From Aureobasidium sp. EXF-3400 (lineage: Eukaryota > Ascomycota > Dothideomycetes > Dothideales > Saccotheciaceae): a stretch of DNA of 64,000 bases. A program made the position numbers and the translations under genes. Positions within the stretch are counted from its first letter, which is position 1; each line of letters opens with the position of its first letter. The stretch spans positions 1-64,000 of the forward strand of contig SWBL01000235.1 in assembly GCA_024195585.1 (NCBI GenBank). The letters run 5' to 3'. Shown here one piece after another: positions 1-64,000 of the stretch. The notes beneath the pieces are model-generated. The model saw nothing but the letters and a program-made list of their open reading frames with translations. It was not told the DNA's origin and made no database searches.

Positions 1-878
1 AAATCATAGACTCTCTATGGATATGTCTATGTTTCCAAGAAGACTGTGCCTTTTTATAGCATATACTCTATTCTCTGCGTAGTCGGAGTACGATGAGTTC
101 CATTGGGAGTTACAGACTTTGGCACACGGGGAGGCCGCAACTTGACCGTGCAAGTGTCGAGCCTAGACCCTCGAGACATTATAGACTCGAGTGTTCAGCT
201 CAGGTCCCGTAGCATGCTTGGCCATGAGGCACGCTCTGAGAATAGACGGCATCTTGTATAATACCAGTAGACGAGGAATGAAAGGCACGATTTATATGAC
301 AAGGCTCGGCTTCGTGGTGGCATGGCTGCTGGTGTCACACGCAATTGACCGATAATGCGTGAGAGCATTCGGTTGAGGCATTAGGAGCTGCGGCTCAGAT
401 TATGGTTGAGCTAAAAAGTCGACGAAGCGGGGTGTTTCTCTCCACCCCGCCTGCTCTTCCAGCCAAACGCGCAAACCTTGTCAACGAAATGCATCGTATC
501 GTGTTGGCCGCAAACAGGACTCACGATCCGAGGCGCGCCATTTCGGCCACTAAAACGGCTGGCCATGCCAGGGCAGCGACTGGCACCGCGCACAGAACGC
601 CTCGGGCCCACAACAACACCCGACACTGACCACTTCACCCGGCCATGGGTTGCTTGCACGTCATCAAGACCACCCACTTTTTGTCACCACTTTGGCTCTA
701 CGCTCCATTGGGCTACCGTTTAATAATCTTCAATAAATCTCTGTTCAAGCCTGCGACTGTCTCTTTGATCCAAAAATCAATCTTCCTTTTGCCTGTTCTA
801 TTCTACATACATTTGTAGACTTTCCATTTGCTGTACACGAGACGAGCTTTGAAACCAGCCCCGTCCACAGCCGCAACC
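1..878. other. Intergenic, no gene recognised
   Basis: I see no convincing coding region here. The short open frames around 400-720 overlap on both strands and resemble no protein family. The last 150 bases are pyrimidine-rich and run into the start of the sulfotransferase-like gene, so they are probably its promoter and 5' UTR. Confidence 0.5.
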
Positions 879-2297
879 ATGTCCAACAAGCCCATTTTCG
901 TGGCCACTCATCCTAGAGCATGCTCGACGGCATTCGAGCGAGTGTGTTATTCCTCTTGAGCAGAGCCTATCCGCGACCTCGACAACTGACCCTTATCACC
1001 AGGTCTTCATGACTCAGCGGGACACGCTGCAATGCGTCCACGAGCCATTTGGCGATGCTTTTTACTTCGGTCCCGAGAGACTCAGCGTCAGATACGAGGA
1101 AGACCAGAAGGCCCGCGCAGAGAGCGGCTTTGAGAACTCGACATACAAGACCATCTTCGACAACATCATGAAGGAGAACGAAGAGGTGTGCATCCCTTAC
1201 AGCGCTGGGAGCCAGTCTTGCTGCGTGCCCCGCTGATCCCTCTCCTTCCCATCATTTTCTTCCTTTCATCGGTGGCTTCTGCTGCCCCAAAAGCCCCACT
1301 CGTCAGACTGGATCAGCTCATGGATCGCCAATCACCTCTTCATTTTGCACCAGAGACACGTGCACGCTGCATTGCTGCATTCTTCTCCATGACTTTGTCC
1401 TCGTACTCACCATGATCAGGGCAAACGCATCTTCATCAAGGACATTACCCACTACTTGTCTCCCCCTGACGGCAAGCCCGCATCCATCGCTCCCTCGTTG
1501 ATGCAAGTCAAGCGTGGTGTTGGCACCAATGGCAGCAACCCCTTGACGGACATTGCCAATGCTTCCAAGGGCGCAGAGACCAATGGTGCCGTGGAGAAGT
1601 CTCCTCCCTATCCCTACGCCACAGAAGCCGAACCTGGAAATCCCACCGTCGTGCCCACCGAAATCTTGAACAAGTTCCATTTCGCTTTCCTCATCCGCCA
1701 TCCCAAGCACAGCATTCCCAGCTACTGGAGATGCACCATCCCCCCGCTCGACGCCATAACCGGCTTCTACAACTTCATGCCTTCTGAGGCTGGATACGAT
1801 GAGCAGCGCCGCCTGTTCGACTACCTCCGTTCTTGTGGCCAGATTGGTCCCAAGCTTGCAGGCCAGCACGGCGAGCAGAAGAGTGGAGTTGCAGACATCT
1901 GTGTCATCGACGCTGATGATCTTCTGGACAACCCATCAGCCATCCTTGAGCAATTCTGCAAGAGCGTTGGTATTGAATACTCCCCCAGCATGCTGAACTG
2001 GGACAACGAAGAGGACCACACTCAGGCCAAGGAGGCATTCGAGAAGTGGAAAGGCTTCCACGAGGACGCCATCAACTCAACCGAGCTCAAGCCTAGAACT
2101 CACGTATGTCTTCCGCACAGATCATGGTGGATAAATACTGACAACCAACGCAGAAGAAGGCTGAGAAGAGCGACGAACAGCTTTTCGCCGAGTGGACCGA
2201 GAAGTACGGCGAAGAAGCTGCCAAAATCATCCAACAGACCGTTGCAGACAACATCAAGGACTACGAGCACATGAAGCAGTTCGCCATCAAGGTATAA
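879..2297 (+). CDS. P-loop sulfotransferase-like protein
   Basis: Predicted 357-residue protein of the fungal P-loop NTPase/sulfotransferase-like family. Inferred exons are 879-941, 1003-1185, 1420-2103 and 2154-2297; all junctions keep frame. Residues 9-22 contain a THPRACSTAFER stretch that resembles the phosphosulfate-binding loop of sulfotransferases. The next exon continues with HEPFGDAFYFGPER, typical of this family, and the C-terminal half has the usual RHP and WDNEE segments. The start was chosen as the ATG directly before the P-loop. Members are annotated from the P-loop; substrate and reaction are usually unknown, and I cannot assign one. The second intron, 234 nt, is four times the usual length in this window. 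The 5' neighbour is empty sequence; an NmrA-like gene follows on the same strand 328 bases downstream. Confidence 0.82.
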
Positions 2298-2625
2298 AGT
2301 GCTACAACAAGGTCGGCACTTTCCTAGTTACCTGATTGTAGGCATTCGTAGCCATATTTCTATTCTATGAGACATGAAGAGACCATAGCACAGATTGCCA
2401 GCCAAAACTCCGCGGTCGTGTGTTGCAATTCCATTGTTGAACAAAATTGTTACGTTCTTGAAAGTTACGTCATGGCAGTTGACGTTTGTAAGCATCCCCG
2501 AGCACATGATTTGATGGCATGTGCAGCACCTTGAATTACAATATCTCACAAGAACATTGCGAATTCTTGCATTGCATCAAGCTCTTGTATATAACACCCC
2601 AATCTCGGTTCACCATCAATCAGTC
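2298..2625. other. Short intergenic spacer
   Basis: This 328-base spacer lies between two plus-strand genes. It probably holds the 3' UTR of the sulfotransferase-like gene and the promoter of the NmrA-like gene. I recognise no specific element. Confidence 0.4.
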
Positions 2626-3532
2626 ATGTCTAGCGCTCTCATCTTCGGAGGCTCCGGAAAGGTATGAATTGACATTAGGGATGCCAGTACGCGAAACTAA
2701 CAGCACAAGGTCGCACGACACCTCACAACCAAGCTAGTGGCATCATCCTACACCGTCCACTCAATCATTCGCAAGGAGTCACAGATTCCCGAACTCGAAG
2801 CACTCGGATCAAAGCCCATTGTGCAGAGCATCGAAGAGTCGAGTGTCAACGACCTTGCCGCAACCATCAAGAAGCACAGTCCTAGTGTAGTGATCTGGAG
2901 TGCAGGAGCTGGAGGTGGTAGCCCCGAACGCACAAAGGCTGTAGACCATGAAGGCATGTCAATCTCTGCAGATATGTGTCGAGTCTCAATGCATGACTAA
3001 CTCGAGAACAGGCGCCATCAAGGTCTTTGATGCCACCGCTGCTGCAGGGGTAAAGCGATTCATCATCGTCAGTGCAGTAGACATTCGCGACCGAGGAAAC
3101 AAGCCAACGCCGGAATGGTAAGGTCCCTTGACAATATCAACAACAATCGTATACTAAAAACCAAACAGGTACAACGACGACGACAACGCTGTTAGCAAGC
3201 GGATGTGGGGAGCCATTGGTGTCTACTGTGAAGCCAAATTAGCCGCTGATCGTGATCTGGTCACTCAGAACAGCCGCCGCAAGCTCGACTACACCATCGT
3301 TCGACCAGGCTCCCTCAATACAGACAAAGGTTCTGGCAAGGTCGCGGCTGGCAAGGTACACCTGGGCAACAGTGTTTCCCGCGAGGACATTGCCGAGGTG
3401 ATTGTGCAGTGTATCAAGAACCCATCCACCGTCGGTCTGACATTCGATGTTGTGGGTGGTGAGACTCTCATTCCTCAAGCCATAGAGGAAGTCGCCAGCC
3501 AAAAGATTGATACATTTGAAGGACGTTATTAG
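2626..3532 (+). CDS. NmrA-like NAD(P)-binding oxidoreductase
   Basis: About 249 residues, an atypical short-chain dehydrogenase/NmrA-like protein of the NAD(P)H-binding type. Inferred exons are 2626-2661, 2710-2953, 3012-3117 and 3169-3532. The N-terminus ALIFGGSGK is the glycine-rich dinucleotide-binding loop, and SAVDIRDRG and the downstream YCEAKLAADRDL are typical of the family. The first acceptor is ambiguous: AAG ending at 2709 gives the expected GSGKVARHL, while CAG ending at 2703 would add two residues. The second intron appears to start with GC (GCATGT at 2954), because no GT donor keeps the frame. The protein is probably cytosolic; its substrate is unknown. It converges with the DUF2985 gene downstream. 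Confidence 0.82.
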
Positions 3533-4030
3533 ATGGTATAGATACTCACTCTGACATTGTGCAGTACATATAGTCGCTAGGGTGACCCTGTTCTGAGATG
3601 AACAATCTATCCTTTTAATCCCGTATGCCAAAGTATATGATTTGGATCGTACTCCGACTAGCTCAGTATATATCATAAAAAAGCATAGTGTTTTATAGAA
3701 GCCGGGCATATCCGCAGAGAGCCAATAAGTTGTTGCTTTTTCGTAAGCCCTGTCCTGTTTCCTGGTAGGACAACCTACGCTACAACAGCCATTTGATGTG
3801 CATGCAGCACCAATAACGTCAAACACGGTTGGCAGAAGTACAAGACGTGAACAGATGAAGAAGCACATAAAGTGGCTGCGTTGATCATGATAACGATCTA
3901 TATCCCACCAAACACCAACAGCCTAAAACATTATACCAATCAAGAATATAAGAAGATTAAAATCATGTACAACCCCTCAGAACGTTTGTCGTATATACCA
4001 GGGTCTGCTTCATCCCTGAAAGCACTAGAA
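3533..4030. other. Convergent 3' intergenic region
   Basis: The 498 bases between two converging genes are probably mostly 3' UTR and terminators. A 209-residue frame on the minus strand lies partly over the NmrA-like exon and resembles no family. I see no other element. Confidence 0.45.
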
Positions 4031-6195
4031 TCATAGTTTGTGCGTCAGTTGTGCCGCATCCACTCCGGCGCCGAGCACTTTGGGTTGCACCGAGTGGCTT
4101 CCTGGTTCCAATCCAGTGCCATTCAGAGCCGACTCTCCCGGACTATCCGAGGCTGAATTTGATACAACCACGTCAAGCTCTTCGTTACGTTCGCTTTCTT
4201 TCTGGCGTCGCTTCTCGATCTTGTGAATGGCTTGCTCTGTGAGCTGCTGTCTGAACATGCGCTCCACCACGTCTTTCTTGCGGGTTATGCGATCGCCAAC
4301 ACTGATGAGAATACCGCCAGTAATATTGCATGTAAGCGAGCAGCACAGGATGACAGTCGTAAGAGCGAATGGCCGTACGTGGTAGGAGATGGACCATGTA
4401 CAGGTGCCCAGAGCGATCTGGAGGAGAGAGTGACAATCGAGCAAGACAACGACAGCGACGAGAATTCGCAAAGGAAAGGCGTGGTGAGTCTCGGTCTCAT
4501 GGGGCTTGTAGAAAGTGTGCGACTTTGAGAACTTGTCCTCGTGATGCTTCAATTTCCTCTGCTGTTCTTCTGTGAGCACGCTCTCCTCCGAGTCATCCTT
4601 GCTCATGGATCTGTTCGACTTGGCATCATCCGCATCGGCATTAAGAGCCGAAGCGGTCTCGATATCGCCATCGATACCGGGTTGGACAGGGAGGTCGTTC
4701 TCGTTCTTGAGTTTAGGCAGGTTGCGTTTCTTGCGGAGGCGCCATGTCAAATGATGGTAATGAGCGATGTAAATCATGTGGTAGGTGTCGATTGCTCGGA
4801 AGGGGGCTAGACCATCACCGATGAGGGCGAAGAGGGCGACCAGGACATTGTCGATGACGTTGATGATGTAGGACTGGCGACCTCCGACATTGATCCATCC
4901 GATGAGGAAGAGAACCCAGGCAAGTCCGAACAAGGTCACCAGAGTGGCATATACAGTGACGAAGAGACCAAGAGCTACAGACGTGGATCAGCAAAAGCCC
5001 AGAGATGTCGGTAAGCAAGAATGGGACTCACGGCGGCGAACGTATTGGCCAAAGCCCTTCATTCCTCGTTTGAAAGCAGCGCGGCGGGAATGCAACATGT
5101 GTCTAACATGGTCGTTGAGTTCCTGCTTTTCGGCCAAACTCCAACCTTCCAGACTGAGGCCATGAGGAAGAACAGCGTAGTGGTCTTCAGTATCACTTAT
5201 CTGCGAAGCAATGGTAAAAGTGCGGTCGATGCCCGGACGCATCTCGACATCTTCAGCATCCATTTCGATGCGATCTTGGGCCATGATGGAAGAAGGCTTG
5301 ATAGAAGGGGCTTTGGTTGGCGGAGGGTGATCGCGGAAGAAGCTTGGTTCACGAGTCAGATGATAAGTTGGACGACGATTCAACAGTGGGCCCAAATCTG
5401 GGATAAACAGAGAGTTTTGGACATTAGTGAGGGTTGCAAGAGTAGCCACCTCGGGATCTGCGGGATGGTAAGCCTTGGAAGAGTGCGTGGAAGAGAAATT
5501 GAGAAGAACGAACCCACGACATCAAGAATGTCAACCAAATCCGATTCGTACTCATTTGCCCAAGTTCCTCGACGGGGTCTTCTTCGAGGGCTAGTTTCTT
5601 GGACATGGTCTTCATGCTGTGGCTGACGTCTGAAGGGCTGGAGGGCGGCAACGCTGGCTCTTTTCCATAGACCTGGACGGGCGGGCTCTTGGAGTGTAGA
5701 CGAATCTCGGGCGGCAGCCAACTGCTCAATGTCGACATCAGGCGGCAAAGTGGTGGACGGACGTCCGGTCTCCTCTTCCAGACGAGGCATGTGGGTATTT
5801 GCAGGACGTGTTGCACCTCTCGGAACGCTCAGGCTGTTGGCGTTGGCGCCGCTGGCTGTAGCCCATGGCGGACGCTGGGGCTCGGACGAGGAGCGGCGCC
5901 TGCCCGAAGTGTCGGCCGAAGGCTTCTGAGCAAAGTCGGTGGCCGCTGTCGCGTGTTGAGAGCCTAGGGTGCTGGCGGATCCGAGGCGGCGCAAGCGGAT
6001 GCTGGGCTGGCGTCGGTCCTCCAGAGTAGGTCGTCGTCTGTCATTGCGTGGAGTGGATGGCAGTGGTTGGTGAGGCGGAGGAGATGGCGACGACAGACGT
6101 CTGTTGTTGTTGGAGTGATCTGGAGCGCTCGCGATCGGCTGCAGCGCGAGGGCGTCCCCGCCGAGGCCAAAGTCGTCTGCCCTATGGCCGCTCAT
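4031..6195 (-). CDS. DUF2985 (PLAC8-related) integral membrane protein
   Basis: Predicted 683-residue fungal membrane protein of the DUF2985 family. Exons on the minus strand are 6195-5514, 5457-5032 and 4974-4031. The first 230 residues are Ser/Pro/Arg-rich and look disordered. The conserved part begins at the exon 1/2 junction (VVDPEVATLATLTNVQNSLF) and includes the GWINVGGRQ and GLAPFRAIDTYHM motifs. I see about four hydrophobic segments: one before GWINVGG, one ending in ALIGDGLAPF, and two in the last third after an acidic, Ser-rich loop. The C-terminus is a basic coiled-coil-like stretch. The start is the first ATG in frame before the disordered region. Function is unknown; relatives are annotated as PLAC8 family or integral membrane proteins. 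Confidence 0.87.
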
Positions 6196-6580
6196 GTTTG
6201 CATGTTGCAAGAAAGAGGATGCTGACGATGACCAGATGTTAGCTGTATGCTGCTTGTTGCCGCGGAGCCCGATGGCCACAGAGAAATAAGTTACTGCTAA
6301 ACCCGGATCAAGGGTCAAAACACGCTTCGTCTTAGACCCGGCCAGTACAACTAACGTCCACCTACCGAGACCATTCACTGCGCCCGGGGAATGACGCACT
6401 TTTGTACCACCAAATTTCCACCCGCCGGCCCTGCAGATTGTCAACTTCCAACCTGCAGACATGCCTCCTGACCCATGTCCTTGACCATCTTGGACACTGT
6501 CCGCCCAGAGCCCTGACCTTGTCCGTACACCCACCTCGTGTGCTAATGTCTGTTGTCTCTCTCCGATCGTCGCAATCACT

Positions 6581-6650
6581 TATTTCCAGCTATAAAAATG
6601 CACAATATTTTGTGTAAACGAACCATTACCACAGAGAGAGCGTCATAATA
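6581..6650. repeat. Diverged direct repeat, copy 1
   Basis: This is the first of two direct copies of a roughly 70-base segment; the second is at 6717-6783. Both begin TTTCCAGCTATA and contain ATGCACAATA and GAACG/GAGCGTCA blocks. Most differences between the copies are transitions. It lies upstream of the DUF2985 gene in a gene-poor stretch. Confidence 0.7.
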
Positions 6651-6682
6651 CCATGTTCGGCGGCTGAAATTGTCTTCAGTTT

Positions 6683-7435
6683 ATGGGGAGCTTCCTCTCC
6701 AAGGGTGACATGGGGCCATTTCCAGCTATAGAGATGCACAATACTTTGTATAGGGAACGACTACAAAGAGAACGTCACAATAGTAGTCTTTCGAAAATGG
6801 GACACAGGCTTCTTTGGTCAGTCAATGCCACCGCCAGCCATGCGCAGCGACATCTTGCACTCACACTATTCCAGGCTCATTCTCAGGCCGAGGTCGACAT
6901 GGGAACGTTGGCACAAAGATCGTCAATACCCTCTAGCGGTGCTCCAATTCACGACCCGATTGATTTCACTCTAGAACATGCTGTCAGGGTCTGCCAGGTT
7001 ACAGGTTACAGTCTTGTTGTATCGGCGCCTGGACGTGGACGAGTCCAGTACAAATGGTTTACCAAGCCCAAACCAGGAACAAGATCCATCGTCTTCTATA
7101 ACGACCAGGTCGTTTTTGGCGACAACATTATCTACTATGGCAAATGGCACTATCTCAAACCTCCTGCTGGCGGTATTCCGAAAAAGGTCAGCCATTCACC
7201 CACGAACAAGACGATAGCGTTGGCACCCATATCCACACCTGCATCTGCACCTGTCCCGCAACAACAGCGCCCTTCTGTCGTTGGTGGTTCGTCGAACGAA
7301 GTCCCACGAAGCCCAAGTACCTCCTTTGGCTCTGCGGCAGTCATCTTCGCCTGTGCCGTCGTACTCCCGCTTCGATCGACATGCGTATGGTATGCCCCGA
7401 CCTGCTCAAGCCTCGAAGATGCCAATTTCGCGTGA
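6683..7435 (+). CDS. Hypothetical ORF, possibly degenerate
   Basis: An open frame of 250 codons that I do not recognise. The middle (KWFTKPKPGTRSIVFYND, then Tyr/Trp-rich sequence) reads like real protein. The start overlaps the second copy of the direct repeat. After about 7330 the frame turns into unlikely sequence, while another plus-strand frame (around 7340-7523) continues in a Ser/Pro/Arg-rich style. This suggests a frameshift, a missed intron or decay. A Cys/His-rich frame follows at 7602-7875. It could be a broken gene spanning roughly 6.7-7.9 kb. Not strongly supported. Confidence 0.25.
   Translation: MGSFLSKGDMGPFPAIEMHNTLYRERLQRERHNSSLSKMGHRLLWSVNATASHAQRHLALTLFQAHSQAEVDMGTLAQRSSIPSSGAPIHDPIDFTLEHAVRVCQVTGYSLVVSAPGRGRVQYKWFTKPKPGTRSIVFYNDQVVFGDNIIYYGKWHYLKPPAGGIPKKVSHSPTNKTIALAPISTPASAPVPQQQRPSVVGGSSNEVPRSPSTSFGSAAVIFACAVVLPLRSTCVWYAPTCSSLEDANFA
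6717..6783. repeat. Diverged direct repeat, copy 2
   Basis: Second copy of the repeat at 6581-6650, in the same orientation about 136 bases downstream. The differences are mostly A/G and C/T plus a small deletion. Nothing in it identifies a transposon family. Confidence 0.7.
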
Positions 7436-7601
7436 ACGGTGGCATTCACTTTCGAAGTCACAGCAGATCGAAATGACTGAAAAGTCCAAGCCAACGCGCT
7501 CGAATCCCATCCAAACTTCGTAAAGCTTGAGGTTGACAAGTCCAAGTGCCCGCAAGCGGTCGACATTATGAGGATTCCCGACGTCGTGGGACGACGTGGT
7601 A

Positions 7602-7875
7602 ATAACACCTTCGTTCGCAGCAGCGAATTGAGCCCTGTTACACCTGCATGGAACGGCCACATCGCAGGCCTCATCGCAATCTCTGCCCCATGAATTTGGA
7701 CTCGAGACCGTGTATCAACCAAGAAGGATGCATCCACAAGCACATCTGCCCTGCATGGAAGGACGGCACTAAGCAAGACGGATCTCATCACAGAATGTGC
7801 GAGCACAAGGAGATTGAGCATGAAGGTCTGGTCCATATCGTACCAACCTGCTACAAGTATCTGAAAGGTAGATAA
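7602..7875 (+). CDS. Cys/His-rich hypothetical ORF or exon
   Basis: An open frame without an ATG before 7648. It encodes about 90 residues with eight Cys and many His, including CYTC, CINQEGC and HHRMCEHKE. The spacing suggests metal binding but matches no zinc-finger class I can name. A CAG acceptor-like site precedes it near 7621. It may be a last exon of the degenerate ORF upstream or a chance frame. No function can be given. Confidence 0.2.
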
Positions 7876-8518
7876 ATGCAAGAGACCTAGCATCCAGTGC
7901 GGCTTTGGCCATGATCACATGGAAGTTCGCATAGCTCGCAAAGACATGCTCCGCTTATCCAACGAAGAAGTGAAGGCAACAAACGTATACCCCCCCGCAA
8001 GTCATTCACGAGATCAAGTATATATGAAGATGGAGCGGTTCCACGAACGTGGATTGTGGCGCCTTGCACTACTGCTCTCCCGAGGCTATCGCAAGGAAGG
8101 TCATGACTCTAGCTAAATATCAACGAGAATGCAGTATTGTAGCATGAACCTCACGTTTTGTGTCGTCCATGAGTGTTGAATGTAGGGTGGATTCTCACAG
8201 TACGTAATCGACCGACTTGCCTATACTCCTGCTAAAGACTAGGTGATCTTGCCTTAAGCACTGTTTCCATAAAGAGTGCTTGCTCCTGTGAGCTATACGT
8301 CGGATGTGCATAGAATGATGGAACAAGAAAAAAAGATCTAATGCATTTCCCTGAAAGACTCCTAAAAGTACAGACCGAGTCGAAGATTACGTAGGATTTA
8401 AAGGTCGACAAGCGAATGTCATCCTCCATATCATGTCCGTCCTCTATACCCGAGTATATATCCTGTTTTGGTATGGTCATTATCGCATCTCCTACCCCTC
8501 TCTCGAAGTTGTAGACAC
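7876..8518. other. Intergenic 3' of MIR1
   Basis: I recognise no gene here. Bases of roughly 8431-8518 are the 3' UTR of MIR1 and are the source of part of the inverted copy near 13.9-14.0 kb. Confidence 0.45.
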
Positions 8519-9764
8519 TTATTTGGAGGCAATTTCGACACCACCGGTAGCGCCGATGGCCTTCTTGATATCGCCTGTTCGAGGGGTATTAGCACAGTAA
8601 AAGGTGTTGAGAATATCTTGTAACGTACCGTAGATGGCGAACTGTCCGGCAGTGATGGTACCGACCATGAAGAGACGGGCACCGATACCAGAGTACGAAC
8701 CCTGCAAAGAAATCAGCATCGAGTTCGGAGGAAATACAATACCAGAGAATACTTACACGAAGACCAAGCTCCTTGGCGATCTTGATCAAACGGGAAGTGG
8801 TGCTCTCACCAGGCATACCCTTGGTCTTGTTGATCTTGGAGAGCATGGTGTCGGCGGGCTGAGAGACGATGGCGGCAGCGAAACCGGCGATGAGACCAGA
8901 GCCAAGGTTGATGGAGGTCTGCATACCGGGGGAGGCAGTGCTCTTGTCAACGCGCTTGTAGATGGCCTCGGCGACCTTCTCGTAAACGACGAACTTGGAC
9001 ATGGTGTAGGGAACCCTGAGTCAATGGTCAGCATGCACTAGCCGAGCAACATGATATGGGAAAACTTACTGCTTGAAGAGCATGGGACCGAAACCAGAGT
9101 AGAAACCGCCGAGACCCTCAGTCTTTGCGATCTTGGAGAAACCAGAAACGAGACCGGAAGCGAAGGTGGGCTCAGAAACGAGACGGATACGGGTGGCCTC
9201 GAGAGGGCAGAGGGCAATGTCGGCGAAGAACTCGGCGAAGGCGGAAGAGACGAGGTAGACGGCGGTGCGGTTCTGGACAGCGTTCTCGTAGCCGACCATG
9301 GAGATGGCCTGCTGCTTGAAGAACTCGTAACCACCGAACTTGAAGGCACCCTGGAGGAAGTAACCAGCGAAGGTAGGGCCAACACCGGTCAGGAGAGCGC
9401 CAGCACCCTCGTTCTGGATGACCTGGCGGAAACCACCAACGAGACCGCGGTTGTAGGTGACGGGGTCAAGCTGGATTCTGGTCTTGACGCTGTATAGGGG
9501 GTCGAGTCAGCCATTGGTCTCGTCAATTGATCTGTTGGCGTGCAGTAAAGCTGTGTGCGCGCGTAGAAGAGTGAATTCTTACACATCGACGGGGGTAAGA
9601 CCACCGTGGGTGACGGAACAGCAGACAGCACCGGCAAAGGCGAATCTAGAGTAGAGGTCAAGGCCGGTGGGGTTGCTGGGAGCAGCGGCCTTGATGTTCT
9701 CCTTGATGGCATCCACCTTGGTGGAGCCGGTAGAGGAAGGAGGAGCAGTTCCGGTAGAAGACAT
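8519..9764 (-). CDS. MIR1: Mitochondrial phosphate carrier
   Basis: A 329-residue mitochondrial carrier family protein that imports inorganic phosphate across the inner membrane for ATP synthesis. Exons on the minus strand are 9764-9583, 9489-9070, 9015-8757, 8701-8629 and 8574-8519. All three carrier repeats show the Px[DE]xx[KR] signature: [16 protein letters not shown] and QPADTMLSK. The order and the ending [18 protein letters not shown] fit the fungal Mir1 type; length is close to yeast Mir1 (311). The start ATG opens a Ser/Thr/Pro-rich leader of about 40 residues. The last intron is 54 nt with no in-frame stop, so retention would add 18 residues. A truncated inverted copy of the 3' end, including this intron, lies at 13838-14036. 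Confidence 0.96.
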
Positions 9765-10172
9765 TGGACCAGGAGTGAGGGGAGTGGAGATGGTATGGAC
9801 TGGAGTGGAGGAGGAACAAGAAGAATTGCGGCGGCCGATTTTTAGAACCAAAGCCTGGGAAAGCCTTCTCAACCAACACACGCACAGGCCAATCACTTCG
9901 GTACTTCGGAACAATTCGGCCATTGCCCATTGCTATGACGCTGCCGCTCTCCAGGCCAAACAGGTCACTTTGCTGCGACCATCTATCTTCACAAGTGTCG
10001 CGCTTCTTTACTGACGAGTAAGTCATGACAATCACAATGCAGTGACTATCTATGTACGTCTTTTAATACAGTAGTCCTACACTTCATTGGTCGCTCCCAG
10101 GGTTGAGCCTTCCCTAGGGTTCCAGCCATCACACGGATCTGGACATTGCCGAGCGCGCAAGCCAGCTTCTCT
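9765..10172. other. Spacer between MIR1 and the DENN-like gene
   Basis: These 408 bases lie between two minus-strand genes. They should contain the MIR1 promoter and 5' UTR and the 3' end of the DENN-like gene. I see no specific element. Confidence 0.4.
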
Positions 10173-11996
10173 TCAACACACATTAATGCCACAGAGATCA
10201 ACCGTCCGCCCGACCGTTTGGACGTGCTCCCGTCCAAAGTACAGTGCGGCCATCTCTTTGACGAACTCTGCATCGCTCTTACTCCATTCATCCAATCCCA
10301 TCCTTCTAAGGTCTTCGCTGTGAATGGTGACTGTACCCTCGTTTCCATGTTCCGCCTCAGCGTCGGCAGCTTCGACAATTTCCGTCAACGTCTCCATAAC
10401 CAGTGTGGTAAGGCGATGTGCGTACGCTATCAAAATCACCGCCACCGATTGAGACCTCAAATTAGTCCCTTCTAATTCGTCGTGGGCCGAAGAACGCCTC
10501 TTGGCGCTCCCCGGATGATGCTTGCTGGGAGCGGGCAAAGGCAGATCGTCTATCAATCTTGCATCTTGACATGCCTCGTCGTTTAGCAAAGTATCTTTTT
10601 CTCCAGCAGAAGCCCACCAGAGGAAACTAGTATAGGCGATGGAGGCCCACGAGGAAGGCTCGACCAGTTTTGATTCTCCTTCAAGCTGGATGTATTGATC
10701 AGGATCGGCGTTTTTGTCTTGCAACGATGGCACCAAAGGTGCGCTTTCACTCTGATTGTCGTCCACTGAGTCGTCGGCTTCCCCATCCGAGTATGTTTGG
10801 CTTTGATGTTGCACTCTATTCAATTCCCGTTTGAGCGTGTAGTAGCGCCTCAAATCGCGTTGAGTGGCCTTGATGTCTTCACCTGTGGAAGTACGAATTT
10901 GAGGCCATCGTCTCGCGGCAGAGGTATCAGATGTTTGCGGCGGCAATTCGACCAGTACGTCGTAGAGTTTAGACTTGGTCGCTAGTATATCGTCGGTGCT
11001 GCAGGCGATCCAGGAATTCTGTGGCTTGGATTTGCTGGCCAGTTGAGACAGATTGTCGATATCATGGATGCCGACATTGAACAAAGGTCTGAGTGGGTAC
11101 AAGGCCTCCTTTTTTCCTGCCATTTCTGCTGCCGAGGGAGGGATGTTTGACAGGACGGATAAATTGTAGACAAGATTACAGGCGGCTTGGACAGGTGCGG
11201 ACGACATGATCAATATGCTCTTCTTGAGGAGTGCGGCTCTCTGGAGCGGGAAGATAAGGGGGCCGAAGACATGGAGATGGTGGGCCAGAGACATGGCAGG
11301 ATGGTCCTGAGAGAGAGTAGGGTTGGTTGGATGCAAGCCTGCAGCATCAGACAGAGCGCGGGACTTTCGTCGATTCAAGTGTTGGTCATGGTTAAGACTT
11401 TGATGGTCAGAATTGACCAAGCGGTTATGTTCCCAGTACTGTTGAAGAGTGTTGGTGTTGTCTGTATCGTCGACTATGTTGCTACAGGCGGGTCAGCGTG
11501 GTGGGCGACAGGCAGATGGCGATTTTTCATACTCGACCAAACGGCGGAGGTGGTCAGCATGTAGCCAGGACCTTCCGAGACGACCATAGGTCAAAGGGAC
11601 GAGAAGGCCGACAGCGGCAAAGTGGGCGTTTCTCTCAGACTCATGGGCAGGGCGGTTTGCAAAGGCGCTGATGCCGGCGTATTGGTCGTGAACAAAGTAG
11701 ACAAGATCCGAATGACAGTTGTGGAGGCCCGAGGGCAGCGACTTGTACTCGACGACGCCATCGAGTTTGACTGCAGGTGTTAGCATGCAGGCCGGGTGCA
11801 ACGAGGACAGAGGACACACGGTCAGGGATTGCACGTTTCCATGCTATCGTGTAGCTAGACAACAATCGTCAGCGGCCGGCGTGTCGAGAGTGCATGGCAT
11901 GACGCACCCTACCTTGCGGTCAAAGACGACGAGAAACAGCGCAGCTATGGGCGGCAATGCCACCTCGGCGCTCTTCGACTTGTCCTGGACTGCCAT
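10173..11996 (-). CDS. LCHN/DENN-like protein (DUF2347 with C-terminal DUF4484)
   Basis: Predicted 556-residue protein related to the LCHN/AVL9 branch of DENN proteins, which act in membrane traffic as regulators of Rab GTPases. Exons are 11996-11908, 11854-11820, 11770-11533 and 11481-10173. The spliced N-terminus reads FDRKVGYTIAWKRAIPD, then LDGVVEYKSLPSGLHN and LGRSWLHADHLRRLV, which is the conserved N-terminal DENN-like block. The C-terminal segment (GLDEWSKSDAEFVKEM to the final CGIN) fits the DUF4484 end. The second exon is only 35 nt. The first donor is placed at GTGCGT (11907), not the nearby GTAGGG, because only that keeps the conserved GYTIAWKR. The gene is divergent from the aminotransferase gene. 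Confidence 0.8.
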
Positions 11997-12351
11997 GTCG
12001 TGTCTACAAGTCAGAAGGCAACCCATACAAAAGTCCATCAATGTCATGCCGAGCCGACCATGTGGGGTATGGTATATAGACCCCCACCTGCAGACGTGGA
12101 CCACATCATTCATACTCTGTTTCTACATGACTACAAGCGATTGTGAAGATTGCTTTCTTTCTCAGAGGCCAGTTTCTAGTTCAATACATCTACAACTCTC
12201 AATCTGCACAGCACATCTCTTCGTGCTCTGACGACGCCCTAACTTTGACAATCGTTGCCAACGTCCACTACTCATACCCAGCCATACACGTATCATCATT
12301 TCCTCTCACACCACCCTCTTGCATCCATACAACCAAATACATACTGCTCTC
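11997..12351. promoter_or_regulatory. Divergent promoter, DENN-like gene and aminotransferase
   Basis: These 355 bases separate two start codons that point away from each other and must hold both promoters. The right half is CA/CT-rich, typical of a fungal 5' UTR. I see no clear TATA box or named operator. Confidence 0.5.
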
Positions 12352-13760
12352 ATGGCGTCGCTGGACTCGATTAATCTGATCAAAGGCTGGCCGAGTACAT
12401 CGCTACTCCCCACCGACCATCTGAGCAGAGCAGCCCACAAAGCATTGGCCGACACGTCCGTCGCCTTTCCTGGCCTGCTCTACGGCCCTGATGAAGGCTA
12501 TGCTCCACTAAGAGAAACCCTTGGTACTTGGTTGACCTCATTCTACCAGCCTGAACAACCCATTGCCAAAGGAAGGATCACAATCACTGGTGGTGCCTCT
12601 CAGAACCTAGCCTGTCTCCTCCAGGTCTTTACCGATCCTGCCTACACCAGAGACATACTCTTTGCTGCCCCTGCTTATATGTTGGCCTTCCGAGTTTTTG
12701 AAGACAATGGCTTTTCTGGAAAGATGAAAGCAGTACCCGAGGACGACGACGGCATGGATATGGCCGCCCTGAGAAGAGCACTCGAGGAAAGTGAGAAGCA
12801 CTCGCCCGAAAACAAGGCTCCTGTAGGTTGCTTGTGTCGATATCTCTGTCTTCTATGCTGACATTGCAGATGTTCAAACCTCCAAGGCCCTATGCAAAGT
12901 ATTACCGCCATGTCATCTACTGCGTGCCTACCTTCTCAAACCCTTCATCAAGGACTTTACCTCTAGACCGTAGGATTGAGTTGGTAAAGTTGGCTCGAGA
13001 ATTTGATGCTTTGGTAATCTCGGACGATGTCTATGACTTCTTGCAGTGGTCTGCAGATTCCAATACCTCTGACAGTATTACCAAAGCACTATTGCCTCGT
13101 TTGGTCGACATTGACCGCTTCCTCGACGGCGGAGCAGATCGCCCTGGAGCCGATGGTTATGGAAACACAACCAGTAGCGGCAGCTTTTCCAAAATCGCTG
13201 GACCTGGTTTGCGAGTGGGCTGGTCCGAGGGCTCACCAAAATTCGCGTACGGAGTCTCTCAAACTGGCTCTTCTTGCAGTGGCGGAGCCCCTTCCCAACT
13301 CACGTCGACTTACATGAACATCCTGGTCAAAGAAGGCACCATGTCTGAGCACATCTTCAAGGTATTACAACCTGCCTATGCTTCGCGATACAAGACCTTG
13401 GCGTCGGCAATCAAGGACCATCTCTATCCTCTCGGAGCCAAGCTACCGCAACCGAATCAGCGTGTGGTCGGAGGCTATTTCCTGTGGCTGACACTGCCTG
13501 ACACGGTCAAAGCTGTTGACTTCGCCAAGAGGTGTCAAGATGAGGCCCAAGTCATCGTCGCACCTGGGAGCATCTTCGAAGTCCCTGGAGATCACAGTGT
13601 CAAGTTTGAGCATTCCATAAGACTGACGTTCAGTTGGATCGATGAGCCTTTGATGGTTGAAGCTGTCAAGAGAATCAGTGCGGTTCTTGAGAGATGTTTG
13701 AAGGGCGAAGGCCCTACAGAGGCTCCCAAGCAGAATAAAATCAGCGAGAACCCGTACTAG
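12352..13760 (+). CDS. PLP-dependent class I/II aminotransferase
   Basis: A 453-residue fold-type I PLP enzyme, most like fungal 2-aminoadipate or aromatic aminotransferase-like proteins. Exons are 12352-12822 and 12870-13760. Visible features are the YGPDEGY substrate-side motif near residue 43, TITGGASQNL near residue 80, the PTFSNPSSR segment, ISDDVYDF with the PLP-ring Asp near residue 209, and the Schiff-base lysine in GSFSKIAGPGLRVGW near residue 265. The end, with RLTFSWID, is typical of the family. It probably transfers an amino group between an amino acid and a 2-oxoacid; the substrate cannot be read from sequence. It is divergent from the DENN-like gene, and a MIR1 fragment follows its stop codon. 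Confidence 0.9.
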
Positions 13761-13837
13761 ATAGATGAGATACCGGTGCCGGTATGTGGACCAAAAGTCT
13801 GAGGGTTCGTTTGCAGAGTCTGTCTTTTTTCCAGATG

Positions 13838-14036
13838 CCGCCAGACAGGTCACCATCTACGGTACATTACAAGATATCTTCTCAACACCTTTTACTTTGC
13901 TAATGTCCTTCGAACAGGCGATATCAAAAAGGCCATCGGTGGACAACGGATGTGGGTTTGCCAAAAACAAAGAAGTGTCTACTTCTTCGAGAGAGGGGCA
14001 GGAGATGCGATAACAACCATACCAAAACAGGATATA
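13838..14036 (+). pseudogene. Truncated inverted copy of the MIR1 3' end
   Basis: This is a near copy of the last part of MIR1 (minus-strand bases of roughly 8430-8640). It carries the end of exon 4 (ATCTACGGTAC), the whole final intron with its CGAACAG acceptor, GCGATATCAA of exon 5, then the 3' UTR block TTCGAGAGAGGGG through CCATACCAAAACAGGATATA. The middle of exon 5 is altered, so [11 protein letters not shown] is lost. Because the intron is retained, the copy arose through DNA, not through an mRNA intermediate. It lies in opposite orientation to MIR1, about 5.2 kb away, between the aminotransferase stop and the UTP10 stop. Confidence 0.85.
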
Positions 14037-14241
14037 CGCTTCGGCAAACACGTGAGGCGTCACCGACTCAGGCAACCAGACCAGCATTTTTCACTTGTCG
14101 ATTGATACAGACATCGAATTTGAGGATGACACTCTGAAATAGGAGTTCGATATGTACAAAACACATGTAAAGCCTGTCATAAAAAATAACAAAACGCACG
14201 TAACACCGTCGCAATGCCCCCCTTACACTTTTGTTTGTCCC

Positions 14242-17200
14242 TTATTGCAACATACCCTCGAGACTTTCACCAAGACTGCTTTCCATTTGGCGAATCCAGG
14301 CTGTCGTCTCTCTCTCCACATCCTCGTCATCGTCCTCCTGAAGCTCGCTAATGAACGGCAGCATCTCAGGCAAGAGAGCAAGCCAGTCTTCTCCAAGCTT
14401 CTCGGTCAAAGACTGCTCGCACTTCACTGCTGCCAGTCTTGTCAGTTCGTTGTCGTGTCTCATGAGTTTGAGAATTGCCGAGTTGAGAGTTTTGTGGTGC
14501 TCAGGCGATGCTGCGGCTCCTGCCAACCCAGTGACGGCAGAGACAATATCAAGCAATTCTCTGATTTCCGGCTCATTGGCAAAAGTCACTTGATCTAGCA
14601 AAGGTTGCATTATAGCGCCAAAGTGCGTTGGGTTTAGCCAGAAGTCGTCTTGATCGTTGTTGAAGCTAGCAATCAGTGTTTGGAGCAAAGCCTTCAGGAG
14701 AAGCTTCTCAGACTCTCCCTCTGGTTTAACACTTTGAAGAATAGATGCGGCCTGCTCCAGGATGTATGCAGAGTACCCGGTCACAATAGACTAGACATTT
14801 CATTAGCATTCGATCACACGATAAAGTCTGACAAACTCACCTTCAAGGTCTCGAAGAACCTAGCTAGGAATCCATAGACACTAATTAAACGAAGAGTGCG
14901 ACCAGCTTGTTCCTTTTTGGGGAGTCCCTCGCCTGCCCAAGACACGAGACGGGTGAAGAACGGTCTGAATGTCGTGTCATTCAGTCTCATGATAGCATCC
15001 AGGGATAAGTTGTCTCTCTGTGCTTCCATTGCAGCAAGCTGTTGACTGTCGGGTGATGTCGGCTGCTGAGAGAGCAAACGACGAAGGTCGAAGGATTTGT
15101 TGAGAATCGAAAACAAGATTGAGGCGTTCTTGATCAGAGCTGATTTAGGATGCGTCTTGATCACTGTGTGAAGAGTCGTGAGAACCTCCTGGCAAGCTAA
15201 GTGGCCAAGAGTGACCGCATTATCGAATGTACGCTCCAGGGCTGCCAATATGGTTCTGGCATCAAGATTTTGTGAGAGTAGGGCAGTGAACTGTGGACGA
15301 CTGCTCGAGGTTCGGATGTCTGTGGCTCCGCTACAAGCCGACTGTTGTGTAAGCAACAAAGCTTTGTCAAGGGTGTCAGCAGAAAACATCCAGGAGATGT
15401 ACTCGATGACATTTGTCAGGAAAGAGTAGACGGCATTGTGCAGGCGAGCATTGCCGGACTCTGTCTTGGTGGCATAGCCGAAGTAGGCATACGAAATCGT
15501 GAGAATCTGTGGCAGGATGTCGACCAGATCATCCTTCAGGACCTCAACCATGGTGGCAAGACAGAGCAACGAGATAATGCGAAGTTCATCGTTCTGACTA
15601 CCAAGTGCGTACTTGGAGGCTACCACACGAGCAGCAGACATGACCTTCTCCGTATCCTTTTTGCCGAACTTCTCTGACACAACATCAATGCATGTGACAG
15701 CACTGTGCACCAATTCAACAGAGCTTTCATGACCAATGACACCTATCACGCTTGGCAGCACGGAAAGCATAGCACTTGCAGCTGTGGCATCGGCGAGTTT
15801 AGCCTCACGGCCACGCTGCTCGAGCGAACGCAGGACCATAAGTCGAAGATCTTGTTCAGGTCTTTGCAGAAGTTCCTCAGCGGTACGAACGAAATAAGGT
15901 GTTGGCAGAAGGCTCAAGGCTGCTGTCAAAACATCGTTCGAAGCAGACTGCAAGTCAGGCTTGCCTTGGATGGATCTGGAAGAAGAGAATTGCATGATCT
16001 TCTGCAATATGTCGGCGGCAGCAGACTGAAGTCCTCCATGTGCACGCTCGTCCTTGTCAAGAGCCTTAAGGATCTGTACGTGGAGCGAGCGTTGTTGTAG
16101 AAGAAGTCCCAAGGAACGCAGAAGGTGTGCCACCGATTGCTCAACCTGCTCTGATGTCTTATCATTGGACCCAAAAATTGCTTCAGACACGACTGACTTG
16201 GGTTGCAGAGCGTTGGTGACAAGATCGATATATTGAGATGCAGCGATGAGTTGGACTTCGGGAGAGAACGATCCCATGAGCTCGGCAGAGAAAGTCGGCA
16301 CCCGCTTGTCCGTCGGATACTTATCGAAGAGCATCGCAGTAATAGCAGGTAGGAAATCTTGAGGACCCAAAGCATTGACAAGATGGCTGAAGAGTCGCAA
16401 GCGACGATGGAGAGGAATATGCTCGAAAGCAGCAGTAAAGCTGAGTAAGAGCTCAGCAGCCCCTGTAACAAGGTCTTGATTCTTCTTGCGAAGGGAAGCG
16501 ACAAGAGGGGGAACAACTCGAGACACGGTCTGATCGATGACGTGAGCCGAGTAGTCGTCACTTTGTCGCAGCAAAGTGTTGCTCATGAATGTGAAGATTG
16601 GCATCACACTGTGCAACACTAAGTCAGGAGCCCAGCTTGCCAGACTTGAAATGAGCAACAAAGCAGCATTGTGAATCTGAGCGTTGATACTAGTGCGAAC
16701 ACACTCAACAATAAGGTCTGCTCTCAACACAGAGCGATCAACCTTAACGGCAGGGTTCTGTTTGAGCGAGTCAACAATTGAGAAGAGACAGCCGATGACC
16801 AGTTGCTGCAGATAAACTAGGTTTGAGCCAAGTTGCGTCCTGTAGTGCTGGAGCTCGCTCAGAACATGGAAAAGGCTCTTAAGCAATTCAGGGTGTCTTT
16901 CAGGATGAGAACCCTCGATCAACTCCAGCACAAGAGTTAATCTACGAATGACGTTGTGTAGATCTGCAACGTTTATGCTTTGTGACTTCGCCAACTCGGA
17001 TCTGCTCGTTCTTCTGCGCTTCGAAGCAGGAGGCTTGTCTTCCATCTGTGCGATGCTAGGCACTGACTCCAACAAAGACGACAGAACTTCGGTGGGCATC
17101 GTGACTTGGCGAAGAAGATCGGTGGCTTCGGATTGTCTGGCTTCAGAGATATCGTCTGATTGGTCGTCCAGGGCAAGGTCCAGAAGGAACGCAGCGGCGG

Positions 17201-19748
17201 ACGTCTGTGCGATTGGTTTCATGGTAGGCCACAAAGCTCTGAACCTCTGAATTGCCAGTGTGGACAAAGACGCGCTTTGTCCCAGCTCTCCACTTGCAAG
17301 TGTCCTTAGGCAAGTCAACTCCTCAGAAGTTCGACTTGTTAGGCAATCAACATAAGCCTTATCTACGCTTGCTACGTCAACATGAGCTGAAGCGCATGAA
17401 GCGGATCGAGTTTGCAAGTCGGATTGGATCCAGTTTTGAAGTGATGGAACAAGTGTTTGCACACGGCCTGTAGAAGCAGCCTTGCCAACAGGAGCGAGGA
17501 AAGAAAGAAGTCGAAGCTTCACAGAAACCAAGGGCACTGCAGCAGCGTGCTCACAAAGCCATGATGCAAAAGATGTCCTCAAGGTTGACTTCAACTCTAC
17601 TGAAGCAGCAGATGGATGACCAGGCTGTATTTGAGTCGGACCATTAAGAGCACTAGCAAGCACACGTGCAATCTGGCTAGGGTCGAGAACACACTCTTCC
17701 AGACTGGGGACGAGTGCATCGGAAAGAACTTTATAAGCACTAGGACCAGACAAAGATGATTTTGGAGAAGCTGCTGCATAGATGCTTTGAGCTGCCCATG
17801 ACTTTATAGAGTCGTTCACCTTGCCCTTTGTTGCGTCGGGATGATAGAGAGTCGTGATGGCAATGAGCAAACCAGCAGCTACCTTGCGCACAGCTTCCGA
17901 AGCATCGGCCAGAGCTACGAGTACGAACGGCGTTAGCGCCTGTATGTCAATGGTTGTGGAAGAGTGGGCGTGTAGAAGTGCAGTGGCCGAACGAAGAGCA
18001 GAAACACGTGCAACGATGGGACAACTGCTTGTCCAGAGTCTCGCCAAGAACGTTAAGTAAGTTGGTGAAGACAAAGCATCTGCGCCATGAAGTACTGGCT
18101 TGCCGAGGAGTTGATCCAAATCATTGTTCTGCTGAAGCAGAATGAGGAAAGCACGAGCAAAAGCGTCGAAGGGAGAAACATCGGCATTTGCAATGAAAGA
18201 GTAATCCTTTGACAGATTTTGGGGCAGTGAGGAGAGTGCTTCGTTTAGCTGATCGGCCTGGGTAGGCACAGGTCCATCGATCATCTCGATATCAGCATCA
18301 ACTGATGGCAAGGCCAATGTCTCACTCGGAGCCAATGAAATCTGTAGCTGAACCTCAAGAGATTCGAGACTTAGATCAAGCCGGGCAGCCTCGGCTTGCA
18401 CTAGTGGCAGTGTGGAAGGTGACTGGCAGAGAGCAGAGAAGATGCGGCCAAGTCTCTCCTGAGAAGCAAGAGCTTCTGATGATGCTTGAAGGTCTGAAAC
18501 AGCAGAAAGCAAGAGCTGAATGATGGCAGCTTTTTGAGGTAGGGTAGGAATGTGCGAAGTGACAGCGTTCTCAATCAGATCAAATGCCTCGGGACTCGAA
18601 GCCTCGTCGAGCGAGGTCATGGCAAGACCGGTAAGGAGTCTTCCAGTGTGTTGTTTCGTCTGCAGCTCAAGTATACGAGTTTGTACAGCAGGGATTTTCA
18701 AAAGAGCTTTTGTGACGGGACGCGTGAACTTCAATGATTGACGCTCTTCGGCGATAATGGCAACAGTTGACAATCCTTGGTCGATGGTCTGTGAAGTCCA
18801 GCCTCGAGATACGGCATCCATGAGACTATCTAGGACTTTGTCATCGAGTTGGGTTTTGGAGACGAGAACGCAAATGATCATGCATGATCCCAGGAAAAGC
18901 TCAGGGACGTTCTTGATGCGCAGTGTCTGCTGGAGCACGGGAACAAGACGAAGCAACAAGTCCTCCTGACGCTGACTGCGTACATCAGCGCGACCCGACA
19001 TGGCAGCATCGAGCATACCATTGATGGTCGGGGTCATGACACCAGCCCAGAATTGCAGAAGCATGACAGAGTGGTGGCCCAAGTTGGAGGTTCGAACGAC
19101 ATAGGTGTTGAAGGCAGTAAAGAACGAGGGGTTGTTGACAGCGGCATAGACCAGAGCTTGACTAGGAGGACATGACAAGCTGGAAATGTATGGTTGCAGG
19201 AACTTCAAGGTCGGTGGAAGCGTCTTGGGAAGTATGGATAGCATGGTGGGGAAGACGGGGTTCGCATGGTATGGGAGGAAGGTGAGCACAAGGGACTCGG
19301 TGTTGTATTCGTGCACACTAGAGGCAGGTTAGCAGTGTGCTGCTCGCTGCTAGGGCATGCTAGACACATACCGGAAACGACGGACAAGCCACTCGACGGC
19401 CTTGAGACCTGGCCGTAGCAGCAGCCTGGAGCTGACTAGGCCCAAGAAACTGTCGATGATCTGGTCCAGGTCCTCATTTTCCTTCTTTGTCAGGTTGATA
19501 CGCTCCTCTGACTTTGACTGTTCGCTGAAAAGGTTGGCGGCAAAGGGCGCAAAGCGGGCATCGAGCAAGCACAGTTCCTGGAAGGCCTCGGCGCATAATT
19601 GGTAGATGGTCTCGAAGGTCTGGTTGGCGGCGACGCGAGGGTCGAAGAGCAACGACTTGCTGTGCTGTGCGCGCTGCGCTTTGAGATCGAGTTGGTCGGT
19701 CGACTTTTTGGCGATTTGCGCCAACTGCTGTTGCAAAGCTGTGGCCAT
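14242..19748 (-). CDS. UTP10: U3 snoRNP / 90S pre-ribosome HEAT protein Utp10
   Basis: An 1800-residue protein, close to yeast Utp10 (1769). Utp10 (human HEATR1) is a scaffold of the t-UTP/UtpA complex in the nucleolus, needed for rDNA transcription and early 18S rRNA processing. Exons on the minus strand are 19748-19372, 19317-14841 and 14790-14242. The N-terminus MATALQQQLAQIAKKS and LLFDPRVAANQ are characteristic. The body is almost entirely alpha-helical HEAT-like repeat. The C-terminus, ending LGESLEGMLQ, fits the conserved BP28-type C-terminal domain. The start is the ATG before ATALQQQ; an upstream in-frame ATG adds 19 poorly conserved residues. It shares a 328-base divergent promoter with NRDE2. 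Confidence 0.95.
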
Positions 19749-19984
19749 GGTGCCGATCCGTGTCGCCTGGGTGAACCCAACTGTCTCGAGCCGAGCTTCT
19801 CTCACACAGTGGTTGGCGACGTCGAGGGTGGTAGAACTTGGGCGGCGACAGAGATGCTGTCTTGAGTACCTATGCTATCTGCGTACCTTCGTTTGCCAAA
19901 AAGTTCCACTTTCTGCCAAAAAGTCGCTGTTCTTGGCACAGAAATCGCCGAGGGCGGTGAACGGCCACGACGAACATCACTAGC

Positions 19985-20022
<38 letters not shown>

Positions 20023-20076
20023 CCAGCGTTTTTACACCACACGATTACTGACAACCATTGCACACCATAATCCTAC
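19749..20076. promoter_or_regulatory. Divergent UTP10/NRDE2 promoter
   Basis: A 328-base bidirectional region between two RNA-processing genes. It contains the 11-base motif TGCCAAAAAGT twice in the same orientation (19894-19904 and 19914-19924, exactly 20 bases apart), then a run of twelve CAT triplets at 19985-20020. The paired motif could be a binding site; no factor is assigned. Confidence 0.55.
19985..20020. repeat. (CAT)12 microsatellite
   Basis: Twelve perfect CAT triplets, about 57 bases upstream of the NRDE2 ATG, so probably in its promoter or 5' UTR. On the minus strand it reads as an open run of ATG. Confidence 0.97.
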
Positions 20077-23000
20077 ATGTCGGCGCCCTCCCGAGAAGTA
20101 CCCAAGTTCTCGAGTTTCCGTGCAAAGAACCCTACTCCACAAGAACAGCCGACATCACGTTCAACAACTCTCAAGCGCCGGCCAAGTGTCGAATCTGACC
20201 GTGGTCCTGCCAAAACTCACAAGAGTACTGAACGTCCAGAGCCTTCGTCTCATCGCCACCACATCTCACATGAGCATCGAGTGAATATCTCTGACACTCA
20301 CCACCGTGACCGGAGCTCACATGAGCCTCGCCAACATCGTAGACCCCTCACCAGTACATCGTCAAACTCGCACCATGATGGCAATTCTGATCTCTTCGTT
20401 GTTGACCTGAAGGGCGACCTACAGAACGTCGCCTATGACAGACTGCATAAGTACAGCATTCCGACATATCACCGAGTCGGATATGGAGGTATTCTGGGTC
20501 TGCATGCCAGGTTCAAGATAGATCGTGCCGAAAGCACGCTTGACAGGGTCTTGATTGCTGACAAGTCTGCCATTTCGAAGCAGCTTCCTCAGAGGTTACT
20601 TCTGAAGCGTCAAAAAAACCAAGAACTATCTGCTTTGCACGTGCATAACGAACATGAGCTAAATCTGGCTCAGGATTTCGTGGCTTTGTCACCTTCTGCT
20701 GATCACCATGATACCAAATCCGTGGATGACCCCTTCGACTCATTTAGAGATCTCGACCAAGCAGTACCTGCGGATCCGCACCGCTTTCGAGAGCACGAAA
20801 TCCTGGATGTGGCCTTGGCTGCTGACCTACAGGTCCGCCAGCAGAACGTGCAGTTTGTACGAGCCACTAAATCGGATCCTTCTAACCTTCAAGCCTGGCT
20901 TGATCTAGCGAACCACCAGGAACACCTTGTCAGCCCTGGCGCCGATGCTCATTCCTTGAGCAACGTTGAAAGGCAGACTTTGGCAGACATGCGCATAGCT
21001 GTTTATGAGAAGGCCCTCAAACACTTCCCTACCAGTGAAGCAGCAAAATGTGAGCGTTTGGTGTTGGGATTGTTACATGAAGCGTCTGTTGCCTGGGATG
21101 CGCAGAAGTATATGTCCAAGCTCCAGGGCATTCTCCAACAACATCCCAAAAGCTTTCCTATCTGGTCTATGTACCTAGATGCTTGCCAGACTAATCCAAT
21201 CGACTTCCGCTTTGAAGACGTTAAGGCTTTCTTCGTGCGCAGCATTCGCACGCTTGGTTTGACTGCCAATTCAGGTCATGAGCCCGATTCTCGAAGGATG
21301 GTTCTCTACTTGATCTTACGTTACACTGTCTTCTTGCTAGATACCGGATATGATGAGCTATCCATAGCCATCTGGCAAGCTCTCGGCGAATATCACTTAT
21401 TTAGGCCAGAGCACCTCGCCTCTCGCGAAACCGGTCATTTACTTACTGAGTTTGAACAGTTCTGGGAAAATGAAAGTCCAAGATTTGGCGAAGTCGGAGC
21501 ACGAGGATGGCGAGCCGTCGTTGAGCATGACGAATTAACTTCAAATCTTCAGAAATTACCTCCCACGGATCAAATGAGTTCGAAACTGCCTTTCAAGTCT
21601 TTCGCTGCCCTAGAAACAACCATGAGCAGGTTCTTCCAATTTCCTGGAAGAACTATGGATGAGGCTGGTGCTGATGATCCCTTCCATCTCGTTCTGTTTT
21701 CCGACATTCGTGATATCCTCGAGGCCACAGCGTCTGGCCTCGACCACTACGACCTGCTTGATGCTATACTGTGTTACTTGGGTCTCCCTGGTGTGGGCTT
21801 GAAAATGACCGCTGGGAACGACACTCAATCACGACCCGAGTGGCGATCAGACGTCTTTCTCCAGCACGGGCTGCTGCAATCTGATTTCTCAACTGATGAT
21901 AACAACTGCTTGCATCGACAGCATAATCCAAGTTATCAAAGTTCAACAGGAATTTTGTTTTCTCGCATGTTCAGAGGTCTTTCAGCATCAGCACCTGAGC
22001 AAGAGACTAGCAGCTCAAGCTCGACGCAGGCTGCTACCCACTTCGCTCGAAGGACACTTTCAAGCATGGTAAAAGAATTCTCCAACGACGATGATCTGGC
22101 GGAATACCATCTAGCTTTTGAGCTTTCGTGTTTTCCTAAGGAGGCATCGAAAGCTGCCAAGCAAATCTTGAGGCAACGACCATCGAGTCTTCGACTCTAC
22201 AATGCATGTGCTACAATCGAAGCAAAGCTAGGAAAATTCGAGAAAGCCGCTCAAATTTGGTCTGGCGCAATCAACATGAAGGATAGCTTCTCACACGCAT
22301 CTCAGGAAGAACTTGTTCTGCTCTGGCGCGGATGGACATGGTGTGACTTAGAAGCCAATCAACCACAAAGAGCACTGTCTCATCTTGCGTCTTTCGGAAG
22401 CAGCGTCGATTTGGATGGAAGTACATTCGTTCCGCCAACGACTGCGACTTTGTTGAGACTACGCAATGCCTTCAAAGATGGGTTCGAACATTCACTCAGC
22501 CAAGCCCATCCGCGCCTCGCTGCATTGAACGTCGAGATGCTGGCGCTTGTTGCATATTTGACGGAACCAGATGCACTGCAGGCATCTGTCGATGCAGTAA
22601 ACGAGCAATGCAACGCAGCGAAACAGAAATTCGCAAATCAACATGTGCTCATTGAGATGTTGCACCAAGTCAAGGCTAGCATAATCGCTTACCATATTCG
22701 TCAGAAACGAGCTTACAGACCTGCGTTCGTACGCTTCGAGCTCGAGACGAGTATTGCACACTTTCCGGATAACACCATATTCCTCGAGATGTATCGAGAG
22801 AACGAAGTGCGTTTCCGGCTTGATGATAGGGTGAGATCAATACTCAAAACTCAATTGCTCACTCGCGGTCAATCGTCTCTTGTGACATGGACATTCGCAA
22901 TTAATCAAGAATTACTTCGGTACGAAAGTCAGTCCTCTGGCTCGACGGCGGAATCGGTAAGATCCACGTTCAAACGGGCATTGATGACAGTCGGGAGCCC

Positions 23001-23337
23001 GGTCAGGTATTCGCAGATGCTCTGGGTGATGTGGTTCCACTTCGAAAAACGCATAGCCATGGAAGAAACAGCAAAGAGGTCTGTAATAGGCAAAAGAAGT
23101 CTCATCGAACAGAACCCCTACGAGAAGTCGAAGCAAGTCTTTCTCTCTGGTTTGCATCATCTTCCTTGGTCAAAGGACTGGATCTTGCTGGGCCTAGAGA
23201 CTTTTGATAGAGACGACGGGAGGGGTTGGAATACTCTGGAATTGAAGAGGTTATGCAATGTGCTGATCGAGAGAGAGCTTCGCATACGAGTGGACGGTAT
23301 CGAACATCTTCTCAGCGTCAGACCAGATGACCACTAG
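20077..23337 (+). CDS. NRDE2: NRDE-2 family nuclear RNA regulator
   Basis: A single-exon gene of 1086 codons. NRDE-2 proteins bind the MTR4 helicase and influence nuclear exosome activity, co-transcriptional silencing and splicing. The disordered, His/Ser/Arg-rich N-terminus (about 110 residues) precedes the diagnostic block with DLQNVAYDRLHKYSIPTYHR and GYGGILG. A long helical-repeat (HAT/TPR-like) region follows with AWLDLANHQE, ALKHFPTS and YLDACQTNP, continuing to the C-terminal WLDL-type repeats. The start is the first ATG in frame, immediately before the disordered region. Lack of introns is unusual among its neighbours. It is divergent from UTP10. Confidence 0.92.
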   Translation: MSAPSREVPKFSSFRAKNPTPQEQPTSRSTTLKRRPSVESDRGPAKTHKSTERPEPSSHRHHISHEHRVNISDTHHRDRSSHEPRQHRRPLTSTSSNSHHDGNSDLFVVDLKGDLQNVAYDRLHKYSIPTYHRVGYGGILGLHARFKIDRAESTLDRVLIADKSAISKQLPQRLLLKRQKNQELSALHVHNEHELNLAQDFVALSPSADHHDTKSVDDPFDSFRDLDQAVPADPHRFREHEILDVALAADLQVRQQNVQFVRATKSDPSNLQAWLDLANHQEHLVSPGADAHSLSNVERQTLADMRIAVYEKALKHFPTSEAAKCERLVLGLLHEASVAWDAQKYMSKLQGILQQHPKSFPIWSMYLDACQTNPIDFRFEDVKAFFVRSIRTLGLTANSGHEPDSRRMVLYLILRYTVFLLDTGYDELSIAIWQALGEYHLFRPEHLASRETGHLLTEFEQFWENESPRFGEVGARGWRAVVEHDELTSNLQKLPPTDQMSSKLPFKSFAALETTMSRFFQFPGRTMDEAGADDPFHLVLFSDIRDILEATASGLDHYDLLDAILCYLGLPGVGLKMTAGNDTQSRPEWRSDVFLQHGLLQSDFSTDDNNCLHRQHNPSYQSSTGILFSRMFRGLSASAPEQETSSSSSTQAATHFARRTLSSMVKEFSNDDDLAEYHLAFELSCFPKEASKAAKQILRQRPSSLRLYNACATIEAKLGKFEKAAQIWSGAINMKDSFSHASQEELVLLWRGWTWCDLEANQPQRALSHLASFGSSVDLDGSTFVPPTTATLLRLRNAFKDGFEHSLSQAHPRLAALNVEMLALVAYLTEPDALQASVDAVNEQCNAAKQKFANQHVLIEMLHQVKASIIAYHIRQKRAYRPAFVRFELETSIAHFPDNTIFLEMYRENEVRFRLDDRVRSILKTQLLTRGQSSLVTWTFAINQELLRYESQSSGSTAESVRSTFKRALMTVGSPVRYSQMLWVMWFHFEKRIAMEETAKRSVIGKRSLIEQNPYEKSKQVFLSGLHHLPWSKDWILLGLETFDRDDGRGWNTLELKRLCNVLIERELRIRVDGIEHLLSVRPDDH

Positions 23338-24273
23338 ATAATCAAACAGTGCCCGCCGCTCAACTCTGCTTCTTAGCGTATTGAATGAATGGCAATTGAA
23401 CTAATCTTGTCTGTATATTGTGAAAGGGAGGTTATTCCGGAAGCCGACTCCCGAGTACGCGCGATGTTAAAAATATGTGCCGAGGAATGTTGTCATCGAT
23501 GTATGCAAACCTACAAGACGCGAGAAGTCGTCTGGCAATGAAAACACGTGTACAGGAAGTTCAATCGTGGTAGACTTGCGTACTTCATCAACAGATAAGA
23601 AGACGAGAATGATTGCATTTGCGGTATACCTACGCGCGGCCACCAGCATCCCAATAGCCTTGGCGGCGGAGCAAGAAGGAATTGTTCAAAAGTCAGAAAA
23701 TCGATCTTGGCCGATTTGCCGAACATCCTCCCTCTCCAGGAGTAAATATTCACCATCGAAAGCATCAATAAGCACAGAAATCTCAGGCGTGTAATCAGCA
23801 GGCAGGTGCCACAATCGATCCGGTCTCTGGAACATGCACGACAAATAGCCGCCTGACGGCTTTTTTCTTCGAGCGCATGAACAACAGGGCGGCCAGGACG
23901 ACGAATCTATTGGTTTGCATGATGAAGACGTGTCAGTGTGAACGTTCGGAACCTTGCTATTTCTGATGCCGAATGGTGTCACGGACTGTTTCAAGGACAT
24001 AGCCTCCTCTGTGCTCGTTGGTCGTTATGCAGACTTCGCCTCTCTCTCGGCAGAAATTGTCCACGGGGTTGCGTCATGCACGACCTTCGACATACAAAGC
24101 AACAAAAGGGCCCAGTACTCGGAGAGGCATGTGGCATCCTCTTTTATCGTTCTTTCTCGGATTCTCCTAAAGTCTTGTTGTTCTCCTTGCGACAATCATC
24201 CGAGCTTCTGGAAGTGTCTCACCATTGAGATATATATCTATACACCCCAGAGTTCTTGGCGGCTACCATAGGC
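23338..24273. other. Intergenic, one weak minus-strand ORF
   Basis: A 104-residue frame on the minus strand (24000-23686) has a CCSC motif and a plausible C-terminal half (RLWHLPADYTPEISVLIDAF). It has no family match that I know and no clear splice partner, so I do not call it a gene. The rest is probably the NRDE2 3' UTR and the promoter of the next gene. Confidence 0.35.
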
Positions 24274-26676
24274 ATGCGGCTACAGAAGACAGCATCGTCC
24301 TTTTTTCAGTCCAGATCCGTTTCCGGGCAGTCCATTCGAAGTGCTCAAAGTTCACCACTGCCATCTCCTACTGTTGAGAAGACTGGATCGCTGGAATCGC
24401 AGCCTCCTTTATCGCCCAACCCTCAATCAAGACCCTCATCTCGTCTTCGCAATAGAAGTCCGCCCTCGCCGCCCTCGGATGTGTTATTCAATAGGCCGAC
24501 TGTCGACACGCTAGATCCAACCGTCGCTACGAGTGACGACAGAAAGAACCGCCGGAGATCATGGTTCGGACGAAGTAAGAGCACCGAGAGCATAGAAAGA
24601 GGACCCAAGGCATGGGTCATCGGCCACCCAGAACGCCGACCATACGATCTCGGTCGTCTGGCTGGTGGGCAACAGTTGCTGGAATTATGGGATGAGACCG
24701 CAGATTGCGAGGTACATCTGTTCCCCAGGACTTCTGGAAAGGGTCCTTCATTCAGAATTGATTCGGCATTGTTGGCTTCATCCAAGCTGTTGTCCGAACT
24801 TGTTATACCTTTCGATACGGGTAAGTGTTTTGTGCTGTAGGGATTGAAAAACACGAGGACCTCTAAGAAATTGCAGTCCAGCGCTAACTGTCTTCCGTAC
24901 TTAGATTTCAGTACGAGCACTGGTGAGCCTCATACGCCTCCTATGACTCCTAAAAGTGAATCAGGGTGTCAGCTCTTTTTACCCATTACACTAAAGTCTG
25001 ACATTGCGCTGTCGGTGCCCAACAATTGCCAAGGACTATCCAGTGATGAGGACACTCTTATTACAACACGCAATCTCTTTGCTTTCCTTGCTGGAGAGTC
25101 CTTGGTTGCTACACAGGAGAACCCGACTGTGTTTTCTGTTTTCATCAAGGTCTCAGAATCTTTAAAGCAGTTCGGATTCTCTAACTTTGATGGATCCACA
25201 TTTGGCGAAGTTGCAACATCCAGTTTCGATAGATACGTGGACGAGCTCGGTTTGGCCGATGTGAGATCAAGCCGTGAGAAGACCATTGAAACTCTAATTC
25301 TTGGAGAGCGTATGAAGAGCATAAAGTTGTACAACGAGGCATTCACGCATGCTTCCGGCAAGTATGACGAGCTCCTGAAATCAGGAAGTCCTAAGTTCAG
25401 ACTGATCAGTCCCATATCTGCCAACCGACTAGGACGTGCAGCGATGGACCTGGAGAAGCGTACGGCAAGTGTTCGGCACACTTTGGAAGACTTTGACTTT
25501 CCACAACTCTTTTCTGGCTTCCTGAACAGCAAGACAGTTGAAGAGCGCAAGGAGGTTGACTTTGACGTCTTGCGAGACTCGTTCCTCGCGACTCGAAAGT
25601 TTGTCATCTCATACTACAAGATTCGATTCGGTTCGTGGCCGCCAAAAGCCTCAAAGAAGAACGAATTGGAGACAAGCGGTCTCAATCGAATAGTTTGTCA
25701 AGAGCTATACCATGACTTTTGCGCTGTGTATGACTTCTTGGTAGACCGCACAAGTCTCACGAATCGTACTGCGGATGGTGTCTTGATTGACGACAGAGAT
25801 GCCGATGCACCACGGGTACGAGCACTCCGTGCAGTACTTAGTGAGTACGACCGATCTTCACCTCCTGTCAAACCACCGATTCCCTACGATCTTCCTATCA
25901 TCCCATCATTAAGACAGACCCGTTGCAATGGATGGGGCGGTGCGAAGAAAGAAGCGAAGGCTATGTCGAAGAAGTTGAAAGAGGACGATATTGCGGAGAT
26001 CATGACAGCCTCACACAATATTGACGTCCCACCCTCGCCGTTTTTGAACTCCTTCAGAGAGGTCGAACGAAAGGCAGTGAAGCATCGCACTATCAAGGAA
26101 ATGGCAGAGATTCGCATGGGCCAATGGCTCTTCGTCTATGCCGTACTACAAGCTTTACCGTTGGTCACTGTCGATGGACCTCAGCTCCAGCATACTCAGG
26201 GAGTGGAGTATTTCCTTTGTGAACCTCCCAGGTTCGGTGTGCCCTGGGCGAGAGAAGAAGCGCTGCGTGATGTTAGTCGTACTGGTATAGCTCGAGCAGG
26301 AGGTATTGCTCGCCTTCCTGCTGATGTTTATCATCACGGCGCGGAGGGTATATACTTCCGAAGCCACTGTTGGCAGGCAGCTGAGAAATGGAGTGCTGGG
26401 AACGCGGCACTGGCATCAGAATTCCACTCGAAACACCACCTCGAGATCCAAGAGCTCGACCCACCAGCTGTCGTTGGAGTACAGGCACCAATCAGTAGGA
26501 ACGGCAGTCCTGCCCGTGATGTTGAGAGTCGAGAAGCAGTAGGCCTTGGTCTGGATTTGCCTTCAGCTTCTGCAGGTAACAGGACTCGGCCTGCAAGGCC
26601 AGTCAGCATGTACGACCCAAACTTGACATTCGACTCTTTTCTGCCCACATCTGCTGCCGGGAAGAAGAAGAAGTGA
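24274..26676 (+). CDS. Conserved fungal protein of unknown function (possibly DUF8004)
   Basis: Predicted 772 residues, exons 24274-24820 and 24905-26676. The first 110 residues are Ser/Pro/Arg-rich and disordered. A conserved-looking start follows (WVIGHPERRPYDLGRL, then LWDETADCEVHLFPR). The long C-terminal part is mixed alpha with few gaps and contains GEPHTPPMTP, SYYKIRFGSWPPKA and an aromatic GQWLFVYAVLQALPLV stretch. The tail is Ser/Pro-rich and ends in a run of lysines. The overall plan matches a group of conserved Dothideomycete/Eurotiomycete proteins that I recall under DUF8004, but I am not certain of the number. No catalytic motif is visible and no function can be given. Confidence 0.75.
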
Positions 26677-28453
26677 GTTTGAGTAATAGAAGGCCAGCCA
26701 ATGGCACCAAATCACAATGCTTCACAATCACTTGTGTCACAACGCACTAAGCAAAGATTGTAGCGGAAATACATTGCAAGCATTCAGAAAGACAACTTGT
26801 TCTTGTGTGAGACTTGCTGTTTCTTCTCATCTGCCTGTTGCAAACGCTAAGGAACAAGTTGCTCTCCCTATTGCTTGCAAGGTTCATGAGAACGTATAGC
26901 TCTTGACATGATGACACTGGCGTCCAAACGACAAGTGTAGTGCATATAGTACTGAATGACGTTAGTAAATAAGGTTCAGTCTGACACTTAGTCCCAGCCT
27001 CTGCCCCATAAGTGCTAATATATCGAAGTTCACACGCACATTAGACTGGCAGCCGAACGCGTATGTCTATCGAAGGTCTGTGTCATATTCTAGTCAACTG
27101 TGGAGTACCGCCCTCGAGTTGGTCCCTTGAAGACCTGCTGAAAAAGAGTCAGAAAATGTCTTCGGTCAAGCACATGTATGATGTGAGCTTTGATTGCGCA
27201 ACTAAAGAGCTTTCAACCCGAACTTTTCCGTGATTGATGGATCGAGATAGACCTATACCAGCGAAACATCCGCCACTTACTCGATGGCATTACATAGACT
27301 CTCACCGCTACCGGTGAGTGGTACTGCGATACAGTCAGCGCATGCTTTGTGGCCGACGCAACACCACTTTGGGCTGAACATTGAGGTCTGAATGGAGATA
27401 ACACGGACAAGTTTGAAAGTTCGGCATGGCGTGTGCTCGCTGCGGCATCGTGCACATGCCGCTCTGCGCACGCATCTGCATGTCAGGGTTTACCGCGCAT
27501 TGCGCTCGGACTTGCTGTCTTCGCAGAGCGCGAGGATGGAGGTCAGAAAATTGTAGGTCGGTAAGACTGCCAAAACCTGTGCTTGTGTCCGGCTCAACCG
27601 GATCAAGGATCATCGTATCTTAAGTCAAGGGATGAGGTGCGCAATATAGAGCAGAAATGGTTGAGATGTTACCAGAAAACTCTCCCGTTTGCTACTTCCA
27701 CGAGCACAAGGCCTGGATGGCGCTTGCGCGATGTACTCTGCATATAAACGCTGGGAAGCTTTGCCTTTCGCGAGTTCCTTCATTGAGATATACCGAGGTC
27801 CCGACTTGAGCTAACGAAGACCAAACATATCCTGATATGTGATTTCACTTACCAGTGGTCACGGTATTGGCTCTGACCCGGCCAAAGCAAAACCAACCAA
27901 GCACGAGCTCATGAACGAGCCGCCAAAGAAGGCCCACCACCATCCAGCAAAGTCGAAGCGAGCTCGCTCGGATAACGGAGACTAGCCGCCTGGCTACGGG
28001 TGTCGCGAAGTGATCGTCACAAGCATGTTGGGCACATAACTTCCTTTTCAGTGCGAGTCAGAATTGATGCAGGAACAGCAATTGCGAAAGAGTGGCATCA
28101 ACCGGCGAGCGTCGGCTTGTCCGTGACCCTCTTGCCCGAGATGGATTTCACGATCTCTTTACTATTGTAGGATTGTACAAAATTCCTGCTGCTTTTAGGA
28201 CGTGAACAGAGAGGAAAATACCTATGCAAGGGGAAAAAGCATTCAATCGCTAAACACCATCGCAGCAAAGTTGTGGTTGCGAGAGCTTCTTTCTTTTCTC
28301 AAATCATCCACCTTTACCAGAGATCCCTTCGCAGAGCTCACTTTTCTTTCTCAAACCCCCCGACTTTCGTCGCCCAGAAACGAGTCCCTTTTCTCTGAAA
28401 ACGTTGCGTTTCCTCCTTTTCCTCTAATATTATTTTTGGGTATCGGATGATCA
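26677..28453. other. Large intergenic region
   Basis: About 1.8 kb without a convincing gene, apart from a weak Cys-rich minus-strand frame around 27277-27613 listed separately. Bases 28.2-28.45 kb are pyrimidine-rich and lie beyond the 3' end of the glycosyltransferase gene. No transposon or RNA gene is recognised. Confidence 0.4.
27277..27496 (-). CDS. Possible small Cys-rich (zinc-ribbon-like) protein or exon
   Basis: A minus-strand frame with the pattern C-x-C-x5-C-x2-C-x6-C, then after about 30 residues CC-x3-H-x2-C-x2-C (GHKACADC). Such paired clusters resemble small zinc-binding proteins that are common in Dothideomycetes. A neighbouring minus-strand frame (27613-27510) could supply an N-terminus beginning MILDPVEPD, but I find no intron of normal length that joins them. 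It may be a pseudogene, a mis-spliced gene or chance. Confidence 0.22.
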
Positions 28454-30007
28454 TTAGTCGTGGCTATAGTGGCCCTGCAACGGGCAAGTCTCGTCAGGCT
28501 CGTGTTTCTTGTAGGGAGGGGGATGTTGTGTCATTGTTAGCGGAGTGGCAGAACTTGGAGCCAAGGGGAGAGATGCTTCAAGGTCGTCGGTATCGTACGG
28601 TGGAAGCTTGATCATTCTGTATTGGTTGTCCTCGTCTGCACCATCGCGGCTTCCCCAAGAAGTCTGTAAGATGATCAGTAACCTTGAAAGTCGAGTCGAA
28701 GCACAGAGCAACATACAGCAGAGAGCGTCAACAGTCCTGCAAGCTTTATGAATCCATGCACATGACCAAACAGGATCGAGCAAGGCAACATCAACAGATC
28801 AGCAGGATAGCGGATCCAGTGACCATAAAGCTTGATTGACTTTGCAAAAACAAAGATCCAGACACCAACTGCAATCAGAAACCTCTGCCGAGTGCCTGCT
28901 GGCAAGCCCTCGGTAGCTTTGTAGAAGAGAAAGAATATCAAGAAATCCGTAAAAGCCCAAGCGGTCAGAGTGGTTTGGAACACTGCATAAGTTGTCCAGG
29001 GTGTTGACCTTGAAATAGTGAGCTTTTCTTCGAGGTTTTTACAATGGGCGATATCTGTTACATACCTCCAATAATGTCTTTCAACAAACATACTCGTCAA
29101 ATTGCTCCTCCAATTGCTTCGAACCCAGCGAAGACATTGTTTCAGGTACTTTGGGCTGTCTTCAAGGGTGGTTTGTACCTCACAAGCCTTGTGGTATTGC
29201 ATGGCAATCTTCCAGCCATGTGAATACATCCAACGAGTGATGAAGTTGTCGTCGTCGGCATTGAGTTGGAAGTTCCTCCACGTCTCATTCGTGAAGCCAT
29301 AAGTAAAGGCTTCGTCTTGAAGGATGCAAGTACGATATGCGACTGTTCTACCTGAGAGACAAGGCAGTCCACCGTCGATGTTAAGACATGCAGAGCAATC
29401 GAAATTGCGTCTTTCGAGGTATAGAGAGCCGAGAAAGCTCCAGATTGTGGTCTTTCTGGGACGCATCAGACGCTGGGATGTTCCAACGCCACCCATGTCG
29501 TCGTTCTCGAAAGGAGCTAGTATCCATGGAAGAATAGTTTGGGGCCAGATCACATCATCGTCGGCGAAGATAGTGATCTTGGTCATGACTTCAGGAATAG
29601 CAGCGCACATCTGGCTGCGCTTGTTGGCCTTTGCAACGCTCAGTATGCGGATTTTACTGCTGTTGAAAGTAGCAGCAGTTCGTTCGGCTCTTTTTATGCT
29701 AGCATCGATGGTGACAATGATGATCTCGAAAGGTTGTGTCGCCAAACACGTCTCAATGGTGCGGCAGAGGGTTTCTCCTTCTCCTTCAATGGTCGGAATG
29801 ATGACAGTGACATCCTTTTTAGTGTAGATGGGCTTTTCGGGGATGGGAATTGGTTTGTATGTCCAATTGGAAATCAAGTTAACAACAAGTCGCAGATAAC
29901 GGAAGATGCTGCAGACATTGGTAAGCACATGACAAGGGAATTGGACTGGCGAATTGAAAGGCTCACAAAAGCAAAACTGCAGACCACGCCCAGCACGACA
30001 ACAGCAT
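28454..30007 (-). CDS. Family 2 glycosyltransferase (Cps1/hyaluronan synthase-like)
   Basis: A 461-residue membrane glycosyltransferase. GT2 enzymes of this type move a sugar from a nucleotide donor to a growing polysaccharide at the plasma membrane. Exons on the minus strand are 30007-29967, 29908-29066, 29008-28717 and 28663-28454. Motifs seen: DVTVIIPT at the start of the catalytic domain, FADDDV (DxD), LNADDDNF, and QCLRWVRSNWRSN (QxxRW). Hydrophobic segments lie at the N-terminus and in the last third. The start is a 41-nt exon that gives MLLSCWAWSAVLLLFIFRY, the expected N-terminal anchor; a longer frame upstream does not resemble the family. The second intron is 57 nt with no stop. The substrate is unknown. 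Confidence 0.88.
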
Positions 30008-32791
30008 GACGAAAAACGAGAGTGAAGGCAACACCTCTGTCGGTCCAGGAGTAGGAAAAAGAGGCTTGCAGGGCCGCTGGGGGAGCGAGGTATATGAACA
30101 TTATGGGCTCGGCTGCGTTGCGGTGCAGTCTTGGTGGACTTGAGAAATTTTGGTCTAGCAAGAGTTCGCGTAGTGGGTAATAGTGGCATGGCATGATGAG
30201 ATCAGAAGGTAACGAGAGGCGTCGCAGGGTCGCCGGTCGTCTCGCTGAGGCGCCCGCATTGAGCTATCACCCGCCGACACCACGCATTCATTGGTGCTGT
30301 CGACCTTGATTTCTTCAGACCAGCAACCGGCCAGCCCGCTTTGAAGGTGGGGGAGCATGGACTTGACAGTGGACATGGGCACGAGCGTGCCCACAATAGG
30401 CTAACTTAGTTCGCTCAATGGCGAATGAGGGGTCCTCCGTCTACCGCAAGCCGCACGCCGCAAGGGCCTGATCGGCGCTTGATTAAATAGTAGGGTAGCT
30501 AGAGCTCTTGTTTGGCACAGGGCAGACGACCGAGCGAGCCACCCACAATCCTCTGGTCCACCTTCCCAGGCCTGCATGAGTCTTCGCAGGCGAGCGAACG
30601 ACCAACACTGCAAGCCAAGGTACCGAGTACTTCACAGCACCTTCTGCAATGACTTGCAGCTCGCATCTTTTGGGTTCTCTTGCTTGGGTCGGCAATGTAA
30701 ACAAGAATTGGCCCAGGAGCAGCTCCATCAGTACGAGCATATCATCGCCGATAACTGACCACTTGACGGTCACGGCAATCGCTGTTCTTACGAATCGCCC
30801 TAATAACGCCAGCCACTTTTAGTGTGCATGGTCCAAGCATCGTTAGCAAACCACAAGACATCTTTGTAGTTACGACGTGACCTTGCGCGCTGCTAAGATT
30901 GTGGCCCGAAGGACTTGAACACCGAGCGTATAGGGAATGATAGCTTAGGCAAACTAACTAGCTTCCGCTCATCTCGTCATGACAGCAGCCTGTTCCGCTA
31001 CAAGTAGTTGTTGGTGCTGCAAGCTCTCGACCGTGGAGTACGTCTTTGATGTGGACCGATAGGCAATCATTCGTGCGCTCAGACCAAGAATACATGCATA
31101 TGCAGTGTATGCAGGTTCGGGCGTCAAACGAGACTGCATGCCGACATGCGGAAACTACCAAAGCGTGCGAGGTTCCTATCCAACGCATAGAACGATACAT
31201 GAGTGAATTTATCTGCAAGAATGCTCGGCGTGGAATACAACATGATGACAGAACCGCAACACGCACAACTACCAGAAAGGCATAAGCCGATCGCGATTCT
31301 CGAAGTCTTCGTAATTCAGAATGGCACACAAACTCCTACATCCTCGGTTCGAACTTGAGCCTCCGTCGTTCTTGTTGAGGTCCCCAATTTAGAGCTGAAT
31401 TACTTGTTTCGGTGGGGCAGGTGGTCGGCCGCTCGAGCGGACTCAAAGCTAGATTTATCACGAGACGAATACTACCGTCGTTTGTTCGCGTGGGCAGCAC
31501 AGCTGATTCTCAGGCCGTTTCAGACCCAGGCATGTGAGCCTGTATACCGATATCTGGGGCTGGATCGTGGCTTCCAAGAATTTTAGGATGATCGCTGGGG
31601 GGATGTATGTTAACCGTCCCGAGAAACGATGTAAAATCCGTATTCGGTGAAAGCAGTCACTGTGCTAAATTGTCCACGAGAAGGAATGGTTGACGACATA
31701 GGTGATCGCCATCATTGACCAGTCGGCCTTCATGAACGACTCGCTTACTCCTAGAGTGATATACATATTGCTACACGTGAAGCCAAGGATCCTTCGGTTG
31801 CGACACCTGCATGCATGCTCAAGACGAATCACATGCGACGTCTAGCATCCATTCCCGAGCCGTTTTGACGACCGAACGCGATGGCAGCCACACTCAGCTC
31901 CTCACAATATCAGATCGACGTGCTAGATAGAGATTTATGTTTCGTATTGATGAAGGGGAAGATGTACACACAAGTCTCGTGCTGGAATCGTGTCGAGACA
32001 CTGCAGCAACCTTCTGTGTATATAGATGACGAAAGGGTAGATGTTATACAAAATACCTGCAGAAGTGATTTGCGGCTGAATATTGGATTTCTTATTTTGC
32101 CGTCTTGATCCTCACAGCCGGGATTGAAAATGTTGGGTTCCAGGAGTCAGACGGATGAGCGAAGTTGCGCTTCCAATCAACAGCAAACTGACTGGTCATA
32201 TTTTTTCTCTTTTTTGACGATCAAGAAACGCTGATAGAACATGACTACATACAGTCTCGAGAGAAATCATGCAGGCAGTACGGAGCAGACTCGAATCGGC
32301 AAGGGCTGTTTGTATGATCAATTAGGAAGGACGTTAAAGATCAATATCATTCAGGTCTAGTAGGTGGATAGCAGGACCTGTCGTCCACCCAAAGATTTAG
32401 TAGGTATGCAAATGCAGGAAAAGGCATTATATGATTCGGCTTCTTTGGAGCCCGACCTCGGAGGAGCAGGGCCGAACAAGCATCTGTGTACAGGCGAGAA
32501 GGGCAGACACAAGCAAACTCAGGCAGGATGTAGTCGTTCAAGGCACCAGCTAAGAACAGCAGCATTTATATTCTGCATCGAGGACAAGGTGGTGGGAGGA
32601 GGTGAGGTGAAGGAAAGACAAAGTTCAGTTATCGGCGGGAATGCGGAGAGGAACGGATAGACGCCAAGACACGGATACTGTAGATTTGCAACCTCTGGCA
32701 AGCGCGTCTTGAGCAGTCGAGCGAGCACACCACGCACATCCACGCCTCTTTCCCACTCGTCGCCCCTTTGTCGTTGCGCCCCGTCTTCATC
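30008..32791. other. Long gene-free region
   Basis: About 2.8 kb with only short open frames on both strands and no recognisable family, tRNA or transposon. The left end should hold the glycosyltransferase promoter and the right end that of ATP20. Base composition looks like the rest of the window, so it is not an obvious RIP relic. Confidence 0.4.
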
Positions 32792-33484
32792 ATGTCTTTC
32801 TCGGCGTCCCGTATGCTTCTGCGCACCCCTCAGATTGGCCGCATCGCTGTGCGCCACGCCTCAACCACATCCGAAGCAGCCAATGCTGCCTCCAACGCTG
32901 CCTCCAAGGCCACAACTCAGGCCTCGCAGGGTCTCTCAAAAGTCTCGTCGTCGGCCGAGTCTGGCATCTCAAAGGCTGCCGGAGCTGCCTCCAGCGCCAT
33001 GAACAGCATTGGTGGTCGCACCGGTCAGGTCATTAGCTTTGTTCAGTGTATGTGATAGCCTGTCTGCCGACCTCGTCCGTTGCAATCTCGCTGACTGTGA
33101 TGTTCCTTTGCAGCCATGATCCCTCCCACCGTCTACTACGGCAAGGTCGGCCTTGAGCTCGCCAAGCTTGTTGCCCGTGGCCAGAAGATGAGCCCTCCGT
33201 GTGTCATGGCTATCTTGTCTTTCTTGTGCCCCTCAACTTACAAGTGTTGCAGTAACGTCCAGACCTTCCAGACCTACGGTCAGAACCTGATGAACGCCGT
33301 CAGAAACCCCGGCGCCAACAGCCCGTCAAACCCCCTCCAGGCCATTCGCAACATTGGCAGCTCCCAGCTCATCACTGCCGGAGTTGTGACAGCTGAGATT
33401 CTTGGATTCTTCACCGTTGGCGAGATGATTGGACGTATGAAGCTTATCGGATACCGATCAAGCTCTCACGATGAGCACCACTAA
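32792..33484 (+). CDS. ATP20: Mitochondrial F1Fo-ATP synthase subunit g
   Basis: A 190-residue subunit g of mitochondrial ATP synthase, which sits in the membrane part and stabilises dimers that shape cristae. Exons are 32792-33047, 33114-33198 and 33253-33484. The N-terminus MSFSASRMLLR is a mitochondrial presequence, followed by an Ala/Ser-rich low-complexity linker. The conserved domain runs from PPTVYYGKVGLELAKLVARGQ to the single membrane helix ending GFFTVGEMIGRMKLIGY. The fungal form is longer than yeast Atp20 (115) because of the linker. It lies upstream of ROK1 on the same strand. Confidence 0.94.
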
Positions 33485-34135
33485 GCGGTGAACAAGAAGC
33501 GCTATACGATACCGACGTGAAGGGAGCTGGAAGGAGAAGGATGGATGGGAGAGTCGCCTATGCCGAGACGCCGAGGGGCGGACGCTGCAAGAGCATAGCA
33601 ATGCACATATATGGGAGCGACACATGAGCCTGTCTCTTCGCCGTGTACAACAGCCTAGATCGCCATTTTTTTCTTTCTTAGTTGGACTGTTGAAAAGTCT
33701 GCTTAACAATGCTCTTTTGTTTTCTTACAGTTCACGAACCTGAGCTTTGTGATGAACTACGCATGACCTAACAGCACTGTTTCACGTTTCATAGTTGACG
33801 CTGACACGAGACAGCTGAATTGTATTTGTAGGCAAACTTTTAAAGCAGCGACTAAACAATGGACACTCACTGCTACTTCTCAGACAAGCTGGATGGCTGT
33901 GAGTAAGAGTACATACATATGGAGCGCATTTGAAGTCAGAAATCGGGACTTCAACTGACAGAACTATGTTAGGGCATGCGACAAATGGTCCAATGTTCAG
34001 TCATGGACAGGGTTACAAGACCATCAAGAATGACGAAGCTTGGCTGCCGCCGATGCCAAAATTTCCGGACTCGAATATTTTCCATTTCTTCGTCTATCCT
34101 CGTATTTGTTCAAAGACGCTCGCCCACAAACCAGA
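33485..34135. other. ATP20-ROK1 spacer
   Basis: These 651 bases hold the ATP20 3' UTR and the ROK1 promoter. The ROK1 reading frame is open for another 96 bases upstream of the chosen ATG, but that part does not resemble the family. No other element is seen. Confidence 0.4.
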
Positions 34136-36223
34136 ATGGACCCTCTACGATTGTTGACGAGATCGACCAAGTTCGCAAAGAAGGGCACGTCGACTGGCAC
34201 GCAGATTCACACACCATCCTCGGGACCTGCTTCTAACCCGCAACTCTTCGACCATGGCAATGAATCACAAGGACTGAACCGCAAACGCAAGAGAGGGAGT
34301 GAGACAGTGACGGCTAGTCTGGACTTCTTCGGTGGCGGCGCATCAGCCAAGGAACAAGATGCCGAACAGAAGGAGCAGGACGCCTCGGAAGAGCAATCAA
34401 ACTTGCAACAAGAACAAGCTGCAGTGCCTGTGGCAATGGGCGCCGAAGAGTGCAAGCAGCTACTCGGACGCCACAAGATCAAGATTTCTCTGTTTCCCAA
34501 CCATGACGAGGCACCTGCAAAGAAGAAAAAGAAGGAAAAGGCCGACAAGGACAGGAAGACGTCTCAGAGCGTGGGTGCCCAAGCGACACCACTATATCCT
34601 GCTCCTGTCAGCGACTTTAGCAGTCTGGCCCCCAGATATCGTATCTCAAAAGCTCTTCTCCGGAACATCAAGGACAATGGCTACAGCACAACCACCGAAG
34701 TCCAACTCGCCGCATTGCCTATCTTGCTCGACACACGCGCACATCTGCTTGCACAGGAACAATCCAAAGACCAACAACAAGAGCCCGTTCTCGATGTCGA
34801 CCTTTTGAGCATTGCACCGACGGGCAGTGGCAAGACCCTGGCCTTCATGATTCCTCTCATCCATGCTCTGGTTCTCGCACGTCGCTCTCAAACACACTCC
34901 GGTCCTCAAGCTATAATCCTCGCCCCTACCAAAGAACTTGCCAGTCAGATAGCCAACGAAGGCAGGAAGCTGGCCCTCAACACTGCTATACGCATCACCA
35001 ACGTGCGCAAGGGCATGCACCTCGGGTCGGATCCCTCGCCCGATGCAGACGTCCCTGGAAAGGAGGTGCCTCCTGTCAAGGCTGATATTCTTGTTTCAAC
35101 CCCGGCTGCTTTGAAAAATGCCATAGGGGATACCAATACCAGCTCGCACACTTTGTCTCAAATCCGCTTTCTGGTCCTTGACGAGGCCGATGTTCTTCTG
35201 GATCCCTTGTTCCGCGACCAAACCCTGGCCGTATGGAATGCCTTGTCAAGTCCCGCCCTGCGTCTCGGTTTTTGGTCTGCAACCATGGGTTCTAATATCG
35301 AGGAGCTTGTCAAAGCCACCATCAAGAGCCGTGCTGAGAGGCTATCCGAGACAAGCTCCACACCAGTCCAGATCGCGCCCTTTGTACGCCTTGTTGTTGG
35401 CCTCAAAGACTCGGCTGTGCCCAACATTGACCACCGCCTGATCTACGCTGCCACAGAGCAAGGTAAGCTCATGGCTCTCCGCCAGCTGTTACATCCTACT
35501 TCCACCGGGGTCGACACGCAGCCTGTCGTCCGTGCCCCCTTCCTCATCTTTACCCAAACGATAGAGCGCGCAGTCGCCTTGCACTCTGAGCTTCTCTACG
35601 ACATTCCCGCCGAAGCAGGCGGTATTTCACGTATTTCCGTTCTGCATTCGGATCTTTCCGACACCGCCCGTGATCATGTAATGACCCGCTTCCGCAAGGG
35701 CGAGGTCTGGATCTTGATCACTACTGATCTCTTGTCACGAGGTGTCGACTTCCGCGGCATCAACGCTGTGATCAACTATGATGCGCCGACATCTGCCGCT
35801 GCCTACGTACATCGTGTTGGGCGTACAGGCCGTGCCGGTAGAGAGGGTGGTGTAGCCTTGACTTACTATACAGATGACGATGTCGCGTCCATCAAGACAG
35901 TTGCCAACATCATCGTTGCGAGTCAAAAGCAAAAGGGAGCAGCAGGCGGCACAACAAACATTCAACAATGGTTGTTGGACGCTTTACCCACACCCAGCAA
36001 ACGCGACAAGCAGCAGCTCAAGAAACGTGGCATCGAGACTAGAAGATCTGCTTCTGGCAAGGATTCCAAGACCGGCAAGCCAAAAGCGCGTATCAGTACA
36101 AAGAGCGGTTATATTCGGAAGCTCGAGAACAACAGGAAGGGAGCAGTGGCAGCGAGTAAAAATCCACGAGAATCGGGGGACGCATCAGACTCGGGAGAGA
36201 GCTTTGGCGGTTTTGAAGAATAA
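34136..36223 (+). CDS. ROK1: DEAD-box ATP-dependent RNA helicase Rok1
   Basis: A single-exon gene, 695 residues. Rok1 (human DDX52) is a nucleolar helicase needed for 18S rRNA maturation and release of snoRNAs from pre-ribosomes. Helicase motifs are all present: motif I APTGSGKT at about 227-234, PTKELASQI, DEAD at about 349-352, SAT at about 381, and motif VI HRVGRTGRAGR from about 559. The N-terminus MDPLRLLTRS matches the Rok1 family, which decides the start against an upstream in-frame ATG at 34040. A Lys/Glu-rich linker precedes the helicase core and a basic tail follows. Its 3' end converges with that of the L-rhamnose dehydrogenase gene, 138 bases apart. Confidence 0.95.
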   Translation: MDPLRLLTRSTKFAKKGTSTGTQIHTPSSGPASNPQLFDHGNESQGLNRKRKRGSETVTASLDFFGGGASAKEQDAEQKEQDASEEQSNLQQEQAAVPVAMGAEECKQLLGRHKIKISLFPNHDEAPAKKKKKEKADKDRKTSQSVGAQATPLYPAPVSDFSSLAPRYRISKALLRNIKDNGYSTTTEVQLAALPILLDTRAHLLAQEQSKDQQQEPVLDVDLLSIAPTGSGKTLAFMIPLIHALVLARRSQTHSGPQAIILAPTKELASQIANEGRKLALNTAIRITNVRKGMHLGSDPSPDADVPGKEVPPVKADILVSTPAALKNAIGDTNTSSHTLSQIRFLVLDEADVLLDPLFRDQTLAVWNALSSPALRLGFWSATMGSNIEELVKATIKSRAERLSETSSTPVQIAPFVRLVVGLKDSAVPNIDHRLIYAATEQGKLMALRQLLHPTSTGVDTQPVVRAPFLIFTQTIERAVALHSELLYDIPAEAGGISRISVLHSDLSDTARDHVMTRFRKGEVWILITTDLLSRGVDFRGINAVINYDAPTSAAAYVHRVGRTGRAGREGGVALTYYTDDDVASIKTVANIIVASQKQKGAAGGTTNIQQWLLDALPTPSKRDKQQLKKRGIETRRSASGKDSKTGKPKARISTKSGYIRKLENNRKGAVAASKNPRESGDASDSGESFGGFEE

Positions 36224-36361
36224 GTGCATTTATCTAGATACCCTTTGCATATGTTCAGCGCGGAAGTTTTGTCCAAGCCAAATGTCTATTATCTTCGTTA
36301 CCTTTGCGAAACCCTCTTGTAAAGATATGCTGTCTATCTTGGTACAGACTACGGCAAAGGC

Positions 36362-37298
36362 CTATTGAAAATTGACAAAAGCGCCGCCATCTACTAATAG
36401 TTGTGCGCCAGACTTATACGATAGTCAGCGTTTGTAACTCGAGCCCCTGACTGGCGAAAACTTACGACATATGATGAGAGATCCGAAGCGAGGAACACCG
36501 CGGGTCCAGCAAGATCCTGAGAAGCGGTTAGCAAATCACTTTCTCCAGGCTTAAGGAACATACATGAGGTTGACCCAATCTGCGAAGCGGGATGCGGCCC
36601 TCCATATACTCCTTTTTCTCCGGGTCTGCCAGATCCTCGTCGTTGAGCTGAGTGCGGATCGTACCCGGTAACAAAGCGTTACATCGTATGTTGTACGGGC
36701 CTAGAGCGCAGGCGCAGCTCTGCATAAGTGATAGAATACCTGCCTTGGTAGGTGTGTAGTGTGTTTGACCGGCACCACCAACGAGAGCGCTGATAGACGA
36801 GACACCAATAATACTGCCGCCTTGAGGCGATTGCTCCTTCATCTGACGAGCGGCCGCCTGGACGGCGAAGAAAGCACCTTCGAGGTTGATGGACACGGTC
36901 GATTTGAGAAGCTCGGGGCTCAGACTACCAGTAGATGATTCTGTCAGAGAACACAATCGATGCAGACTCACGCGATAAACTCACCTTAGAAACTCGGCAA
37001 ATTGGCAGACACCGGCATTGCTCACAAACACATCTAGCCTGCCAAACTCTGATACCGTCTTGGAAACAAAATCGGTTCCGGTTTCAGGGTTTGCAATGTC
37101 ACCAGGTATGGCAATGAGCTTCGCACCCGCACCAGCCTCCTCCTTCATGCTCTCGAAGTGACCGTCTGACTTTGAGTCTGGGTAATGATTCACAGCGACG
37201 GCTGCACCCTGGCGCAAGTATTCGAGGGCGATGGCCCGTCCAATGCCTGTCACTGCACCTGTGATAGCAGCGACCTTTCCAGCAAGTAATGTTGTCAT
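36362..37298 (-). CDS. LRA1: L-rhamnose-1-dehydrogenase (SDR family)
   Basis: A 258-residue classical short-chain dehydrogenase. It very closely resembles fungal L-rhamnose-1-dehydrogenase, which oxidises L-rhamnose to the lactone, the first step of the non-phosphorylated rhamnose pathway. Exons on the minus strand are 37298-36985, 36924-36564, 36516-36466 and 36412-36362. Features: cofactor loop TGAVTGIGRA, SNAGVC, GVSSISALVGGA with the catalytic serine, YTPTKAG (YxxxK), LPGTIRT, and the ending LLVDGGAFVNFQ. The last two exons are only 51 nt each. No other rhamnose-pathway gene lies in the window; its neighbours are ROK1 and a Boi-like gene. Confidence 0.88.
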
Positions 37299-38343
37299 CG
37301 TGGGCCGTCTGATCTGTCAATACTTGGACGAGATGTGTTACGTCAAGACCAAGTTCTTGCGACGAGAAAGCTGCGCGAGCGAGGAAAGGGGCCTCTTGCT
37401 AATAAACATTTCTTGTGTTGGTTCTGGCGCATCACTCTCTACTCATTGTGGAGATGTCGTAGAGGCGCCGGTGTATCATTGTACCGAGAAGTCCGGAGGC
37501 GGGGCATTTGCATAATATTGCATACTAGGTCCTCAATGAAATGTTCGTGACCTTGCGATTACTCGACCCAGTACGACAAGCAAACCTTTACGTGGTATGT
37601 AGGTACATGTCAGTCGGAGTAGGACAGTAATGCCTGATCTCGGTATCCGATCCTCAAGGCAGCGTCCGCTGGCTGACACATTCGGTATTCCGAACCGACC
37701 GAGCTATGCACGTGAATTTATACCGCCTCCTTCCCAGTCCAAGTTGCATCATAAAATTTGATCCATTCGATACTGTCCATGGATAGCCATACCCCAATGT
37801 CGTTCAAACTACTTCAGGAAGGCTACGGTCGAACGCTTGCACATCGATGAGTCTAAGATCTGCCACAAGGTCGATGACATCTAGGTAGCCATACAGGTAT
37901 TTTAAGGCCATGGTCGTCTCCAACCAGATGTATGATTTTTCTTGATGGATAGGACCGAAAAGTGCCTGTAGTGAAAACATATCATTTCCTCGACAAGGAA
38001 TACAATATGATTGAGTCAAGTGTGCTTGCGATAGCAGAACTTGGACGAGATGCTGATTTGTGCTTCAGGCAACATGAGCCGCCACCAGGTATATAAGAGA
38101 AGACAGAATAAAGAAGTAGTTGTGCTTTTGTTACTGACACCTCACTCAGATACTGGACATGGAATGCGAAAAGAGAGAGAATTGAAATGCAGGAAGAGGA
38201 CAAAGGCGGCGCAATTATAATTACAAAAGATACAGAAACACCACAGATTTGTACCTGTAGCTACCCATTTGTCCTTTCATAAAGTCATAGTCAATCAGAC
38301 GTTCTCTAGAATGATATTGAAGAGACGTTAGATGTATTTCAGG
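37299..38343. other. Intergenic, no gene recognised
   Basis: About 1.05 kb between two minus-strand genes. It should hold the promoter of the rhamnose dehydrogenase and the 3' UTR of the Boi-like gene. Short open frames on both strands resemble nothing. No repeat or RNA gene is recognised. Confidence 0.4.
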
Positions 38344-40983
38344 TTATGTCGTTGACTCGTTCAAGCTGCCATTCTGTTCAGCCCCCGGTTGGGCTTCATC
38401 AATTCCACCAATACCCAGACCATTAGATTTGGGCCTGGATGAATCTTCTAATTCATATACGACTTTGGGTGTAACAATTGTGTCTTGCAGAGCAGGCGGG
38501 CGCTCGTTGCGTGCGCGTGCTTTCGACAGGGATATTGTATTTTGACTATAGCTTGTCGTGACTTTACCACTCGAAGCATCATAATCAATCGTCGCTTTCA
38601 TGAGTGCAGCCATCCACAATCGACCCTCTTGCCTACTGTTGACGGCAAAATAGTGTACGGTCGGTTTCGTAAAGTTGACGGCTTTACTAAGTCCTTGGCG
38701 TGGTGGGACTAGTTTGAATATAAAGAGGCCTTGTCCATCCGCAGATGGCGGTGCGGTCCCCTGTGGCACCATTGGGGATGACCCGGCACCTGTGAGTGCA
38801 GCGTGCAGTCCTGTCATTTTCTCGTTTTCAGCCGGCAGGACGCGGTGGGACGAAATATCGATCAGACCCTTCTCTTCGGTGTCATTCTCAGAATAATAAT
38901 AGGACAGCCTCCGACCACGAAGCACAAAAAGACGAGGCTTCCACGAGCCTACCAAGCTCGAAGACTTTTTCTTCATCCATCCACTGTAATCACAATCGGC
39001 AATTTGCTCAGTGGGGGGCTTCTTCTCGAGGCCACGAGTGTATGCTGAAGTTGTCTTCTTACTCTTGGCCTTTGGCCTAGAACGGGTAGAAGTTGCAGGT
39101 GGAGCAAGGGCGCCAGAAGATCCCGTTGATACTCGAGACTGGTTGTCTGACTTCTGCAAGTCGATTGAACGAGTCTCAGTGGACGGAGTGGTAGAGCCAG
39201 TGCGAGCAGGAGAAGCGAGAGGTTCGTGCTTCAAAGCACTCTGCTTCTTCTCGTTCTGGGTCACGGCATCAGAGGCTATCCGAAGGCCGCCACCAATGCG
39301 AGGCTTGGAAAAGAATGATCGAGTATTCGACGCAGGTGATGGCGAAGGATTTAATGATGAATTGTCGCTGTCAGCCAAGGTTGAATCTAGTCGGGTGACA
39401 ATGGGCGAGACAGGTTGCTGAACAGATGCCAGGGGTTTTACTGTGGAATGTGGACTGCTGACAGCACGATTGCTAGTGGGCTTGTTGAAGGAAAATTGGC
39501 TTGACGCGGGAGACATGATAGGTGAAGCAGGTTCGCGCATCGATTCGACACTGGACATCCTAGGAAAGTTCCTGTATGAAGCGCTATGACGAGCAGAATC
39601 AGTAGCGGCACTTATGTTCCTAGTGTGAGCCGGTGTGGACTTCTTCTGCAAGACATTGCGCTTGTTACGAGCATCAACCTCATTTCCAGAAAAGTAACCG
39701 CGATCCAAGTCGACAGGTGAAGAGAGTGATCCAAAGCCGTAGTCGCCAACTCCTCCATCGGCCTGTGAGATGGCGGCACCGAGATCGGCTGCTGGTTCGT
39801 GGGCAATAGAAAGGCGCCGAGCAGTGGTAGGCACTCCGGAGTTCGTACCGACCGAAGACTGTCTATGATGCGAATAACGGTTCATGCTATCTATCGATCC
39901 CATGGACGAGTGTCTCCGGGAATGGTTGAGGTTGCGGATAGAAGCGGCCGAGGGGCGTTGAGTATTGTCTGGCCGAGTGAAGGTCATAGACGGAGTCGCC
40001 ATAGTGCTGACGGGTCTGTATGGCGAGGCTGTCACGCTCTGGCTTCGTCTTCTTCCAGCTTCAGTCTGCACATCATCTGCAGCAGCCGAGTATTCAGACA
40101 CGCTTCTGGGTACATTGGTTGAGCTTTGGCGTACTTCGTCCTGGAGAGCCTTGACCTTCTGCCATGTTTTCAATCGTCTTCCCACGGAACCAAGTTCGAA
40201 CTCTTTAATAAAGATGGCCGACTGCTCCATGGTCAAAAGCACTTCTCCGGATATCTCTTGCTCGCGGAAAGTGTCACAATGCGACTTTTCGACGCCGTGG
40301 TCTTCGAGATATTCAGCAACTCGTACGGGTGACCACAACATGATTTCGGCCTCGGTGTGCAGCTGATTTTCCTCGTCGTCGGTTTCACGGCCGTTAATGT
40401 AAGATAGACGATTTGGGGCATGTGAGCTGTAGATGCTCTCGGCATCGTGGCTGTGTATGTTGGTGAGAGGTATCTCGCGCGGGCTGCGCAAGTCGGTAAT
40501 ATGTTCGTCAATGACGCTCAGAGTTTCGTGCATGACCGAGTTGTGTTGCGATGCGCGTTGGGCAGGATTTGAATTGGAGGATTGCGATGAGGTGGTGGAA
40601 GTAGCAGTCTGAGGCCTGTTGGGTTGGGGGACATCGTTGCGACGAGTCGGAGGTTGCTGGGTAGACAGGAGAGTGCCTCTCGGGGCCGGGGTGGTGTAGA
40701 CTGCGGCGAGCGAGTTGGCGTGAGCGGGAGTGTTTCACGAGGTTTGAGAGGTGATGATTCGACGTGTCTGCTCACCTTCAGGAAACAGGCCGGTGGCACT
40801 AGTGGTCATATGGCGACCGAGGAACCAGCCATCGCCAAAGTCGTCATCTCGCTCGATGAGTTCGATGCGGTCGCCCTTGGCCAGGCTCAGCTCGTCGGGG
40901 CTGCGGGCAAGAAAGTCATGGACGACGAGCAGGAGAGAGCCTGGGGGAACCTCTCGGGGGTCCGAGGGCTGACGAGAGGCCAT
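38344..40983 (-). CDS. SH3-SAM-PH polarity scaffold (Boi1/Boi2-like)
   Basis: An 854-residue protein with the Boi/Pob1 domain order. These scaffolds act at sites of polarised growth, binding Cdc42-pathway and exocyst proteins and membrane lipids. Exons on the minus strand are 40983-40776 and 40700-38344. The SH3 domain spans about residues 15-71 (VVHDFLARSPDELSL, GWFLGRH, GLFPEVY) and is split by the intron just before its last strand. The SAM domain is at about 190-260 (WSPVRVAEYLEDHGV). The PH domain is at about 640-775 (GWMKKKSSSLVGSWKPRLFVL, RLWMAALMKAT). Between them lie long Ser/Pro-rich disordered stretches. It is divergent from the MIZ-type SUMO ligase gene. Confidence 0.92.
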
Positions 40984-41649
40984 TGAGGCGTGCTGTCGAG
41001 GGGGTAGGCACGCTATGACTGGGACGAGAGCATCGAAGTCTCAGGCTGGGATGCGATGGAGGCGGATGTTGCAAGGCGTGCCTTGTCGCCTTCAAGTTGT
41101 CACAAAGGGCGAGGCGGCTGTCGGACGTGGTGCCGAGGAGGGCGCGTCCGGAGGCTGAGCGAGGGTCGAGCTGAAACGGACAGCAGTCTGGCGGTGCACG
41201 AGAATTGTGTATCGCAGTCGGGGTCTGGCTCTCGCAGTGACAGTACGAGTGCTAAGGTACTTAGGCTCGAAGGGCGGGCGGCGAATGCCGTGCTGCATGT
41301 GGATGCAGTAGTCAATGACAGGCGGTAGAAGGTTTGGCCCGACGCGCCGCTAGACAAGCGTCGATGCGGCAAGAGCCAGAGCGGCCAGAGGCAGAGGCAG
41401 AGGCAGAGCAAGAACAAGAGCAAGAACAAGAGCAAGAGCAACCCGCGTTCTGTAGTCTCTCGCGACTGCTCGACCTTGGAGGTCATACGAGCTAGGCGGT
41501 TGCCTGCCTTGCTGCCTCTTCGCAAACGCTTGCGTTCCTTTGCGGAACTTTCTTTCCTCATCCGGCACATTACTTAATACTTCGTCGCCGTCCACTTGCG
41601 CCGCTTGTCGACCACGCGCAAATGGGAAACATTCGCATGCGCCCGCGAC
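40984..41649. promoter_or_regulatory. Divergent promoter with purine-rich low-complexity tract
   Basis: These 666 bases separate the Boi-like and MIZ-type genes. At about 41375-41442 there is a purine-rich run built from GGCAGA and AGCAAGA/ACAAGA units. Its minus strand gives an artificial poly-leucine frame that I reject as a gene. Promoters of both genes must lie here. Confidence 0.5.
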
Positions 41650-44600
41650 ATGCCCCAAAATATGGCCCTGTCGCCCTCTGAATCAAGTGCAAATGCACGA
41701 AACATCCTGGGTCGTCCCGCGCAGAGGCAGTATTCCTGGATGCAACAATCCCCCGTTCTCTCACAGCCGCCTCTTCGTGCTTCTGGCAAACACCACCAGC
41801 GACAAGCTCCGGGCCTAAATGTCACTGACTCGACCACGCCTCAATGTGCTTCTCCCACGACTGTACAGGCGCAATCTCCTTCTTCTCAGGAAACCCACCA
41901 CGTCCAGGGAAACGCTGCGTCAAACACTGAGTCCGAGATTTCCAATGCGAGAAACTTTCTACCATCGCCCACTCCTAGTGACCGCCATGATAAGTCTCCG
42001 AGCCTGGCCACTGCTCATCAACCTCTCAGCGAACCTGCTGCTCGCCAATCTCCAAGCCAGCCTGCTCTTCATCGCGATCCAGCTCAACCTACCGTCCGCG
42101 TGACCGGAAACAGACATGTCTCTGCCACCTCTTCCTCCCGGCAACCCACTGGACTCGCCCCTGTTCCGCCACCTCCTTCAGCATCAAACACGCCCCCCAC
42201 GCATACCCGGCCTCCTCCCTCTGGTTTCAACAATGCTCCGCCCTTTGGTTCTCAATGGTCTGCCGTGTTCCACAGCGGCGAGTGTACCAAGCGTCTATCT
42301 GACTTCGCCGCGGCTCACGGAAACTTGACCGATGCTGATCTTGAGAGATTGGGTATTCTTTATGATGCCATGCAACAGAATGACTGGTACTTCATCATTC
42401 TGCTCATGCTCCTAGCTTGCTACTCTTTGAATCTGCCATCGCTCCAAGTCGTCCAGGTTCATCTGCCAAAAGACAGCCTTCCCATGTTTGCTAAGATCTT
42501 GGGGGAACAATGGGAAGGTGGAAATTCTTTGAGCCACGAAGTCCAGGTTTTCATAAGCAGCTTCCCTAAGCCTCTAGATGAGTTGAGAGTTTGTTTGACT
42601 GATTCGTCTTTCATGCTGGCCATTCGTCATATCAGCAGTTGTCTTCGTCAGATAACATTGAATCTAGATCGTGTGCTCTCTCAGTGCCGTCAGGCAGAAA
42701 CGCTTCCGACTGTTCATGTAAGTCAAATCGAAGGTATGAACACCACGACTAGTGTTGGCGTTTTTGTCTCAGCCCGCACGATTAGTCCCTGGGACGTGTG
42801 TTTCGATGGGACACCATCCAGAAAGGCATCTCGTAGAGTCGGGTGCATTCGTCTAGCAAAGCCGCGGTGTTCTTACATCGAAACTCCGAAACCGTGCTAA
42901 TTGTACCTTCATATAGGATCTGATCGTGTCACTTGGTATTCGTTCATTGCTGCTCCAACGAGCAACTTTCCGCTTCCTTCTGCGTAACACTTGGGGTTCG
43001 GACAGTGGTCCAATGGCTGAACTCGCTATGCGAGAATTCATGATTGAGCAACAAAGATTCGCAATGGAAGGTGCCCAATCAACAGAAATGCGTGGTCATC
43101 AGCAGAACGTTTACCGCACCATCTTTCACCAGCACGTACGTTCTGCTCACTTTCCGCACACTCACTCGAATCAAAATACAAATCCGGCCAACATTGTCCC
43201 GAGCACCTCTACAATTGCCCAGCAGCCCACACCTGCCCCAACTGGCGCCGCTACAGGTAGGACGCAGTCACAGTTACCTCATCTAGGTCAGCACCACATA
43301 CAACCATCACATCAAGCTCAGACGCCAATACCGATCGGTGCAGGGTTGCAAGTCGCTCAGATGGAGGCGCAGAGGCATATGCAACGGGAGCTTCAAATGC
43401 AGCAAATGCGTGCTCGAGCTCAAGCACAGTCTCTGGCACATGCACACGCAGGCCAGCCGCCATTTCCTGCCCACTTCCAAAATCACTCACAAGGTGCTTC
43501 ACTTCCACCTTCGGCCTTCTTCCAGAACCCTGGCGGTACCTTCCCAGCTCGGTTTCAGCAAAGTGCAACTGCTCTACCGCATCAGCCCCTGCGTCAAAAC
43601 AACACTGCACTTCACGACGCAGCTCAGATGCAGGCATTGATAGTGTACCAACAAGAGATGCTTCCGCAACAGCCCATCCTGCCTTCCAATTCTCCATCCG
43701 CTCCCTCACTTGCAAGTCAGATGCCTCGTCCACGGCAACAACGATCAAACCCACCACCTCGTCTATTCTTTCCTGGACCAAATCCCGCTGTCCCCCAGCC
43801 TGCACATCCAGATTACCGTCGATCGGCACTTCATCAAGCTCATCTGCGTAGTCCTGTTCTTGTCCCAAAGAAGCTCGACACCCTAGCCTCGTCTAACGAC
43901 CTCTACCGCCGCGTTGCTGGCTTTGCTCTTCCGCCTCACAGGCTGACGACCAAGCCGGTTCAAGAAATTTCCTTCCAGCTGCCACCACAGGCTATCAGTC
44001 GACTTCTGAAAGTCAAATTGAGCCCTGACGGCGATCCTCCAGTTGAAGTAATCGACACCAACTCTTTGATGCTAAGACTCAGATGCTGCGAGGTCGCGCC
44101 ATCTCAGCCCCTTCCCACGGAGAACAAATGGGTTCTTCTCGATGGCAGCTGGCCAGTCCAAGCTTACTTCGCGATCGATAAAACTCCGCTCGAACCAAGA
44201 CGCAAATTGCATCATGGCAGATACCTACCCATCGACATCACGCATTGCATCAGTTCGGAGACCAACAAACTTGTCGTAAGAGTCAACCGGTCCAAGTATG
44301 ATAAATCGCCTTTCAACTACGCAGTCGCTATCGAAGTCGTTGGCTTTGACTCTCGCAACGGTATTAAAGAGGCCTGCATGAAGCGTCTTGTTCCTCCCGA
44401 ACAGATTCTGGACTCGATCAAGAAGTCTCTGACCAGCCATGACGACGATCTCATTGTACAGTCAAACTTCACCTTACAACTTTACGAACCCTTCTCCAAC
44501 GCCAAGATTTTTGACTTGCCAGTTCGCGGTTTTGATTGCCTGCACAAGCAAGCTTTCGATCTCGACGTTTTCTTGGATACTCGACTTGAGCAACAGTCCC

Positions 44601-44869
44601 AGCCACCTAAGACCCGCATTAGTAAGGTTGACGCATGGAAATGTCCAATCTGCAAGGCCGACTGTAGGCCGCAAAGCTTGGTAGTCGATGGATTTCTCAT
44701 GGCTGTCCGTGACTCTCTCGCAGCCAAAAACATGCTGAAGACGCGTGCCATCAACATCGAAAGTGATGGCTCTTGGACACCTGTTCAAGAGGCTCATGAC
44801 GACGAAGAGACGGACGAAGAAGCACCAGCACCCAAGAAGCCCATCGAAGTCATTCTCCTTGATGATTAG
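41650..44869 (+). CDS. MIZ/SP-RING zinc finger protein, probable SUMO E3 ligase
   Basis: About 1006 residues, exons 41650-42717 and 42917-44869. The MIZ/SP-RING lies near the C-terminus (residues about 894-950): FDC and H on one side, then WKCPICKADC. This class binds E2-SUMO and promotes SUMO transfer. The protein ends IEVILLDD after an acidic stretch, a classic SUMO-interacting motif. The N-terminal 200 residues are Pro/Ser/Gln-rich. A helical block spanning the intron (DAMQQNDWYFIILLMLLACYS to MAELAMREF) and a Gln/His/Pro-rich region follow. The start ATG is uncertain; 41661 is possible. The intron is 199 nt and is homologous to one in the xylitol dehydrogenase gene. Confidence 0.88.
42718..42916 (+). 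mobile_element. Introner-like element serving as intron (copy A)
   Basis: The whole 199-nt intron of the MIZ-type gene, GTAAGT to ATATAG. It aligns along its full length with the 195-nt intron at 60332-60526 in an unrelated gene; identity by eye is about 80% in the first 120 bases, lower after, and most differences are transitions. It has nested inverted repeats: outer GAAGGTA (42730-42736) with TACCTTC (42904-42910), inner GAACACCACGACT (42738-42750) with AGCCGCGGTGTTC (42860-42872, 11 of 13 pairs). A branch-point-like GCTAATT precedes the outer right arm. No coding capacity, so any transposition would be non-autonomous. Confidence 0.85.
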
Positions 44870-45402
44870 TCGTCGAAGTCGTCTCGGCTCTCATTTGTCG
44901 ACTCGAGTCTGCCGTTCCTTTCCTTTCGTCTCTGCTTTTTTCTTTCATGTCACACGATACCCAACAACGATTCTAACTGTTTGCTCGCACTTCATCAGCG
45001 TTGCTTTTCCCCTCACGAACCACGACAGCATCAATTTTGTTTCTACACATCGCGCATGCACCAGAGACATCTGGCAGACATGGGGTGGAGTCCAGGCCTC
45101 TAGCTGCTCCTTTGACTCGGGCATTCTTCTCTCGGAGCTGTTTTTCAATAGACTAATAATGCAAACAATGCGAACGTATACCACTTCAAGCTGTTCCACT
45201 TCTTGAGTATTGTGGGTGTTCATTAAACTCTTATGCTATGTAACTACTGTCCTGCCTCTGCAATCTTATACTAACGTGTTGATATCACATGCTTGTCAGG
45301 TTTGTTTTCTGCTTGCCGAAGTACGCGTCAAAGTAAGAGACCCTGGCTCTCTCCTTTCTCCCAAACTTCGAGGACTTGAACATCACAGTGTTCTTTGGAC
45401 GT
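44870..45402. other. Convergent 3' intergenic region
   Basis: These 533 bases lie between the 3' ends of the MIZ-type and chromodomain genes. They are T-rich on the plus strand, consistent with 3' UTRs and terminators. No gene or repeat is recognised. Confidence 0.45.
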
Positions 45403-46762
45403 TCAAGCCGCTGGCTTCTGCTTCTGTTTATACTTCTGCGCATGCTCGAACCAGTACGCCTGAAGCACGTCCGTGTCCTGGAAGCTTGTTGCTGGCTCCC
45501 AAGTCGTGGCATCGTAGCCTTCCCATTTGACGTGGTACAACATAACTGGCTTGTCTCCGTGAACAGACTTGTCGTGAGATTTTGGATCTGAGAGGCCATG
45601 GGCCAGAATCTTCTCGACCGCATAAACCTCAGAACCCTCAGAATCAGAACCTGAGTCAGCATCAGAGCCGTGGGGGTTAGCGATTGCTTGGGGAGTAAAA
45701 TCGTTGGCGCTTTTAGTTGTGTCGGTTGTGCGGAGAGAGTTTGATACTGATGCTAGCAGTGTGCTTGCCCTCGTTGAGTCTCTCGCCGCTTGCCGTTCGG
45801 TCAACGAGGCCACAAGCTTTGCTTTGGCAGACAGCGCTTGTGGTGAATTGTGTGCAACACTCCTTGAAGCTGGAGGGACGGCATGATTTCTGAATGTGAA
45901 GAAGGCGCTCGCCGCGCCCTTACCCTTGTCCCTGACTGCCTGCTTAGCTGCATCCGAGACGCCGTGTATCAGTTGTCGAATCGGCATATCAATATCGTTG
46001 TCTGACTCATCGTCCACTTCCATTGGGTCAGAGTCCTCTTGTGCATCTGACACCAGGCCCGCCGCCTGCTCCATTGCCGAAGGTGGCTGGCTTCGTAGAT
46101 TGGGGGAGGCCATGCTGCTCTGTACGTCTTGTGTCGAAGACAAACTGCCGTCACGATCTTCTCTTAATCGCCGTCGTTTGCTGTCTCTGTGATCTGCTTT
46201 AATAATGTCAGCTAATAATGTTCGAAATGTATGCAACGTCTGACTAACTGTTGACTTGTGGTTGGGCCGTCGATATGGTGAGTTTTTGAGATCCTCTCGG
46301 TGCCCGTTGTTTGGGGTAGAAATGCGTATATGACGGTCGCTGTCTACCGCCAGCCGTGGATCTGATATTCTCACTGCCAGACAGTGGTGCGCCAGACACA
46401 GATCTAGCACGGGTTGATGAAGATTCGGAAGATGAATCGGAGTCTGTGGTTCTGTTTTGTCTGCGCGCTTGCACTTTTGCGGCTAGGCGCTCCTTCAATT
46501 TGATCTCTTCTTCATTGATATCATGCTCGAAACTTTGGTTTTCAAAGACTTCTAGATCATATGCTGAAACATAGTCCGTCACTTCAGCAAGCGAGACATT
46601 AGGTACGGATACAGACCCAATCTGGAGAGTGTATGTGACCACCCCACTCGAAGGTGAAGATCGAGAAATAATCTTTGTGTTGTCGTTTATAGGAGCTTTC
46701 GAGTCCAGTCTTGTTTGAAAGTGACTTTCTTTCATTGAGGAGTCCAGTGTGCTTGTCGTCAT
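45403..46762 (-). CDS. Chromodomain-containing protein
   Basis: A 435-residue protein, exons 46762-46249 and 46196-45403 on the minus strand. The only clear domain is a C-terminal chromodomain, about residues 360-420: YAVEKILAHGLSD, then a longer than usual loop, then LYHVKWEGYDATTWEPATSF, with the aromatic residues that bind methyl-lysine. Chromodomain proteins read histone methylation or target chromatin complexes. The rest is Ser/Asp-rich and disordered, with a basic KRRRLRED at the splice junction that could be a nuclear signal and an acidic PMEVDDESDNDID stretch. It lacks an HP1 chromoshadow domain. The exact subfamily is unknown. Confidence 0.84.
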
Positions 46763-47362
46763 TGCTAGTCAGAACTGCTATTAGCCACTGTATTAAGAGT
46801 TGCAGCGCGAGTGGTTAGAACTCACATGATTGTCGTTATGAATTTATTAAGGAGAACCAGTCACCGCTTACTTCTTTCAAACTCGTTAACTAAGGACAAG
46901 AGTAACAAGGTAGGCGCTAATTAGTAGGAGCGTAAGTAGCAAAAGTGATTAGAATAGGTTAAAGACAGCTTAGACAAACGACTAGCTTAAGCTCTTAGTA
47001 AGCTATCTAGCTAGCTCTTGCCTTAATTTATATTATTCTTATCTAGATAATAGGAGGCCTTATCATATTAATTTAGCAAAGCAAATACTTTAGAATCAAA
47101 ACCAGTAACTTTAGCAGCAATGATAAACTAGGGTGGTATAAAGATAGAAAGAAGATATAAATAAATTCTTACAGTACTAAGAGCAATAAGGGCAGGGTTG
47201 CCTTTTGGAGACAGCTGCAGGATGACATCTATCCACAATTTGACCAAACAGATAATGATAGCATTACATACGGAAGGTTGATACAGTGCCAGAACAAATG
47301 AGTGTATCAGTCTCTAGGCAAAAAATCGTCTACCTCTTTATCAGGCGATCATCGCAGATTTG
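46763..47362. other. Intergenic region containing a TA-rich relic
   Basis: The left 100 bases are the chromodomain gene promoter. From about 46870 to 47190 the sequence becomes rich in TpA (CTAG, TTAG, GTAAG, CTAA), with about twice as many TpA as ApT by hand count, unlike the flanks. This is the pattern left by repeat-induced point mutation. Confidence 0.55.
46870..47190. repeat. RIP-like TA-rich tract, probable transposon relic
   Basis: About 320 bases of A/T- and TpA-rich DNA with no open frame, set between GC-balanced genes. It could be a RIP-mutated remnant of a transposable element. I cannot identify the parent element, and no inverted or long terminal repeat is visible. Confidence 0.45.
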
Positions 47363-48263
47363 CTACATGCGGGAGCTCATTCGCATTGCACCATCCAACC
47401 GCAATGCAACGCCATTCAGCATAATATTCTCGATCGCATGTCTTGTCAATTCAGCAAACTCTTCGCCCTTGCCCGCCCTCTTGGGAAACTCCATGACACG
47501 TTCAAGCGATTTTCGAACCTTGTCACTCATCACGGCCGTCATGTTGGACTCGAACAATGAAGGCGCGATCGTCACAACACGAATACCCAATGGTGCAAGA
47601 TCACGGGCCATCGGCAATGTCATGGATCTTACTGCGCCCTTGCTAGCAGCGTAGGAAACCTCGTTCGTGTTAGTATAGATGGCAAGTTGATTGAATGCTT
47701 AAAGCTCACCTGTCCAGGTTGTCCATCGTATGCAGCTGAAGAGCTGACCAGGATGACACATCCTCGCTCATTGTCTGGCTCTGTAGGTTTGTTCTTGGCC
47801 ATGAGTGGGAGTAGTTGGCGAACGAAGTCTAGAGTGCCTCGAACATTGATGTTCAGAACAAAGTCAATGGATGACAAGGAGAGCGGCTCGTTGTTGCGGC
47901 CAATGATCTAGATGCCTATACTCAGCACATCATCATTAGAAGCATTCATAATATCGTCCAACATACCTTTCCAGGCTTACTTACGCCAGCTGCACTAATG
48001 ATAGCACCAATGGGCTTGCCCGTCTCTTGAATCCATTTTGACACTCCTTCGACAGCTTTGGCGATACTCTCAGTATCGCTGACATCAGCTTCGAAGAAAC
48101 GAGATCTCTCAGAACCAAGTTCCCTGACTGCTTTGCCTCCAGAATCAACGTTGAGATCTAGGATGGCGATGTAACCTCCTCTCTCATGAAGATTGCGGGC
48201 TGTGGCAAGACCCAGGCCAGATGAACCACCGGAGATGACGAAAAGCCTGTCTTTGATATGCAT
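47363..48263 (-). CDS. Short-chain dehydrogenase, 3-hydroxyacyl-CoA dehydrogenase type-2-like
   Basis: A 263-residue SDR, exons 48263-47967, 47907-47710 and 47659-47363 on the minus strand, all phase 0. Features: cofactor loop SGGSSGLGLAT, the acidic residue after the second strand (LDLN) that favours NAD, NINVRGTLDFVRQL, the catalytic serine in VILVSSSAA, Y168-x3-K172 in YAASKGA, and IAPSLFESNM. The plan is closest to HSD17B10/3-hydroxyacyl-CoA dehydrogenase type 2, which works on short-chain acyl-CoAs in mitochondria. I see no clear presequence, so the substrate and location are uncertain. A TA-rich relic lies just beyond its 3' end. Confidence 0.85.
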
Positions 48264-49014
48264 GGTTTAGTATCTTGATTTGCACCTATCTATTGTGGTA
48301 AGAGAAGGAAACCTGCTTGCATTTGACAGTTCGAGGGTGGACTTTAACATCATATCCCTCGGCATCACATACCTCGGCATCTACAGCATCCCCGGATCTT
48401 GGCGAGTTGCGAGTTTGATAATTTGGGACTTTCGATAGAAACGTACGAGAAGCTCAGAAGTTCGTCGAGAGCAATTCGAGCCATCAGATATGCAAGACGG
48501 CCTTCAAACCAGGGTGCTTCTAACGTGACGGCCTGAACCAGGTGCACCCGAGGTACAAAGCTGTAGATCCACACAGTATCGAGTACATACTGATGCCTTG
48601 CACGCAGAGGAGCATACTTGCCGCCATGACTTTGACTCTGATACACGCTGCTAAGACTCGGCCATTGGCCATTTGTACACGATATGTCTTGGTCAACAAT
48701 TCCACTCCGGATTGTCCAGTAGCACCATCAGAGCTCGACCTAATCAGCTCTTGAGGTCGGTACATTGGGTAGTTGTAGAGTCCTTCGGCAGGACTGACAA
48801 TGGGGTTTCGACTTGGCGGATGTGCCGCTAGGTATGTGAGGCATTAAAAGAGTAGGATTGAACATACATACCGACCAAGAAACCATGATTTTCTGTACAA
48901 GTTGGCTCGCTGAACACCGTATTAACGCCTTCCTATGCCCTTCTTGATGCAAACATATCCTCAGCTCACGGACCGTACGCCGTAGACACAGCCATCCGTG
49001 TTGTTCACGGTTCA
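48264..49014. other. Intergenic with unassigned minus-strand frames
   Basis: Minus-strand frames around 48840-48525 read like protein (YLAAHPPSRNPIVSPAEGLY, then a hydrophobic end) but have no ATG upstream, no clear family and no reliable splice partner. They may be a gene fragment. The rest is promoter and 3' UTR sequence of the flanking genes. Confidence 0.3.
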
Positions 49015-49533
49015 CTACTTGACGTTTTTCTTGTCGATGCGATTTCCGTTTTCGTCCAGGCCCCACCACTCACGGTGGAACTTTTCCTGTTCTTTCCTCT
49101 TCTCTTCCTTGGCCTCACGCTCCTTGCGGCGCAAATCGCGAGTAGCAAACCACTCCTCTCTGGCGGCGTCCTGCTCGGCTTGATTGGCGTACTGAAGCAT
49201 GCAGGCATTCATCTGGCGGCGCTCGGCTCGGCAATAGAAAGGCGCAGTGAATGTTCGGTTGGTAGCACATGCTGCAAAGACTACAAGGCAGCATGATTAG
49301 CTCGAGGTCAAGTGTGGTTTCAGAGCGAAAGATGACATACGTCGCACTTCTTCGGCGCACTTGTTCCGCACTCGTTTGTGGTATATCTCTCGTACCTGGC
49401 CTTCTTGTGAGGCAGATAGAGGCAGTGGCTGACGAGATGGTACAAGCTGAGGACTGGTCTGAGGTACGGTGGTTCCTGGCGGTGGAGGTGGTTGCGCCGG
49501 TGGTGTCTGCGGCGGTTGCGAGACGGTCGCCAT
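49015..49533 (-). CDS. Twin CX9C COX assembly mitochondrial protein (CMC1 family)
   Basis: A 152-residue protein, exons 49533-49341 and 49280-49015 on the minus strand. Splicing creates two CX9C motifs: C59/C69 (NKCAEEVRLFAAC) and C81/C91 (YCRAERRQMNAC). This is the Mia40-substrate fold of the intermembrane space, and the context fits Cmc1-type proteins that help assemble cytochrome c oxidase and handle copper. The N-terminus (about 38 residues) is Pro/Gln/Thr-rich, and the C-terminus is a charged helix with EEKRKEQEKFHREWWGLDENG. The start is the first ATG of the Pro-rich segment; an upstream in-frame ATG is less likely. Confidence 0.88.
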
Positions 49534-50047
49534 TGTGAAAGAGAACGATGTCGAAGCTACTATGGTTTGATCGTTTTGCGCTTCCGAGGGATAATATGAG
49601 TATCCAGATGCGGCCGCCAATGGCAAGAGCAATGTGGTAGGTCGATGTTGTCAACAATAATGTGCTTGTCGGATTGATTTTCCATGAGCTCGTCAGTCGT
49701 TCCACTCCCGATCCCGCTCCGCAAACAAGACACTCTTGGCAGTTTCCATCTCTCTAACTTTGGCTAGCTTGAACAATTCCTTGGGTGGTTTGTAAGTGCC
49801 ATCTAGGCCTGAATCGATTGCTGATGTACTGTGTTATGCTAAAAGTCCAACATATGCGATAATTCCATCGATCCATATCTGTCCCATATCCTGTCCAACG
49901 AGGGTATAACCATAAACTCCACGCTCATAAACGAATGCAAATGCTGAAAACATGTCCCAAAGACTTTCCCTCCCGCGCTTAAATCATCCAAAATATTCAC
50001 AAATGCTGTTTGTCATGCACTTCTTTATCCATCAGCTCACTGCGGCA
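49534..50047. other. Spacer between two minus-strand genes
   Basis: These 514 bases hold the CMC1-like promoter and the 3' UTR of the disordered-protein gene. No other feature is recognised. Confidence 0.4.
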
Positions 50048-51607
50048 TCAAGCATTCCCGCCGCAATTGAGAAGCCTGGTCCGAGTCCAGGCAAGGAATC
50101 GGTTCCAGCCACCTTTGGCTTGCTTGGTCTTGCTCGGCGATGGTGGTGAGTGCGGCACTGTCGGAGCAGCACCACTGTAGTCTCCTTGAATAGGGAGACT
50201 GAGGTCATGGGCGGGTGTTTGCGTGGCATAGTCAGCACCAGCAACAGCCTTCTCCTCGTCGACAACCTCGTCGACAACAATACTGTTGCTGCCGTTGCTG
50301 GTCATGCTCGCACGCGGGTCCGTCTTTCGCCACTTGCGCTCTTCCTTCTTGATGACTGAGGCCCTGCGCTTGACTTCTTCTTTCTCATACTTGAGGTCCT
50401 TTGCAGCCTCCTTTTCTTCAAACGCCTTACGAGCAGCACGAATGGCTGCAGCTCGCGAGGCAGCATCTTCTGGTTCAGAAGTGCGTGTAATGAAACTGAA
50501 GGCCTTATCGATCGAAGTACGAGCAGAAGGGGTCGCTGGGTAATCACCGGACCTCCCAGCGTTTCGTAGAGAGCGACCAGACTTGAGCTGGTCGTACGAG
50601 GGCTGTGAGCGAATAGAAAGATTGGATTGGGATGCACTGGTCAACTTGGTAAGAGAACCAGCGGTATATGTTTGTGAGAGGGGAGTTATGGCGGGATTTG
50701 AGGATATGGAAATAGATCTGCGAGGCTTCCAAGGCTCATAGTCAGGCTGGCGGATGTCGTTGGTGAGCACACCGACGCTCTCTTCTGCCTCATCGTCCGA
50801 AGTGTCGACCTGCGAAACTGTCGCAGGTGGAGTGAATGAGCGTGGGACCTCACGTAGCGGAGCGAAGGGCTGGGTTGGACGCAGCGGACCCGAAGCAGCG
50901 ACGGACATGGAGGCAGGGCCACTGGTTGCACGGGAGTGCGAAGCCTTGCGGCGAGTGGAGGGGATGAAGGAAACATCCGAGGCGGATCTCGAAAAGGATG
51001 GGGCGTCATCGCAAATACCGAGACCTGTCAGAGACTCGTTTTCGGCAGAAGGACGTGATAGATCGAGACGACCTTGGTCCAAGTCGTCGTCGCGCAAAGA
51101 CATCTTGCGGAGGTAAGGCTTGATCTTGTTGGCAGAAGAGTGGCGGGCATGCTGTGTGGTCATGGACGAGTTGGGCTGGGTGAACTCGTTCTGGATGGGA
51201 GACGGCATGGTGAAGACGACAGGAGCGGCAGACGAAGTCGAGCCGGACCTCTTGTGTAGTTTGGCATGGTGGGGTAGGTGCGAGGCCGAAGTCATGCTGC
51301 GGGCTAGGGCCGGGCGGGCAGGAGCGACGTGGAGCGAGAAGGATGTCGAGGTCGAGGTGCGTCGGTATGCGTATGGACTAGTGAAGCTGTCGCGACGGCC
51401 ATTGGAGTCGCCGAAGGGATTGAGCGAGTGAGATGCCGCCGTCCAGGGAGGCGAAATGGGCGGAGGAGCAGAAGGAGGGGTGGTATTCGTAGGCGTGGAC
51501 GCAGCTGTGGGCTTAGTACCTGTCGTTGTCGTGGCTTGGATGCTGACGGGTTGAATGGCAATGCCAGCCAAGTGACCCGGCCTTCTCTGCCGTCCATCGA
51601 GAACCAT
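50048..51607 (-). CDS. Hypothetical, largely disordered fungal protein
   Basis: A single-exon frame of 519 codons that I do not recognise. Most of it is Ser/Pro/Thr-rich with basic patches (KPRRSISISS). A charged helical segment, likely coiled coil, lies at about residues 385-430 (AIRAARKAFEEKEAAKDLKYEKEEVKRR shortened). The C-terminus GGWNRFLAWTRTRLLNCGGNA is conserved-looking and ends with a cysteine near the end. Its long open frame, Ser-rich codon use and convincing ATG at the end of a pyrimidine-rich leader argue for a real gene. Possible roles such as cell polarity or signalling are guesses. Confidence 0.7.
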   Translation of the reverse strand: MVLDGRQRRPGHLAGIAIQPVSIQATTTTGTKPTAASTPTNTTPPSAPPPISPPWTAASHSLNPFGDSNGRRDSFTSPYAYRRTSTSTSFSLHVAPARPALARSMTSASHLPHHAKLHKRSGSTSSAAPVVFTMPSPIQNEFTQPNSSMTTQHARHSSANKIKPYLRKMSLRDDDLDQGRLDLSRPSAENESLTGLGICDDAPSFSRSASDVSFIPSTRRKASHSRATSGPASMSVAASGPLRPTQPFAPLREVPRSFTPPATVSQVDTSDDEAEESVGVLTNDIRQPDYEPWKPRRSISISSNPAITPLSQTYTAGSLTKLTSASQSNLSIRSQPSYDQLKSGRSLRNAGRSGDYPATPSARTSIDKAFSFITRTSEPEDAASRAAAIRAARKAFEEKEAAKDLKYEKEEVKRRASVIKKEERKWRKTDPRASMTSNGSNSIVVDEVVDEEKAVAGADYATQTPAHDLSLPIQGDYSGAAPTVPHSPPSPSKTKQAKGGWNRFLAWTRTRLLNCGGNA

Positions 51608-54156
51608 TGTAACGTGAACTCAATTCCAATCTGTTGAACGAAAATATCCGCTCCCTTTCAGCCGCTCATGCTTTTCTTTTCTTTTTCTTGTTTTCTTTTC
51701 TGGACAGCAGATGCTCCACCACCAGCTTGCAACCCGTGAGCTGCCAAAGAGAGTGGAAGAGGTGAGAGAAAGGAGCGCCTCACCACACCTCAGACCCAGA
51801 AGCCGTCTGTGTGTTCCTAGGGCCAAGACGGATTGACTGTCTGCTCGCTGACCGCTCTCGGCAATCCGGGTCGAACAATCAAAAACAATAAGATGCTAGA
51901 AGGTGGATCCAGCCAAACTTCATAGCAACCATCTCTTCTGCTTGCGAGTGCTCGCCGTGTTACATATATGATATATCTTGCTGCTCCGGCGACAAGTCCA
52001 GCTCCAGCATGCCTCGATGCTACCGCTATCCGTCGCCCCGCTCGAATCTTCATGCCAGCCATGCAAAGCCCGTTTACCGTCGCAACCGGCGTCCGTGTTG
52101 TCAATAGTTTCTATCGATTGTTGTCCAACTGCCAACTGCAATCCCTTGATCGAGCCCAGTTCCCTGTGACTCTCATCTCCAGCGTATCTGCTTCAGAATA
52201 CTTTCACATCTGGGCTCTCGCTAATGTCTTTCGAATGTCAATACAACTGCCACGAGGATTTGGTCCCTTCTGTTGTCTGCGAGCCGTTCGGCCCGCGAGT
52301 CTCGATCTCTTCTGCGACGCCCGATCGACACCATCCACATTCCCCACATGGTTTTATCTTTTTTAGTCATGTCGCTCTGACCTCACCTTTGGCCTTGGCG
52401 ATGTAATGATATCAGTTTTTGATGAAAGGTGCCTGTCAGTCCTCCACAGAGTCAAGAGCCCTCATCCCTCAAGACTGGTTTGGTTATACGATTTAGTCGA
52501 AGCAGACGATTCATCAAAAACGGAGACGATCTATCTCAAAAAGGCACTTCTTCTTTGCGCCACTGGCAGGCTGATCCTTCCACCGTTCACCCATCACTTT
52601 AAGCAGGGAATTGGTTAAGAATCCCAGTCACCACATCCATGAGCTGGAGAAACATGTCTGAAAATGATCCACCAAATTCTGGGTCCAGACTTTGTACATT
52701 TTGCAGGTACACGCTGCTCACTCGCTTGTTGGTGTGAGACATCACGCAGGGCTTACACCCGTTTCTCCTTGAACACCTAATGCCTAATCTAGGTCTACCT
52801 CTTTGGGCACAAGCCAAAGGGGAATCTTGTTCGCTTCGGTTCATGTTTTTTTTGCAGCAACCGTTGGAGTGTCTGCTCTCCGGCTCTTCCATCCCATTAC
52901 CGTTAGAGTCTAAGTATCTCATCTCGGACAGTAATGATACTGCTGCGAGATCCGGTAACCACGACAATTCCAGACCGTCATTCAACATGACTTGATTGTC
53001 ATCCTACGTCTCACCTCAAAGGAGAGCTTTATGCCACAACATGACCCCTGTTCTGTTTAGCCCAATGTTTCTTGCCTCATATTTGTCAGAAGTCCTCGGT
53101 GACGGCGCGTTACTTGGTAGCGAATTTTGGGAAGCAAAACGTCCGCAACCACAACATCTTAACAGCACCGTATCATCACCGAGGACCAGTATAGACCCCA
53201 TCGATTTGGTCTTCTACTCGGTGCTTCCTATCTTATGATAAGGATCAGACTCGTCTTCTAGAGTGTGTTGTTGCGTGAAGAGACCAGGAGCAGGGTCATT
53301 CCTGCAGCATCAGCCTGAGGTTGACAGAGGTTCAAATTGCGGGAGTACGCCATGCAGGTCCTCTGGTTCCTACGTCCCTTCGCTTGACTATCGTCAAAAG
53401 AAGCGATTTTGACATCTCAGCACCATATTGCATCTAAAATTAAAATGTCAATCAATATGGACGCCAGTGATGTTTGACGCACTGTCAGATGGAACGTTAC
53501 TCTGGTAAGTAAGCAAAACAAGAACACATAGTTGTCAAGAGGGAACATGTCAAGGAGAAACATAAGTAGTGCAGACTGGGGTATAGATCTTGATGATGAT
53601 GATGATGGACAACAACCGCTCGACGTTACCCATTTCCCTTTCCCGTCCCAGCCTCGTTCGGCCGAGGCATCGACGGAAGCCCTTGCTCCCTCTTGCACAC
53701 CAGACGCCGATTCCGTCGTTGAACTCTTGTATAAAGCAATAGGAGATTTGTTTTTGTGAGAGATGTAAGAAAGTGCTTGTGTGCATGTGTGTATGTCGAG
53801 TTCTTCTTTCATACGTTTCGACCTCCTCCAGATAGACAGAAGATAAATATGAGAATGAGAGTCATTTAATCTCGGAGATAAATGTGTTGAAGTAAGGAAG
53901 TTCCTATGCAGCAGCAATAGAAGGAGAAATTCAACCGTTCGTCGTAAAGAGGTAAAAATAAGGGGAAAGTTTCGCTGCTGCGTGAACACTTTTGGCCGGA
54001 TGGGTCAACGAGTGAATCTTTCAGAGCGGCCCAGAGTGACCATGGCGACGAGAAGGTGAGCGGCGTCGTATGTCAATGACATGTCGTGCTATGAGAGTCA
54101 AATGCACGAAGCGGCAAACAAATATGGCGAAGGCCTAGGCGTGAACTGAGCAGTGC
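51608..54156. other. Long gene-free region
   Basis: About 2.5 kb upstream of the disordered-protein gene and downstream of SomA. Only short, mutually overlapping open frames occur. A short GAT run lies near 53591-53606. I see no tRNA, transposon or conserved protein. Some of it may be a long promoter or an untranslated RNA, but nothing supports this directly. Confidence 0.4.
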
Positions 54157-56553
54157 TCAAAGATCGCCGCCTGCTTCAAGTCCACCATCAGTGCCGAAAT
54201 TCATGCCACTAGGGTCAAAACTGAAGCCGTCGGCGCCACCATCAGTCGTAAGGAAGGAGTCGAAATCGAAGTTATCAAGCACATCTGGGCCGCCCATTTC
54301 GAAATCGATACCGCCGATGCTGCCAAACTGTTGATGTGTCAGCATGAGTTTGGCAAGAAAGCATGAATGACTCACGTTGTCGTCCATGTTGCCAAAGGGA
54401 GCTCCGATATTGGACATGTCGCCGCCCGGATTTTGCTGTCCAGGCATACCGGATTGCGCGTTCGAGGGTTGTTGGTTCTGAGGCTGACCTGGCTTCGGGG
54501 GGAAAGCTGAACTGGGCTGGGGTGTGATCGGCGGTGCTGGAGTGGGAGTAGGGGGTTGCTCGGTCGACTCTTGAGGAGTTGCACCGGTTGTTCCCTTCTT
54601 GCCACCCTGGAGAGAAGAATTAGCATCAGAAAAGACCAAGAATGCTCGAGATTCATTACCTTATTTGCTGCCTTTGAGGCATCTTTTTTGGACTTGGTGT
54701 TGGGCTTGTTCGCTTGCGAAGGTGTGGGTGGGGCTTGGTTCTGCGAGGGAGATGAGGGACCGGTACCAGCTCTTGGACCATCGTTACCAGGAGCAGGCGG
54801 AGGAGGCATAGCCGCGTTGCGCTGCTGGGGCGTCATATTGGGTGGTTGTGGTGGAGGCTGGCCTCCCATCATGGGACCTGGTTGAGGCATAAAGCCATTG
54901 GCCATCTGTGCCTGGCCATTGCGTGCTTGAGCCTGGCGGAACATGTCCATCTGTTGTTGCTGGTTCATCTGGGCAAAGGCAGGATGCGAGCTGGGCGGCT
55001 GCATCATCTGGCCGTTGGGACCTTTCATCATGGCCATTGGGAACATGGCTGGGTTCATAGGATTGTTTGGGTCGAATTGGCCTGGAGCAGGAGATGCGCG
55101 ACCGGGCATGCCACCGTCGGCGGTGGGAGAGGGGACGACACCGGGGGCCATCTTGGGAGTGCCGCGTCGCATCTGCTCGTTGGGGCCTGGAGAGGGACCA
55201 GCCCTGCTGTTGGAGGGCGACATAGCTGGGGCGAAGTTTTGAGGCTGGCCAGAAGCTGGCACAGGGCCATTAGGTCCATTGGTCATGTTGTCTTGCTCTT
55301 GGCGCGCCATCAACAAACGTTTCTTGTTCTGCTGTTCTAGCAGCATCAACTGCATCTGGTAGTCCTGGAGAGCGTGGTTGCTGTTCGCATTGGGTGGCGG
55401 CGCCTGGCCGGGCATGGGACGCATCTGCGTGTTGAAGAATTCGGCGGAATTAGGGTCCTGCGGCATCTGAGGTGCTCCGTTAGGCATCAACCCCTTGTCC
55501 ACGTTAGAATCCATGGCGGATTGCATATGCTGGCGCATGGAGTTGGCATATACCTGTTGCATGGCTTTTGCCTGAGGGTTGGCCATCTGGGTTTTGTCAG
55601 CACATAGAGCCACGCGCAGACGAAGATAAGGCACTGACCTGTTGTCCGGGCATGCCCGGAGGCTGACCGCGTCCCATTGGACCCATGGCGCCGTTGAAGT
55701 TGCCCTCCAGTCGCTGACGCTTGGGCGATGGAGCAGCGTCGCCGCCGCCGCTGGGAGAGGCGGGTCTTTGCTCCATGGTCGAGCCCTCCCTCTGCATGGC
55801 GTTTTGCTGCAATTGCGCCATTTGTTGCATGCGCATCTGCTGTTGCATTTGAACCACTTGCTGCTGTGTACTGCATTTTCGTGTTAGCACCTCAGTCGCA
55901 AGCAATCTGCATAGAGACGATACTTACGGTTGACGGCCAGGTTGGAGACCAAACTTCTTGGCCATCTCGGGAGGTACTGGTATACTGGGGCCAACCATGC
56001 CGGGGCGCATGGTCATGTTGGCTTGCATCTGGGGATCGACGCGCATCAGCCTCTGTCGCTCGCTGGCCATTCGGGCCTAAGGCTGCGGGTTAGTGGGATC
56101 GGCGGTGGGCAGGGACAAGGATGAACCAATATGAAAGTAGCGACATACCTGGACATTGCTCAGATACTTTGCAGTCTGCGTGTTGTTGCCTCGACCGTGT
56201 TGGGCATTGAAACACTCCCAGAACTGGTGCCACCAATCGTACAAGAAGCTGCCGTCTGAAGCAGCTGGCACGTTGGGTGAAGGTAGGTCGTCGGGCTTCT
56301 TGTTGTCTTTGGAGTCGGCGTCCATTGAGTCGCTCACGCCATTGATGTCTTTGCGATCTGGGCTCTGATGCGGATCAAGGTCGAGGTCGACAGTCTTGAG
56401 GATGACGCGGGCGACCTCGTGGTTGCCATGCTTGAGGAAATAGTCGTAGATGTATGTGTTGAGCTTCTGGCGGGATATGTCTCCACTGGACGCGTTATTC
56501 GGCGTACCGGAGTTGGGAGTAGGCCCGCCCATGATATTCATTGGTTGGCTCAT
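54157..56553 (-). CDS. somA: LisH-domain transcriptional regulator, SomA/Flo8 type
   Basis: A 704-residue protein with six exons on the minus strand: 56553-56149, 56076-55928, 55870-55639, 55586-54660, 54606-54376 and 54327-54157. Residues 27-53 form a LisH motif (KLNTYIYDYFLKHGNHEVARVIL). FLYDWWHQFWECFNA at about 103-117 is the SSDP-like block found in SomA of Aspergillus, MoSom1 of Magnaporthe and yeast Flo8. These nuclear proteins act with cAMP/PKA signalling and partner factors to control adhesion, sporulation and virulence traits. The rest is Gln/Pro/Met/Asn-rich and disordered, ending in an acidic Phe/Asp/Gly-rich tail that could be an activation domain. The upstream region is about 1 kb. 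Confidence 0.92.
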
Positions 56554-57606
56554 GCCAAAAAGTGAAAGATTCGTTCAGCCAGTTGTGCGAAAATCGGAAG
56601 GCGATGGTTGTCGATGGGAATGTCTCGGACTCGGGGCGCGCTCACGGGACGACGAAGGCGAAGAGGTGGGTGCGGTAGCCAGACGACAGAGCAATCAAAA
56701 TTGACAGGGAGCAGAGCAAGACAGAAGTGTCAGCGCTATGGATTGGCGACGAGAGCGGACGCGATGGCCGCTACGGCGTGGTGGTCGTGGTAGTGGTAGT
56801 GGTGGTGGACGTCGCGGTCAGTGGGCAGCAAGCAGCAAGCAGCAAGCCGAGGCGTGAGTGTCGCCGATCGGAACACGGGGCACGGCTTGAGGCGCGCGAA
56901 GGGTAGCTGTCGTCGCTGAAGATGCGCAACACAGTCAAGGCGCAAGGGGAGTCGCAATAGCCTAGCGGCACGGCGGACGGGGCGAAGTGGATCAACAAAG
57001 GAAGAATGTGGGTGAGGTGATGAGGTTAGACTGGGGCAGAGCGGACAGGGAGGAGGCATCGGTTGACGGCCAGCGAACGTGCCAAGACCTATAGAAACGC
57101 ACAACTGCTTCAACAGGTTATGATAGGAAACGCTTGATTGCAAGGACAATGCTGTTGCCCGCTATATACCATGTCTCCTGATGCTGCTCTCTGTTCAATT
57201 GTTCTATCTTTGCAAGAGACATGCAGCATTACCATTGTCGACGCCCATGTTGCGCCTCCAGCTCCACCGAGTCAGAAATCACGTGTATGGCATTTATCGT
57301 GGCTTATGGTGCGTCTCCTAGGTCCCCCCCAAAAGCACCTTTATCTGCCTGTCAAGGTGCCGCTCTGTCTATCTATAGACCCTGTTCGTGGATCTCTGCT
57401 ATAGATCCATGCCGATATGTCCTTTCTGGCATGCAAGGCCTTGCGCTCGCATGTGATAGGTTTCTGTGAAGCACAGCCTTGACTCAGTCATGGGTAGGGA
57501 TGCTTAGTCTCGAACCAAATGACTCTGAGTTGGCGATTTCGAAGTGGACATTGTTCGTAACGTCGTGACACATAAAAGTAGAGGACAGTGCGGGAGAGAG
57601 GTCGTC
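56554..57606. promoter_or_regulatory. Long somA upstream region
   Basis: About 1.05 kb between the somA start and the BET3 stop. It contains a GT-rich run near 56775-56815 and three AGCAAGC units near 56826-56847. No gene is seen, so it is probably a long promoter and 5' UTR of somA plus the BET3 3' end. Confidence 0.45.
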
Positions 57607-58350
57607 TCACTCATCGTCGGGTGGCATCTCATCCTCGATATATCGGATCAGCGTGACGCGCATCTCTGTCGTGTCGTTACCACGAAGAACGTCGCTCATG
57701 AACTGAGTGTCGACTTGCATTTGAACCTGAGATGGATTAGTCCATGGCAGACGACGCAAGTGGCTCCTACCAACCATTTCCAGGGCACCCCTGAGGACAC
57801 CACAGAAGATGTTTGAATACCACAGCTCGTCCTGGGCCTTTCCGTCATCGGGCAGCTCGACAAAATCGGCCAGTGGGTTTTCGTCAAAGAGAAGAGTGAA
57901 GGACTTGTTATCGGAGGACCAGTTTGTGACGACAGGGGTAATGTTGAGGAACATTTTGAAGCCGACCTTTGAGATGACCTCTGCCGTCTCGCGCAGATTG
58001 GAGCAGGAACCGGAATTCGACTTTGCCAGGAAGTCTTCGATCAGGCGCATGCCCATGTTGTAGCCCATCTTGTCGAGTTGCTTGTTGACCTGGGCATAGT
58101 CGGCGTTGTAGTCTTTGCACAGCTGGGCGACGATGGTGCCATAGGTGAGAGTGACGAGTTCGGCATTGACCTTGTCAACACGGGTCCTTGTCGACAGTGT
58201 CAGAGAGGGTTGGAGTAGGGGGCGTGGTAGAGGCAGGCAGCCAACTTACTTCCACACCCTGTCGCACGTCAGCAAGTCTGGAGTGGTAGGTTTACAAGAC
58301 AGGTCGACGAGGACTCACTCTTCGCCGAGGCGGGCAGCTTTGGTGGCCAT
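57607..58350 (-). CDS. BET3: TRAPP complex core subunit Bet3
   Basis: A 190-residue protein, near yeast Bet3 (193). Bet3 (TRAPPC3) is a core subunit of the TRAPP complexes that activate Ypt1/Rab1 and tether ER-derived vesicles. Exons on the minus strand are 58350-58319, 58258-58250, 58186-57775 and 57726-57607. The second exon is only 9 nt and completes EEVWKT; without it the conserved start fails. Diagnostic segments are [38 protein letters not shown] and the C-terminal [16 protein letters not shown]. Cys75 corresponds to the acylated cysteine of mammalian Bet3. It is divergent from the U5 snRNP gene. Confidence 0.95.
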
Positions 58351-58572
58351 GTCTATGGAACGAGCAGAAGGGGGTGGATGCGGCCGAGAGGGTCAAAGGT
58401 CGAGTGCCAGTGCCAGTCTAGTACCTATGTCGCGTGGGGGGTCCAAGCTTGGTCGACAAACACTCTTCGAACATGGCCCCAGGCAGACAGGCCGTAACGC
58501 TGGCCCTACCTTTCTGGACTGCGCTCCGCCTCCAAGTCCACTCGTCTTGCCCGCCCACCCCCATCGCATATC
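58351..58572. promoter_or_regulatory. Divergent BET3/U5-40K promoter
   Basis: Only 222 bases separate the two start codons, so both promoters and 5' UTRs are packed here. The right part is C-rich on the plus strand. No specific site is recognised. Confidence 0.5.
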
Positions 58573-59679
58573 ATGTCAGAGAAGCGGCCGGCCTCCAGCT
58601 CCATGGCTTCCGGCCAATTGGTCAAGCGCCAGAAGTCGGACAACTCGATGGCTCTGACTTCGGCCTCGCAGAACGGCGCCCTCATCCAGACCACTCAGCG
58701 TGGCCCAGCCTTATCCGCTCCTGTCATGGAGCTGTCTGGTCATACAGGAGAGGTGCTCGCTGCGCGATTCAATCCCGAGGGAAACTACATTGCCTCGGCA
58801 GGCATGGACCGCAACATTCTCCTCTGGCGCACTTCTGGAGACTGCGAGAACTACGCCATCCTCTCGGGCCACAAAGGCGCCATTCTCGACTTGCAATGGT
58901 CGCGCGACTCGCGCAACCTGTTCTCTGCCTCGGCAGACATGCACATCGCCAGCTGGGACCTCGAGACCGCCCAGCGCATCCGAAGACACCAGGGCCACGA
59001 CGAGGTCATCAACGCACTTGACATCAGCCGTCGCGGCGAGGACATACTTTTCAGCGCTTCCGACGATGGCTACATTGGCATCTGGGACCCTCGCCAAAAA
59101 GCCGCTGTCGACTTCATCGAGACTCGCTTCCCTGTCACCGCCATAGCTCTGGCCGAGGCTGGCAACGAATTGTACTCGGGCAGCATCGACAACGACATCA
59201 AGGTCTGGGACTTGAGGAAGAAGCAGGTCGCATATTCCCTGGTTGGCCATACCGACACCATCACTTCGCTAGCCGTTTCGCCCGACTCTCAGACACTTCT
59301 TTCAAACTCGCACGACAGCACCGTCCGCACCTGGGACATTCGTCCTTTCGCTCCTACCGAACGCCATATCAGAACCTTCGATGGTGCCACCGCAGGGATG
59401 GACAAGTACCTGACCAAGGCCACCTGGGATACAAAAGGAAAGCGCATCGCTGCTGGCAGCGGTGACCGCTCAGTCGTCGTTTGGGAAGCCAGCACTGGCA
59501 AGTTGCTGCAGAAGCTGCCTGGCCACAAGGGCTCCGTCAATGATGTCCGCTTCGCGCCCAACGACGAGCCATTGAGTAGGATTATCCTGGACATTTTTTG
59601 TTTGACAAGTGCTAATCCAACCCTAGTGCTTTCTGCCTCTACCGATCGCAATCTGATCCTGGGAAGTCTCTCGACATGA
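58573..59679 (+). CDS. U5 snRNP 40 kDa WD40 protein (SNRNP40/Cwf17-like)
   Basis: A 351-residue WD40 beta-propeller, exons 58573-59575 and 59627-59679. It is a component of the U5 snRNP, bound next to Prp8 and present through the splicing cycle. After about 50 Ser-rich residues the repeats start at LSGHTGEVLAARFNPEGNYIAS; further repeats include ILSGHKGAILDLQWS, HQGHDEVINALDIS, LVGHTDTITSLAVSPDSQ and LPGHKGSVNDVRFAPN. The last exon encodes the final strand (SASTDRNLILGSL). The start ATG opens a Lys/Ser-rich leader, and the second in-frame ATG 10 codons on is possible. It is divergent from BET3. Confidence 0.93.
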   Translation: MSEKRPASSSMASGQLVKRQKSDNSMALTSASQNGALIQTTQRGPALSAPVMELSGHTGEVLAARFNPEGNYIASAGMDRNILLWRTSGDCENYAILSGHKGAILDLQWSRDSRNLFSASADMHIASWDLETAQRIRRHQGHDEVINALDISRRGEDILFSASDDGYIGIWDPRQKAAVDFIETRFPVTAIALAEAGNELYSGSIDNDIKVWDLRKKQVAYSLVGHTDTITSLAVSPDSQTLLSNSHDSTVRTWDIRPFAPTERHIRTFDGATAGMDKYLTKATWDTKGKRIAAGSGDRSVVVWEASTGKLLQKLPGHKGSVNDVRFAPNDEPLSRIILDIFCLTSANPTLVLSASTDRNLILGSLST

Positions 59680-60067
59680 GCACTCCTCGAATCTCCCAAC
59701 GATAGAACGTCATAGACTTACGAGATGCTCACGCACACCATCTCCTTGCCATATGCAACGACGCAACACTATGCCCTCCGCATTCACCCAGCGCAGCCAG
59801 CCACTCAGGCCACACACCGATGCTGTAAGGACCTCGCCGAGGCCACGAGGGGGAAGACATCAATGCTTGCAGCATACCAGCATCACCCACATTCCGGCTT
59901 GATGGATTGGAGGACAGGCCAGGGATATGTCCTATAGGTGGATTGGCCATGATCTGGTCAAAAAAGATTCAATTGTGTACACTTCCAGAAAATTCTCTGC
60001 CAAAACGCTACCAAAAGTACATGATCCCAATTAAAAGGCTAATATTTTACTCTCAAGCAACATGCAC
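59680..60067. other. Convergent 3' intergenic region
   Basis: These 388 bases lie between the 3' ends of the U5-40K and xylitol dehydrogenase genes, probably 3' UTRs. No other feature is seen. Confidence 0.45.
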
Positions 60068-61656
60068 CTACTGAGGGCCCTCAATGATCATCTTGATACC
60101 CTTGGCGGCATGAACGTCCTTGAAGGCCTGTTCGGCATCCTCGAACTTGACACGGCCTGTGATGAGCTCCTTGACGCTGAGGCTGCCAGAAGTGATGAGA
60201 TCAACGGCCAGCTGGTAGTCGCCGGGTCCGTATCTGAAGCTGCCCTAAAAAAAGAATCAGTAACGTATTCCATGCTAAAAAAGAAAGAAGAGTCTCCCAA
60301 CCTTTAGATTAAGTTCTTTAGCGCACATAGCCTTACGAAGGTACAGTTAGCAAAATATCAAACGTTGGTTGTGAGAACACCACGACTTAGCTGAACGAAT
60401 GTATTCAGCTCTACGAGATGCCGTCCCGGATGGCGTTTCATTGAAACACCCATTCCAGAGACTGCTCGTGCAGGCTGAAACAAACGCCAGTACTAGTCGT
60501 GGTGTTTGTACCTTCGGTTTACATACCATGATAGGAAAGTTGATGTCTGGCTTGCCCATGCCACCCTGGACATAGGTTCCACCGGTTCTCAGTGCGTGAA
60601 TAGCTGTCTGAATGCAGGGCTCGGCTCCAGTGGCATCGATGATGGCATCGGCACCCAATCCAAGGTCGCACTCGTCTGTGAGGAGCTTGGCGTTCTCCTG
60701 AGCGCCAACTCTTTGCGAGCGGAAAACGTGTGTGGCAGCGTACTTCTGGGCGAACTCGAGACGCTCCTCGTTGATGTCCACAGCAACAATCTTGGTGGCA
60801 CCGAACGACTTTGCGACAGCCATGCAGAGCAGACCAACAGGACCTGCGCCAAAGACAACAACGCTCTGGCCAGGCTTGATGTCAGCCTGTTTGGTGATGT
60901 GTACACCAACACTCAATGGCTCGACCAATGCAGCCTCCTCAAGAGGAACGTGGTCTGCGACCTTGTAACAGAAGTCTTCGGGAAGACGGTAGTACTTGGC
61001 AAGAGTTCCGTCGTAAGGAGGGGTAGCTGCAAAGGCCATGTCAAGGCAGAGGTTGTACTTGCCCTCTCTGCAATGTGGGCATCTGCGGCAAGGAACACCA
61101 GGCTCCATGGTGACACGGTCGCCCTTCTTGAGTGTCGTCACTTTGTCTCCCACTTCCTCGACAATGCCGGCCGACTCGTGGCCCAGAACCATGGGGGCCT
61201 TGACCACGAAGTCTCCAATAGCGCCATCTGTCCAGTAGTGCACGTCGGATCCGCAGATACCAGTGTACTTGACATTGACGATAACATCGTAAGGATCTCT
61301 GAGTTGTGGAACAGGACGGTCCTCAAACTTGACGTCGTAGGGCTTCTGAAGAACAAATGACAAGTTCTACACATCACACACCGTCAGTTTCCGTTTTGCA
61401 ATAAACCAGGATGCATGGCTGTGAAGTGAGAACTTACCTTTGCATCTGCAGGGTTGACTTCTTGCACGGAAGCCATCTTTGGTGTTGCTGTGGCGGAGAA
61501 ACTTCTTGAGGCCTTCTTGGAGTTGAGGTGGTATGCGACGGCGGCGCAGCTACCACAGCTTCTTGTAGACTGAAGCTTGTATGTGGTTGAAGAAGGAACG
61601 CGAAGGGACGAAGCTCTGAGGCTTCTCTGGAGACCTGACTTGAAGACTTGAGACAT
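60068..61656 (-). CDS. XYL2: Xylitol dehydrogenase (D-xylulose reductase)
   Basis: A zinc-dependent medium-chain dehydrogenase that oxidises xylitol to D-xylulose with NAD. Exons on the minus strand are 61656-61438, 61366-60527, 60331-60302 and 60244-60068. In the 421-residue numbering: catalytic zinc ligands C111 and H136-E137, structural zinc cysteines C166, C169, C172 and C180, cofactor loop GAGPVG at 246-251, and Asp in AVDINEERL for NAD preference. The usual xylitol dehydrogenase start is Met61 (61476), giving 361 residues. The longer start adds a basic, Ser-rich leader ending SRSFSATATPKM that resembles a mitochondrial presequence. Sorbitol dehydrogenase activity is also possible. Its third intron boundary is set by an introner-like element, and the next exon is only 30 nt. 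Confidence 0.93.
60332..60526 (-). mobile_element. Introner-like element serving as intron (copy B)
   Basis: The 195-nt intron of the xylitol dehydrogenase gene, GTATGT to CGTAAG on the minus strand. It is homologous along its length to the intron at 42718-42916, including shared blocks AACACCACGACTAGT and GGCATCTCGTAGAG. Inverted repeats are perfect: outer CGAAGGTAC/GTACCTTCG (60508-60516 and 60336-60344) and inner AACACCACGACT/AGTCGTGGTGTT (60495-60506 and 60376-60387). A small internal hairpin GTTTCAATGAAAC is also present. A GCTAAC branch-point-like site lies just before the outer right arm. It is in sense orientation to the host gene, opposite on the chromosome to copy A. Confidence 0.85.
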
Positions 61657-62407
61657 GATGTAAGCAGTTGTGATGTGGATAGTGGTTGAGCTGTTGATCA
61701 GAGGACCAGGCGAGTGACCTTTGACGACCTCGAACTCTGGAACGGAATATGGTAGAGAGGAAGGTGCAGAGCAGGAGAAGAGGAGAAAATTAGAATGGGC
61801 AAGAGCGAGGACGTACAAGAGGAATGTATGCAGGCTCAATTGAGGATGATATCAAGCAGCTACGGATGATACAGAGGGCTTGCCGAAGGATCGGGTCAGA
61901 GTATGCAGAGTTCCAAGAGGGTGATAGCGATCTTTTTTCCCAGGACAGTGGTACCGCAGCCTGCGAATGGCAGAAACAAGAAGCCTTCCATCATGTGAGT
62001 GCCGTCAAAGTTGCAGCAGACTGAGCCCCACAATACATGTCATTATAGCCGTCGGATAAATTGCCCCGCCAAATGCATCAGCTCCCGTCGGAACCGCTGC
62101 CTTTTGTTTTGGTCCTCCGAACTCATAATCACCGAGCACGCCGTGCCGCCTGCACCATAAGCCGTGGCCTGCAAACAGCCTGATCCCGACCTTCAAGCAC
62201 ACCCCTGAGCGCTACTTCCGGGCTGGTGAACAACACGCTTGTGGATCTGCCTAAACGAATTAAGGTATGCTTCCAAGATTATGTGCCGGAGCTTGTCACT
62301 TGTTGGACCCTCAGTCGCGGTGTGACTGCGAGCTATAAGATTGCACAATTATTTACAGACTTTGGATCCAGAAGAATGCAGTACAACGACGATCTCAAGT
62401 TCCGACA
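61657..62407. other. Spacer between xylitol dehydrogenase and transporter
   Basis: About 750 bases holding the xylitol dehydrogenase promoter and the 3' UTR of the transporter gene. The reading frame of the dehydrogenase is open for another 61 codons upstream, to an ATG at 61839, but that stretch looks untranslated. No other feature is recognised. Confidence 0.4.
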
Positions 62408-64000
62408 TCACTCCTGATCATCCTTAACAACATTCGCAACAGAATTACCCCTCACAACCTCGACAGGGCTTCTGAACCCATTTCTGCATTGCCATGGGTA
62501 GAACAGAGTGATGATCAATGTAAGTCCACCAGTGATAGCAGACGAGTAGTTCATCGTTTCGGCAGACACAGGCATTCTAGAAAAGGTCAGTCTGTGCAAA
62601 AGCCGTCCAAGAAAGCATCGCTTACGAGTAAGGGAAGCAGAAGATGACAATGAAGCACGCGATGTAGGCACATGCAATTGGCATGAGAATCGCAGCAACC
62701 TTGTCCGGCATTCTGAATGGTCCAAATTCAATGTTCTTACGTCTGCTCAGCAGATGAGGGAGAATAGCGGCCAAGTACGAAGCTGACGAGAGGATAATGA
62801 ATGATCCAACAAATGCATTAAAGGCCTGGAGAAGTCAGTACTCCTGTCATCGTGAAATACAGAGCTTTCCCGTGTGCTAAGCTTAGCCAACCACATATGT
62901 GTTGCTTGCTATAAGAACGCACGATGCTTCTGAGGAGTACCCATTGTAAGGTATCATCTCATCGGGTTGTGGAGGATACGTCGTGCATCCTTATAGCTGT
63001 GGATATGGGACCGACTGTAGCACACGGGAAGGGAGCCATGGCAATACTTACAACTGCGCTGCCGAGGTAGATGAAACCAAGCACAGTGGTGATGACGAGG
63101 CAGGCAACAGTAGCTGCGAAAGGATTCTCCCAGCGAGGAGATATTTTACCAAGTGTATCCGAGAAGGGAGTGGCACGGTCTGCCTCGCGTTAGTTGAAGC
63201 CTCTCACAATCAGCGACCCACTATTGGACAATATTCACCACGAGAGAGGGTCCAGAGCATGCGTCCGCAGGTGATATAAGTTCCAATCGCATTCGCTACC
63301 GTAGGCTAAATTTGAGAGTATAGTCAGCATAGACCTGGTAACGCGGAAGGTACATCTATGGAGCGTTTTTGAGGCGCTCAGTCAACTCACCAGGAACACC
63401 ACGATCAGTAGACCACACGACCCAGCCTTTGACCCAGTGGCTTGTCTATAAAGCTCAGCCAAAGGATTGGTGTAAGGGTTGCTCATCAGGGCATCAATGT
63501 CGTTGATGCTATAGAAGATGGCCACGAGGTACGCAAATCCGGTAATAAAGCCGACGCCCATCTGCGCGGCAATGGCCTTAGGTACATTGCGAGATGCGCG
63601 CGGAATCTCTTCTGCAAGATGTGACACGCAGTCTGGAGTACCCACTGAGAAAGCACCATTGAGCATTCCGGTGATGAAAACAAGACCGTTGGATTTGTAG
63701 CCAGTATCGTTCGACCACGTTGACCAAACAGCTGCCGTGGAAGCATGACCTGCGCCGGTCGTGGTAGGCATGATAGCACAAACCAGAATCGTAATAACAC
63801 AGCCGCCGAGGCAGAGGAACAAGCCAATGTTGTTGATCATCGGCAAAGCTCTGTTCGCGAACAGGACGACACCGCAGCACGACCATGAGATGATTATGTA
63901 GCAGATGAAGACATGCCAGCGTTCAGCGACATATTCAGGATGGAACAATCCCCACATGGCCAGGACCTCGTTTGCCAGGATCGACGACATAGAGGCAGAT
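62408..64000 (-). CDS. APC-family amino acid/choline transporter (5' end outside window)
   Basis: The C-terminal part of a membrane transporter of the amino acid-polyamine-choline superfamily, closest in style to fungal GABA/choline permeases such as Hnm1. Exons in view on the minus strand are 64000-63391 (open to the right edge), 63305-63239, 63179-63052, 62825-62626 and 62576-62408. Several transmembrane segments are visible (FICYIIISWSCCGVVLF, IGLFLCLGGCVITILVCAI, AAQMGVGFITGFAYLVAIF). Family landmarks are TPDCVSHLAEEIPRASRNVPKAI, TVANAIGTYITCGRMLWTLSRD and FGPFRMPDKVAAI. It imports a nitrogenous solute with protons; substrate unknown. The intron at 62826-63051 is 226 nt with a strong inverted repeat. 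Confidence 0.88.
62826..63051 (-). repeat. Long structured intron with 13-bp inverted repeat
   Basis: This 226-nt intron of the transporter gene carries a perfect 13-bp inverted repeat, TTCCCGTGTGCTA (62867-62879) and TAGCACACGGGAA (63018-63030), placed about 21 and 41 bases from the two splice sites. Other introns of this gene are 49-85 nt. Its sequence does not match the two introner-like copies, so it may be a different family or an unrelated insertion. Confidence 0.6.

Follow-up and report, generated by a model that had tools for sequence, protein, structure and literature searches.

A family of introner-like elements with a covarying near-terminal stem in Aureobasidium sp. EXF-3400

Two long introns of Aureobasidium sp. 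EXF-3400 that resemble each other but interrupt different genes raise the question of how homologous introns came to reside in unrelated hosts. Both are located in the window, i.e. the whole stretch of 64,000 nt of contig SWBL01000235.1 analysed here. One is an intron of 199 nt on the forward strand (42718..42916, with GT at 42718 and AG ending at 42916) in a gene labelled MIZ-type, the other an intron of 195 nt on the reverse strand (60332..60526) in a xylitol dehydrogenase (XDH) gene, where it is followed by a 30-nt exon and a second intron of 59 nt (60243-60301, reverse strand). Both were assigned to family A of the elements described below, the former on the basis of pairwise alignment, genome search and an intronless copy, the latter, as a member of a young subgroup, on the basis of sister copies, hairpin, Pfam match and empty site. 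The original prediction, made from the letters alone, had claimed homology from donor to acceptor, and a full-length alignment of the two introns bears this out: the same base stands in 151 of 203 columns, 33 transitions, 11 transversions and 4 gap columns were counted, and the score of 97.5 compares with a maximum of -11 in 300 shuffles. The common sequence blocks named in that prediction were recovered in both introns, the differences are mostly transitions as it had stated, and both copies are in sense orientation to their host genes. Its claim of unusual length is roughly right, the 44 ordinary introns having a median of 56.5 nt, but these came from a heuristic scan whose pattern allowed only lengths of 42-110 nt. 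A scan of the window for other matches to the two introns yielded nothing beyond 13-nt matches, and an Rfam scan of the window gave 0 matches above the gathering score. The XDH splice junction falls within a Pfam ADH_zinc_N match; for a 440-aa piece around the junction of the other gene no Pfam match was found, and 'MIZ' is the label given by the original prediction.

A genome-wide census was performed in the assembly to which the window belongs (53.4 Mb, 717 contigs). The MIZ intron, the XDH intron and a family-B copy gave 25, 29 and 36 matches, respectively, each count including the query itself and split pieces. Merging resulted in 41 places and, since four of these are contig-end halves of just two elements, in 39 elements of families A and B (A/B). 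Match counts are lower bounds, and the family comprises at least 39 elements. Two additional intron queries revealed no new place beyond the 41, and a divergent copy used as query returned 7 matches, all already known. Allowing up to 3 mismatches, a 23-base 5′ motif was found at 27 places, all within the census (reversed-pattern control: 0), and a 21-base 3′ motif at 58 places (control: 3). Thirty of the 3′-motif matches lay outside the census; 16 of these were examined and correspond to 14 extra loci with related or shortened introns, in all of which GT (in one case GC) and AG borders flank the common ends, while the remaining 14 of the 58 matches stand outside the orientation and context counts given below. 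Full or nearly full-length A/B copies (28 in number) were aligned over 222 columns, in which GT and CTAA are invariant (28/28) and AG terminates every row (28/28). The tree of these copies separates A (13) from B (15). The check proposed in the original prediction, a search of the whole genome for further full-length sense copies, thereby turned up 39 A/B elements with 28 of full or nearly full length.

Six sisters of the XDH intron, 91-95% identical to it, reside in other genes, the nearest differing at 10 of 195 sites (~5%). The youngest pair, located in a gene with an alpha-L-arabinofuranosidase domain and in an RTA1 gene, shows 2 differences over ~193 nt, each of the two copies having been joined from two contig-end halves. 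The assembly breaks inside these two most similar copies (ends of contigs C194, C232, C201 and C686), and young copies may be under-counted.

Two sister families with the same ends as A/B were recognised, family C (four copies read, 173-180 nt) and family D (six copies read, 107-121 nt). Comparison of family-D bodies with those of A/B or C gave no significant match, and in family-C bodies only a stretch of 20-30 nt of A/B was matched (best E 0.001). Motif matches on contigs C121, C148, C57, C258, C459 and C77 looked at first sight like a palindromic DNA transposon; read in the opposite direction, each has a donor next to its 5′ repeat, while its 3′ end carries a branch point followed by an acceptor, and the MITE reading of family D was rejected. 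Among the family-D loci from these six contigs, L120 alone has a Pfam match across the junction. In addition, shortened copies of 57-127 nt with workable borders were found, including one of 89 nt in a fibrillarin gene, where the junction lies within the Pfam match.

Whether the introns were gained or lost was addressed with second gene copies within the one assembly. A protein search revealed a second XDH gene on contig C160 that is uninterrupted and 94% identical over 288 aa. At the DNA level the two genes share 88% identity over 1086 aligned bases, and both the introner and the 59-nt intron are absent from the C160 copy. The match also covers the promoter, downstream DNA and what looks like an upstream intron, whose position was judged by eye; this rules out a retrocopy and identifies the C160 gene as part of a duplicated block. 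For 38 of the 39 elements (L051 was left out) the exon flanks of 80+80 nt were joined into a probe, and 40 of 72 candidates were scored. A single match spanning the junction on a foreign contig was obtained for 15 probes; together with XDH, an intronless copy is present for 16 of the 38 testable elements, and with the 40 of 72 candidates scored, 22 of the 38 probes were without an empty copy. The intronless copy of the MIZ gene (C160:40140-40299) has a matching junction; a distance of 17.4 kb separates it from the XDH match, the same spacing as between the two genes in the window. The original prediction had required relatives devoid of these introns, and they were met with in the form of 16 intronless second gene copies in the same assembly, both window introns included.

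None of the 16 empty-site alignments shows a net length change at the junction, although those of GH51 and L002 contain compensating one-base gap pairs 3-11 nt away from it. No target-site duplication longer than one base was found at any of the 16 empty sites. If the first exon base is G, duplication of a single base is indistinguishable from none; at the non-G sites L011, L012 and L003 there is no duplication at all. A [D1,2] stwintron starts with G|GT, and its removal as one canonical intron leaves an intronic G in the exon. Here, removal at GT/AG reproduces the intronless copy without an extra base in 16/16 cases, and the [D1,2] stwintron reading was discarded. Between the two XDH genes, 39 of 108 fourfold sites (36%) are different; since the XDH introner is only ~5% away from its nearest sister, gain and not loss is indicated.

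Many genes (contig C235 with C160 and other contigs) are present in two diverged copies with 80-89% DNA identity in the flanks, which suggests a hybrid genome, duplication long ago or a sample of mixed origin. The second gene copies could come from another strain or species mixed into the assembly and would in that case still serve as orthologues. A confinement of introners to one subgenome found no support, as on contigs C158 and C121 an empty site occurs together with an introner belonging to a different family. The 30-nt exon between the two XDH introns looks far more diverged than the remaining gene.

The coding context of the elements was assessed by Pfam searches after splicing at GT/AG. 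Of 38 A/B elements tested (L090 being left out), 27 have the junction within a Pfam domain match (10/10, 8/10, 4/10 and 5/9 in the four batches, the nine including one repeat and one element with the downstream side only); L065, counted among the 27, scores under the Pfam cut-off. No clear junction-spanning match was obtained for 11 of the 38, among them the marginal and uncounted L008 and L039. When Pfam and empty sites are combined, the coding sense is clearly supported for 32 of 39 A/B elements. Ten of the extra loci were tested as well, and seven have a junction-spanning match, at or over the cut-off for L113, L116, L118 and L120 and below it for L112, L114 and L117; across the junctions of L111, L115 and L121 no Pfam match was found. 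Reading across the splice in the short flanks of the 14 extra loci, 13 have at least one open sense frame and 8 of 14 an open antisense frame as well. Among the copies read, which do not include 14 of the 58 3′-motif matches, none was recognised as antisense or intergenic.

Host genes encode, besides xylitol dehydrogenase, sugar and peptide transporters, glycosyl hydrolases, short-chain dehydrogenases and a cofilin. MFS transporters account for 10 of the 39 A/B hosts, and several other hosts act on carbohydrates. The chance of 10/39 is 2e-7 to 2e-3 at assumed MFS backgrounds of 3-9%, a background bounded only by first-look counts of 595 and 884 stretches that were made exon by exon and overlap, and the transporter bias is put forward only as a lead. 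When the flanks (up to 1.4 kb on each side, E up to 1e-4) were compared among loci, matches were limited to the two introns of one GH3 gene, to L017/L068 and L048/L068, which are sugar-transporter paralogues, and to a short upstream stretch of L003/L040; the prediction that the host exons are unrelated holds outside these few cases. No two of the host loci stand to each other as such second gene copies. In the sugar-transporter genes L017, L068 and L010, introners of different subfamilies lie within ~12 codons of one motif (judged by eye), a possible hotspot of parallel gain.

The insertion sites of family B share a further property. In 21 of 22 copies the downstream exon begins with G, a count that becomes 22 of 23 once a copy whose acceptor was assigned by hand is added; when the shortened B-like copies L111 and L113 (both G) and L117 (T) are included, G occupies +1 in 24 of 26. 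The corresponding values are 9/16 in family A and 15/44 in the heuristic set of ordinary introns (B versus A, Fisher p 0.0045). For all seven empty sites of family B that have an acceptor of the element type (L040, L022, L017, RTA1, L090, L016 and GH51) the intronless copy already has the G, so the base looks like a target preference rather than a part of the element. At L088 the filled copy has A and the intronless copy G.

Apart from the splice sites, the elements have a common architecture. In the MIZ intron, the 5′ arm of a near-terminal stem (CGAAGGTAT, 42729..42737, forward strand; columns 14-22 of alignment A1, with covariation counts) faces a 3′ arm (GTACCTTCA, 42903..42911, forward strand; columns 206-214), and the CTAA at 42897..42900 (forward strand), invariant in 28/28 aligned copies, is from its position and consensus the putative branch-point core. 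In the XDH intron, all on the reverse strand, the arms of this stem, assigned from alignment and covariation counts, are CGAAGGTAC (60508..60516) and GTACCTTCG (60336..60344), the likewise invariant CTAA is located at 60347..60350, and an inner helix is formed by AACACCACGACT (60495..60506, columns 24-35 of A1) and AGTCGTGGTGTT (60376..60387, columns 151-162). The 3′ arm of the near-terminal stem sits between branch point and acceptor. The predicted fold of the XDH intron has -80 kcal/mol (z -7.8); that of the MIZ intron has -61.3 kcal/mol (z -2.6) and retains only the outer of the two stems. Over the 28 copies the mean fold z is -3.8, with 23 below -2 and 5 not.

As the bodies of A and B differ and the consensus from RNAalifold alone was weak (-6.6 kcal/mol), pairing was counted directly in the two helices. 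In columns 14-22/206-214 and 24-35/151-162, 93% of cells are paired compared with 28-49% when the arms are slid against each other, a percentage favoured by construction because the helices were partly read from the sequences. Stronger evidence comes from double (compensatory) changes, which occur in 12 of 21 pairs versus 2.3 in shuffles, with 0 of 500 shuffles reaching 12; related sequences can exceed shuffles without structure, and the double-change measure is the least affected by this. G-U cells (38, in 17 pairs) outnumber A-C cells (19, in 12 pairs), counted as sequences and not as events, which points to a fold belonging to the sense RNA. A near-terminal stem of at least 9 bp is present in 27 of 38 full-length A-D copies versus 5.5% of 760 shuffles, and in 1 of 4 shortened copies. 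Even the shortened intron L117, with 61 nt, still has the matched change GAAAGTAC/GTACTTTC. Since the stem is under 9 bp in 11 of the 38 and the z score is not below -2 in 5 of the 28, the fold is not needed for retention of the intron. The folds predicted for families C and D again include an inner hairpin, and the stem varies in step (GAAGG/CCTTC, GAGGG/CCCTT, GAAAG/CTTTC). Three features had escaped the original prediction: the conservation of the RNA fold, the existence of C and D as sister families sharing the ends of A/B, and the occurrence of shortened copies.

In view of the 39 A/B elements and the 16 intronless gene copies with matching junctions, the prediction of an introner-like family is upheld, and the two window introns are almost certainly recently gained copies of such elements. 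Judged by sequence, the elements appear as copies in unrelated genes that bring their own splice signals and CTAA, were gained without change of exon length and have a fold kept by compensatory changes; their splicing is presumed from the matching junctions. As a whole, the material is best explained by a complete spliceosomal intron that multiplies itself and is put back via RNA, a reading to which we assign a probability of about 85%. The RNA-based route of copying taken by itself is probable rather than firm; sense insertion, unchanged exon length and the possession of own splice signals fit it better than cut-and-paste. In such a scheme the near-terminal stem (CGAAGGTAC with GTACCTTCG) would draw donor, branch point and acceptor together in the transcribed intron, and with most of the body folded away an intron of 195 nt could be spliced like a short one. 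The excised compact intron RNA would persist and return to a new gene sequence as an intact intron, most likely either by reverse splicing into a transcript or a transcribed DNA strand, or by capture at a break of the intron, as RNA or as cDNA, and subsequent copying into DNA.

Families A/B, C and D have in one genome a common terminal cassette (donor, near-terminal stem of 9-15 bp, branch point, acceptor) together with different bodies and stems that change in step. On this basis it is tentatively proposed that the cassette and not the whole intron is the mobile unit. The copying machinery would then recognise an RNA clamp, the bodies would be exchangeable and one family would in addition prefer a G at +1, which would amount to a specific RNA signal for intron gain in fungi.

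The same features can also be approached from the DNA side, with a non-autonomous MITE-like transposon, provided with near-terminal inverted repeats and splice sites, that would move as DNA by cut-and-paste and whose insertions in genes would survive by being spliced out. Inverted repeats close to both ends and internally deleted copies are indeed present, the G at the first downstream base of family B is readable as a one-base duplication, and many introners elsewhere resemble DNA transposons according to the portion of PMC9860276 considered here. We nevertheless regard a DNA transposon as unlikely, given that none of the 16 empty sites has a target-site duplication of more than one base, that no antisense or intergenic copy was recognised among those read, that the repeats lie inside donor and acceptor instead of at the very ends, and that a 3′ arm placed between branch point and acceptor is what would be expected of a structure related to splicing.

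Far less probable still is that the introns are old, were lost from the second gene copies by cDNA recombination and resemble each other through gene conversion. The two neighbouring XDH introns are absent together from the second copy, and joint absence of neighbouring introns is a known pattern of cDNA-mediated loss. Such a history would, however, demand 16 independent precise losses with no common case, and it is at odds with sisters in unrelated genes that are 91-95% identical, the closest with 2 differences over ~193 nt, beside a fourfold divergence of 36% between the XDH copies. Copying of exons and intron together as duplicated gene segments can draw on the several hosts that are sugar-transporter paralogues and on flanks of L017/L068 that are 69-83% identical over short stretches; yet the host flanks are otherwise unmatched beyond the GH3, transporter and L003/L040 cases, the transporter copies occupy different positions and the junctions fall in many unrelated Pfam families. 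By the comparison of flanking sequences this explanation is refuted for nearly every pair, and there is hardly any probability left for it.

The preferred reading, an intron multiplying via RNA, places the family in the fungal introner-like superfamily, where it is closest to the symmetrical introns of Hypoxylaceae/Xylariaceae. In the available text of PMC8469720 and PMC12403724, symmetrical stwintrons have an inverted repeat of 9-10 nt, one arm of which follows closely on the donor and the other lies between branch point and acceptor, insert seamlessly without target-site duplication, give rise to cropped derivatives of ordinary length and show variants of the 3′ repeat that stay complementary to the 5′ repeat; the present family is like them in repeat placement, seamless insertion, cropped derivatives and matched repeat variants. 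As far as described in the same portion of PMC12403724, they are mostly [D1,2] twin introns, and the 5′ repeat of NTIRE-10 is GUAUAAAAAC. The present element is instead a single canonical GT-AG intron that leaves no extra G after joining at GT/AG, and its arms are CGAAGGTAC/GTACCTTCG and variants, with the repeat CGARGGUAC. The portions of PMC8469720 and PMC12403724 at hand report no exon bias, whereas family B has G at +1 in nearly all copies. The architecture is thus closest to the NTIRE elements of PMC12403724, so far as they are set out in that text, and sequence and intron type differ.

The introner-like elements (ILEs) of the Dothideomycetes Fulvia fulva, Dothistroma and Zymoseptoria are described in the part of PMC4457414 drawn upon here as near-identical full introns in unrelated genes, with several families per species, recent gains and degeneration towards ordinary introns. 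Seamless integration and predicted stable structures of ILEs are quoted in the available text of PMC8469720, in which the words 'compensatory' and 'covariation' do not appear. The present family resembles the Dothideomycete ILEs in near-identical introns of unrelated genes, several families, recent gains and degeneration; the likeness is one of description, and kinship with them may be suggested by analogy only. Added to that picture here are the compensatory changes, the terminal cassette across different bodies, the empty sites in one assembly and the +1 G of family B. With the DNA-transposon introners of algae and other organisms, as presented in the portion of PMC9860276 used, the family has in common that multi-copy introns contain inverted repeats; it differs in having no target-site duplication of more than one base, in carrying both splice sites and in being in sense wherever tested. 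Ascomycete introner families are characterised in that same portion of PMC9860276 as being without TIRs or TSDs, and the present family differs from this by its near-terminal inverted repeats.

How new introns originate has long been an open question, in which the introners of ascomycetes are an outlier to the DNA-transposon model. The assembly analysed here combines copies only 2 differences apart, filled and empty gene versions, a covarying fold and families with common ends. Graded shortened copies down to 57-65 nt suggest a path from introner to ordinary intron. One of them, the 57-nt copy L113 (C268:46040-46315) in a PAS-domain gene, apparently uses a GC donor. A single GH3 glycosidase gene (C175:18575-19228) contains two introners, a nearly full one and a shortened one, that belong to different families, and at L124 (C77:26860-27110) a family-D introner and one resembling the B-type copy L070 lie ~30 nt apart.
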